This document shows, piece after piece, positions 1 through 64,000 of a stretch of 64,000 nt of DNA; within the stretch, counting starts at the first letter, position 1, and every line of letters starts with the position of its first letter. A program made the position numbers and the translations under genes. Source of the DNA: Nymphaea colorata (Eukaryota; Streptophyta; Magnoliopsida; Nymphaeales; Nymphaeaceae); assembly GCF_008831285.2 (NCBI RefSeq), contig NC_045138.2, forward strand, positions 5,983,205 through 6,047,204, given 5' to 3'. The notes beneath the pieces were generated by a model that saw nothing but the letters and a program-made list of their open reading frames with translations, had not been told where the DNA came from and searched no databases.

Positions 1-2
1 TG

Positions 3-188
3 CCTGCACTTAAGTCACTGAGGGTGGACCGATGTAATATGCTGAAGACTCTTGCTAATATGCCGGCCTTGGAGTCATTGGAGGTAGTCGGATGTAATAT
101 GTTGAAGACTCTTGCTAATATGCCGGCCTTGGAGTCCGTTGTAGATTCTATGGTAGAAGCTCGCGTGGGAATGGCAACTTTCGCATGA
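3..188 (+). pseudogene. 3' LRR fragment of an NLR gene, cut by the window edge
   Basis: The frame from base 3 reads two and a half leucine-rich units of the form MPALxSLxVxxCNMLKTLAN and ends at a stop at 186-188. The units are about 63 bp apart and nearly identical to each other. The same LRR unit occurs in the NLR pseudogene at 19500-19690, so this is the tail of a paralogous CNL copy whose body lies before the window. The sequence after the last unit (VVDSMVEARVGMATFA) does not look like LRR, so the reading may end in degenerate sequence. Whether the upstream part is intact cannot be seen. Confidence 0.6.
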
Positions 189-539
189 AAGATGGTAAAA
201 AGAACGAAAGTTCGTGCTAGAGTTTATCAAACTTTTCATCGCTCTGCTCGAATTGAACATGATGTAATGACTGTCAAGCAAGGTTTGTGTAGGGTAGGAC
301 CGCAACAGCCCTTTTCCCCCTTTGATGTGCAAGTGCCTTAGTCACTCTTGCCTAGATAGAGATCGCCTGGCCCATCAATGAAATCAATCACATCTTGATT
401 CTCTATAAGTCCAAGAATTTGTGTTTTCCACAACAAGAAGTTCTTGTGTGAAAGTTTAATAGAAACAAAGTTGGCCACATTCACAATGGAGGGATATGGA
501 TACTTAGCTGTTGAAGATTTGATGATGTCGCCATGGTAC

Positions 540-1535
540 GAGAGAACAAAAAATTGCTATGTTATCCAACAAAAAATTTTAATTCCAGAATTATATGCTC
601 ATCCTCAAATTAGAATTTTGGAATTGTGATTCTATCCTAAGAGATGGAATTATGATTTCATAATTTTAGATTTTTTTCATGAATATGAAATTCATTGAAA
701 TAGGCTCCAAGAAAATGGAAGGAAAAAAAAAAAAAAAACAAAGCGAATAAAGAATAAAGACTTGCCGAAAATTACAGTTGACTTGTAGACTTGGGCCCTC
801 TCATAAAAATCAAACTGAGCGAGTGGGTCCGTTTAATTTAGTTAGCTCCAATACCACATTATTGTCTTGTTATTGGTACAGAGTGCCTCCCTTTATTTAA
901 TTTAGAAAACAGGAGAACTGAAGATAAGCTCGATTAATAAAGAACTGAAGATAAGCTCGATTCCAACACTAAAGCCCCTCTCATCCTGTCAATCAATTCG
1001 TATGATATGATCACATATTCAATTAAGGGATATTCCTTGATGGTCGTCGAGACTTTAAGAAGAGTGAGTTTAGAACTCATTCACAATGGCCTGCTTTTAA
1101 TGGTAGACTTGAATTTATGAATTGGAATTATCATCTATGACTCGCTATCGTCTAAGAGCAGGCCACTGTGAATGAGTTCTAACTCACTCTTCTTAAAGTC
1201 TCGATTATCATGGAATATCCCTTAATTGCGTATGTGATCATTTCATACGAATTGATTAACAGGATGAGGGGACTTTAGTCTTGGAATCGAGCTTAAATTA
1301 AATTGAGGGAGGAGAGGCCTAAGTGTAAAGGTCAACTGTAATTGTCGGCAGCCTCTTGCTTTGACCTTTTCTTTGCTTCCATTTTTTTGGGGTCTGTTTC
1401 AATGAATTTCATCTTCATGGAAAAAAAACTTAAAATTATGGAATCATAATTCCATCTCTTAGGATAGAATCACAATTCCAAAATTCTAATTCAAAAATTT
1501 GTTTGTTGGATACCATAGTTCTCTTGTCATCGAAA
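540..1535. repeat. Long inverted repeat (about 1 kb foldback element)
   Basis: The left arm (about 540-1110) and right arm (about 1125-1535) are reverse complements over most of their length. Matching segments include AATTAAGGGATATTCC (1021 onward) against GGAATATCCCTTAATT near 1210-1228, and the stretch from GACTTTAAGAAGAGTGAG to GGCCTGC against its complement at 1160-1200. The outer parts also pair, for example GGAATTGTGATTCTATCC at about 619-637 against its complement at 1463-1481. The spacer is only a few tens of bases. The left arm carries an internal duplication of ACTGAAGATAAGCTCGATT near 917-961. No coding capacity is seen. It fits a foldback or long-TIR MITE; RNA from it would form a long hairpin. 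Confidence 0.8.
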
Positions 1536-1559
1536 ATGAAAAATTGAGTTTTAAATTCC

Positions 1560-2900
1560 ACAATTTTGGTGTCATAAAACACCCTCAAGCTTCACTGGGG
1601 ACGTACAAATAGATGTGCAGTTCTCAAAATTAAATTATTTGCCATTTGGTTTCTTACTAATTAAGTTGACTAGTTCAACATCAAGTGTTCAAAGGCCATT
1701 TTCAAAAATAAATGTTGTTGAAACTTACTTCTATTGTGAAAGGATTGATAAATGAATGAATGGTATTTTTAGTAAGGTACATTGAGAAAAGAATACTTTA
1801 CACAAGTTTAATTTACACAAGTCATGTCTAGGTTATAAGTTTCCTCAATTACAATTACATTTACATTTACAAAATGACTGTAGAGAATCGACAAAAGATA
1901 GGAATGGGCATCGCTCCAGGTGATAGGTGATATAGGTGATAGTTAATTGGCCTGGCTTACTATTTGGATCTAGTTCATATCCAAATCCAAGTCACAGACC
2001 CTTTTCAGGCCCAATGATCGAGACATCATGGTAATTTCCAAACCATTAATTTTCAGTTGAAAATAGTCAAAATTACCCTTAAACGTTCCCAAGATATTGT
2101 TGAATTTCCAAATGCTCTTGATTTTGTCAAAATATCTTTTATTTTCCAAAAAGCCTCATTTTTGTGAAAAAAAATCCCAAAATGCAAACTGCTTCATTTC
2201 TATGCATTTAATAGAATTTGTATTTTGTGTCTACTCCTTCCTACTTGCCTTAAAATGTTCCTAATAGTCCCACTCATACACACCTTTATCAATCTAGAAG
2301 CAAGAAGCGAAGCATAAAGGAAGAGAGACAGACATACACATCATGCTTGCTTGCAGATTCAAGTTTGTTGGAGCCTGACTTGTTCTGTACCAACAGTCTG
2401 GACGTGATCCACTGCAACTTACAGAGATCATAGACTTCTTTCTATTGGGGTGAGTCTAAGCATTTTATCTTTTCCTGTTTCTATTATAAGACTTGGTGTT
2501 CATTATATTTTTGTACGCTCTCTTTTTTGCTCTTGTTGCTGTTAATTTGTCTTTCCTTGTGATTTTTTTTCTATTTCATAATCTAAGATTTAAGAACTGT
2601 TTCATGATCTGCCTTGGTCATGTCCGCGCAACAGGTCCACTGTTAACTGTATCTCTTTTCTTCTTTTGCTCCATTTTAGAGACAAATAATAAGGCCCCTC
2701 AACCAAACTATACACATACATTAGAGTAGCTAAGGTCTATACCACGAATATGCATCCATTACCTATTGAGATGATCCATCAAAGCCTGATCACCACATTG
2801 GCAAGATGCAATGGTCAAGAAATATTAAGCTCTCCTTCCTAACCGAGCCTGGGCTTTTGTGTTGTGTCCACATAATCAAAATGTGGTTGGCTGACTTTTC
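1560..2900. other. Intergenic AT-rich sequence, no gene recognised
   Basis: No homology-bearing reading frame, RNA gene or clear repeat was recognised here. The longest open frame (2493-2729, plus) has a hydrophobic composition expected from T-rich DNA and shows no domain. Confidence 0.5.
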
Positions 2901-2906
2901 AATATG

Positions 2907-2978
2907 AAGTGCAAGGCAAATGGATCCCTTGAACAATACAAGGCTCGCCTTGTACCAAAATGATACACTCAAGGACTG
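2907..2978 (+). mobile_element. Ty1-copia reverse transcriptase fragment
   Basis: The plus frame from 2907 reads KCKANGSLEQYKARLVPK, a stop (2961-2963), then YTQG. This is the Ty1-copia RT entry motif K.K.DGS.E.YKARLVAKG.TQ with a stop in place of the Gly codon. No upstream or downstream copia domain is recognisable; a GA-rich array begins within about 50 bp. It is a dead scrap. Confidence 0.75.
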
Positions 2979-3019
2979 CTACATCTAGACATTTGGTCTC
3001 ATAGTGAAGCCCACAACCA

Positions 3020-3362
3020 TGAGACTGGGACAGAGAGAGAAAGAGATTGATTAATAAGAGAAACAAAAAAGATTTTAAGAAGGAAATTGACGAGGGAGAG
3101 AGATTGACAAAAGGGAGATTTTTAGACAAATTGAAGTGATAGTAGAAAAGATTAGCAAAAGAGATAGAAAGAAACATTTTAAGTGCAAAATCGAAGAGAG
3201 AGAGAAGGAGGGAGAGGTTGAGAGAAAGGGAGATCGCAAAGAAAGAGAGAGAAATTAGTAAAAGAGTGGGGAAAATATATTTTAAGAGATAAATCAAAAA
3301 GCGAGAGAGAGAAACAGACAAAGAGAGCAGTCAGAGCGATTTAAAAGTTCAAACTAAATCAA

Positions 3363-3424
<62 letters not shown>

Positions 3425-4830
3425 CTAAAAGAAAGAGAAAAACAGATTTGCTTTAATAATCAGATCTCTTGATTTTTAATAGAAATTAAGATTACAAGTT
3501 TAAAAAATAATTTTAGAAATTTACATACTTGATCATTTTTTATGCATGCAGAAGAGGAACTTGGGCTCAATAAATAGTATTGGGTAAGTGTTCTAAGCCT
3601 CCTTAGGGGTTTATTTTGAAGCACTTTTGAAACCTATGTAAAGTTAATAATATACACAACGTGGAAAGATGTTTTTGTATGTATGTATCAATATTAAAGC
3701 AAATATATCGTTTAACCTTAGGGGTTATGAGAATACCCTCTCCCATCATCAAGTATGAGAGGAAGCTTAAACTATGAGGAAGAATTGTCACTATAAAAGA
3801 CGTTAACAAAAGTAGCTCTTCTCATACAATTCTTGTGCTCCATTCCTATCAAGAATGTGATTCTAAAGTGAAATCACTCTTTTGATCAAACTACAAATAG
3901 GGATGTTTAATAGATGGTTATCAAGAAAATCAGGATTAAGAGCGGTTAAAGAAACACTTTAAAACTACGAGAGAAAAATAGAGATTTTAAAAGACAAATC
4001 GGCAAGAGGGAGAGAGGGGGAGAGAGATGTTAATAAAAAGGAGAAAAAGAGACTTTACGAGGGAAATCAAAGAGAGAGAGAGAGAAGAACGAAGAAGAGA
4101 GATGGTGTGGAAGAGAAAGAAAGAAATTAATTAAAGAGAAAGAAAGAAAAAAAGTTTTTTAGTAAAAAACGTAGAGAGAGAGAGATGAAGAGAGAGAAAC
4201 CTAAGAAAGAGAGAGAAAAAGATTAATAGAAAGAGAGAAAAGGGGATTTTAAGAAAGAAATTAAAGAGAAAATGATTAACAAAAGAGGGAGAGAGAGAAT
4301 GAATTTTATGGAGAAGTCAAAAAGTGAGAGAAAGAGAAAAAAATTGAAGAGAGAAAAGCGTAAGCTTAATAAAAGAGAGAGAAAAAGTGCTTTTAGAAAA
4401 AAAAAATCGATGAGTAGAGAGTTTTAAAAGAGAGAGAGTGAGTGAGATTAATAAAAGAGAAAGAAGATATTTTAAGACGTTAATGAAAGAGAGGCAGATA
4501 AATAAAAGAGAGAAAAAAAGATTTTGATTTAGAAATAGAAAAAAAAAGGAGAGGGGGGAAAGGGAGAGAGCTATTAATAAGTGAGAAAAGAAAAGGTTGT
4601 AAGAGAGTAATTGAAGAGAGAGAAATAGATTTAAAAAAAGCCATAAATAGAGGGAAAAAGTGATTAATAAGAGAAAGAGAAAGAGATAGTTGCTGGTGTA
4701 AAGGTAGAATTTTTGATATTCTAGATTGTATCAAATATTTATTAAGATAATTATGCAAAAAATATTGTAGCAAATTTTATTTTGAATTATAATTTGCAGT
4801 GTGTATATATATATATATATATATATTCAA
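3020..4830 (+). repeat. Purine-rich (GA) repeat family, copy 1
   Basis: Two arrays (about 3020-3345 and 3960-4690) consist of degenerate units built from GATTAATAAAAGAGAGA, AAAGAGATTTTAAGAGAGAAATC and AAAGAGAGAGA, recurring about every 50-65 bp, with almost no pyrimidines on this strand apart from T. They flank a non-repetitive core (3480-3960) that recurs at 13085-13415. The right end (4690-4800, with TATGCAAAAAATATTGTAGC then a TA run) recurs at 14115-14220 and 15620-15712. Open frames across it on the minus strand encode only Leu/Ser/Phe-rich low-complexity sequence and are not genes. Superfamily unknown. Confidence 0.7.
3364..3422. repeat. (AT)n microsatellite
   Basis: An uninterrupted AT dinucleotide run of nearly 60 bp, inside GA-family copy 1. 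Confidence 0.97.
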
Positions 4831-5199
4831 CTCTCTACTGGGTTGTAGGTTTCTCCCACTCGCATGGACTTAGGACTGTGTTCTACGCTAGTTGAGAAAT
4901 CCACTGTTTTGTATTTCAAATCTATGAACCCATTGAAATGTCATGGATCTGAAATGAAAGGTGTATTGTAAGATAGCTAACAATTAAGAGTCTTTCTACG
5001 AACCTTTACTAAAAACACCATCAGTCATTTCAAAAAGTAATAACTTGAAAATAAATTTGATCTGAATCTCTATCTGAATCCGATTGAAGATTTATGTATA
5101 GTTGAATTTGATCAGATGTCATTTCTTAAAGCTGAATCTGATCTGATTTCTTAATTAGATTGGATAAGCGATTCAAATAAGATATATTGACATCCATAA

Positions 5200-5591
5200 G
5201 TGATTATTTGATGAAGCCAGAATTGTGGATTTCTAGAATCAAAATTCTCATTTTTTGCTGAAATGAGATTGCATTATCAATCGAAGAATATTGATTCTCG
5301 AATTATTGGTTGATTGTTGAATCAAAATTCTAGAATTCCAAAATTTTATAATTTTTTTCATGTTTCTTTAAGGCACGTGCATGTTATGAAGGTTGTAATT
5401 CGTCAATTATAGAATTTGAATTTTTGTTTGATCAAACATGGAATTTTAAATTTTGAAACCAGAATATCAGATTATTAAATACAAAGGAAAACTAGAAATG
5501 GAATTTTCATTTTAATTATAGTTGGAGGTATAATTTAGTTTTTACAATTTTAATTATAGAATCAAAATTCAAGGCCATCAAATGCCCTCTC
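5200..5591 (+). mobile_element. Tourist-like MITE, copy 1
   Basis: An AT-rich element of about 390 bp with inverted ends (GTGATTATTTGATG at the left; CATCAAATGCCCTCTC at the right). It is flanked by TAA on both sides (5197-5199 and 5592-5594). Its right end closely matches 26870-26908, and the complement of its right end matches the left end of 20219-20618. There is no coding capacity. A 3-bp TTA/TAA duplication is typical of PIF/Harbinger-derived MITEs; that classification is inference. Confidence 0.65.
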
Positions 5592-5639
5592 TAAAAGAAC
5601 CATGATTCATCACTAAGACCACCATAAACAGTCGCCACA

Positions 5640-6125
5640 CAATAAACCATGGCTACTACCAATCTTGCACATCGAATGGCAAAAAACTTTTACCCCATCC
5701 TTCTTTTTGAACATCGGAATACAATAAAGGATGACTTCTGATTATTAATACATTGCCCTACACTGCTTGCAAACTTTGTTAACACTTTTCTAGTAAAACA
5801 AACATATCTTGGCTCAGCTACTAACAATTATCATGTCATCAGCAAAAAATATACTTGGAGATTCAAAACAATTATCACCTGCCAAAGAAGGAATCATAAT
5901 ATTCTTTCTCCGAATTTCTCTTCTAAGACATCTTGAGAATATCTCCTATTAATAGCTAAGACATCTTGAGAATATTTTTAGTAGAACAAACATATCTTGG
6001 CTCAGCTACTACATGCAATGAAAAGCAGCTGAGAACCCCTTGACATAATCCCTTCTTACTACCAAAAATCTTTCCCTCTCTCGTATTAATAAACATTGCA
6101 CAAAGATTCACTTCACTTAGTTTAA
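5640..6125 (-). mobile_element. LINE (non-LTR) reverse transcriptase relic
   Basis: On the minus strand, three RT landmarks occur in canonical order. A KIFGSKKGLCQG segment near 6045-6085 corresponds to the family's KGLRQG block. The catalytic block FFADDMIIVSS lies near 5825-5855. An INNQKSSFIVF segment lies near 5715-5755. Stops and frame changes interrupt all of them. A segment containing ACAAACATATCTTGGCTCAG is repeated at about 5797 and 5977. It is a non-functional remnant with no endonuclease recognisable. Confidence 0.7.
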
Positions 6126-6429
6126 AAGACCATATTCTTGAAATGATTGATCACCCCTCACATGCATTAATGGCAATAAGAACCTAAGAATTTGTAAAGA
6201 GGCTGTTAGAGTTTGTTGGCACATAAGGAAATGAATGAGAAAGAGGGAAAATTGACATCACTTTAGATCAATGTTATGAGATTGTTATTGCATACATACT
6301 ATTGGGTCTATTCGGTTCAATATTCTCCATCTGCACATAGTGAGTTTTACCATTTTAGGTATTTGAATGTGTAGGACTGAATTTCTCTGACCAATTATTT
6401 TCGGTTTTTATTAACGTTGAGAGTTGTTG

Positions 6430-8090
6430 TTGTTGCGGCCTTTTTTTATTTCTCCCTAGGTCTCTCTTTTTCTTTTGTCTCTCTATCTTCTATTTCTCCT
6501 TTAAAATTTCTCTCTTTTATATATTAATCTCAGTTTAACTCTCTTTGATTTCTCTGTTAAATTTTTTTTCTCTCTTTTATTAATTTCTCTCTCTCCTTGA
6601 TTTTTATGAAACATTTTTTCTCTCTTTTATTAATCCCTCTCCTTGATTTTTTTTAAATCTATCTTTTCCTCTCTCTCTCTTCAATTTATTTTTTAAAATT
6701 TCTCTTTCTCTCTCTTTTGTTAACCTCTCTTTCTTTGTTTAGTTTTTCTCTCTAATTTCTCTTTTAAAATCTCTTTTTTTCCTCTCTTTTGTTGATCTCT
6801 ATCTCTCTATTTGGTTTCTCTTTTAATTTCTTTTCTCTTTTATTAATATCTTGCTGTCTCTCCCCATTTTCTCTCTTAAAATCTCTCTTCTTATCTCTTT
6901 TATTAATCTCTTTCTATTTAATTTTCCTCTTAAAATATTTCTTTTTCTCTCTTCTCTTAATCTCTCTTTTAAAATATCTTTCTCTCTCCTTTATCAATCT
7001 TCATCTCTCTATCCTTTCAGTTTCTTTCTCTCTCTTAAAGTATTCTGTTCTCTTTTTTATTAATATCTTTCTCTCTTTTTTATTTCTTTCTTAAAATATA
7101 TTTTGTTGTCTCTTTTATTAATTTCTCTCTTTGATTTCTTTTTTAAAATATCTTATTTTTCTCTTTTATTAATCTTTCCCATCTCTCTGTCTCTTCCATT
7201 TCTCTCTTAAAATCTATGCTACTTACTCTTTTATTTTTAAACCAATGCTTTATCCACATTCTCTTCTTCATTCTCTTGATAATCACTTATTGTCCATTTT
7301 ATTAGTGTCTCAAAAGTGTAGTTTTCTTGAGAAAATACATCCTCAATAGGATTGAAATACAACAAGAGAATGAGAAGAGCCACTTTCATCAACTTCTTTT
7401 AAGTGACTATTCATCTTCATAGTTTGGGCTCATACTAAACGATGAGAAGGGCTTTCTCTTTAGAGTAGACTGTTCTTTGATTACTCTTGCTCTCTCCTTT
7501 ATTTTTCACTTAAAGTTTCTCTTTGATTTTTTTAACCTTTTCCCCTCTTCATGTCTCTCTTAAAATGTCTCTTTCTATTTTTTATTAATGTCTCTATCTC
7601 TCTCTCTTGAGTTTCTTTATTTCTCTATATTTAAATCTTTCTTTCTATCTCTCTCTCTCTCTCCCTCTTTGATTCATCTATTAAATTTTTTCTCTCTCTC
7701 TCTCTTTTGTATGCTCTCTCTCACACACTCTCTCCCTTTCTCTCTTTGATATCTTTCTTTGATTTTTTTTTAATTTTTTTTTGTTAATGTCTCTCTCAAT
7801 CCTCTATTTTTCTATTAAAATATATCTTTTTTGTGCACACCACATAATGCTGGTGCATTCTTTTCAAACTCCATAGTGCTTCTGCTCTCTTATATACCTT
7901 TAGGGACCGTTAGGCAATGAAAGCAACTTGTAACTATTCCTTGAATATGCTGAAAGAAATTAGAGCAGATTCAAGAAATACTTAAATTATCTATCAACAT
8001 GCTCCAAAGATCATGACATATCATGTAACAGTTACAAATTGGTCTCTTTGCAAAATAAGCACTTATGAACTGTTACATTTTTTTGTTTTT
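6430..8090 (-). repeat. GA/CT repeat family, copy 2 (inverted orientation)
   Basis: The plus strand here is pyrimidine-rich: units of TCTCTCTTTTATTAATCTCTC and TTTCTCTTTTAAAATCTCT recur from 6430 to 7215 and again from 7490 to 7830. Between them is a core (about 7215-7490) that recurs at 25225-25480 in the same orientation and at about 21785-22010 in reverse. A non-repetitive tail (7850-8090) recurs at 25826-26075. Open frames in it are low-complexity Leu/Ser/Phe and are not genes. Confidence 0.7.
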
Positions 8091-8330
8091 TCCAACCTGA
8101 AGTTTTGTTGAAGGTCAAGCTCTGCTCTCTCTCTTACATTATGGAACCTGAGGGTGGAGGCATTTTTTATGTTAAATTCATATTATTGACCTTTTTTCAG
8201 GCAAAAGTAAAGTAACCTGCAAAAATAAAATTGCCGTTGTTCACCTTGCCTTGTTTTCTATTTTTCTTTTTTATGATGAGGAACCTTCGAAGAAAGAAAA
8301 CCTTATGAACCGTTCGATAACCTTGGATTT
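8090..8330. repeat. Dispersed repeat shared with 40720-40990
   Basis: This tail runs from CCAACCTGAAGTTTTGTT through a CT run, a GGAACCTGAG segment and TTCATATTATTGA to AACCTTYGAAGAAAG. The same order of segments follows the BOP1 gene at about 40720-40990. The first part is also shared with 26050-26080. No coding content. Confidence 0.55.
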
Positions 8331-8339
8331 GGGATCACT

Positions 8340-9825
8340 GGGAATCATAGATTCGCAGATTTCCCTCCCATCTAGTCTTATATATGAGGTTTTAGTTGTA
8401 GGCCAACGATTTCAAGTCCTCTTTTCCATATGGTGGTAGAATATGGTATTTGTTTATGCAGTGCAACCCACATGAAAGGGATTGGCCTATTTTCAAAAAG
8501 TAATATCATTGGATATAAATACATGCACCTCGCCTCACTATTTAGGACCTAATCTCCATAAGCAAGTTAAGTTAACTCATGGAACATGCCCGAATAGCAG
8601 CCACCAGAACAGTTAGAGAGGTTGTTTGACAACAGTGACAATAATTTAAATTAGTTGCATTTATTGAATATTTTAAAAAGTATTTTATGAATCTACGTAA
8701 TTTTTTGGAGTAAAAATATAAAACAGTGTGAGAGAATAATACTACATCAAAGTACAAAAAAAAAAAGGAAAAAAACAAAATGAATCAACTATCAAGAACC
8801 TCACCTATGAATTAGGTAGCGATATCAACTAATGAACCTATCAAACCGCACCTATATGTTTAGCAGCTTGATAGTCTTCCAGTCGGGGTTACAGGCTTTA
8901 ATAGAAAACCAATTCAATTCTTAAAACTAAAGGTTCTTGAAGCACCAAAACCTTGAAGTTGCGTTCCCACTTACTGCCCCATTCAAGTATTTCCTCCACT
9001 CCTTCAATGGTTCTTGAATCAACAAAGCACAAAAACCATTCAACGAGTTCACTCAATGGCTCTCTTGAACTCCAGCCAATGCCATCACCAAACCAGCCAT
9101 CTCCTGGTCCTCTGCAATTCCTCTCAACCAAATTAAAGGTGAACACCGTCTTCCATTTTCCTTGCATGAATTTATAGACCTGAAACAGGCCCAAATTCCT
9201 AACTACTTCTCATGATTCTTACTCCATTTGACATTCCAATAAGATTTTATACAAATCCTTCCAGAATGCTCTGATTAACCCTTTCACTATCTTCTCATTC
9301 TCTCCATGCAAACTTATAACATTCTTGTTCTCCTACAAAATGCCAAAGATCCGTTTCCAATCAAGGTGAATGACATTTAGTTGTTGCAACACATAACAAG
9401 CACTTTCCCAAAGTTACTTTCTATGCACAAATACAGCCAACAAACGAGTCGACAACCTTGCTTGAAGACCATTTGAGCTTCACGGACGTTACAGCAGCGG
9501 GCACAACTGCAAGTCCTGAGAAGGCAACGAAAAGGAGATATCATCCATCCACTGTTCATTTATTCCATTGGACAGCCAAGCATTAAACACCACAAAATGC
9601 GTCCGCGCAACTGACGTGAGAAATCTGCAACATCTTGTGCAGGCAATTTAAATAACAAGAAAATTCTTCTAACAGATATACTACATAGATGCCAATGCCG
9701 ATGAGAAGAGGGTGCTGGTGTAGCATTTGTTAAAAAATTATATATATATATATATATAACCAAAACCACTTACTAAAACCAAACTCATTAAAATTAATTA
9801 ATTAAAATTTTCACTTTTGCAAGCT
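8340..9825. other. Intergenic; one unrecognised open frame on the minus strand
   Basis: The minus-strand frame 9194-8898 gives 98 residues of mixed, non-repetitive composition that look more protein-like than the surrounding frames. I recognise no domain, and no splice context was found. It may be a captured exon fragment or chance. The rest of the interval shows nothing beyond a (TA)n run at 9738-9758. Confidence 0.3.
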
Positions 9826-9829
9826 AACC

Positions 9830-10645
9830 TTACAGATACGATCGTAAGAGAAATTTGGTGAGAAACATATTATAAGTTAGTCATCTTTTTATTTAAATAA
9901 AATTTTTAGTAATAAAAAAATGAATGGCTTAGATAACATTAAATTTTTGACATTAGATAGATCAATGTTTTTTACAAAATTAACTTTAACAAAGCATGAT
10001 TTATATTAATTTAGTGTTTATGACACACATCAGAAAATTCACATTTTGTTTCAAATAATTTTTTAGCACGAATTTAAGAGGTCAGGTTTTTATCCCTTAC
10101 CTAATTGGTCTACCAATAATTTTATATATATATATATATATACCTCTGAACGCTGTTTTGGTTCAGCATTTATTAAAGGACATCAAATTTAGGCTGTCTG
10201 ATCTAGAAGCAGACGGCCTAATTTTTGTTCATCTCTCTTTCTCCCTTTGCCTTCTCCTGTCTATTCTTCTTAGACGGGGCGGCATCTTCTTGGACGGGGA
10301 GCCACCGGGCAGCTCCCCCTATATATATATAACTGATTGGTAGATACCAAACTACTTGGGTAAAAGATAAAAATCAAACTTCTTAAATTCATGTTAAAAG
10401 TGTTTTAAACAAAATGTAAATCTTCTAATGTGTTTATAAACACTAATTTAATATAAATCATGCTTTAGTTCAAGTCATTTTTGTAAAAATAATTGACCTT
10501 TATTTATTAAAATTTTGATGTTATAAAAGCCATTCATTTTTTTAACTATTAAAAAACATTGTTTAAATACTAAAAAGTGACTAAGTTAATATATGTTTCT
10601 CATCAAATCACTCCTAGAATCATATCGGTAATGTTAGATTGGGAA
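9830..10645. repeat. Long inverted repeat element with TA-rich inner ends
   Basis: Arms of about 300 bp (about 9838-10140 and 10315-10645) are reverse complements. Pairing segments include GCATGATTTATATTAA (10003 onward) against its complement at 10452-10467, AAAAAATGAATGGCTT (9916 onward) against its complement near 10526-10541, and ATTGGTCTACCAAT against ATTGGTAGATACCAAA. Each arm ends inward in a short TA microsatellite. The spacer (10142-10312) is less AT-rich and holds a short GC-rich piece. This is the structure of a foldback or long-TIR MITE; no transposase is seen. Confidence 0.75.
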
Positions 10646-10649
10646 AAGG

Positions 10650-12060
10650 TCTCGTTTTTGTCCCTTACTTGAGCGGTCTGGTGTGTGTGTATGTGTGGAG
10701 AGAGAGCGGTTCTTTATAATTGTCTTGGTTCGGCGTTGTGTAGTCTATTCAATGACGGAAGAAAAATACGAGACGTCCTGGGAAGGTTGTATGACGCTTA
10801 GATAACAAGGGAGAAAGATCATAAGAGGGAACAATGTTGCTACAGCGTCAATGGAATACTATTATCGTTCGCAATATTAAACCATTAATCTTATGTTGTG
10901 TGCATCAACTTGATGTGCTTAAGTCTCTTGATCTCATCTTGAAAAGAAGAACCGAATAAAAAGGGCGACGCTGATGCCTGTTGGATTGTCATTTTATTTT
11001 TCCAAATCCGTTCAAAACTTTCACATTCAAGAAAACGAGATGAGAAGGAATAATTATTTGGACACGTAACTCCAATGCAAGCAAAAATTCACTTTTCCTG
11101 ATGGACGAATCAAATTCTTAATTTCGAAAGATAAAATAAGAAAAGAATAAAATGAAATTGACAATTAAAAACAATAAACATCATTTCGAAGAGAATGAAA
11201 CTTTAAAATGATATAAAACAAGATAAATTATATTTCAACAATTCAAAAGATAAGAGAGGGAGAGAAACGGTCAGGGTTGGCATTCTTTTGAATTTTAAGC
11301 AATGACATCAAAAGTTACTTTCAAAGTTCCAGTGTATATATATGCCTTGTGGATAGGAATATAAAACTATTATGTATATTATCTATCTACAAGATGCTTT
11401 ATTATCAAGGTAGAATGAAATTCTTGTCCAAATCATCAGTTTACAAGTTTAAGAGCTTCACCTAGAAAGCAACTCTTTGATCATTTAAGTGAAAATAAGA
11501 TGTTTTTTTTTTTGGGTTTGATATGGCTACCTGTGGGCATTTTCCCACAGAAACCTAAAAAAAACATCTTAGTTTTCTATGCATGATGAAAGCTTTCTAT
11601 GCATGAAATCAAGGAAGCCCACATGAAAGCAAATAGCTAAAAGGCTGGTAACAAAATAATCCACTAGCAATGAATCCACAAAAGATCTAAATGTAGCCAT
11701 AGGATTAGGAGCCAAGTTGTAACAACTCTAGCTAAAGCCACTCTCAAAAATCAAGTAGTTGATCAACATACCGTGTCTACAGATGAAGACACTAGCTGCT
11801 CCTATGGAGACCTCGCACCACGATGTTTCACCTCCTAACAAATAAATAAATGAGAGAAAAAGACGACTAGGTCATAAGAGACGTTCTACGGGTTGGCAAG
11901 GCGATCATCCCATCCATTTTCATAATAAATAAGCATGTATTTGATGAGCTTCAAAAGTCGATTTCTGAACAGAACAAAGACACGACATCTAATAAATAGT
12001 TTAACAGAAACAGCGTCCACAGAAAGAGGAGAAATTTTTTTCTATACACCCAGACAGACA
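10650..12060. other. Intergenic; no gene recognised
   Basis: AT-rich sequence with a short GT run (10680-10698). A segment at about 11680-11710 (AATCCACAAAAGATCTAAA) is shared with the inner arm of the palindrome at 23015-23040. No convincing reading frame or RNA gene. Confidence 0.45.
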
Positions 12061-12066
12061 TATATA

Positions 12067-12390
12067 TTAACCACAACAGCCACCGTCACAGCCACCGCAG
12101 TCCCCATCACCACTTACACACCAGCAGATATCAAGTCCAACTTCACCACATCTGTCCGCTCGTGAACGCTTTGGCTTGCTGCCATCATCAGCGCACGAAA
12201 AGATGATCGTGGATATCACAAAAAGTGCCACCACTGCCGCAAAACAAATGACCAAGAGACCACCAGCAGAGGCTTCAAACGGAGAATATGCTTCAGCTTC
12301 ACCAAGGATTATTAACCTAGCCATGCCTGCTGCCTCGATCACCTTCTTCCTCTGCCCAGCTGCCTGCCTTTCCTGTTCCCTGCTGGCCAT
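12067..12390 (-). CDS. Small single-pass membrane protein with Cys/Gly-rich tail (unrecognised family)
   Basis: A single-exon frame of 107 aa starting at ATG 12388-12390 in a good context (GTCATGGCC); the frame continues upstream, but the extra 43 residues look like translated leader. The N-terminal 40 residues are charged (MASREQERQAAGQRKKVIEAAG), followed by a GEAEAYSPFEASAGG stretch. One strong hydrophobic segment follows (about residues 48-68, LLVICFAAVVALFVISTIIF). A basic linker (SKPKRSR) leads to a C-terminus of Cys/Gly/Asp repeats (GDGDCGGCDGGCCG). The composition is non-random, the TM is clear, and codon use is more GC-rich than its surroundings. It may be anchored with a metal- or disulfide-binding tail; the function is unknown. 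It lies alone among repeats, so it could also be a retained fragment. Confidence 0.55.
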   Translation of the reverse strand: MASREQERQAAGQRKKVIEAAGMARLIILGEAEAYSPFEASAGGLLVICFAAVVALFVISTIIFSCADDGSKPKRSRADRCGEVGLDICWCVSGDGDCGGCDGGCCG

Positions 12391-12835
12391 GACGCCAGTA
12401 CATATCCAACTTGCTTGTGAGTAAGTATTGATGCTTCCTAGCAGCTTCTTGCGTGGAAGAAAAAATTTCTTTTCATCATTTAAGATTATCAATATAATCT
12501 GAGGAAGAAAATGCGTCACCTTTCTTTTTCATCGTTGCCTCCTGGACCAGTATTGTTGATCTCTCCCATAGTTGCCATGCTAAGGTCGACGACATTCTAG
12601 TCATTCAATTTTATGGGGCATCTTGAAATTTAAATTTGAGTAGACATGATAGACAACGACAAGAGTCCGGCTTGGCTCAGCCGGACACCCGAAACTTGAG
12701 CATAGGTTCGGTTTGACATCTGAAACTTGCACTCTGACTCAGCCCTAGCTTGGTTATGTTAAATTAAAATTTAATTTTTAATTATAAAATATATATTTTT
12801 GAATATAAAAATATATTTTTAATAATAATATATAT

Positions 12836-14218
12836 TGTTAAAGAGACTTTAAGTGCAAAATCAAAGAGAGAGAGAGAAAGAGAGGAAATCACAAAGAAAG
12901 AGGGAGAGATTATTTAAAGAGTAGGATAAAGAGATTTTAAAAGAGAAATCAAAGAGCGATAGAGAGAAACAGACAAAGAAGACAGTAAAGAGATATTTAA
13001 AAGATAGAGATAAATCAAAGAGAGACAGAGATATATATACATTAATAAAAGAAAGAGAAAAAGATATTTGCTTTAAAATTTGGATATTTTGATTTTTGAT
13101 AAAAATTAAGATTACAAGTTTAAAAAATAATTTTAGAAATTTACATACTCGATCATTTTTTATGTGCAGAAGAGGAACTTGGGCTCAATAAAGAGCATTC
13201 GGTAAGTGTCCTAAGCCTGCTTAGGGGTTTATTTTGGAACACTTTTGAAACTGATGTAAAGTTAGTAACATATACAATATGGATAATTCTCGTGCTCCAT
13301 TCCTATCAAGAATGTGATTCTAAAGGAAAATCACTCTTTTGATCAGACAACAAATAAGGATATTTAATAGATGTTTATCAAGAAAATGAGGATAAAGAGC
13401 GGTTAAAGAAACAATTTAAAACCACGAGAGAAAAATAGAGATTTTAAAAGATAAATCGGAGAGAGGGGGAGAGAGAGAGAGATTAATAAAAAAGAGAACA
13501 AGAGACTTTAAGAGGGAAATCAAAGAGAGAGAACGAAGAAGAAGAGAGATTTGTGGAAGAGAGAAAAACAAATTAAAAAAAGAGAAAGAAAAAGAGATTT
13601 TTAGTGAAAAAATTGAAGAGAGAGAGAGACGAACAGAGAGAAACACAAGAAAGAGAGAGAAAATGATTAATGAAAAGAGAGAAAAGGGGATTTTAGGAAA
13701 GAAATCAAAGAGAAAATGATTAATAAAAGAGTAAGAGAAAGAGAGAATTAATTTTATGGAGAAGTCGAAAAGTGAGAGAAAGAGAAAAAAATTGAAGAGA
13801 AGAAACCGTAAGATTAATAAAAGAGAGAGAAAAAGAGATTTTAGGAGAAAAATCAATGAGAGAGAGTTTTAAAAGAGAAAGAGTGAGTAAGAATAAAAAA
13901 AGAGAAAAAAAGACATTTTAAGATATTAATGTAAGAGAGGCAGATAAATAAAAGGAGAAATCAAAAAAGGGGAGAGAAGGGGATAAAGGGTGAGAACTAT
14001 TAACAAAGGAGAAAAAAAAGGTTCTGAGAGACTAATTGAAGAGAGGAAAAGAGATTTTAAAAAGGGATAAATAGAGGAGAGCGAAAAAGAGATTAGTAAG
14101 AGAAAGAGAGAGAGTGGGTGTTGGTGGTGTAAATATAGATTTTTGATACTCAAATATTTATAAAGATAATTATGCAAAAAAATATTGTAGCAAATTTTAT
14201 TTTGAATTAAAATTTGTA

Positions 14219-14270
<52 letters not shown>
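12836..14270 (+). repeat. GA repeat family, copy 3 (direct duplicate of copy 1)
   Basis: It has the same order as 3020-4830: a GA array (12840-13035), a core with ACAAGTTTAAAAAATAATTT and GAAGAGGAACTTGGGCTCAA (13085-13280), a second core part (13285-13415), a GA array (13420-14115), then the TATGCAAAAAAATATTGTAG end and a TA run (14219-14268). Compared with copy 1 it lacks most of the segment 3650-3820. The shared single-copy core shows a segmental or transposed copy, not independent simple-repeat growth. Confidence 0.7.
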
Positions 14271-14274
14271 AGGT

Positions 14275-14635
14275 GGGGAGGCACCGTTGCGTCCATGATG
14301 CGTCTCTGGCGATGCTTGTGTATTTTCGTCCATGTGGTCCGGTATTATAAACATGTACATTCAACAGATTGAAGAGAAACATCTTGCTGTTAGAGGAAAA
14401 AAGAAGGAGCAATTTATCGTACATGGAATTTCTTTTTTCACATTAAAACCACTTCCTGCCATGTTGTTTAGATTAAAGGGACTGAGAAAGCTGTTGCAAC
14501 TACACCCTCTCTAAATTAAACGGACCGACTTTTTTTCAAAGAAGGGCAGCCGAAGACTACAAGTCAATGGTAATTGTGGGTAGCCTGCTCTTTATCATTA
14601 GTTCTTGCTCTACCTGCTTTCCCTTCATTTAAAAA
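14275..14635. other. Short intergenic segment with a foldback-element relic
   Basis: Bases 14500-14595 (CTAAATTAAACGGACC, then a segment with GACTACAAGTCAATGGTAA) resemble the arm of the hairpin element near 765-845, suggesting a diverged scrap of that family. No gene is seen. Confidence 0.35.
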
Positions 14636-14639
14636 GAGG

Positions 14640-15191
14640 GAGGGAGAGATTAATAAAAGAAATAGAACAAGAGAGGAAAATCAAAGAGAGAGAAGAAAGA
14701 AGAAGAGAGATTGTGTGGAAGAGAGAGAAAGAAATTAATAGAAGAGCAAAAAAAAGAGATTTTCAGAGATATCCAAAATAGAGAAGGGAGAGATATTAAT
14801 AAAAAATGAGAAAGTATATTTTAAACGAGAAATCAAAGAGAGAGAGAGAGAGAGAAATCAAGGAGAGAAAGAGGGGTTAAGAAAGGAGAAAAGGAGATAT
14901 TTAAAAAGAAAAATAAAAAAGAGATGGAGAAAGCAGGAAAGTGACAGAGAAATTGAAGGTAGAGAGAGCAAAAGATTAGTAAAAAAGCGAGAAAAAGAGA
15001 TTTTAAGAGATAAATCAAAGAGCAGAGAGGGAGAGAAAGAGAGAAACAGATTAATAACAGAGAGAGAACAAGAAATTTTAAGTGAGAAATGGAAGAGAGA
15101 GAGATGAAGAGAGAGAAACCTAAGAAAGAGAGAAAAAATAATAAAAATAGAGAAAAAGAGATTTTAAGGAAAAAATCAAAAAGAAAATTAT

Positions 15192-15228
<37 letters not shown>

Positions 15229-15709
15229 TCTTATAAAGAAGTGAAAAGTGAGAGAAATAAAAAAATGAAGAGAGAAAAGTGTAAGATTAATAAAAATGAG
15301 AGAAAAAGAGATTTTAAGAGGGAAATCGATGAAAGAGAGAGAAAAAGAGTTTTAAAAGAGAGAGAGTGTGAGATTAATAAAAGAAAAAAAATGATATTTT
15401 GAGATATTAATCTAAGAGAGGGAGATAAATAAAAGAGAGAAAAAAAAAGATTTTGATTTAGAAATAGAAGAAAGGTAGAGAGGGGCAAAGGAAGAAAACT
15501 ATTAATAAAGGAGAAAAAAAAGATGTTCTAAGAGAGTAATTGAAGAGAGAGAAAGACATTTAAAAAAGATCAATAGAGAAGAGGGAAAAATAGATTAATA
15601 AGACAGAGAGAGTGTGTGTCCGTGTGTTAGTGGTGTAAAAATAGTATTCTAATTGTATCAAATATTTATAAAGATAATTATGCAAAAAATATTGTAGCAA
15701 ATTTTATGT

Positions 15710-15784
<75 letters not shown>

Positions 15785-15785
15785 G
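14640..15785 (+). repeat. GA repeat family, copy 4 (array plus right end)
   Basis: A GA array from 14640 to 15610 is followed by the right-end sequence seen in copies 1 and 3 (GTGTAAAAATAG, a TTGTATCAAATATTTATAAAG segment, TTATGCAAAAAATATTGTAG) and a long TA run (15714-15781). The core segment is absent. It directly follows copy 3, so the two may be a tandem arrangement. Confidence 0.65.
15714..15781. repeat. (TA)n microsatellite
   Basis: An uninterrupted TA run of nearly 70 bp at the end of GA-family copy 4, in the same relative place as the runs at 4806 and 14219. Confidence 0.97.
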
Positions 15786-16481
15786 TATGAGGTAGGGACC
15801 GTCGCTTCCCCTACCCGTCTCTGGCGCCGCTTGCCTATTTTTCTCTATGTGGTCGACATAATCAAATTTCACCAGCTCGACATTTTCCTTTCTAAGGCTT
15901 TTGCTCATTTCACCCATGGGTCTTCCTCCGCAGTCGACGAGCTCCCACTACTGCAATCGACGAGCTCCCATTTAGCAAAGGCCGTCGCCGCCGGGGAGGG
16001 TTGAAGGTGCAGCAGAGGCGTCCTCTCTCTCCAGCCACTCCTGGCACATCTCCTTGCCCAATTCATCAGTACCCAAGAGAGGAAAAGATGATGACGACGA
16101 TGATGTTGAGACGTCCCAAAAACGAAATCTCAGCGAGGACAACGACCACAAGCAGGAGGGGCATGAGATGCTTCTCCTCCGCCATGATTTTGACAGTCAT
16201 GCCCCTCGATAATTGCTTTGGCCGAGTTTGCTCTCCCACCCATTTTCTCTGACCCAAAATCAAAACCACGAAGGGGTGATGAACAGGAAGAGGAAGCGAA
16301 CGAGAAGACCAGAGAAAATTGAAGGCTCGCTCTCTCCAAAACCTGTCGCCTTAGTTCGAATTCTCGAGTTTCGTAAGTTGATCATATCTCTCTCTGCGCT
16401 ACCTGTCCTCCCTTGCAACTCTCTCTTCCTCCCCTCCTCTCTCTCCATGGCCTTCTTAAAATTATTTCAGAAGGGCAAAAG

Positions 16482-16766
16482 CATTATTGTTGGGCTGCAA
16501 AGTTGGGTGTTCATTAGGATGTGTATGTGGCTTCTTCTCTGATCAATTTGTATGGGAAATGTGGGCTGCTTGGGACGTGGGACGTGCACAAAGTGTTTGA
16601 TAAAATGTTTTGCAGAGATGTTGGCTATTGGAATTCCATGATTTCTGGGTTTTGTCAGAATGGCCTTGCTTCCGAGGCTGTTGTTGTCTTCGAACAGATG
16701 ATCACAAGGAACGAGCATCTGAAAGGAACGAAGGCATTCATTGTTGGGCATAAGGCTACAATATGA
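16482..16766 (+). pseudogene. PPR (PLS-type) protein fragment
   Basis: The plus frame from 16482 reads HYCWAAKLGVH, a stop (16515-16517), then DVYVASSLINLYGKCG, an insertion, VHKVFDKMFCRDVGYWNSMISGFCQNGLASEAVVVFEQM. This is the pattern of plant PLS-class pentatricopeptide repeats (.DVYVASSLI.LY.KCG....A.KVFD.M..RDV..WNSMISGF.QNG...EA...F.QM). Only about two repeats remain and the frame then loses similarity. The upstream stretch 15790-16460 has CT-rich, gene-like composition, but no matching coding sequence was recognised. Confidence 0.75.
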
Positions 16767-17004
16767 AGAAGAGCAGTTCAGGGGGAGGAGAGGAAGATGA
16801 CCAAATTGATTTTTACAACTAAAAATTTGCTGCTGTTTTATTTTCTGTGTACTCGGATACTGATATGGTGGTCAATCCAGTTCAGTATAATATGTTTTGT
16901 AATCTCTAAGATATGTTCCATAGCAATTTCATTCAATACTTAGTCATTCATTTTTGTATTCCATATGCTAGCCCTCTTTTCATCAATACTTGGGAAGAAC
17001 ATAC

Positions 17005-17088
17005 CTATATCACGCCGATCAACTGCCTTAGTGGTTGCAATAAAATCTATATCACACCGATCAACTGCTTTAGTGGTTGCAATAAAAT
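17005..17088. repeat. 42-bp tandem duplication
   Basis: Two adjacent copies of a unit beginning CTATATCACRCCGATCAACT, starting at 17005 and 17047, differ at only a couple of bases. It lies about 300 bp upstream of the NLR pseudogene start codon. Confidence 0.9.
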
Positions 17089-17385
17089 CATTGGGGGTGA
17101 GAAAAGAAAAAAAAAACAATATTTACCACATTAAATTGTTCTTGTGCATCAAATAGGGTTAAATTTACCACGTTAAATTCTTCCTGTGCATCAAACAGGG
17201 CCTCAGATTGGAAGAAGGAGAAATTTCATCCTGTAAATTTTTCCAAAAAAATTTACCATAGTAAATTTACCACGTTAAATTTCACCCGACAATCAAACGG
17301 GCCTTGTTGCTCTGCCTTTCTTTCCCTCCATCTAAAAATTGCTGCTCTTCCTCTGCTCTTCAATCTAGTGAGAAACAGGGAGGAG

Positions 17386-19996
17386 ATGGTGGGAGTAATA
17401 GGTGCTCTTGCAGAAACAGCTATTTCTAATCTGGTGGCCGCTGTCACCAATTTGTTGAATCATAAGGCAGATGTTGTCTTGCATGCCAACGATGATCTAA
17501 AGAAGCTATAGAGGAAGCTGAAAATCTTCCAAAAGGCCATTAAAGATGCAGATCACAAGCCCTTTTTAAGTAACGAGTGTGACAGAGATCTAGAGAGAGA
17601 TCTCAAGGATGTTCTTTATGATGCCAAGGACATCATCGAAGAAGATCGAATCAAAATTGAGGTCACCAAGAATGATAAGGGTTCTACTTCAACGAACAAG
17701 GTACGCAAGTGGTTTGATGAACATGTTTCTTTTCCCTGTCAACTTGGCAACGAAATCAAAAAAATCAATGAAAGGGTTGATGAAATAGAAAAGGATTGGG
17801 ACATGGATCTGCTCAAACCAAATCCAAAGAGAATAACCAGGGCTCTATTGGTGGTGAAGATGGCAACTCTCGAGAGACAACCCATCACATAGGTGCACAA
17901 CCACCCATAGGAAGAGAGAATGATAAAAGGGTGATTGTAGAAAAACTCTAGTCAAATGGCTCAGGACAGAGTAGAATGACAGAGAAGCATGATGTTTCTA
18001 TTATTTCTATTGTAGGAGAAGGCGGGATCGGCAAGACTACTTTTGCAAAAATGGTCTTTAGTGAAGTCAAACAACAGTTCAAGGAACGCAGGTGGTGGGT
18101 TTGCGTTTCTGAGAGGCCAAACCATAAGGATTTATTGAGGAAAATCCTGAAGGAAGTGTGCAAGGGATCTACTGCAGGTCTTGAGAGTATGATTTCTTTG
18201 AGTGACTTGTGCAAACAAATACAGAGTGAGCTCTGGAAGAAAAGATTTTTGTTGGTCTTAGATGATGTATGGGAACTAGATTGGTGGCAGGGAGGGGTAG
18301 AGAGCACTCTTATGGGAGGTGCAATGGGGAGCAAAATTTTGATCACTAGTCGAAATATAGATGTCTCCAAAGGGGTTGGAGCTTTATATATGCATAGATT
18401 GCCATTATTGCCAAAAGATGAGAGTTGGAATTTATTTTTGAAGAAGGCATTGAGGACCAAAAATGAATTGGTGAAACAAAAGTTGCAAGATATTGCAAAA
18501 AAAATAGTGAAGAAGTGCGGTGGGTTGCCACTTGAGGTCCAAACAGTTGGGTCCTTAATGCGAACAAAAAGCATGGAAAAAGCAGAGTGGAAGGTGGTTG
18601 CGGATAGTGAGATCTGGGATTGGAAGATGCCTGCCTCATCCTCTTCCTCTCAATATGATAGCATTCTTCCTGGCCTCATACTGAGCTATGATAACTTGCC
18701 GCCTTATTTAAGCAGTTGTTTCATTTATTGCTGCATTTTTCCAAAGGATCATGAGATCAAAAGGAAGCGATTGATCATGCAATGGGTGGCACATGGATTG
18801 ATTGAAGAAAAGGAAGACATAGATGTGGAAGTGACAGCAAAGCAATACATTGAAGATTTGATAAGGTGTTCCTTGATTGAAGAAACCGATGATAGAACTT
18901 ATGGGGGCTCTTGTCTCAAATTGCATGACGTTTTGCATGACCTTGCCTCGTATATAGGTGGAAAAGAATATAGGCATGCCTCTGCTACTGAAAAAACACG
19001 CCATCTGTCATTACTTGGTGTAGACGATGCAGAAGCAGTCATGCAATGTAATGCTTCAGGAGCAGCAAATAAGGTGTGGATATTATTGAGTACATCCTTG
19101 TCTTCAGTGGAATTCACCAATTTCAAGCGGTTGAGGGTATTGTCATTGAGGAGATATCGAATGGATGAGCTACCAAACTCCAGTGAATGCCTTTCACTTC
19201 TAAAATATCTTGATTTAAGCTGGTCTCATGTGAGATGGTTGCCCAGTTCAATCGGCAAACTCTGTAACTTGCAAACATTGGATTTAAGTCATGGTCAAAT
19301 TAAAGAGTTGCCCGAGGAAATGGGCAAACTGTGCAACTTGGGGTATCTTGGGTTGGAAGAAACCTTGTTTTTGGAATTTATGGCAGAAGGCTTGGGGAAG
19401 CTTACCAATTTACGGACCTTGCATAAGTTTTTGGTATGCGATGACAAAATTGGAGTCATTGAACGGGTCTGAATGTGGCAGCCTAGAGCAAGTAGTAGAT
19501 GCCTGCACTGAGGTCATTGAAGGTGGATGGATGTAATATGCAAAGACTCTTGCTAATATGCCGGCCTTGGAGTTGTTGAGGGTAAGATATTGTGGCAGCA
19601 TAGAGCAAGTAGCAGAGATGCCTACACTCAGGTCACTGAAGGTGGTCAGATGTAAAATGCTGAAGGCTCTTGCTCGCTTGCCCAACCTCATTCTCTTGAG
19701 ATTGGATGGGACGGCTTTGGAATTTAACGTTTCCACCCTCCCTCAAGATTCTGACATTGAAGGACAACAATACTGTAGATCTCAATTGGGCAAAGGCGCC
19801 TGATTGGGTGTGGGGTCTCTCCCAACTGGAGGAATTGTGCCTACGATGTTTCACTAAGGACATCAGCTTGGGAGGCCGCTGGCAATGCCTTCCAAAACTG
19901 AAAGTTCTTCGGCTTTCTGACTTCCCCAATCTGAAGTCTCTGGTGGACGTCAATAATATTACTCCCCAACAAAATGAAACATGTCCCAACACTTAG
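17386..19996 (+). pseudogene. CC-NB-ARC-LRR (NLR) disease-resistance pseudogene
   Basis: The ATG at 17386 opens an Rx-type coiled-coil domain (MVGVIGALAETAISNLVAAV). The frame stops at TAG 17509-17511, yet the same frame continues with CC sequence to about 17830. A frame change between about 17815 and 17850 restores GEDGNSRETTHHIGAQPPIGREND, and another stop lies at 17949-17951. From 17976 a 498-codon frame is open: P-loop GEGGIGKTT, RRWWVCVSE, kinase-2 LLVLDDVWE, GSKILITSRN, CGGLPLEVQTVG, FIYCCIFPKDHEI and the MHD-equivalent LHDVLHDLA. LRRs follow (RVLSLRRYRMDELP, LKYLDLSWSHVRWLPSSIG, LQTLDLSHGQIKELPEEMG). The frame ends at 19472; LRR sequence continues in other frames to the stop at 19994-19996. 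NB-ARC motifs are intact, but the gene cannot encode a full receptor unless introns or assembly errors explain the breaks. The paralogous tail at 3-188 suggests an NLR cluster. Confidence 0.85.
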
Positions 19997-20218
19997 GTAT
20001 TTACAGTCCATCTGCCGCAGGAGTTAACAGACCATCTCGGAAAAAGGTTAGAAAGAAGATTATTTGTTGCTATATGATGTTACTGAACCTTTTATTTTCA
20101 TTTCAAAATTGTCTGAAATGTGTACTACCATGGTTTATAGTCACTAGACTGGTACTAGCCATGGTTTATGATACGGCGACGGCTATTGCGGTTTTTCCAA
20201 TGAATTATGGTTCTATTA

Positions 20219-20618
20219 GAGGGTATTTGAATGCCTTTAATGTTGATTTTATAATTGAAATTGTAAAAGCAAAATTCTACCACAAACTGGGATTCAAATG
20301 AAAATTCTACTTCTAATTTTTTTTTCTATTTATAATATGAAATTTTGATTTTAGAATTGAAAATGATGTGTTTGATAAAACAGAAATTAAAATTCCATAT
20401 TGATGAACTGCAACCTTCGTAACCCTAAGGAAAAATGAAAAAAAAAAATGCAAAAATCTAGAATCATAATTCACCTCCTAAGATACAATCACAAGATTCA
20501 AAAGCGAGTCCAAAATTTTGAAATCAAAATTCTTCATTTGATAGCACAATTCCCATATTATCAAAAATAAATATTCTAATTTTAGAATTCTACAATTCCA
20601 CCCTCATCAAATGCTCAC
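20219..20618 (-). mobile_element. Tourist-like MITE, copy 2 (inverted relative to copies 1 and 3)
   Basis: It starts GAGGGTATTTGAATG and ends CATCAAATGCTCAC, flanked by TTA at 20216-20218 and 20619-20621. Its left end is the complement of the right end of the element at 5200-5591. It is about 400 bp, AT-rich and without coding capacity. Confidence 0.65.
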
Positions 20619-20989
20619 TTAGGATGTCAATATATCCAATTTGAATCGCATATCTGATCAAACTATTACAAAAAAAATCAAATATGGAAATAATTTGAAT
20701 ATCCGATTAAGAAATCAGAGCCAATTCGGCTTTAAGAAATGATATCCCATCGGATTCGGATATACATAAATTTGGATATGGATTCAGATCACATTTATTT
20801 TTAAGCAAATATCTTATATTTAATGCTCTTACGTTTTGAAAATCAAACAAGTTTTGTTCAAAGTTCAAAATCGGATTCAAATATGAATGTAAAAATCAGA
20901 TTCAAATTGTGAAAGTAGATTTTTGGTTCAGATTTGGATATGACTTTTTTTTTGGTACTCAAATCCGAACAGAGATAGATATTAGTAAA

Positions 20990-22161
20990 AGTGACAAAGA
21001 AAATTTAAAAGAGAAATAAAAAGAGTGGAAGCACGAGGGAGAGTGAATGAGAGAAATGAAAGAGAGATAAAGAAAGAGAGATTAATAAAAAGGGGAGAAA
21101 GAGATATCTAAGAGATAAACTAAAGAAAGATAGTGATTAGTAAAAGAGAGACGAAGGGAGATTTTAGGAGAGACATCGAAGAGAGAAGTGAAGAGAGATT
21201 AATGAAAGCAAGACAAAATAATTAAAGAGAGAAATTAAAGGGAAAGAGATTTAAAGATGAGAGATAAATTGAAGAGAGAGTGTGAGGGGAATCAATAAGA
21301 AAGATGAAAAAAGAAATTTTAAGAGAGATATTGAAGAAAGAGGGGGAGAGACAAAGATTAACAAAAAGAAAGAATGAGAGATTTTAAGAGAGAAATTCAA
21401 GAGAAGAGAGAGATCTAAGAGAGAAAAATGTATTTTAATAGAAAAATAGAAGAGGGAGGGAGACATTAATAAAAGAAAAAAAAAAGAATTTAAAAAAACT
21501 GAAGAAAGATATGAAAGGGAGGAAGAGGGAGAGGGCATAAAAGAGAGAAAAAAAAATATTAATAGATGAATCAAAGAAAGGGAGAGAGAGAGAGAGAGAT
21601 TTAAAAGCGATAAATAAATTGGGTGAGAGGGAGAAATAGAGAAACTGAAGAGTGAGAGAGAAATTAATAAAAGATAGAAAGATACATTTTAAGATAGACT
21701 TGAAGGGAGAGAAAGGTTAAAAAAAGTGAAAGATAAACTTTTTTAAGTGAAAAATAGATGAGAGAGAAAAAGTAATAAAAGAATAATCTATTCCCAAAGA
21801 GAAAACCCTTCCCACCTTTGAATATGGGCCCAGACCATTTGGAAGAATAGTCAACTCTAGAAGAATTTAATGAAAGTAGCTCTTCTTGTTCTCTTGTTGT
21901 ATTTTAATCATATGGAGGATGTACTTCTCAGGTGACACTAATAGAATGGTCAATAGATGCCTATTAAGAGAATGAAGAAAAGAATGTGATTAAAGTTTTG
22001 ATTTAAAAATAAAAGAGCAAGTAGCGAGATTGTAAGAGAGAAATCAAAGAGAGAGAGATTAATGAAAGAGAAAAAAGGAGATATTTTAAGAAAGAAATCA
22101 AAGAGAGAGATTAGTAAAAGAGACAAAAAATAGATTTTAAGAAAGAAATCGAAAAGAACTC

Positions 22162-22192
<31 letters not shown>

Positions 22193-22696
22193 GAAGAAAA
22201 ACCAACTTTAAGAGAGAAATAGAAGAGGGTGAGAGAAAAAAAGAAATTGAAAAGATAGAGATGGAGAATGATAAAGGAGAGAGAAAGAGATTTTAAAAGA
22301 GAGATTAGAGAGAGAGATTAAGAGAAGAGACAAAAAGAAACATTGTAAGAGGAAAATTAAACAGAAAGAGATTACTAAAAGAGAGAAAAAAAGAGAGATT
22401 TTAAGAGAGAAATTAGGAAGAGACAAAAGAGATTAATAAAAGAGAAAAAAAACATTAAGAGAGAAATCAAAGCGAGAGAGATAGAGATGAATAAAAGAGA
22501 AAAAAATAGATTTAAAAAGAGAAATTGGAGAGAGACTAAAAAGAGAAAGAGAGATTAAGAAAAGAGAAAAAAAGAGAGATTTTAAAAGAAAAATTGAAGA
22601 GAGTGAAAGAGGAAAAGATCAATTTTAAAAGAGAAATCAAAGAGAGAGAAAGAGATTGGAATTAATAAAAGAGAGAGAAAGAGATGTTTTAAAAGA

Positions 22697-22741
<45 letters not shown>

Positions 22742-25700
22742 CATAAGAGATAAAAATATTTAAGGGAGAAAACAAAGAGAGATAAACTGAGATTGATATA
22801 TAAAAGAGAGAAAATTTTTAAGAAGAAATTGAAGAAATAGGGAGACAAAGAATAAAAGAGAGAGGTAGAGAGGAAGAAATTGAAAAGAGAAATAAATTAA
22901 TATAAGAGAGAAAAAGTGAGCTTTTAAGAAAGAAGTCAAAGAGTAGCAAAGAGAAAAGGAAAAGAAGATTAATAAAGGAGTCAGAAAGATTGTAAGAAAG
23001 AAATTAAAGGGTGATGAATCCACAAAAGATCTAAAATGTAGACCATAGGACCATAAGTTGGAGTAGTCTGCCCCAACTTGTCAATTAACAATGAAATTGG
23101 CCCTTGTTTTAATTTATTTTCTGGCAAGTTACCTTGAGAGCTAGAAGCGGGAGAAGGTGACTAGGAGCTGACTATCACACAATCATGCAGCAGGAACATA
23201 ACAAATCTAAGGACTAACTACTAGCATCCAAGATTTCTCCACCATCATTATAAAAAAATAAAGATACTGAGAAAAATTTTTTTGATAGCATTACAAGTGG
23301 CTGATTGAACTTCAAGAAGATGAATTGCAATAAGAACAAAACAATGAACAACAACTTTTAACACAGATGGAAGAACAAAACAATGAACAACAACTTTTAA
23401 CACAGATGGAAGAGGGGGTGGGATAACTTTCCCCCTCTTTTATTAAAAGTTGTTATTCATTGCTTTGGCTAAATTGCAATTCATTTTCTTGAAGCTCAAT
23501 CATCCACTTGTCATACCATCAAAAATATTTTTCTCAATCTCTTTATTCTTCTACAATGATGGTGGAGAAATCTTGGATGCTAGTAGCTAGTCCTAAGATT
23601 TGTTATGTTTTACGTGCCAGTTAGCTCCTAGTCACCTTCTCCTACTTCTGGCTCTCTAGGTAACTTGCCTGCAAATAAATTGTTTAGATCTTTATGGATT
23701 CATGATTCATCTCCCTTTCATTTCTTTCTTGCAATTTTTTTCAGTCCTTTATTAATATTCATTTCCTTTTCTTTTCGTGATTTCTCTCTTCTCTCTCTTT
23801 CTCTTTGATTTCTCTCTTAAAAATCACTTTCTCTCCTTTTTATTAGTCTATTTCTCTTCAATTTCTCCCTATCCACCTCTTTCTTTTTCTTCTCTGTCTC
23901 TCTCTTTCTTCGATTTCTCCTTTAAAATTTTTCTCTCTTTTTTTTATTGATATCAGTATATCTCCCTTTGATTTCTCTCTTAAATGTTTTTTCTCTCTCC
24001 TTTATTAATTTCTCTCTTAAAACATTTTTTTTCTCTCTTTTATTAATCCCTCTCTTTCGATTTCTTTTTTGACATCTATCTTTTCCTCTCTCTCGTCAAT
24101 TTATTTTTTATTTGTATTTCTCTTTCTCTATCTTTTGTTAACCTCTCTCTCTTTTTGGCTTCTCTTTGATTTCTTATTTAAAATCTCTTTTTCCTCTTTT
24201 TGTTGATCTCTATCTTTCTTTTTGATTTCTCTCTTAATTTCTTTTTTCTTTTATTAATCTCTTGCTGTCTCTCCCCATTTTCTCTCTTAAAATCTCCCTT
24301 CTTCTATGTTTTATTAATCTCTTTCTATTTTTTTCTCTCTCTCTCGTTTTGATTTCTCTCCTAAAATCTCACTTTCTCTCCTTTTTATTAATCTATTTCT
24401 CTTCAATTTCTCCCTCTCCACCTCTCTTTTTTCTTCTCCGTCTCTCTCTTTCTTCGATTTCTCCTTTAAATTTTTTCTCTCTTTTACATATTAATCTCAG
24501 TTTATCTCTCTTTGATTTCTCTCTTAAGTTTCTTTTCCTCTCTCCTTTATTAATTTCTCTCTCTTCTTGATTTTTATATATGTATGTATATATATGTATT
24601 TATATAAATCTCTAATTTCTCTCTTCAAACATTTTTTTCTCTCTTTAATTAATCCCTCTCTTTTGATTTCTTTTTTAAAATCTATCTTTTCCTCTCTCTC
24701 TCTCTTCAATTTATTTTTTAAAATTTCTCTTTCTGTCTCTTTTGTTAGCCTCTCTTTCTCTTTTTCAGGTTCTCTATCTGATTTCTCTTTTAAAATCTCT
24801 TTTCCTCTTTTTGTTGATCTCTATCTCTCTCTTTGATTTCTCTCTTAATTTCTTTTCTCCTTTATTAATCTCTCGCTGTCTCTCTCCATTTTCTCTCTTA
24901 AAATTTCTCTTCTTCTCTCTTTTATTAATCTCTTTCTATTTAATTTTGCTCTTAAAATATTTCTTTTCTCTCTTTTCTTAATCTCTCTTTCAAAATATAT
25001 TTCTCTCTCCTTTATCAATCTTCATCTCTATATCTTTTCAGTTTCTTTCTCTCTTGAATCTTTCTCTCTCTTTTATTTCTCTCTTAAAGTATTTTTTTCT
25101 CTTTTTTATTAATCTCTTTCTCTCTCTTTTTGTTTCTTTTTAAAAATATATTTTTTATCTTTTTTATTAATCTCTCTCATCCCTCTTTCTCTTTGATTTC
25201 TTTCTTAAAATCTCTGATTACTTACTCTTTTATTTTCAAACCAAAACTTTAACCACATTCTTTTCTTCATTTTGTTGATTATCACCTATTGACCATTTTA
25301 TTAGTGTCTCAAAAGTATATTTTTCTTTGAGAAGTACATCATCAATATGATTGAAATACAACAAGAGAAGGAGAAGAGCCGCTTTCATCAACTTCTTTTA
25401 GGTAGACTATTCTTTCTCATAGACTGGGCCCATACTAAACAATGGGAAGGGTTTTCTCTTTCAGAGTAGACTATTCTTTGATTACTCTTTCTCTCTCCTT
25501 TATTTTTCACTTAAAGTTTCGCTTTGATTGTTTAACCTTTCTCCCTCTTCAAGTCTCTCTTAAATGTCTCTTTTTATTTTTTATTAATTTATCTATCTCT
25601 TTCTCTCTGTTTAGTGTTTTTATTTCTCTATATTTAAATCTCTCCCTCTCTCTCTCTCTCTCTGATTCATCTATTGAATCTTTTTTCTCTCTCTCTCCCT

Positions 25701-25900
25701 CTCCCTTTCTCTCTTTGATATCTTTCTTTACTTTTTTTTTAAATTCTTTTATTTCTTTTATTAATGTCTCTCTCTCTCAATCATCTATTTTTCTATCCAA
25801 ATATATTTTTTCAATAAAGGGAAGTGCATTCTTATCAAACTCCATTGTGCTTCTTCTCTCACCTTTGGGGACCGTTTGGCAATGAAAACAACTTGTAACT
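20990..25900. repeat. Giant imperfect palindrome of the GA/CT repeat family
   Basis: The left half is purine-rich (20990-21775 and 22020-23010) around a core at 21785-22010. The right half is pyrimidine-rich (23740-25220 and 25485-25820) around the complementary core at 25225-25480. The halves meet in a non-repetitive inverted repeat (23015-23690) whose axis is at about 23427, with AGAGGGGG against CCCCCTCT. The inverted repeat runs into the arrays: GATGAATCCACAAAAGATCT at 23013 pairs with AGATCTTTATGGATTCATGA near 23687. The core carries a recognisable conserved segment, AGAGAAAACCCTTCCCA against its complement near 25445. Open frames are low-complexity only. TA runs occur at about 22160-22184 and 22703-22733. 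Confidence 0.75.
23332..23410. repeat. 39-bp tandem duplication next to the palindrome axis
   Basis: The unit AAGAACAAAACAATGAACAA plus 19 further bases occurs at 23332 and again at 23371. Only one complementary copy is present in the right arm, so the duplication arose in the left arm after the palindrome formed. Confidence 0.85.
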
Positions 25901-26084
25901 ATTCCATGAAATACGCTAAAAGAACTTGGAGCAGATACATAAAATACTTAAATTAAGTGTTCTATGAATGTTCTCCAAGGATCATGACATATCATGTAAT
26001 TGTTACAAATTGGTCTCTTTACCACATAGGCACTTATGAACAGTTACATTTTTTGTTTTTTCCAACCTGAAGTTTTGTCTTATC

Positions 26085-26295
26085 AACATCAGTCCAGTTT
26101 CATACGTGATCGGAATCAATTGGAATCACATGCCTTTTTTCTTGTTTTCGATTCCTTTATTAATCTTAAAGCTCTTTTATGAATTTTTTTTCTCCGTAGG
26201 CACATGAGGAAAATCTTTTGGTATGGACATGGGGACTTTACGACCTTCAAGTTGAAGAAGAATCTCGCATTTGGTACTCGGACCATGACATGCAT
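26085..26295. repeat. Dispersed repeat also found, split, at 44680-44770 and 45570-45690
   Basis: TTTCATACGTGATCGGAAT, TTAAAGCTCTTTTATGAATT and ACGACCTTCAAGTTGAAGAA have counterparts in the same order at 44680-44770 and 45570-45690, where about 800 bp of other repeat separates the two halves. No gene. Confidence 0.6.
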
Positions 26296-26492
26296 GCACA
26301 TGCACATGTCATATGTGCACTAACGCATTTACTATAGCAACAATTATCAACAAAATGAGATGAATACACATATCATGTATGGACCACATTAATGCATATC
26401 TTGTGGCCATTGTAGCGAATATATGTCAGCAATATGGCCCATCCATGCAGATCATACATGTTTTATACATTCAACCAATAATTTTCTCTTTA

Positions 26493-26908
26493 AGCGGTAT
26501 TTGTATTTGAAGAGAATTGTAGAATTCAAGAATTAAAATTCTCATTTTCGATGAAATAGGAAGTGTGTTGTCAAAGAGAGAATTTTGATTCTGAAATTAT
26601 CGGTTAACTCTTCAATCAAAATTTTGGAATTGTGATTCTACACTAGGGGGTAAAATTATGTTTCAGAATTTTAAAATTTTTTCATCTATTTTAATACACA
26701 TGTCATGATGGTTTTACTTCATCAATTCTAGAATTGTAATTCCTGTTTTATCAAACGCATCGTTTTTAATTCTGAAATCAAAATTCCACATTACCAAACA
26801 CAAACAGAAACTAGAACTGGAACTTTCATTTCAATCTCAGTTTGATGTGTAATTTTGTTTCCAGAATTTTAATTCTATAATCAAAATTCAAGGCCATCAA
26901 ATGCCCCT
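26493..26908 (+). mobile_element. Tourist-like MITE, copy 3
   Basis: Its ends are AGCGGTATTTGTATTTG and GCCATCAAATGCCCCT, with TTA on both flanks (26490-26492 and 26909-26911). The body closely matches the element at 5200-5591, including AATCAAAATTCAAGGCCATC near the right end. Confidence 0.7.
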
Positions 26909-26914
26909 TTAAAA

Positions 26915-28643
26915 GTCGAGTTTTGTAATGTTACTCTACTTTAGATAACCTGTTAGGTTGGATGCAAACCTCAATGCAAACTCTACTGGGGTCTTATTGG
27001 ATCCGCAATGTAACCTGTTAGGTTACAGATTGAAAATTGTGAAAAACAAATAAAGGAAAAAACAGGAGACCTTCAAATAAGCCTTTACTTAGGCATTAAA
27101 CTATACAATGAAAGAAATAAACTCCTCAACATCCAATAACTCTCATCAAAACACATCTTCCAGCATTACTGATAGCAAATACAATCTTCTCCATGCCTTT
27201 TAGATCAATACGTACAGACTGCAACAACAAATCAAGTTCACCTCTTTTACATTTTTCTTACATATTTTGTATTGATTTTGAAATATTTTTTTTGGAGCAA
27301 CAAATCAAACGGGCCGAGCAAGGGGCTGCGCACCATTTTCATGCTTAATCACCCCTTGGGGAGTGATTTTGACCCTGTTGGGTGGACATTAGTCCTTTCC
27401 ACACCCCAAGGGTTATTTGTTGGGCTAATGGTCAATCCCACTTGGTCAAAACCTTTTTTTTAAAAAAAATAAAAATCATTCAAAAATACTTAGAATTCAC
27501 TTGTAAATTCAAGAAAATTCAAATTTTGAGTTCTGGCTCCAAAACTCTCTATATATTTACCCTCACAATCTCCTTTCTCTTGGGCATGAGCTAACTCTTG
27601 TGGAACATTTACTACTTTCTCACTTGAAAATCTAGAGTCTTCCAGAGATGCTCTCTCTTTCCATTTCTCTCTTAATCATTTGTTCTCCAACCTTGGGAGC
27701 AAGCTTCTTCAAGTTCACACTCTTCAAGTGAGTATGAGGGGATATCTTAGGGGGATACCTTCATCATCTTGCTGTTTCATTTAAGGCGACCCTAGGCTCA
27801 TTCAAAGGAGGAGACTCATTCCTAATATCATATATATTCGAGGTATGTACTCATCTTCTCATTTATTTTCATTTCCTCTTGCCACATCCCTATGGCCGTG
27901 CAAGAAAGCTCTAAAGATTTTTTCTCTAGAGTCAAGAACTACTCTTGAGTGCATCGAGAGTATGAGCAAGATGAAATAAATTTCATATCTTCATTTATTT
28001 TTAAAAATATACTTGTTATGTCGCTTTATTCATAATTTATGTTTGAGATGATGTTCATGCATGATGGATTAATTTTACTTAATTAATGAGCAAATACACG
28101 GATAGATTGAGTGTTTGGATTGGGGGTTTCTTCATTATTATGTTCATTTTTTAAGTTGGGATTTGTCCAACCCGGAAATGTCATTCACAAATATGTACAT
28201 GTTCACATATATCTTCATGTCATTATCACGTTTAGTTTTTCTCTTGATCACTGATTAGGAACTCCAATGAGTGCCTTGTTACGTTGCTCCTCATTTCATG
28301 AGTATTTGATTTTCTTTCATATCCAATGGTGGGAGAAATAAACTTTCTTATAATAAACAAAATAAATGTTCACGTACAAAAATATATAGAATCATGTTTT
28401 CTAAAAGATTTTCGAAAACTCTATTTAACGAGGTCTTAGAGACTTAACCTAATCTCTTCAATAAGCCCAAGTTTTTCTCTAATCTACATAGAAAAATTGA
28501 AGTCAGATATTTTTTAAGTTATTTCTTGATTTCAACTCTCATGAAAGCATATGCATATATATATATATATACGTGCACTTGACTTTCTCTCTTTATGATT
28601 TAACATATTCCTTTACAAATTCTTATACAGGTACATATATAAA

Positions 28644-28716
<73 letters not shown>

Positions 28717-29834
28717 TCTATTTTCTCTCTCTCTCTCTAAAATCTTTCTCTTTTTTTCTAAAATCTTATTCTCTCTTTCCATTCGATTTAATATTTCATT
28801 TTCACAAACTTTCATATATGTGTGCGTGTGTGTGTATATATATATATATATAAAAGTACGTATATGTCAACGTATCTCTCTTTGTTGTTTTTTTAATCTT
28901 TTATTTTGTGATTTTAAAATATCTTTCCCTCTCTCTTTTTTCATATTCATCTCTAATTAAAGCATTTTTTCTTTTCATTCTTTTAAATATTTTTCTCCCA
29001 AGATCTTTTCATTTACCGACTTCACTAAGACCCAAACTTAAGTAATGACCTAATATTGTAATAAGACTTGATAGTCTACAACCCTATTTCATTTTCAAAT
29101 TTTTTTTCTCTTTTCACCAAAAATATTTATGACAATTATAAAATGAGAAACTTAGACATTCATATTCACTTGTGAAATCACGAATGATCACAAACACCTT
29201 TATAAAAGAACTTAAGCTGGGATGAAACTCTAATTAGGTAGTAACCAAATTAGAGTAAATTATCAAACCTACTTAAAATTTAAGAGAACACTAAAATGAC
29301 TTCAAAAAGTGATCTTCAAAGGTCTCCAAATTATATTTGTAAAGATTTCTTAATGCAAAATTTTTCAAATCAAAATGTTTTATACTCTCAAATGATTCTT
29401 CAAAACTTGCTCAAAAATTTGAAACATCATTTTTAATATTTTCTCAAACACCACACCACATTTAGAATGAACAAATGTTTAAACAAAAATGAAATGCATC
29501 AAGAATAAGCATAGCCCTTGGATTGGTTAGTCCTGATAAAGTGCCAGGACCGGTCAATCCTCTTATCGACGGGTGAGTCACTTTCTCTTTTATTTCAAAT
29601 AAAGCCTCATTTTTTTTAAACACTCCAAAGACTAAAAGATTTTTGGGGATGCAAACACTATCGCTGAAAAGCCAACGCAGCTGTTTTGTCGGAACACTAT
29701 TGGATGGGCCTGCTAGTGACTGTGGGGGAGGAGCCATCGAGGCTCCCCTTGAGATGATGAGAGAGAGAGAGGAGATCTGGGACATTTTGGTTCTAAATCG
29801 AATGGCTAAATATTCATGTTCCCTTAATGTCATC

Positions 29835-29875
<41 letters not shown>

Positions 29876-31370
29876 GTATAACACATTCCCCATGCATGTC
29901 ATAATTTTGAAATCAAAAGCAAAATGAAATTTGAAAGTGTTACATGGCAGAAGCCTCTGAGACTAAAGAAATGAAGATAGAAAGTAAAGCATATGCCTCC
30001 TACATTAAATATTGTAAATAAAACGTCTAAGGGTTTTAGGAGATCAATCACACCATGATCGAATGCCAAAATCTTCCAAATGTTTAACAGCCAAGAATCG
30101 AGTCATTAGCCAAGTGTGTGTCATTAGTCTTAAGCACACTATGCTTGTTGAGTGCATTTGCCACCTGAACCAACATTACAAAAATAAAACAACATTAACT
30201 CAATAGAAGATACATTCATGACCAGAGGCTAATCCCACTCCTCGGAGTAAAGGCCGAAGCCTCCCCATTTGCCTCTTTCCCTTTATGGTCTAGAGCTGCT
30301 TTAGTGCTTCAAGTGAACCCAATAAAAGATATAAATCTGAAATACGTCATATTTAAAAGCCACTAATAGTTCCTCTGTGGGATATTTTGTTTAAAACTAA
30401 ATTCGATTCAAATCTGAATTTGATTTGATATTTAAGCATATCTTAATATGAATTTGGTTGGTGATATTTTTATATCTAAATCCAATCCAATTTTTTAATC
30501 AAATAATTTTTTTTTTCCATATACAATTTTTTCATAACAGTTGGCTCTGTTATCCGATCCAAGCTATATATTAGCATCCCTACCCACGAATTGAATCTGT
30601 TTTCAGCACAATAGATCTAGCAACTTGAATCGAACTTGCTTAACCTTAAGTCAAGGTCAACTCGTTCGGTTAACATGGTTCTAGCAAATGGTGATTTTGG
30701 AAACCATGAATAGATTTTTATTCTGCCTCAAATTTAAGGATCTCAACTTAAACAAGGTCAGACTTGGAACCCACAAATTGCAAAATCTACACCATGTAAT
30801 TTCATGATGTAATCTATGCATCTTACAAACAAATGATTTCATCATATCCTTCTTTAAAAATAATGATATGCAATCTTGAAAGTTTAAGATCTATGATTAA
30901 AGATCTATACGTGACATCAGAATTAAAATCTGTTAGATTTGAGGCAATCAAAAACCCCCAACAAGTCGGGCACAAAACAAATAAACAAGCCTAGTTTGAG
31001 CTGAAAGATTGAATTGAGTATATAATCAAATTGAACTTGGATCTTAAAAAACCAGCATTCAAATCCACATTCGATTAAACGTGTATATATGCTCTTATGA
31101 AATAGTCTAAACTTGGGGCGCATTATGCAGAGACTTCCTGGTTTCACTTATAAGGGGCTGTCTTCTTGTACCGGTAGAGGTCTCGCCACCTAGTACTGAT
31201 GTAGCTCTTGATCTTAAATGCAAGAGGAAGGAGGGAGGCTTCGACTCTTGCTCGGTATGTTGAAATTTGCAATTTTATGTATGGACTTTTGCTCTTATAT
31301 AAGATATGAGAACTATGGATTTTACAGTAAAAGTTTTGCCATCTTGTCAAAAATATGTAACATCAGATCG
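26915..31370. other. Intergenic AT-rich region, no gene recognised
   Basis: No reading frame with recognisable homology. Segment 27280-27900 contains a TATA-like CTATATATTTACCC (27550) followed by CT-rich sequence, as in a plant LTR leader, but no TG...CA ends, primer-binding site or pol domain could be matched. The minus frame 29833-29462 has no known domain. Several microsatellites are present. Confidence 0.45.
28649..28715. repeat. Compound (AT)n(GT)n microsatellite
   Basis: An AT run to about 28692 is followed directly by a GT run to about 28715. Shorter TA and GT runs lie nearby (28556-28571, 28817-28852). A similar compound TA/CA run is at 29835-29876. Confidence 0.95.
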
Positions 31371-31489
31371 AGTCAACACGGTGAGGCGCAACATCAAGCG
31401 CTTCGTGCCTGAGGCGCAAAAGATATATATACAGTTTTAAAAAAGAGTTAAAAACAGAAAAAAATGCCCGCGCGTTTTTTTCATTTCCC

Positions 31490-31614
31490 CAGCTTTTAAC
31501 GAGCGAAACCCTGCGCTTGTGTCTCCCTCTAATTCTCTGTCTTCCTCTCGACTCACGGCCGAGTCACGCCTCCTCTCTCCCTCGATTCTCACCGCGGGCG
31601 CCGGCGCCCCTCAG
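31490..31614 (+). promoter_or_regulatory. Possible non-coding first exon and promoter region of BOP1
   Basis: A locally GC- and CpG-rich, CT-rich stretch ends at CCTCAG followed by GTATCT (31615 onward), a good splice donor. A TATATATAC sequence lies near 31422-31430. This is the typical look of a plant 5'UTR exon about 1 kb before the proposed BOP1 start codon. Against it, repeat-like GAGGCGCAAC (31383) and CTTCGCCTCATGG (32350) sequences bracket it, so it may belong to an inserted element. No transcript evidence is available. Confidence 0.35.
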
Positions 31615-32563
31615 GTATCTCTTTCTCTATCTTTCTCTCCGTCCTTCTGTCGATGTCTCTCTCTCTCTCTCTCCGTCTGAGGAGTGGCCGCCCGCCACTC
31701 CTTCTCTCTGTGGGTGAGGGCCGTTGGTGGCCCTCCCTCTCATTTCTCTCTGTGTGCTGAAAACAGGGCTGCCATGGGTAGCCTTGGCCCCTCTCTCTTT
31801 ATTGCAATGTAAGCCCTCCCCTCGTCTAATTTCGTGGAATTTTCCAGCTTTTTTTTTGGCGTGAGGTGGTAAATCATTTCCGTCTGTAACTATACTTTCG
31901 TGGGGGCTTTATTCCAGTTGAGAATTCAACCGTTCCTATGTTTTCTAGGTCTTGCTTGTTTTTTTTTTTTTTTTTTTTAAAGGTACCATGTTAGGACAAG
32001 AGATTTTCTGCGCTTAGAAGCTATTGTTAGCATGGGTATACTACTGTTTAGAAGATTTTGCTAACACAAATCTATTTGAGGATGGCCAAATGTTTGTTAG
32101 ATGCTTTGAATATAATTTCGTGATTGTGAATATAACTTGTTTTATCTTGCATTATGAGTATAAATCAATTGTGGTTTGCATGGGCGTGTGTGTTTAAAAG
32201 ATGGTCAATATGAGTTAAATTTGTTCTTTTACATCGTTGTTTACTTATGCACTTGTTATTTTAGTTGTTTTTTTTGTTTTCCAAATTTTTCATTCTTAAC
32301 TATGGTTCAAAGCCTTGAGACTTATACCTCGCCTCATGATAGGTCCTCGCTTCGCCTCATGGCATTTAGTAACATTGTATGCACGTGTGTAACTGTAATA
32401 TATGGACGCACATGTGCAATTGAATATATTGATATTCATCAAAATGATATTACATTTAGTTTATCATCTTTGACTCATATAGCTGCTTTCTGTTTTCAGT
32501 GAGGGGAGCCAGCAAGGGATAACACATCTCCTTTTTGGTATCTTTTGCGCAGGCTTATTTACC

Positions 32564-35500
32564 ATGGTAAACTTATTAACTAAAGTCTAATATATACACC
32601 GCAATTTGTATTTGTGCTTAAACTTGAAATTGTATTTATATTTGCTGCAAGTTCTATCTTTTCTTCTTGAATTCTGTTATGTTGTTGAATTATGGGGTTT
32701 GTTTCATATTAAGATCTGATTTGTTCAATTGCCGAATCATGAATTCTAATTTCTATGTGTCTCATATTAACTCTTAAGGTATTGAAGTTGAAATTCTGTG
32801 TGTTGTAGATTGAAGTGTTTTTATATTTCCGTGCACTTAATTTCTTGTTGCTTTAGTTGTTCTTGTCGTTGATGTTGTTATCTCAATCTTGGTTTTCCTG
32901 TTTTGCTTGTTCATTTACAAATTTTAGTATTTTGAACCATATTAGGAGTCTTTTCACGCACAGAAGGCATTGTTTGGATGGGAGATACTACCATTTATAG
33001 TGTTTTGTTAGGACAAGTTGATTTGGCGATGAAACTATGTTCTTTGAATTGTTTTCAATATGATTCCATGATTGTAGTAAATTAAGATGATTGTGGTTTG
33101 CATATAATGGTCACCTATATTTAGGAAAAAAAAAATCATTGTCCAAGGTTATTGGTTTTTCATAGTTGCTTGTTGAAGTTCATTATACTGTCACATAATG
33201 CCATAATGCTATAAGCTCAAATTGCAGTCTACGACTTGCAGTCAATCCAATTTCTCTGCTCTCTCGAATTATGCTTGTTTCCCTTCTTCTTTATTAATGA
33301 GCAGAACTTGTGAAAATGCTGGAGTAATAGGCTTTATGATATTTTGGCCAAAACTTTTGGTATTACAAACGTATGGATTTCCATTAAGATTGTTGTGGTG
33401 TTTCATATATTATAGTTATAGGTTTTATTATGGTTTTCATTGATTTTTGTTATTGTTTTTATTGTGTTTCTCCATTATAGGTTGCTCTTGAGAGCATTGA
33501 TGTTAGAGAAAATGGTGGTATCGATGAAGAGGAAACACATATAAGAGTTGAAGAGAGCGACTCTTCAGAGGATGAGGTACATAGGCAAATGTTATAAATC
33601 TTACAAGTTATAGCTCTTCATCAATGATTTGAATGTGCAATTGAAGGCAATCATTTCACTTGATGATGATTTTTCTGTTGTTTTCTGTCTCTTTATCCTT
33701 AAGTTCTTGCTATTTTTTGTAGGTTCCTTCTAGAAATACTATTGGAGATGTCCCACTGAAATGGTATGAGGAAGAGGAACACATTGGCTATGACATATCA
33801 GGAAAGAAGATAAAAAAACAACCCCGAAAGGATAAACTCGATGCATTTTTAGCAGATACTGATGATTCAAAGAACTGGTAAGCTTTATTCAGTGCCTGTA
33901 TTCCCGTGCATGGCATGTGTGTCTTGCATACTTCATTGATAAAGCTATGCCAGTAAGGTATCATGAGGTTTTTTCTCACCTAGATTTTCCATCAGAACAA
34001 ACTTGTATTTATGTTTAAGAGTCTGTGTATGTAAAATAATGTTATTTGATTATATTAAACTTGTACTGCAGAAAACTAGGATTGGGTAAGCTGAAATAGC
34101 AGAGATATGTAAAGTGTAAAGCGTAAGCCAAGCCATAAGAAAAGGAAAAACAAAAAAAATATCAAAACTTTCATGTGTGTGTCCAGAGCTTTCCTGTTCA
34201 CTTTCTTTGTTTCTGTCCATTCCAGTTGCTTTTATATGTTGAACTTGTCATGCAGAAATGTGTGTGTCCGGAGCTTTTCTGTTCACTTTCTTTGTTTCTG
34301 TTCATTCTATTTGCTTTTTCATGTTGAACTTGTCATGCAGAAAGTTAGCAATAGGTAAGATTAAACAACAGAGATAGTTTTTATATATATGAAACTTTTT
34401 CCTTTATGTGCTTCACTTTTACATCAGTCCAATTTACAGAATTTGAAAAGTTACAACTGCAGACATGGTTCCCCGTATGTCAATTTTTTAGAGCTTATTT
34501 TATACTTGTTTTTCTGTTTATGTGCTTTACTTTTACTCCCGTGTAATTTAGAAAATATAAAAGCTGGCTCTTTAGACTGTTTTTATGCTTTTTGTCAACC
34601 TTCTTTCCTTTCTTTGACTGTTTAAATTTGGATGCTTCTGGAGGAAAGAAGCATTTTACGGCTTAAGAGTTCTGTATCTCTTTTCAGGCGAAGAATATAT
34701 GATGAATACAATGATGAAGAAGTGGAACTGACAAAAGAAGAGACTAAGATTATACAGAGCTTGTTAAGAGGAAAGACTCCACATGGTGATGCCAATCCTT
34801 ATGAGGTATGCATTCAAACATGCTTTGACAGGTTTTATTTGCTTTAACTTGTTAACCTTCTCAGTTTTTGCTTTGATCAGTGTTTTACATGCATCCCTCT
34901 TCGTTAAATCTTTGGTTCATAAATGCAGCCTTCTGTTGACTGGTTTGATTGGGAAGGAAAAGGGCATCCATTATCTAATGCTCCAGAGCCAAAGCGACGT
35001 TTTATACCATCAAAATCGGAACATAAGAAGGTAGTTTTAGTTGTGTTCTATAACTCCTTTCTCAGGGCTTCAGGATGAGATAACCTGAACTTGTTGCTTT
35101 TTTTTGGACTGGCTTTTTTTGTTGTTGTTTCAGGTGGTTAGCCTTGCTAGAGCAATCAGGAAAGGATTAATAAAATTTAGCAATCTAACAGAGGAAAATG
35201 ATCAGAGTTATTTAATGTGGGGTGATGATTCTAGTCCTAATGATAATGCAGAAAAGGGTTCAATCTATTTCCCACCACCAAAACCAAAAGTGCCTGGTAT
35301 TTTCATTTTTTACTCCTTTTTTTTAGTATCAAATTTAAGATATGCTGTATTTATTTCTGAGGAATGTTTGTTCTAGCGTTTGGGAGTAGCTTACATTTTC
35401 CTTTTCCTTTTGTGATGAAATTGACAGTGACTGGGTACACAAATATGCATGGTCTGCATGGTGACTTGGCCATGCCATGGCAACTTCATTTCTAATATCA

Positions 35501-38500
35501 GATTAAATCTGCAAATATACTTGTAGAAGATAGTTATGCATTTTTTCTGAAGTGTCTATTATGATGTATACGTGCATATGAACTGGTATTTTAATCATAT
35601 TTGTTTTATTAGTACATGCATATTCATCCTATTGCACATGAGTATTGGAACTTTATAGCATGTGTATAAACTCTATGTTATATATATGTGCATGTTTAAT
35701 GTATGCATATATTGTCAAACAGAACACTTGCTTCATCATTGTCATATATGAAGATACATCATCTGGTAGAAATATAAATTGGCTCAATCATGATGAAGCT
35801 TGTTTGACTTGGCCAATCTTATCAGTTTCTTGGTTCTATTCATTTAACCAGGTGTCTGATCCGGACTTAGTCAACCAAGTGACTGGTTGACTTAGTGAGT
35901 TTCAATGCCTTTTAAATTGAAGAAAATGCTGTTATTTGTGCTTTTTATCATCTTGTTCAATTTGCCTTTCTTATGGAAGTTTATTTGTATGATGACAAGT
36001 GTGGGTTGAGTTTATGTTTTTTCTCCTCATTGTGTGGATCTGGGATTTTGCTTTGTGCAGGGCATGAAACGTCATTTCGTCCTTCTGTTGAGTTTATTCC
36101 TACACAGGAAGAGATAAATTCTTATGAGCTCATGTTTGAGGAGGACCGTCCAAAATTTATTCCAAGAGGGTATGCTTATACATCTTTGTGAACGTCATAT
36201 ATGATGAGTACCTTTTTGTGGTTAATGTTGATTTTTAACATTCTTCATTTTCTCGTTGTTTGTGTTGGCAGATATGAGTTCCTTAGAGAGGTTCCTGCTT
36301 ACATGAATCTCAAAGACTGTTTTGAACGCTGTCTTGACCTTTACTTGTGCCCAAGGACTCGAAAAAAGAAGGTTAGTTTGGACATATACTGCACATCAAA
36401 CATATTTTTTATGCTTGTCATCTCGAGACTAAAAGCTTTTGCAATGATTATTTGCTGTTTCTGCCTTCTACAGCTTAACATTGATCCTGAAGATTTAAAG
36501 CCTAAGCTTCCAAACAAGAAAAACCTGCAGCCATACCCGACAACTTGTTTTCTGGAGTACAAGGGCCATACAGGGCCTGTTACATCAATTTCTATTGAAT
36601 CATCTGGTCAATTGATTGCTTCTGGTATGAAAAACAGTTTTCTTTTCTATAGTGGTGAGATAAATTATCATCTTGAACACTTAACGTCAATTGTTTCATT
36701 CTCATGTTTGAAGGTTCAATTGATGGAACTGTGCGTATCTGGGAGATTGAAACCAGTAGATGTCTGAGAGACTGGAGATTTGATGAGCCAATCCTGCATG
36801 TTGCATGGAATCCAATTTCTGAACTTCCTATCTTGGCTGTTGCTGTGTGAGTGAAATTTTTTATTTACTAAATGTTCAATTGCATTAATCCACTTAATTC
36901 TGAACCTATTCTTGCTTCAGGGGACAAGATGTGGTTCTTTTGAATGCAAGTCTTGGAAATGCTGAGGATGAAGAAAAGGTTAAAGACCTTCTGCATGTTT
37001 CAGCACCAGTTGAGACAGATGAATCAAGTGAGCTACTGATGCTGTATCTGTTAATTTTGCCAACTCATGTATGTTGGTCCTTATAATGTACAATATGTTA
37101 GGTAATAAAGTTTCTCCTGTGACCTGGGCTCAACATGGTACACATGATGGCATCAAGTTAAAACACTTCAAAGTATATCTCTGTCACTTTTCTCAGTGTA
37201 CTTTGTGAACGTACAAGTCACAACATACTGTGTTGCCTAAAATATGCCTGTGTAATGTTGTGTCTAATTTTTATCTACTGTGGCAGGCTGTGTCATCAGT
37301 TGAATGGCATCGGAAAGGTGACTACTTCACAACAGTTGTACCAGATGATATCCATGGGCTGAAATTATTTGTCTTAGAACTATATATATATGATAGTTCT
37401 GTAAACCTGGTTAATATTTTCTTTATATACTTACAGTTATTTGTAAGTTTGTCAGCAAACTTGTAGGCCTTTATATCCTTCTGTTGGATTCCTTGACTTC
37501 TTTACACGGGACTCCAGATCAATACTTATACATCAGCTGTCAAAGAAACTAACACATAATCCATTCAAGAAGTTGCACGGAATTGCTGTTTCAGCTGTTT
37601 TCCACCCTTCTCGTTCAACCTTCTTTATTGCTACTCGGAAGAATGTACGTGTATATGATCTTGTGAAACATACACTTATTAAAAAGCTTGAGACTCGTCT
37701 TCGAGAAGTGTCATCTATTGCAATCCATCCTGCAGGTTTGTGTCCTTGCATTTTCATGGTCACTTTCCTGGTAACCTCAGTCCTTATGAATCTGCTTTGT
37801 ATAGGTGACAATGTAATAGTTGGGAGCAAAGACGGAAAACTCTGTTGGTTTGACATGGACCTCTCATCTCGGCCTTACAGAACTCTGACCCTGGGGTATG
37901 TCAGCTGCTGAGAACTCTTCAAATATTTTTCTCTTTGTTGAATGGATGTGACAAACAGATAAACTATTTCCTGATATCTGTTTCTCGGGAGAGTTGCAAG
38001 ATCACATTTTCTTATATTTGTACCCTAAATTGATCAATTTAGTATCATTTTCTGGATTTCCATTTGCTATTGGTGTTTGTCACAATGATGACACAGACAC
38101 AGACAGCAGGCAAGCCTTTATTGAGGTTAATGTAATTTCTTCCAATTTGCAGGAATAAATCCAAGGACATTAATCATGTTGCCTTCCATCGTTCATATCC
38201 ACTGTTTGCTTCATGTTCGGATGACTGCTTAGCGTCTGTCTTTCACGGAATGGTGTATTCAGATCTTAATGAGAATCCTTGCATTATGGCGCTTGAGACT
38301 CTAACGGGACATCAAAGTGCAAATGGCAGAGGTGTGTGTTTTCTTATTGCATGTTCTTTGGTTATTTTTGTATGTATGTCTTCATTAAGATAAAGTTTTG
38401 AATTCCACCATTCGAGTTTTTTTTTTGTCATGCTCAATATGCAACGGGTATGCTCCATGTTTGGTGTGTGGTTGCAGTAGTACTCACATTTTTCTATATG

Positions 38501-38707
38501 GAGAGGGACTTGAGTTTCTCTCTGCTTTTGATGCCACAAAAAACTATGGTAGTCCAAGTCCATCAGGGAATATTAAGAACTGTGTAGTTCTACTATAAGT
38601 ATGGGTACCGGTACGGGTATGAACCACTTTCAAAAAACTTAGGTGCGGGAGTACAACCGTACACACCCGTGCACATATATATCAAAAAATTACAAGCAGA
38701 ATAACAT

Positions 38708-38797
<90 letters not shown>

Positions 38798-40255
38798 TAC
38801 AAACAGAATAACATATTCACACACATATATATATGCAAAAATTACAAACACAATAACATGTTCATAAATCGTGATGATCTACCAGAAAACTGAGAAAACA
38901 ATGCAAAGCACACATGGAAGAAAAACACAAAAAGATTCATAAAACAGATGATCCACCAAACAAATGGAAAATGAAAATTGTGTTATTGGAAGAAAGTTTT
39001 AAGGAGGAACTGGAAAACCAAAACCAGAACTCTAACAAAACAGTTGCATCTATCGACAATATACAAAAGGACACAAAAGCAACGATTTCGATTTTCAAAC
39101 ATGACCCTGTTCTCAAGGGACAAAATTGCAGCGCACAACTGGACTGGTTGTTAGACTGAAGACACACACCAGGTTCTATCTACAACTATCAAGAAGTGCT
39201 GTTGTGGTCAATAATTCCATGTTCAGCATTACGAGAAAAGAAGAACCACAAATGAAACCAGGCAAAGAAGGAACAGAACCAGGAAAAGCAAGAAGAGGGA
39301 AAGGATTGATATTAAAAACTGAATAAAAAACAGAAAAGCACATTTAACCAAGTTCAGGAACTAAGAAAACAATTGAAATGCTAAATCTCGTCTATTAAAT
39401 CCCCTAAAACCCTACAAAGAACAGAACAGAAAGTGAAGGGCCGACGAAAAAGCCAAAACCGGCCAAGAATGATTACGAAGGCACAAACAGAAAACGGAAG
39501 AACAAAAAATGAAGAAAGGAGCTCGCTCTTCACAAAACAAACTAGATTTTCAACAGATGAAACCAAAAGCTGCATCGGAAAGCACTAAAAACCTTTATCT
39601 TTGTCGTTCGCCACTCGCCGTTTGCAGTTCGCCTCTCGCCTCTCTCTATTTGCCATCGCCGCTCGCCGTTTGCCGGAGTGGAGAATCGCCTCCTGTTGTC
39701 GGTCTTCACAGGTCTCGGTGAAGAAGAGTGAAGAACGAACTTGCGTATTTTTAACGTGAATAAAGTAAACCGCGTTAAATTGTAGATCACGTTTAAAAAC
39801 AAAAAAAAGGTCGAAATTGGACTTGGTCAACTTTCACCGAGTCCGAAAATGGATGGACTCGACCTTGGGTGCATTGACCGTACCCGGTACGGTCAACGCA
39901 GCACCTGCGCCGCACCCATACCGGTACCGTTGTCGAACCGGTACCATGCGGGTACTCCTCCTTAAATGGAGTACCCATGTGACATAGGTGCCATGTTGTA
40001 GTTTCAGTCCTTTGATTTTGTTGTCGTCCATGGATTTCTTGCTTTAAATTGTTGAAACTATAAGTATGAAATAACATGTCATGTTTCCTTCTGAAAAAGG
40101 ATAGAGATCCTTTTGTTTAGTCATTATAAAATAATCAAACGCTGATCTGTTCTTTTCATATCCATACAGGAGTCCTGGATTGCAAATTCCACCCTAGGCA
40201 GCCTTGGCTGTTCACAGCTGGTGCTGATTCAATAATTAAGCTGTTTTGTCACTAA
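32564..40255 (+). CDS. BOP1: Ribosome biogenesis protein BOP1 homolog (WD40), 17 coding exons
   Basis: Coding exons: 32564-32566 (ATG only), 33481-33576, 33723-33877, 34688-34805, 34929-35030, 35134-35296, 36061-36169, 36272-36371, 36474-36624, 36714-36846, 36921-37027, 37102-37172, 37287-37347, 37508-37735, 37805-37895, 38153-38331, 40170-40255. Phases agree at every junction and the sum is 1953 nt (650 aa plus stop). The N-terminal BOP1NT region shows [36 protein letters not shown] and LSNAPEPKRRFIPSK. Next come FEEDRPKFIPRG and ERCLDLYLCPRTRKKK, then WD repeats from PTTCFLEYKGHTGPVTSIS to the C-terminus VLDCKFHPRQPWLFTAGADS. BOP1 acts in the nucleolar PES1-BOP1-WDR12 complex for 60S subunit and 27S pre-rRNA maturation (family knowledge). 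All introns are GT-AG except 37348-37507 (AT-AC). The start is inferred: the exon at 33481 has no in-frame ATG, and an acidic N-terminus shorter than usual results. The last intron carries a transposon. Confidence 0.9.
37348..37507 (+). other. U12-type AT-AC intron of BOP1
   Basis: The upstream exon ends in codons for TTVVPD plus one base, and the downstream exon begins GGGACTCCAGATCA, giving VVPDGDSRSIL, the expected BOP1 sequence. No GT-AG choice restores this frame. The intron begins ATATCCAT (U12 donor consensus ATATCCTT, 7 of 8) and ends in AC. TTCCTTGAC at 37489-37497 matches the U12 branch-site consensus TTCCTTAAC at 8 of 9, with the branch A 11 nt before the intron end. An exact ATATCCTT also occurs at 37473-37480 but would leave only 35 nt of intron. 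Confidence 0.88.
38598..39995. mobile_element. hAT-like non-autonomous element in the last BOP1 intron
   Basis: The left end has CTATAAGTATGGGTACCGG; the right end has GTACCCATGTGACATAG. These are inverted and resemble the ends of the elements in UVR8 introns. Inside are a (CA)n(TA)n run (38711-38794), three copies of an AAATTACAARCAGAATAACA unit, and a GC-rich stretch (39590-39725) with repeated TCGCC. On the minus strand that stretch looks like a plant 5'UTR, possibly captured. I found no clear target duplication. An 81-codon frame (38914-39159) has no recognised domain. Confidence 0.5.
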
Positions 40256-41220
40256 TCTATAATTTTACAACGAGAATGCACATCATCAACTGCAGCTCTG
40301 GAAATAGAACACACCACTGGAAATTTTTGGATTGTGTACATATGAAGAGTCTTGGCAGCTTCTCTCCGCACCTTGGCTGGTTATCTATGCTGGTTAATTT
40401 ACCTGTATGCTAAAAGAACCATAGAGGATGATTGGGAACAGATGGGCAGTCATGTTGATAACCTTAGGTAGTGGTTATCACGGATAGTATGCAAAGCTTT
40501 ATCAGACCTCTCGAAGCCCATCCAATGAGGAAAGGTGCATTGAGAAATTAGGTAAGTGGGCAGATCATCAACATTTTCTCAAATTAATGGCCATCGTTAT
40601 TTTTATATACCGCAGAATGCTAGTGGTTCTCTGATCTCTTATTGATAGGGAAGTGTATGCTTTTCCTACTCCTTGGTGCTTCTGTTCTTTTGTACCTTTA
40701 TGGACAAGTCTCTAGTGTTTATTTTTTGAAACACGAAATTTTGTTTAAGGTTAAAAAGAAAAACTCCATCTCTCTCTCTCTCTCTCTTTTGTGGGAACCT
40801 GAGCGGCAAGGAATTTTTTAAGTTAGATTCATATTATTGAGTTTTTCCAGGCAGAAAAAAGGTAACCTGCAGTTTCTAACCTAAGTTTTGGGCCAAGCTG
40901 CATGGTGTATTGTTATCGTGGTAGAATATCTCCCAGTGTTGTACTGGTTGCTTTATTTATTTAATCATGATAACCTTTGAAGAAAGGAAAGCTAGGGGGA
41001 CCCCGTCTACCATGCCGTTAGGCAGATCAACTCGTCGCCCTTGTTTACCACATTGGGTATTACTACTTGCATAATATGGACATCTTTTTGGTCCATTTTT
41101 AAGTCACTTCATGTTCATCAATTACTTCAATTATTTTTATATCATGGCTTGAACTTTACTTCATGTATTTTTGTCTTAAGCCATCCGAAGCTTGCTATAA
41201 GTTCAATTATTTTTCTGCCA
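40256..41220. other. BOP1 downstream region with a dispersed repeat
   Basis: After the stop codon comes the expected 3'UTR, with no strong polyadenylation signal identified. From about 40660 to 41000 the sequence follows the same segment order as 8090-8330, including a CT run and AACCTTTGAAGAAAGGAAA. No further gene is recognised. Confidence 0.45.
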
Positions 41221-41560
41221 TTAGCCTGAAATCCCACGTAAATATTCAAGGGTGTTAATCCTTTGCGTTGTCTTCCAAATAGGCTGTTCCAGTGCAGACC
41301 TTTTGGGGAGGTTAGATTTATTCCACATCAAGAAACAATGAATCATACGACAAAAAGGACCCAGCAAAAGCCAAAAGAAAACCGTAGTTAAGAGGGTCCC
41401 AAAAACCTGGGATACAATCACAACAGAAATGTTGACAGCTATTTGAACAAAGGCGACTACAGTTCCGAGGGTCAACGCTATTAATCTTTCTTATTCCCAA
41501 ACCTTGTCAGTTATAAAGCCTACCAGCTCTGTTCAGCACTCTGTTCATGGCACAAAACAC
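41221..41560 (-). pseudogene. Unrecognised membrane-protein exon fragment
   Basis: On the minus strand, reading from about 41560, fragments give TELVGFITDKVWE, a stop, then ERLIALTLGTVVAFVQIAVN. This continues as ISVVIVSQVFGTLLTTVFFWLLLGPF and a polar tail ending at 41221. Two hydrophobic stretches separated by a short polar turn, in a non-repetitive sequence, look like a real protein. I cannot name the family. No flanking exons were found and a stop interrupts the frame, so it is probably a retained gene scrap. Confidence 0.4.
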
Positions 41561-41611
41561 TAAGCACATGTTGATAAATTCTATTTCATTTCTGAGATTT
41601 GGAAAACACAA

Positions 41612-41800
41612 CTAGGGTTGCACATGAGCGCCTAGTTGGGGCAGCTTGAGCTCAACTCGACTCAAAAAACTCAGAGCTTGAGCTTGCCTTGGGGGCAGCT
41701 TGAGCTCAACTCGACTCAAAAAACTCGGAGCTTGAGTTTGCCTTGAGCTCGATAGCAACGATACAATGTCGAGCTCAAACTTGACTTGTTTAACTCTGTT
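41612..41800. repeat. GAGCTC-rich dispersed element with a 54-bp tandem duplication
   Basis: It starts near AGGGTTGCACATGAG and contains a unit beginning GCAGCTTGAGCTCAACTCGA at 41641 and again at 41695 (54-bp period). The same GAGCTC/CTCGAC composition and the same end sequence occur in the MITE at 42710-43110, so both belong to one family. The other end of this copy was not located. Confidence 0.6.
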
Positions 41801-42020
41801 AAGCATGTTTAGTTTCTTTCTAACACTAACTTGTTTAACTTGTATTGTTTGCTATTCTTTTAACTGTTTTCTCATATGCAACCCAAACAAATGGCATCAT
41901 CTGTTCATCGCTATATCAGCACAGAAGATCAATACAGGTGGTAATTGAAGTAGGTAGGCTGGAACACATTGATCAGAAACTTACTACTTGATTAAAAATG
42001 TGCCTTATGAGAGCTGCTTT

Positions 42021-43726
42021 TCATGAATAAGACAACATTTGACTCTTCCAATTTGCAAGCTTTCTTGTAACTTTAGTTTTCAGATGTTTGCAATGTTCAA
42101 CACTCATCTTTTCTATGAACAATGGGAGTCCTAAATAAGTAATAGGCAAGCTAGTGCATCTCCTCCATCCCATTAGCTCAGCAATTTCAGCACATTCAAA
42201 ATCTGAAATGTGCACCGGAATGAAGCATGACTTCTGGGCATTGACACTTAGGCTTGCTTTGGATTCAGGCTCTCTATGGACAATCAAGCATTCAAGCGCG
42301 AATGATTCTAATTAGAACTTTAGGAACTTCCTTTCAACTTTGTCATATGGTTTAGATGGGTCCAACTATTTTTCCTTTATGGCTCGCAATGATGTTAACT
42401 AATTCATGCACTAATATATGATCTTGAATTACTCTTTCTAGAAAAAGATCTCCGTGATTGCTACCCCATTATCCTGGTTAGTCATTTTCTTTCCACCGAC
42501 ATTACTTTGGGTATAATTTATGCTCGCAATTAGGCAATGCAATAGGTTTAATATCCTCCATATTAGGGTGGTCTATACAACTTGAAGAAAAGAGTAACTT
42601 TAGCAACTAGTTATCCATATAGCCCTCTGCAACATCATTTCTAGTTATAAGCCAGTACTTTTTTTATAAAAGTCTGCCCCATACCCGTCAAGGCCTGAAG
42701 CTTTCCTAGGGCTGCACTATGAGTCGAGCCAGCTCAAGCTCAACTCAAACTCGCTTGCCTAAACTCTACTCGTTTGTAAATGAGTCGTGTTCAAGTTCAA
42801 GTGTATACTCAAAATGTTAAACGAGTCAAGTTTGAACTGTAAGAACTCCAGTCGGCTCAACTACATAATAAATGTTGAACTATAATGAAACGAGTTAATC
42901 GAGTTAAACGAGTTAATGAGTTAAAAAATTGAGACATGCTGAACATAAATGAGTTAAACGTGCGGAGTTCGAGCTTGATGTTGTATTGTCGAGCTGAGCT
43001 CAAGCTTGTTTTATCGAGCTCGACTCGAGTTCGAGCTCAAGTTTTCTGAGTCAAGTCGAGTTTGAGCTGGCCTAACTCGAGCTCGACTCGGCTTGTGTGC
43101 AGCCTTATTTTCGACTAGCCATATTAATGGCTGCTATCTGCACCTCCTCAACTGTCACTGGACCTTTTAACATTTCACTTTTTTCAATAGTGACCTTGGG
43201 GCAGTCAATTAAATTCCCTTCCCAGCTAAAATCACGTTGGTTTTCCAGCAAAGAACTCCATGAAATAATACATGCAGTAGTCTTGAATTTGCTTTGGGTC
43301 TTCATACTTGACATCATTTATCTCCAAGATTGAGATCCTCTTTTTCTGGAATTGGTTTTTCACATGATTGTGGAAGAATGAGGTACTTCTGTCACCATCC
43401 AGCAGACATCTAGCGATTCTAGCCCTTGATCTTTGTTTCCAAAGCATCTCTCCTCTCTACCTTACCTGCATTCATACTCTATGTCATAAGTCAAACCATT
43501 TGTGAAACTCGCCTGGATTTTTCATTCTTCTTCTTGACTGCTGCAACTCTCTGCGGCATCTTCCCATACACATTGGCATTCCACCATGACAAAGCCCTCC
43601 CCAGGTTTTGTGCTTCTTCAAAAGTCTAGTCATATAATACCCGTAATAAAAATGGCCCAACTTCCTTTGACAAAATTTTCGCATTCTCCGGCTGTCCAGC
43701 ACTTTGGAAATGGTTCGCAGATTCAT
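42021..43726 (-). mobile_element. LINE relic (minus strand), interrupted by a MITE
   Basis: Read 5' to 3' on the minus strand, fragments appear in LINE order. 43447-43232 gives WKQRSRARIARCLLDGDRSTSFFHN and a KRISILEIND stretch. 43317-43105 gives PVTVEEVQIAAINMASRK. After the inserted MITE comes ASGLDGYGADFYKK at about 42705-42660, matching the RT-entry motif (PGPDGF...FFK). 42287-42021 gives SLSVNAQKSCFIP, ITYLGLPLFIEKMS and KVTRKLANWKSQMLSYS, the region C-terminal to the RT core in plant L1-type LINEs. Frameshifts and stops are frequent and no catalytic FADD block was identified in the gap. Non-functional. Confidence 0.75.
42710..43110. mobile_element. GAGCTC-type MITE nested in the LINE
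   Basis: It has inverted ends: TAGGGCTGCAC at the left and GTGTGCAGCCTTA at the right, with clustered GAGCTCGAC and CTCGAG motifs just inside both. It separates LINE codons for MASRK from those for KASGLDGYG, so it inserted after the LINE had landed. No coding capacity. Confidence 0.65.
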
Positions 43727-43729
43727 TAA

Positions 43730-44870
43730 TGGATCTACAGACCGTGCAGTGATCGGAGATAGTTTTGAGGAAAATTCTCATAGTGAAATTTAGCGTAGTA
43801 ACCTAACCTGTCACCAAATAGATTCACTAGAGCCTGATGAATTATACATTGAACATTTTCAGTACCCTTGTTATTACACCCTGCATGCAACAATTCAGGT
43901 CATTAATGATGATGAATCTTCCTTTAAATGCAAAATTTGTAACATTAGCACCGAGAAGCAAGATTTGGGCCTCTCCTAGTCTTATCATTTTGGCCCTTCG
44001 TGGCATTAAAGTCCCATACAAAGGCACAAAGCATACTCAAGGACTTCGCCATACATCCCCCACATCGAGCAGAGGCAGAGCTTCTTTTTTTTTTTTTTCT
44101 CCCTTTTCACTGCTGCCAAGTGATACTTTTTGTAAATTTTGTATAATAAATTTTTTATTTTTGTAAAACTTAGGGGGGGCATGCCCCCCTTTTGGCACCA
44201 CCCCTGATTTAGAGATAGCCTTCTAATCAGTCTATTATAGTCCTGATAGACCACAAAGACTGGAAAGACAAAGCCAGACCTTTCTCCGCACATTCCGCAC
44301 TTATTGCAAAACTCCTTAACAGCAATGGACTTCTCCTTCAGTGGGTTCAATTCAAATATAACAGCAAGAGCATACCCTCTATATATTTTCGTCCATAGCT
44401 CAAATTTGATTTATTTATCATGGGTCCAATACAAAAAAAAAAAAGTCTCAGGAAATGAATCGTTAAGTAACTCGGTCCACACATCACATTAATGGCCCAA
44501 AATCAAATATTGTATCTTAAAGAGAGTCGCTATCTTGGGAAAGTGTTTTGTATCATGCATAAAATAAAGGTCTTCCAAAACTTTGATTTCACTCTCCCAC
44601 TCTCCTCGAGTTTCCCTCCATTCTGTGCAACGAGGAAGACCAATGTTGTTAAGACCGATGGATTCAAACTCGTTCCAATTTCATACATAGTCGGATATTC
44701 AATGGGAGTCACACGTCGTTCTTTATTTTTGTTTCTTTTTTTAATGTTAAAGCTTTTTATTTGTTTATGCTCAGACTTTTAGTTTTAGTTCAATCCAGAA
44801 ACGATTCTGATTAGATTCAACCGATAGTCTGAATCGTTTTGTTGATAGACTCAATTTAAGAATTAACAAG
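43730..44870. other. Intergenic; no gene recognised
   Basis: Minus-strand frames of 60-110 codons are present but show no domain. Some may be decayed 5' LINE sequence. Segment 44680-44770 belongs to the dispersed repeat also at 26085-26190. Confidence 0.4.
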
Positions 44871-44889
44871 GTTGAGGGAGACTGCCTTT

Positions 44890-45565
44890 ACACCCTGTTT
44901 GTATGGAAAGAAAGGGAGGGAAAGGGAAAGATTAAAAAATCAATCCTTTGTTTGGTTAACTAACTAAAAACAAAGGAAAAGAAAGGAAACTAAAAAAATT
45001 TGTTTGGTTGCAACTAAAAGAAAGGGAGAGAAGAAAAGGAAAAGTCTATCCCTTTCCACCACATGTATCATTGACCTTGCGTGGCTCTTTATCTCCCTTC
45101 ATGTCACTGATTAAAATTCCAATGGGTGCCAAGACTATACCAACCATCACCGAAGTCACCATCGCTGCCGTTGGATAATGGGTTGCCACTACTCATTGTG
45201 TTTCCTCTACACCTCTAGAATTGAATGTTAAAAGTATTATTATAAAGTAATATAAATTTTATCATTTCTTTTCTTTTTTATCCAAACAAACTTTATAATC
45301 AACTCTTTTCTTTCCTTTCTCTTTCTTTTCCCTTTCTTTTCTTTCCTCTCTATTTACACCCATTGCTAGTGAAACTAAGCTTCTCAATAGTCAATAGTGC
45401 TTCTTTCTCATTTCTTTTCTTTCCTCTCTATTTACACTCATTGCTATTGAAACTCAACAGTACTTCATTCTCATTTCTTTCCCCTTCCTTTCTTTTCTTT
45501 CCTCTCTATTTACACCCATTGCTAGCGAAACTCAGCTTCCCAAAAGTCGATAGTGCTTTGGTACA
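44890..45565. repeat. GA/CT-ended insertion with an 80-bp tandem repeat
   Basis: The left end (CCCTGTTTGTATGGAAAGAA then AGGGAGGGAAAGGG) is roughly complementary to the CT-rich right part (TCCAAACAAAC, CTTTCTTTTCCCTTTC), suggesting a MITE. At about 45341, 45419 and 45498 a unit containing TTTCCTCTCTATTTACACYC and the ATTGCTA...GAAACT segment is repeated three times. It sits inside the repeat described at 26085. Confidence 0.5.
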
Positions 45566-45699
45566 TCTTTTGTTTTACATATGATTTTTTTTTTTCCCGC
45601 AGGCAAATACGGAAAATCTTTGCCAAACTGGTACGACCTTAGAGTTGAAGAATGTCAACACTTTGATACCCGGACCTAGAGTGCGTCTACATTGGCCTC

Positions 45700-46312
45700 A
45701 TCTGATAAGCATCTCCCTAACCTTAACTGAGCCTCTTCTTACTCATTAAAGTTAAAAGATAAAAAATTTTGTTAATTGAAATAAAAAAAAAACCATGTCT
45801 TCTATCTTCAAAAATTGGTAGGTCTCTGCCCCACCCCCAAACAACCCAGCTTACTCACTAGAAATGAAAACAAAAAACAGTTTGTTCTTATTAATTAAAA
45901 TAAAAGAGCCATCTCATCTACGAAAAGCCTGAGGAGGTGACAAGAAGCACCATATCAGTAGATTCATCTTTTTCTCAATCATGTAGAACCATGCTACCTA
46001 TTGCTGCATGAGTGGCCAGGGAAGGCAAAAGAAGTCGCTTAAATCCTCATCAATGATATGCCATTTTGACAGATTAATAGAGCCAAAACAAAATTTCCAG
46101 GCCATAACAAGGAAAACAAAATAATATGCTATTGCACTGTCCACTACATGCAATCAACCCACAGTTCCAAGACTCATAAGGGAGAGAAAATTTGAAAAGG
46201 GCCATGGGTAATACACATATGGATTATAGACGCATAGATAAAGAGAGGAGTCAAACAGACATGAACAAAGCGAAGGCGGCATATTTCTAATAGCAGCAAC
46301 ATTCACGTCCCC
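45700..46312. other. UVR8 downstream region
   Basis: AT-rich sequence between the split repeat and the UVR8 stop codon. It contains no recognised frame; part of it must be the UVR8 3'UTR. No polyadenylation site is assigned. Confidence 0.4.
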
Positions 46313-46964
46313 TTATACTCGAACTCGCTTTACATCACTCCCTGGGACACTGGCATCACTGCTTGTGCTCTTAGATTCCATCAACGATGTTCCTGTCTGC
46401 TGCAAAGGTGCAAACAATGTCGTCACTAATTAAGCATAAGAAATATTATTAGCCTCTACGACTGGGAGGAAGGGCACCAATTCCATGTGGTATTCACAAC
46501 GTCATCAGCTGCCCGGAGGTGGCTGAAAATATTCTTGACAATGCGTAGACCCAACAAAGGAAAAATTCCATTAAAGCAGCCAAAAATAAGGTTACAACTC
46601 ACAAGATGCTTGGAACTATTTGAAACGTACTTGGCAAACCCAGCAAGTTGACTCGGGAATCACTCGAGTCAACCAGATCACCAAAGGACTGGGCCATGAG
46701 TGAAATACTATCCCAAATGCAACGGATTCTTAGAAAACTCATTTTTGGATCAGCTGAATGGGCTCAAATCATCCCATTCTTAAGCCTGGGCATCGGGTCG
46801 AGTTCTCGACAGGTACACAGTGCCCAACCCGACTGGAGCCTGTGCTTGGGCCCAAAAAAAAAAAAGGGCACCAGTCCGGCTTGAGTAGGCCCGACTAACC
46901 TCGGTTCGGCCCGATAAGATTTTTTGAATATTATTTTTATTGATTTTTATATATTATTTTATAT

Positions 46965-47050
<86 letters not shown>

Positions 47051-50000
47051 AACCAAGCCGAGCCAGACTAGGTCCAGGCTCGGGTTTCGGATGTTGGAAC
47101 GCCCGATGCCCGGGCCTACCCATTCCATACTGATTCATTCAGCACTGGTCCTAACTAACACCCCATGTCACTAAGAAATAAGTTATAGTTGTTTATGGGA
47201 AATAAAGTAATTTAGTGCATGTTTATTAGTTATTATTTTGTAGTTGCATTCATTTATTATATCTACTTGATAGTTGCTATTTTATAGGTATGTTCAACTT
47301 TTTTATCATTTTGCAATAAAAGTATACTAAAAAATTTGGACCTGACCCAAATGAGCAGCCAAGCCAACTCATTGACCCGTGACCAAGTAGTCAGCGGATC
47401 TGAGTCCGACTAACGAGTTTGCAAACTACCATTGGGAACAGAGTCAAACCAGGTAATTTCAAAATCGGGCAAAATGAAGAAAAAAGCACAAATTACTATA
47501 CAGGAATCAGAAAGGACAGAAAAGCGAACACTTGTTTCAGAGCCATTCAGCATACATTATCATCAGGGACAACTGCATATCGATCCGTTGGTGACACCAA
47601 AGATTTGCCTGAAACATGCATTTGTCAGCTAGAAACTTCAGCATTTATGGTAACTACAAGGCAGCTTCCGAGAACTGAATATAATCATACCTGATAAAGG
47701 ATCAGTCCTTGAATAGTCCATCTGCTCACAACCAGATCCATCTACACTCAACACTTCAATGACCTTGGGAAGATTTCTACAAGGAATGCATGATGTGAGA
47801 TATATGTTCAACAAGTCAAAACCGCACGAGATTCGGAGATACAATTGCCAGACAGGACAGTAATGGAACCGTCATTGGATTTTTATTCAGTTTTTGGTAT
47901 ATGACCAATTTATCAACGAGCATATGTGGTTGACCTATTTCTTTTGTTTCATGCCATACATATTTAAATTTCAAAATATAGTGGAGACTTAGAACTTCGT
48001 CTTGCAATACTAAAAGAAGGGAGAACTTCAATAATGAAACGACAAAAGGAACACAATATTAATAGTTTCCTAGTTACATCATACTAAATTTTAATGACAA
48101 CCACATGTGAATTATGCTTGAACTTGCCCAATACATGTTCCCTTTCTTCTCGAAAACCAGAACTACATGCGTACATCCATTAACTCAGACAAAAGAAGGT
48201 ATAGAAGCAAGATACACATACTGTTCATAAAACTTTGCAGGTGCATCATTGTAAATTTGTAATCTTGAAAGTCTTAAAGGATGAGCCTTGGAGGATCAGG
48301 TGGGTAGCTTCTGGCCATTCTAGTCCAACCTAGATCATTGGGGCTCGGTGTTTGTTTTGACTCGAAAATATAGGATTGAAATCTTACAGATAATTATGTG
48401 GAAGTCAATTTTACGATTATCAACAAGCTTGTATTTGTTTTAGAGTCTCTCTCTTTTGACATACTTTGATTTTATTTGAGATCACTTATAGTAGAATACT
48501 CTTAAGGGTATATCCATCCCTAACAGGTTCAATAAGTTACCTGTGATCAAGCTGATTTCACAATTATCATTAAGCTTGTATTTGTTTGAAGTCTCCTCGC
48601 TTTTGACAAAACTTAATTTATTTGAGATGATCTATAGAAGGACACTCTTAAATCTTAATGGTATATCCATTCCCAACAGGTTAAATAAATTAGCTGAGAT
48701 CTTTGTGATAGAAATGTCCAGGTCTTGCAAAGAAGTTGATTTACATGTTCTCCACATAAAAACTCCAATTCTAAAACATGTTCTAAAGAAGGGAAGGTTT
48801 TATACCTGTCTGAAAAACAAAAAAAATCCCTACAGCTTTTAAAGGTGGACCAAATGTCAAATAATAAACCTTCATGTTGTAATAGTAAATTAACTTTGCT
48901 GCTTCTTCAGTATCATAGCTGAAAGAAATACCTAGAGTCTTGGTCATATAAGAGTTTGTAAACAGAGTAACAGACTACTTGAACAGTAAACAACCTAAAC
49001 TGTCCCGAACGATAGGCCGATGAAACCCCTCCTGTATTACATAGTTATCTAATACTATGTATCAATAACCAGCAGATTATTACCTACCCATCAACACTGG
49101 CCTGACAGACCCATTAAACTAGCCATTTATGAGAGCAGACATGGGCCGCCAACAACAGGCAGATCATATACAGTTTCAAGCTAATTGCAGTTACCTATCA
49201 ATGGAGTCACCATGTCCTAGTTGACCACATGTGCCCCTACCCCAGGAGAACACATTTCCTTTGTCTGTAATTGCTAAGGTGTGCCTCCATCCACAGGAAA
49301 CCTGGACTACCTTCTGCTGACAGGCAACAAAGAGATGGAACCAGTGAGGCACCAAAATAAACCCACCTTCGATGTGAAAGAATAAGAAATCTACCTGTTC
49401 AGATGGAAATTTAACTTCCTGTGGAGAACAATGATCAATGAAGTCACCAACACCAACCTGCCCGAACTGTAAAAAAGGAATACGGCATGAGACTTTGAAC
49501 TCTTCAAATAACAATGCACCATGAAATACTAGCCAACACCTATTTGACTAAGATGACTACCGTGCAAGATAGAATAAGCACCACAAAGTATAAAATAAAT
49601 CATGTTATACCAAATAAAATTAAGCATAATGAATTACTAAGGGAAAACCACTAAATCTGGCTCCATGGAGGCCAAAGTTCATCCATAGCTATGCCAAAAT
49701 AATGATTATCCAATTCAATGCAGATTTCTTATGGATCTCAACCAGGTAAATGTCAACTGAATGAGATCAGGGCCCAGGCTTCGAGATAAGGAACAACCTG
49801 TGAAGATATGCAGGTTTCAGCTTCATCTGTGTTCATCTTCATTATACAGCATGGCAAAATGAAGCATGTGGAACTAGACCAAATATTTCATTGAGGTAGA
49901 TAGTTAGGGAAGGTAAAGGGCCAGATTTGTTCTAAAAAAATTCTTTATAAGTAGACACTAATTTCTCAAGGCAAATGACTTATGGTATATGCTTACCAAG

Positions 50001-50854
50001 ATTTAGATGTTGGTCATGGGTAAGAAGTATAGCACATATTTTTCAGTCTATCTCTTCTCTTAAGGGTAAACATCATTTTATTTGATTATCACATGGATCC
50101 ACATCTTAATGTGCATGCAGAAGGAATTCTCGCACAGTTGCATTTCTTCAGTACATAATGTTGATGCATACAATCTCTTTCCTAAGATTGGACCTTTCTT
50201 GGGTGACAAACTTCTTCTTTCCTCTCTAGTTTTTATTGCAGGCATAATCTTCTAGAATAGTACATCGGTGCAAGAATTTACCACTCAGAGAAATGGACTA
50301 AGAGCAAAACACAAAAGGAACAACAAGAAGAAAGCTTGCCTTATTCCATCCCCAGCCATAAAGCCTTCCATCAGATGTTAAAGCCATGGTATGTCGCCAG
50401 CCACCAGATATCTGCTCAAGAGAAAAGCAAAAGAATAACTATTAAAGAAAATGTATCCATTGCAAATGCAACAACCAGAAAACATGCTTATGATATTTAT
50501 AATTTTATATATTTACAAAAGCATAACTATGACTAATTAGGTAATCTTATGTTGCTTAACCATGGGCTAACCATAATATACACATTCGAGATAGGGAAGG
50601 CGCCTGTTGAGAATCTTGATAAGTAGTTACTTAATCAAGCATGGAAATGCAATTTCTGAATAACTACACATATTTTTGTAAAAGCTATATTTTTGTGTGG
50701 GGGGTTCTTATGTAAGACTTGTGGATTTCTCTGTCCTCCCACAGCACACTAAGTCACTAACAAAGCATTGCATCGGGCAATGTGTTTAATTACACCTGCC
50801 CAATGCAATATTGGACGGATCTTCGGATGGCTGGAGGATTTCAGCTCCTCCTAA

Positions 50855-50928
<74 letters not shown>

Positions 50929-51742
50929 CTTTTTAGAATGTTATCCTAGATGAAGCTTCACATCATCCTAGTGTAAGACCAATCTCCATTCCAGTGACCA
51001 GCGCTTTACCACTAAGTCGCACGGGTGCTTTCAAATGCACCCAAAACCCGTGTTGACATGACACAGATGCGGGTGGGGACACGGGTGTGGCTTCGACACG
51101 CACCCAAGCCGCGCCTGAAATTTTCTCTTTTTTTTCTTTTTTTTTTAAAAATTTTTTCTCAACCTTTTTCTCCTTTTCTTCCCCACTTTTTCATTTCCCT
51201 CATATTTTTCCCTCCTCTCTGATTCTTTTTCAAACTTTCAGCTTTCTCCCTCTCTTTTTAAAACAGAAGGCAGTCAAAGGTGCAGTAATCGTCCTTGTTA
51301 AAGGACAACCAGTCTGCTGTTCTTTAACAAGGACCATTGACTATGTATATTTAAAAGAAAAACTTTATTTTATTTCTCTCTCTTTCTTTCTTTTTCAAGC
51401 TTCCAACTTTTTTATTTAAAAAGGAAGGCAGCAAAAGAATGAACAGTCTGCTGTCCTTCAACCAGGCTGCTTACATTATATATATATATATATATATAAT
51501 TCAATTTAAAATTTTAAAAATTAACTGCCCTTAAAATGTCTGTCCTTCAAAAATGACGGCCAGACTGTTTATGTTTTAAAAGACATTTATTTTATTTAAT
51601 TTAAAATTTTAAAAATAAAATAACATTCTATTTTCATGCACCCAATACTTACATTCAATTTAAAATGCACTCAACAAGCAAAATGACCTTTGAAAAAAAC
51701 TTAAATTTCAGTTAAAAAAATATAAGCATACAGCATTATGTA

Positions 51743-51799
<57 letters not shown>

Positions 51800-54280
51800 T
51801 TGCACCCCCACACCCGAACACCTGCGCCCGCACCTATGTGACATAGCTCTACTTCTAAATAAACACAAGGCATCACATCTGTTGGTAAAAGAGAAACCGA
51901 AAGAAAAGGCTTCTTGATAAGCACAAGACTCCAACATTCTGGCATTTAAATTAAAAGGAAACAAATGAAGAATTAAATTGTTTTGGGTACCAGATAACCA
52001 TGTATCTGATGTTTAGCTAAACATTCAGTCAAAGCCCAAAGTTCAACAGACATTGACAAATTACTTTGAGGTGGATACGAAACCTTCAGAAACAAGGATT
52101 AAAAGGTTATGGCCATGTAGCAAGATACGATCACACTAGGAAATAAATAAAAATCCTAAACTCACTAAGCAAAATAAACAAGTTAACAAGAGTAAGGAAC
52201 AGCTTCCTCCCTTCCACACTCTAATCACATTATACATGTAAGATCATCACATAAAGGATAATCTTCTACAAAAAAAAAAGCAAGAAAAAATTAATAAACA
52301 TTTAGAATCCCGATGCAATTAATCAGGGTCATAAAATTAGGCAATTAAAAACCTAGACTACAAGAATTATCAAAACAAATTGTCACCATAAATGTACGTA
52401 CAGTAGAATAACTTAATAAACTAAACTTTACTAACTAACACTTAAAGACTGCAATGTCAGAAGATTTTTCAGATCAGTAGCAAGAAATATTATGAATACT
52501 TTCTTTCTTGAACAGAGATGCTCCATGACCTAACAAATTTGCTAGAAATTCTCCTAGGCTTAATTGATGCCTTTTAATGTGGAAAACAAGACAACATGAA
52601 ACTGTATAAAAACATGATCCTTTTAACAACTGAACACTTCTGCCAAACTAATTTCCAATTAGATAGGCTGATTCATTATATCATGCTAAACCCTAATAAG
52701 CATGCCCATGCTAATATTTAGCCATTTCCCAAGTCGTAGAAAATGGTGCACCTGATGGCTTAAGGATATAAATTAACCATCTTTGGAGCAAAATAAAGAA
52801 CATGTAAACTGCCAATTCTTGGTATACATGAATGAAACAGCACAAATTAATTGACCTGAGAAATGCAATCATTACTGAGGGCTTCCAATAAATGAGGAAC
52901 AAGGTGATCCTCATAATCACCATGTCCTAGCTGACCATATTTGCTCCACCCATAGGTATACAATCTCCCAGAAGAAGAAACTGAGATTGTGTGGCGCCAC
53001 CCACAGGCAACTAGTGCCATCTTTTGTCCCTGGGAAAGCAGGGGAAAAAAGTCAGAAACAGTAAAGAACACAGCTGGATAAAAACCTGTATTTGCAACTC
53101 AACAAATTCATGTGTGAAAATGATCGTTTACTTGGGAACCACCACATCCTCAAGCAATCTTGGTATTCTGAGCAATTTGCAGTTCTAGTGAACTTTTAAG
53201 TTTTAACCAATTATACAATACAACACACCCAGAATGTCATCGAAACAAAAGGGGGAAAAGAAGAAGACATACATCTGTAGCATCAACTCTTTGAGGAACA
53301 AGGCGATCATTCCTGTCACCTAATCCCAAATTCCCATATCGACCCCACCCCCATCCATAGAGCTCCCCATCATCGGTCACAGCAGCTGTATGCTCTGCAC
53401 CAGCGGCAACCATTTTCACAGATATTCCCTACAGCATGCACAAAAATTATGAAATAACTGAATTTCATATGGAAACATAAGGGATGTACTTGAAGCAAAC
53501 AAAGCTTTTTCTTTTTTCTAATACGAAAAAGAATCATTAACTAAGCTCATCTAGAATTCAATTCATTAGTTACACGTGCAATAATGCAGTGAATGTTCTC
53601 ACAAGGAGCCCTAGCTACAATATGTATTGGCAATCAAAATAACCTCACCCAATTGCCCAAAGATTTGACAAAGACGAAAGGTATTAGGAACTCCACCATC
53701 CAACACAGCAAGAATCAACTTAAGTACCATATCAGTGGAGAAGGATGTGGAAGTCTAAGAGCATGTTATTAATGATTTTGTAGAATTGCACCATACTAAA
53801 GAGACAAACTTCATGTGACAATAACATAAAACAAGAGTAACAGTTTTTTTAGACAGCAATTTAATTTGTCCTGATCTACCTCGAAAGCTTGGATTTTCTG
53901 TGGAATAAGTGAGTCCTCCGTGTTGCCAAGCCCAAGCTGCCCATTTTGATTACGCCCCCAACTGAAAAAATAATGTCAGAATTACAACCTGATTCAATGA
54001 CAGCAGTAACGGACAAGATGGTATACCTTATATACTTCCTTAGTACCTATGTGACAAGGGTACGAGAGATTTGCCCAGGTACCCGTGTCGGTACATGGGT
54101 AAGGGGACACAGGTACGTGGGTATGGCTGGATATGCCTGCATTTTAAAACATTTAAAATTATATTTTCAAACTTAATTTTTTCTTTAATTTTGATTTTTC
54201 CCTTCCTATATATTTCCCTTCTGCTAAGATTCTAAATTTCCTCCCATGTTTGTTTAATTTTGAGAATTTTTGTGGATTAC

Positions 54281-54311
<31 letters not shown>

Positions 54312-57300
54312 TATATATTTACATATACACTTTGCAACACCCCCTGTACCCAAGTTTTCTAAAATCGCCATACCCGTAATTGCATGTCCGTACCCGTACC
54401 CATGTGCCATAGCTTTAGTACCCTATATAATTCCTTACCAAATTAGCATGCAAAGCCCAAAGCAAAATAAAATTCGTCTATGTACTACAGGAACAACAAA
54501 ACAGAGGAATAAACTTAGATAACTAAAGTCAATCATTCTATCAGGATGCTGCAAGTTAAATACTCCGTCTTTATTATGAAGACATATATAATACTTTCAC
54601 AGGGGAGAACTTTCATATGATATAATGTCAAACGTTAGCAATATTTTCAATATGATGGCCATGTTGTATGTAAAAAGATTCAACAATAGGACACTTAAAG
54701 CCTTAAAACTATCATAGCACAACCTTTACAGAATAGACTACTAAATCCAATCATCCAAATACAATTTTTGACTGATTCTACATGTTCTCCAACAAATCCA
54801 TACCCCTAAATTTCTTCAAATATTTGCTTTTCATGCCCTATGGTAGAAAAAAATATATCAAAGTACTTGAATGAAAATTCAACCACTATGTCTCTCTACA
54901 TTTGCTGTTTGTGTTTCCTTTACGTGTGTATGCTATTAAGGTCTAGAAACGACATTACTTGCAGCTCATGTCACTCTTGTGCACAACAAAACTCAGATTC
55001 AGCACAATGTCATAAAAAGGCAAAGGAAGGAAGACCTGTAAATTATCAAATTTTAATGGCCACAAACTTCCAGATGTCATGTATTAGTTGGCTGGTATTC
55101 TTTGCATTCATGACACAAGGATATTCCAGCTCTTAACTTCTATATCTAAGATCCAATATCAAACCCTTATAAAAGAGTACAAGTCAGAATTAACAATGGA
55201 ACACATAAAGAAGATTATGTTTCAAAACGAAATGATGATGCAGTCTTAGGAAAGAGAACAAGTTAGAACAAAACATGCAACAGATAAGGAAGACTATGTT
55301 TCAAAACAAAATGATGATGTGGTCAAGAGACTCAAGACACTTAGGCAGCCTCCAAGTTGGACCTTCATTGCCTTTATTCCCTCCAAGCTTTGCAAATGTA
55401 TCCAGTTTTGCAAATACATCTAACTTTTTCTTGCATAATTTTATAGCATTACTGAAAAAATACTCACCCACCTAAGTTTGATACTAATAATAAAAATCTA
55501 ATTTGGATATAGTTAAATATTAGTCAGTAATATTGTTTGTCATGGTTAAAGGACATTGTCAAGAACATTGTCCAGGTTTCTGTCAATGAGGATTTTTTCA
55601 GGCATTATCAGGAAGTAGGTTTATCTTGGAAACTCTCAAATTCAAACGAATAATAAAACAAGAAATATGAACACTTGAGTTTTCACTAATTTTCTTACAG
55701 AAACATACACTAAAATACAAAATATTAGTAATATGTTAAATGAAAACTCAATATATATATATATATATATATACAAACATTTTGCTGAAAACGAAAAAAA
55801 AAACGTGATATGAAATACAGTTTTTTACAAAAATATAGTGATTTTTCCCTTTTTTTTTTTTTTTGAGAACTGGGTTGAACAGTGATAGTGGTTAAAAACT
55901 TAAAAGCGCTAACATAAATTAATGTGCACAACTTTCTTTTATATTAAGGTTTTAGTCATTTTATCTCATTAACACAACTTGGCTTGGAGTTTTAGTTAAC
56001 GTAAGGTTATTTTATTAATGGGTGCAAAAATCATGTGTGCTTTTACCAATATCAAAATGTTATGCGAGTTTTCTGTTATTGCCAATTGCCAATATGTGTG
56101 TGTTTACATGCACACCTAAATAGCTGAAAAGGAAATAGTTCAAATTGACTGAATCCCCACTTCTGTTCAGCCAATAAAATTTTAGAATTTCTAAGCTCAA
56201 GTCCCATCCTTTACTCATTAATTACTTTTACTGTCCACCATATGAATCAATAGGTGGCCATGTTCTTAACTCATAGTTCCTACATTTTCCAACCACCACT
56301 GAATTTGTTACTTTCACTCTAATTGTTTTTGCATACTGTGTCTTTCTTCCTTTGTTTTGTTGTCCCTTGTACAAAATAAAAATTAAAACTAAGACCACTT
56401 TCAGCATTGAACTTGTACTCATTAAATGATTAAAGGACTTCTAACCTTATCTTATTAATCATATATATACATATTTTTCTCTCCATGGTCACCATAACTC
56501 CTTTGCAAGCACCCTTCCAGCAACTGCTGGTGTTTTTCCAATGATTTTCCTTTTAAGAATAACATGAATGTTATTCATATATTTATTTTTTGTGATATCT
56601 TAAAATTAATGCAGTATCTTCCTGTTAATATTGTTTCACTCTTTTTTGGGAAAATATTGTCATTATCTGGACTAAATATGTGTATCTTAGTTGTCAAGTC
56701 GTCGCCTAGGCATGGACTAGTCGTCAGTCCACATCCCACGCCTAAGTTAATAACTTAGGCGTGGGGTGTGGGTTTGGCACCTAGGCTATCGCCTAGGCTG
56801 GACTAGGCGCCATAGGCGTGCTGGCGCCTAGTCCATTTGGGTATTTGGATGACTTTAGCCTCTGACACTTGATTTGTTTTGCTTCTCAAGACCTGTTATC
56901 CCTTGAGTTTAGCTTAATTTTCTTGTAGGGAGTCTGATTGACCCAGTGATTGCAAAATTTATGTTGAAACAGATATTTTTTGCTATAAGTGTCTCAGAAA
57001 ATTACAATTTGTGCAGAAATTAGATTGCTTGCAAAGTCTATCTTTTACCTGAATTGATTGAGTTAGAATTGTAGGTGTGATTTGAGTTCTGCCAATGTAT
57101 GCATTAGACAGCTTAAGTCAGAGTTGTGTAGGCGTCTTTCACTCTTCCAAATTTGTCCATATTCAGTTGCCATCTATCATAGCTTCAGTTTATAGAGCAC
57201 AGATTTTAAAATAGGTATTACTTTGGTTATTTTCTGTTTCATGTATATTGTTTAGAGCTCAGTTTCAGTTCTACCATGAGAAGTCTATCATCTGGTTTAT

Positions 57301-60300
57301 TCTTCACTAAAATTTTCTTCTGCAGTTTTACAAGTTGCTTTCGACTAATCCTAATTTGCTAACATGCTAACTTAACACATAAAACATAAAGCTAACATTT
57401 TAAAATTAAACATAACTAAGCAAAATTGCAACAACTTTTGAATGCCTTTTTAGGCTAGGCACGCCTAGGCACCTCAACAACTAAGATGTGCATGTTTTTG
57501 TTCTTCTGTTATGCATGTCCTTTCGAGATTTAATGTTCTCAGAGTGCTAATTGATTTTTCTTATTTTCTTCCAACTGTAGTACATCTTTGTCGTTTATGC
57601 ATATTAAGGATTTAGCTGTATCGAGTCATCCCCGCTATTCTTCAAATTTTTCTCCAGACCAATGATTCCTTTAAAGAAAATTTTCAAAATATACCTAAGG
57701 ATTTAGCAATAACAAAAAAGGCACCTAACCTAACTTTTCATTCATAGTAATCAAAAGATTCAGAAAATTATTTTTATCAGACCAATTATTAAATCAGCAA
57801 AAAAGTACTGTTTTGCGGCTTTGCCCCCTACAAAGTAACATAAAAAAACATCTAACTTTGTTAATGTATGTAGATTTCCCTCCAATTAACTTAGTAGTGT
57901 TGATGAAAAATAGACATTCATGTAACTATTATAGACATTAATAAGAAAAAGTAGCTAATAATTCAAACATAGTTGAATTGTTAGTCACATAGTAATATTA
58001 CTGAGTATACTTGGATAGGCGAAAAAAATTTAAAAAATTGAGATTTGCCTTTATTGAGCGTTATATTTGTTTTATCACATGAACACCACCTTAAGCCAAT
58101 AATACCCTAGGGTTAATTGACAAATGACAGGTTAATTTTAATAGAGAAAAAGTTATCTGTGTTTTTAACAATAACAAAAAGTTAGGTATGTTTGCCACTT
58201 CTCTCAGTGTACTTTTGAAACCTTCCCTTTTCTTAATTTTGTGCTTTTTTCCCCTATTGGCCGTGGAGTCTAGTCCCACCAAAGGGTCACCACCTAGGAC
58301 CTGCTTATTACTTTTGGCCACATAGCGTCATGCTAACTACTGATGTGGTTGCTGGTGCAGTGACAACATGACAAGGTTTGAAACATGAAAAGTGACAAGA
58401 GTCCAGGAGAAAGAAAGGAAATAAAGCAAGTTTACCTTTGAACATCACCATGTATAGTCACTGCCAAACAATGACTATCTCCACAAGCAATTTGCTTAAT
58501 TTTCAGGCCTTGTAATGCTTTGATTGGTTGTGGTGTAAATACATCACTGGAATTACCATGACCAAGTCTACCAAAATCACCCCTGTAGAAAAGAAAGAAT
58601 TAGCTATATTCACCATCACTGCAAAGAAAAAGGGAGGATGGAAGAGGGAATGGATAGATTGTTGCTTTTATCACAATGACAGACTCAGAAATTATGGTAA
58701 TAATTGTCAACGGAGAGCATGATGAGCTCTAAAACAAATGGACATTTTAGATAAATGTGAACACATAAAACATAGACAACTGAAGGTTACAAACCAATGC
58801 AGGGTCTTTTAATGGCAGCGCATTAAGTTCAACCAACTATTGTTCCATCATAACAGTGCAGCACTCAAAGCATGATATATTCAATCTAATTTTTTATCAT
58901 CTCTGCCTATTGTTGGAACATAAATAACATTTTACATCTCTGCACAGTGCAGCAACTTGAATGATAATACTACTTTTTCATAGAAATAAGAAGACAAAAA
59001 TAAAAAAGAACTTGGAGAGGTAGCTTGGTAGACTAAATTTATTTTAGCAACAGGCTTGAAATTTCCATTCCAGAACGCAGTATCATGACAGACTCAGAAA
59101 TTATGGTAATAATTGCCAAAGGAGAGCATGATGAGCTCTAAAACAAATGGACATTTTAGATACATGTGAACACCACATAAAACTTAGAAAACTGAAGGTT
59201 ACAAACCAATGCAGGGTCTTTTCATGGCAGCCATTAAGTTCAACCAGCTATTGTTCCATCATAACAGTGCATCATTCAAAGCATGATATATTCAATCTAA
59301 TTTTTTATCATCTCTGAATATTGTTGGAACATTTTACATCTCTGCACAGTGCAGCAACTTGAATGATAATACTACTTTTTCATAGAAATAAGAAGACAAA
59401 AATAAAAGAGAACTAACTTGAAGAGGTAGCTTGGTAGACTAAATTTATTTTAGCAACAGGCTTAAAATTTCCATCCCAGAAAGCACTATCATGACAGACT
59501 CAGAAATTATGATAATAAACTAATAATTGTCAACGGAGAGCATGATGAGCTCTAAAACAAATGGACACTTAGATACATGTGAACACCACATAAAACTCAG
59601 AAAACTGAAAGTCACAAACCAATGCAGGGTCTTTTCATGGCAGGGCATTAAGTTCAACCAACTATTGTTCCATCATAACAGTGCAGCACTCAAAGTATGA
59701 TATATTCAAACTAATTTTTTATCATCTCTGCCTACTGTTGGAACATAAATAACATTTTACATCTGTGTACAGTGCAGCAACTTGAATGATAATACTACTT
59801 CTTCATAGAAATAAGAAGACAAAAATAAAAAAGAACTAACTTGGAGAGGTAGCTTGGTAGACTAAATTTATTTTAGCAACAGGCATGAAATTTCCATCCC
59901 AGAAAGCACTATCCCCAGCTTGTCTAATTGAACAGGAGCATGAATGGAGAACTCATGAACCATAATGTAGAAATCTTGCCTCAATAATAGATTGAGTTGG
60001 AGAAAGCTTTTGTATTTCAAGGTCAGTGGTGAAATCTGGGCCAGGTTTCATACTAGATGAAGAACTCCAGCAGACATGTACCCAGATATAGGACAAGTCT
60101 TTAGTAATTCTAAACAAAACACAAGAACTCACGTTGAAGACAGATTCAGGTTGAACTTCTTCTACAAAGAAATACAGAAAAACATCAAATCTACCCAGTT
60201 CATGTCCTGGTTCATATGCCTAACAATATCTGACTCAAACTGTAATCAGTCTTCCTTCTGAAATACCAGAAAAACAAGAAGCCAGGTATGGACATAAACC

Positions 60301-61094
60301 TTCAACCAGCTGGCACATGGCAGCTACACCAAGACTTGTGGCTGGCTTGCTTGACTTAAGCACTAGTACCCAGTTATCATTCATGATCCTTTTCCTATGG
60401 CTCTATCTTGACCAAATAAAGTCACTAAGTTCTCATATCTTGGACAGGTGTAGGTATTCATAAACATAGACATATATGTCAGCTTGCATTTTTTAGTCCA
60501 AAATAATTGAGCATTTGAAAAAATCAGTAATTACGAGTCATTATGAAGTGATCAACTGATGCAAATGAGATTAGAAAACACATAAAGGCACAAAATAACA
60601 GAACAAGGGGAGAAGGTATCATAGGCTTAACATTCTAGAGAAAAACAAAAAGAAAATTTCATCAATAGAATTAAATGAAAATGAACCAATAATGACATTG
60701 AATTAAAAATCCTCCTCTTGAAACTGACTATTAGACTATTACCAAGGGCCAGAAATGCAATTATTATGCCTCCTAAAGTGCAAGTTAATTTGAAGTCAAT
60801 TGCAAGAGGCATTATAATTTATTTCTAAACCATATGAAAGCATATAGCAGAACAAAAAATTTCTAATGCAGAAAATAATTTCTAAATTATGAAGCAGCAA
60901 TGATTACCATCCCCAGCTGTATACTTGTGCTAATGTTTCAGAATAGGCAGTTGTATGATCAGCTCCACTAGTAACAGAGACTATTTCATGGTCATTCAGT
61001 GCACTCAGCACGGTTGGAAGAAGTCGATCTTCAGCATCACCATGCCCCAACTGACCATCCTCACCACGACCCCAAGAGCAAACAACATTACCAG
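46313..61094 (-). CDS. UVR8: UV-B photoreceptor UVR8 (RCC1 repeats), N-terminal exon not in view
   Basis: Exons on the minus strand: 61094-60908, 58582-58436, 53961-53880, 53428-53273, 53029-52856, 50411-50340, 49466-49395, 49313-49195, 47776-47691, 47608-47556, 46399-46313 (stop 46315-46313). Phases agree throughout and give 410 residues; the first visible exon starts at [20 protein letters not shown]. The family is about 440 aa, so about 30 N-terminal residues are missing. RCC1 blades follow in order ([72 protein letters not shown]). The three GWRHT motifs holding the UV-B sensing tryptophans (W233, W285 and W337 in Arabidopsis) are intact, one each in exons 53029-52856, 50411-50340 and 49313-49195. 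The C-terminal COP1-binding VP motif is present (RYAVVPDDN), as is the DVKRVRV end. The protein is a UV-B-switched dimer acting with COP1. All introns are GT-AG except the GC donor at 50338-50339. Confidence 0.93.
46783..47118. mobile_element. GC-ended MITE with a (TA)n centre in a UVR8 intron
   Basis: Its ends are AGCCTGGGCATCGGG and CCCGATGCCCGGGCCTA, inverted. CCCATTC adjoins both sides with 1-2 mismatches over about 9 bp, suggesting a target duplication. A TA run (46973-47044) occupies the centre. No coding capacity. Confidence 0.6.
50338..50339 (-). other. GC splice donor in UVR8
   Basis: The exon encoding WGWNK ends AATAAG and is followed by GCAAGC instead of GTAAGC. The next exon (49466) continues FGQVGVG exactly in phase, so the donor must be here. 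GC-AG introns with an otherwise strong donor, as here, are a known minor U2 class. Confidence 0.85.
51011..51845. mobile_element. hAT-like non-autonomous element in a UVR8 intron
   Basis: The left end ACTAAGTCGCACGGGTGC and right end GCACCTATGTGACATA are inverted. Flanks GCTTTACC (51003-51010) and GCTCTACT (51846-51853) match at 6 of 8. It contains GGGTGCGGGTG-like repeats at both ends, TA runs (51477-51499, 51747-51781) and a GA run. No transposase. Confidence 0.55.
54046..54412. mobile_element. hAT-like non-autonomous element in a UVR8 intron
   Basis: The ends CCTATGTGACAAGGGTAC and GTACCCATGTGCCATAG are inverted. The target duplication is CCTTAGTA (54038-54045) and CTTTAGTA (54413-54420), 7 of 8. 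There is a TA run at 54284-54318 in the centre and GTACCCGTGT/GTACCCGTAC repeats at both ends. Confidence 0.7.
55500..56680. other. UVR8 intron sequence without recognised elements
   Basis: Part of the 4.5-kb intron between exons 58582-58436 and 53961-53880. It is AT-rich with a TA run at 55752-55774. No feature was recognised. Confidence 0.4.
56684..57487. mobile_element. Transposon-like element with CGCCTAGGC ends in a UVR8 intron
   Basis: The ends ATCTTAGTTGTCAAG and CAACAACTAAGAT are inverted, and CGCCTAGGC/GCCTAGGCG motifs are clustered inside both. The left end also holds a compact inner hairpin (CACGCCTAAGTTA against TAACTTAGGCGTG, about 56737-56763). The interior has no coding capacity. 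Superfamily not assigned. Confidence 0.6.
58678..59913. repeat. Three tandem copies of a ~408-bp sequence in a UVR8 intron
   Basis: Copies begin at 58678, 59087 and 59493 with GACAGACTCAGAAATTAT, giving periods of 409 and 406 bp. The third ends near 59913. They differ by scattered substitutions and small indels, for example a missing ATAAATAAC in copy 2. No coding content. The first copy begins about 95 bp upstream (gene sense) of exon 58582-58436. Confidence 0.92.
59914..60900. other. UVR8 intron sequence without recognised elements
   Basis: The remainder of the intron between exons 61094-60908 and 58582-58436. No element or frame of interest was recognised. Confidence 0.4.
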
Positions 61095-61120
61095 CTGAAA
61101 TCATTAAAGCATTATTACCA

Positions 61121-61211
61121 CTATGTCACATGGGTGCGGGTGCTGGTACGGGTGTCATTGCGGGATGCGGCAAGTTCCCAAAAAAAAAAGTTGGGTGTGG
61201 GTGCGGCAAGA

Positions 61212-61251
<40 letters not shown>

Positions 61252-61556
61252 TGTCTGTTACATAAGTAATTTTATTTGTCACTATTTTTAAAACCTTTTT
61301 TTATCAAGGTTACCTTAATCTCATACAAAATTCAAAGTTTCATTAAATAAAATAGAGGAGGAGAGAGAGAAGAGGGATAAAAGAAGAGGGAAGATGGGAG
61401 AAGGAGAAAAATGAAAAAAAAAAAAGAAGAAAAGAAGAACAAGTGCGGTCAACAGCACCCGATTTGGTTTGACTGAGTCAGGTGATGTGTTGGGCTGCAC
61501 CCGCACCCGAGTCGACGAGGGTGTGCCACCATATTTGGCACACCCATGTGACTTAG
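61121..61556. mobile_element. hAT-like non-autonomous element with perfect 8-bp target duplication
   Basis: The left end CTATGTCACATGGGTG and right end CACCCATGTGACTTAG are inverted with one mismatch. TATTACCA is repeated exactly at 61113-61120 and 61557-61564. It contains GGTGCGGGTGC repeats and a compound (TA)n(TG)n run (61212-61250). It starts only 26 bp upstream (gene sense) of the acceptor-side exon boundary at 61094. Confidence 0.78.
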
Positions 61557-61747
61557 TATTACCATGATTTGACAAAAATCAAGATCATAAATTTCCTACT
61601 AAGTCAGCGAACAATCAAGAAGGTATGGATTCTGAAATGTATCAAGCACAACTAAAGAAAGCACCCAACTCACAAGCAATAATCACACAAACACATACAT
61701 ATGTAATATGCATATATGGACATGAAGAGAAAGGAAGGGAGGGAGAA

Positions 61748-61782
61748 AGGACAGAGACCATTTCATGGTCATTCAGTGAACA
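61748..61782 (-). pseudogene. Duplicated scrap of UVR8 exon sequence
   Basis: About 34 bp around GACCATTTCATGGTCATTCA match the exon segment at about 60975-61005 (ACTATTTCATGGTCATTCA) with one or two differences. On the minus strand it encodes LNDHEMVSV, against LNDHEIVSV in the exon. No splice sites flank it. Confidence 0.65.
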
Positions 61783-61799
61783 ATGCATGTCCATTTTTT

Positions 61800-64000
61800 T
61801 TAATTAGCATCTGTGATATCAAAATCCACAAAGCGTAGAATATATACTCCTTCATAGGGGGCATGCCTAAGTCGACATGTATTGATGAAAGAGGCATGCA
61901 TGGCCAAAGCAAGAAAACCATCAAAATATACAAGTATTAGTGATGTTCATGCATTGTCTGAATCATTATGGAAATTAACGAACCCTTCTCTCATTCTAAC
62001 TGTTGAGGATCTGCTAGATCCTCACAATTCTCTCATCTCTCTCTCAGTCTTCCTAATTCTCTCTTTTTCTGTCTAAGTCTTGCACAAGAAGTCATACATG
62101 GATGGATTTGATGTGTTTTCCAACCACTAGATTTACAACCATGGGTCATGCCAGCAACTTCAACACCTCGACAACCTCGTCATGTCCTAGGATCACGATC
62201 AACACAAAGGGAATTAAGTGGCATTCCCTTTAAATCTTACACTAAATTCTAGCCAATCTAGCTCTTGGACCACCGTTAGCCTCATTCCTAGTAAGCCACT
62301 TTTGGACCAAATCTTGTCCAAGCAAAGTATTTCTTAATTCATGCAAGTCTGGCCAAAATCAGGTATCATCAGAGATAGTAATCAAATAGGTTGGATCTTG
62401 ACCTCATTCCAACCAAATCCTAACTCATCTAGCCAAGAGACTTTCTAGGCCTTGTTTCTCAGACGGAAGATTCCCCCTAGCCCAATTTGTGGACAAGAAA
62501 AACTTATCAATAGAGAACCACAACCTAGCCCTACGTCACATAGGTATTGATACGGGTGCTGGTACAGGTACAAGTATGAAGCATTTTTAAAGAAACTGGG
62601 ACTCAACTCACCCATTCTCGACTCATGACTCAACAATTTAACTTGGTGACTCAGGCCAAGTTTTGTGCTTTTTGAAAGATTAATAATGTACAACTAGTCA
62701 TTTTAACATAAAACCGTTATAGAATGATTTGATTACATGTATAGGTGAAAAGTAAGTCAACCAACAGCATGTAAGGTAGCAAATACATTATATACTTGAA
62801 ATAACGAGAAACTGGACAATTAAGCTACTGCTGCTACTTCATAGTTGCACACTTTCACATAACTGAGCGTCAAGTATCAATATATCAATGAAAAACAATT
62901 CAACAGAAACAAGCAGTAAAGTCAATATGTTCAACATTTACAATTATATGGATATATATTATCTAAAACTAAAAGCTCAAAAGTAAAGAGCCTGCTCTAA
63001 AAATTGAAATAAATAGGTAATCTCATAATCATACATGAACTTGTGGCTAATCAGCTTTAACTTTTTGTTTGCAATGTGGAAATTTAATAAATGAGCAATA
63101 ATTCTAAATTTTTTCCAATAGAAAAGAAGGTTCACGCTAGAAATTAAGTAATTAATAGTTAATAACCAATCACCTTTTTTGTTACAACATACAAAAACTA
63201 TCACCAAATTGCTGAGTCAAACAAGTTAAAACCAAGCAAAATGAGTTTCAGCTGAGTTAAATCAAGTTTCTGCCGAGTCAAATGAGTGTTGAGCTAGTCA
63301 CGCCAAGCTTTAAGCATAAACAAGTCGTCGAGTCCCCATATTGGGTGGACCAGGTAGGTGGTCGAATCGAGCCAAGTAAGCCAACAACAAATTGACTCGA
63401 TGGATTTTAAAATACTAATACACGTCAGACTATGCACTTCTTAAACCCGGAGCAGAATATATGTGACATTGTTCAAACAAACATAACCTGTCCATGTTCG
63501 ACTCACTAGACCTATGAAACCAGCTTCACACATGCACTACACACTCTACCACCTACTACTGATGAAGCACCATATCCTTGAAGTTGGGACAAGCTGGCCA
63601 GAAACAAATCTGAAGTGAATCGCTCATGCTCTAGAAAGATACAAGACAATGCTTCTTGCATGGACCTAGAAGTCCTTCTACATCCGATTGACATCAGTGG
63701 TTTTTCCTAACTAATTAAACTTCGAGCATCCATAGCAGGTAGATCTGTCAAGGCTTCCAATGCAAATCCTGGGCTTTAAACTTCTTAAACTCATCAAACA
63801 CGGAGCATCCTAAGCTTCTTCCTTTAGATCGTCATGTGTGTTTTTAGATGTACAGTTTAGAAATGGATGTTTTATACTGTGAAAATCTAATGGAAACGTA
63901 AACTTTTAGACATTTAAAATTTCAAATGTAGCGTCATATTTATGAGATAGAATCTGAACTTGGTCACAAATTGAACCCATTACAAATGCTGAACAGTGAA
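61800..64000. other. Upstream part of the first visible UVR8 intron; repeats, no exon found
   Basis: A hAT-like end (CTACGTCACATAGGTATTG, 62532 onward) is present without a matched partner. Two stretches rich in GACTCA/GAGTCA motifs (62600-62665 and 63210-63410) may bound another element. No sequence for the expected N-terminal UVR8 exon (ending with an ISAGASHSVALL-like stretch) was recognised. The minus frame 63694-63512 has no known domain. Confidence 0.4.

Follow-up and report, generated by a model that had tools for sequence, protein, structure and literature searches.

A probable U12-type AT-AC intron in a plant BOP1 gene

The BOP1 gene of this plant very probably contains a U12-dependent AT-AC intron at positions 37348-37507, as predicted from the sequence. 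We searched a genome of 407.8 Mb (783 contigs) and analysed in detail one 64-kb stretch of it, hereafter the window (C1:5983205-6047204). The BOP1 coding region occupies 32564-40255 on the plus strand and is composed of 17 exons encoding 650 residues, followed by a TAA stop codon. The reading frame has no internal stop and ends with LFCH; the model is least certain at its start codon, an ATG sitting directly 5' of an intron. The predicted protein contains the BOP1NT domain (Pfam, 1.4e-91) and WD40 repeats, and among proteins of solved structure it matches human BOP1 (8.5e-160) and fungal ERB1 best. Fifteen of the 16 introns have GT-AG ends, the exception being intron 13. The best reading of intron 13 is an ordinary U12-type AT-AC intron, which seems to add one more good case to an established intron class and implies no new mechanism.

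Intron 13 is 160 nt in length and is flanked by exon 13 (37287-37347) and exon 14 (37508-37735) on the plus strand. The upstream exon ends with CCAGATG at 37347 and the downstream exon starts with GGGACTCC at 37508, giving the junction context ATG/ATATCCATG ... TTCCTTGACTTCTTTACAC/GGG (slashes mark splice sites). The intron is in phase 1 and splits Gly codon 457, the first base of which belongs to exon 13 and the remaining bases to exon 14. Its terminal dinucleotides are AT at 37348-37349 and AC at 37506-37507, the latter at the end of TTTACAC. The junction cannot be shifted without changing the mRNA: the intron starts with A but the next exon with G, and the intron ends with C but the preceding exon with G.

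Both internal signals of the U12 class are found in intron 13. The 5' splice site ATATCCATG (37348-37356) agrees with ATATCCTT at seven of eight positions and carries C at +5 and +6. The single mismatch to ATATCCTT is A for T at +7, and the donor departs from the consensus at +9 (G) as well. An A at +7 is also carried by the rice U12-type intron GTATCCATCA (PMC7367187, Table 1); that intron is GT-AG, and its maize and Arabidopsis counterparts are listed there as U2-type. The branch-point sequence TTCCTTGAC (37489-37497) is an exact TTCCTTRAC, with position 37496 as the branch A, 11 nt short of the 3' end of the intron. In U12-type introns the branch A lies roughly 10-20 nt from the 3' end, and the distance observed here fits this range. 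In sodium channel genes, AT-AC introns of the U2 type share the terminal dinucleotides, but they have G at +5 where BOP1 has C (PMC2831892). In this respect intron 13 does not fit the U2-type AT-AC class.

Several other splice-like elements are present within the intron. An exact ATATCCTT is located at 37473-37480, one of six in the window on both strands. It is probably a chance occurrence and is unfit as the intron 13 donor, because it lies only 35 nt from the intron end. Moderate U2-type sites occur at 37429-37455, namely acceptors ending at 37436 and 37455 and a GTAAGT donor at 37443, and are possible cryptic sites. Part of this region (37429-37448) reads as an ACTTACA-loop-TGTAAGT hairpin that doubles as a U2-like acceptor, with GTAAGT 6 nt on, and possibly represents a cryptic micro-exon or chance.

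The product of AT-AC splicing aligns gap-free over the junction with the human, yeast and Chaetomium homologues. We scored alternative junctions against these three proteins, using donors at 37291-37480 and keeping the exon 13 start and the exon 14 end fixed. Among 145 in-frame open GT-AG, GC-AG and AT-AC combinations, the AT-AC junction ranks first (summed score 651), followed by a GC-AG junction at 37358-37517 (646), which is shifted ten bases downstream and encloses an intron of equal length. The best in-frame open GT-AG placement ranks 23rd (570). The first-pass annotation of this DNA had given exactly these coordinates, with AC at the end and a branch A that precedes the 3' end by 11 nt, and had stated that splicing at 37347/37508 restores the frame, which agrees with the alignment. 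Its further statement that usable GT-AG boundaries are lacking holds within donors 37291-37480, but it overlooked the GC-AG junction.

A different explanation would be that the main form is spliced at other sites, as a GT-AG intron combined with a skipped exon or shifted exon ends, and that the AT-AC signals are due to chance. We assessed splice sites with a matrix built from BOP1's own 15 introns of this type, which serves as a rough yardstick. It finds fair U2-type donors nearby at 37318 (5.0), 37410 (5.6) and 37463 (5.3), together with fair acceptors at 37455 (4.8), 37594 (5.3) and 37436 (4.6, slightly below the lowest real acceptor). The best in-frame open GT-AG placement, however, adds residues that are missing from the homologues. 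Skipping of exon 13 stops the reading frame after 450 codons, and this exon holds W, H, G and D residues invariant among the four aligned proteins. The GT-AG alternatives enumerated here are those that leave all other exons unchanged. Altogether we regard this explanation as extremely improbable.

The U2-type GC-AG intron at 37358-37517 is the closest competitor of the AT-AC intron. The protein comparison leaves the two undecided, since their open products are of equal length, the summed scores are close (651 vs 646) and human BOP1 alone favours the GC-AG junction (197 vs 190). We therefore reject the latter on the strength of its donor and acceptor, the protein hardly discriminating. U2-type GC-AG introns combine an otherwise strong AG/GCAAGT-like donor with a usual acceptor. 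The candidate donor TGG/GCTGAA and its acceptor are both weak by comparison. Our first matrix was trained on GT donors only and was unfair to GC, and we rescored the donors leaving out the +1 and +2 bases. The GC donor context then scores -4.2; one of the 15 real donors is lower (-4.7), and the other 14 exceed it (-0.5 to 6.7). Its predicted pairing with U1 (-2.8 kcal/mol) is weaker than that of all 15 GT donors of BOP1 (-4.2 to -8.0), and its acceptor (-1.4) is outscored by every one of the 15 real ones (4.7 to 15.1). On the same matrix, the AC end of intron 13 (6.1) falls among the real acceptors. Moreover, a GC-AG intron would leave the U12 motifs in register unexplained, and we consider it very unlikely.

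The snRNA pairing points in the same direction as the AT-AC reading. Among the 16 BOP1 donors, that of intron 13 shows the poorest pairing with U1 (+1.4 vs -4.2 to -8.0 kcal/mol) and the most favourable one with the U11 of this genome (-2.2, the next being -1.0). It also tops the pairing with U6atac (-3.4), with a slight lead over intron 12 (-3.1). A comparison donor, ATATCCTTT, pairs better than the intron 13 donor with both U11 (-4.4) and U6atac (-4.5). The U12 of this genome has AAGGAA, the full complement of TTCCTT; the U12 duplex energy of intron 13 (-8.5) ties with those of introns 2 and 10 and is non-discriminating.

Components of the minor spliceosome are found in the same genome. U6atac has five matches above the cut-off (the weakest at 34.9 bits), and U12 and U11 have one each. 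For U4atac there is no match at E <= 0.001 in this genome, a result that does not imply absence; the controls of this search gave no match either. The CCDC84/CENATAC family is represented by three exon matches on contig C2, and the DIM1 family by six exon matches spread over three genes. One of these, on contig C4 (97 residues), matches human TXNL4B (2.4e-26) better than yeast DIB1 (3.8e-10) and TXNL4A (4.2e-09), and by sequence is a predicted TXNL4B/DROL1-like gene. In plants the TXNL4B orthologue is DROL1, mutations of which impair Arabidopsis AT-AC introns (as cited in PMC11039992). In human cells, CENATAC plays the corresponding part for AT-AN introns (PMC8280824).

We also considered how often the signals would arise by chance. 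The branch motif alone is unremarkable: TTCCTTRAC occurs once on both strands of the window, and shuffles average 1.94. Likewise, ATATCC followed by NT is found 14 times in the window against 10.5 expected, and of 120 single strands of 64 kb that we simulated, 9 contain a loose U12 architecture at some position. The improbable feature of the signals is their place, in register with the protein. In the 17 registers that preserve protein length, p is 0.0043 for the ATATCC donor and 0.00012 for the branch motif with AC, and both together appear in 0 of 2,000,000 simulations, which were first-order, with motifs and registers picked after inspection of the sequence.

The U12-type AT-AC identity proposed in the first-pass annotation is thus supported by the protein, the junction rank, the in-register motifs, the donor pairing and the minor-spliceosome parts. 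The annotation had also called AT-AC introns a small minority of U12 introns; a minority they are, but not a tiny one, as they make up 26% in Arabidopsis, 22% in rice, 23% in soybean and 13% in maize (PMC7367187, Table 2). With shares of 13-26% in four plants, the subtype is uncommon rather than exotic. Intron 13 resembles plant and animal U12-type AT-AC (A-type) introns in its terminal dinucleotides, C at +5 and +6, exact TTCCTTRAC, 11-nt branch distance and phase 1. It differs from them in its donor, which is weakened at +7 (A) and +9 (G), and in its late position (13 of 16) in the gene. Plant minor introns lean more often towards the 5' part of genes (PMC10639083).

Two plant core genes may be compared with BOP1. 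Intron 4 of plant CBP20 is U12-type GT-AG, and shares with the BOP1 intron the spliceosome class and the location in a conserved core gene, whereas the BOP1 intron is of the AT-AC subtype, for which Arabidopsis requires DROL1. About 230 Arabidopsis genes have U12 introns, some of them essential, such as QQT1 (PMC5853960). For both BOP1 and QQT1, minor splicing should be necessary to make the product of a core gene; the QQT1 case is backed by rescue of a minor-spliceosome mutant (PMC5853960), whereas that of BOP1 is a prediction.

The BOP1 AT-AC intron is possibly catalogued already in this or another plant. In our literature search, which reached article texts but neither supplements nor intron databases, none of the matches listed connects BOP1 with a U12 intron. 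The name BOP1 has no occurrence in the main texts of PMC2831892, PMC10639083, PMC2426677 and PMC6865273. One paper combining "BOP1" and "AT-AC" (PMC10998384) is irrelevant, as its BOP1 is a leaf-patterning gene. In barley, a circular RNA is listed for the relative of this gene (PMC4891351), assigned there to AT2G40360 (WD40 repeat-like protein), the locus of Arabidopsis BOP1; the passages of that paper on this gene make no mention of U12. Given this circular RNA, BOP1 pre-mRNA splicing may be unusual elsewhere too.

On the AT-AC reading, established knowledge suggests how intron 13 would be removed. U11 and then U6atac would read the UAUCC 5' splice site, U12 would pair with UUCCUUGAC with the branch A bulged out, and the AT-AC ends would require the CENATAC/DROL1 branch of the minor spliceosome. 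If intron 13 is kept, the resulting frameshift would lead to a premature stop: the frame is open for 495 codons and closes 542 nt upstream of the last junction. Transcripts with such premature stops are generally detained or degraded. BOP1 is a member of PeBoW, and plants in which PeBoW is silenced are impaired in growth and 60S biogenesis (PMC5014167). Since retention gives a premature stop and BOP1 is needed for 60S, BOP1 supply should need the minor spliceosome; full-length BOP1, and so normal 60S assembly, would require minor splicing of the BOP1 transcript. For AT-AC-specific splicing in plants, the 60S assembly factor BOP1 is a candidate target. Its gene model is well supported at a place where gene finders restricted to GT-AG would probably err.

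One may go further and propose that intron 13 is a switch, in which AT-AC splicing by CENATAC/DROL1 sets the amount of BOP1 and tunes 60S production to growth. The position of the retention stop ahead of the last junction is consistent with this proposal, as are the high baseline retention and CENATAC dependence of AT-AN introns in human cells (PMC8280824), the DROL1 phenotype in Arabidopsis (as cited in PMC11039992), the CENATAC and DROL1 homologues both found in this genome, and the effect of PeBoW silencing on 60S biogenesis and growth (PMC5014167). However, a pan-eukaryotic survey argues that neutral processes may account for much of minor-intron evolution (PMC10639083), and intron 13 shows no extra fold stability over its shuffles (z 0.00). 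We find such a switch unlikely, and it is likewise doubtful that the CENATAC/DROL1 arm limits BOP1 supply here and ties 60S assembly to one splicing subtype. Regulation of BOP1 supply via minor splicing is speculation, and no special regulatory role is required to explain intron 13.

Searching the whole genome with BOP1 gives seven matches, five belonging to this gene and two to a partial second copy; none of the seven is a spliced retrocopy across the junction. One scan each of bacterial/archaeal contigs and of viral contigs finds no BOP1 relatives. The second copy is located on contig C8 at about 24.200-24.202 Mb (positions 3960-6410 of locus L013) and matches parts of window 35890-40447 at 92-93% identity. 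In the 9.9 kb that surround it, exons 1-6 and the counterpart of window 37242-37981 are missing. Because intron 13 is gone together with exons 13-15, this copy is uninformative on the conservation of the intron. It looks like a duplicated pseudogene.

Intron 16 of BOP1 contains an insert of about 1.4 kb (38596-39990), and the C8 copy has a nearly empty site at this place. The insert is perhaps a transposable element, as it has inverted repeats resembling GGTACCGGTAC close to both ends. Elsewhere in the window, a disease-resistance-type gene with NB-ARC (3.8e-49), winged helix and LRR is located at 17512-19472 on the plus strand, and upstream of it an Rx_N match (8.1e-06) falls just short of its cut-off. 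An RCC1-repeat exon is found at 49191-49547 on the minus strand (8.3e-15).
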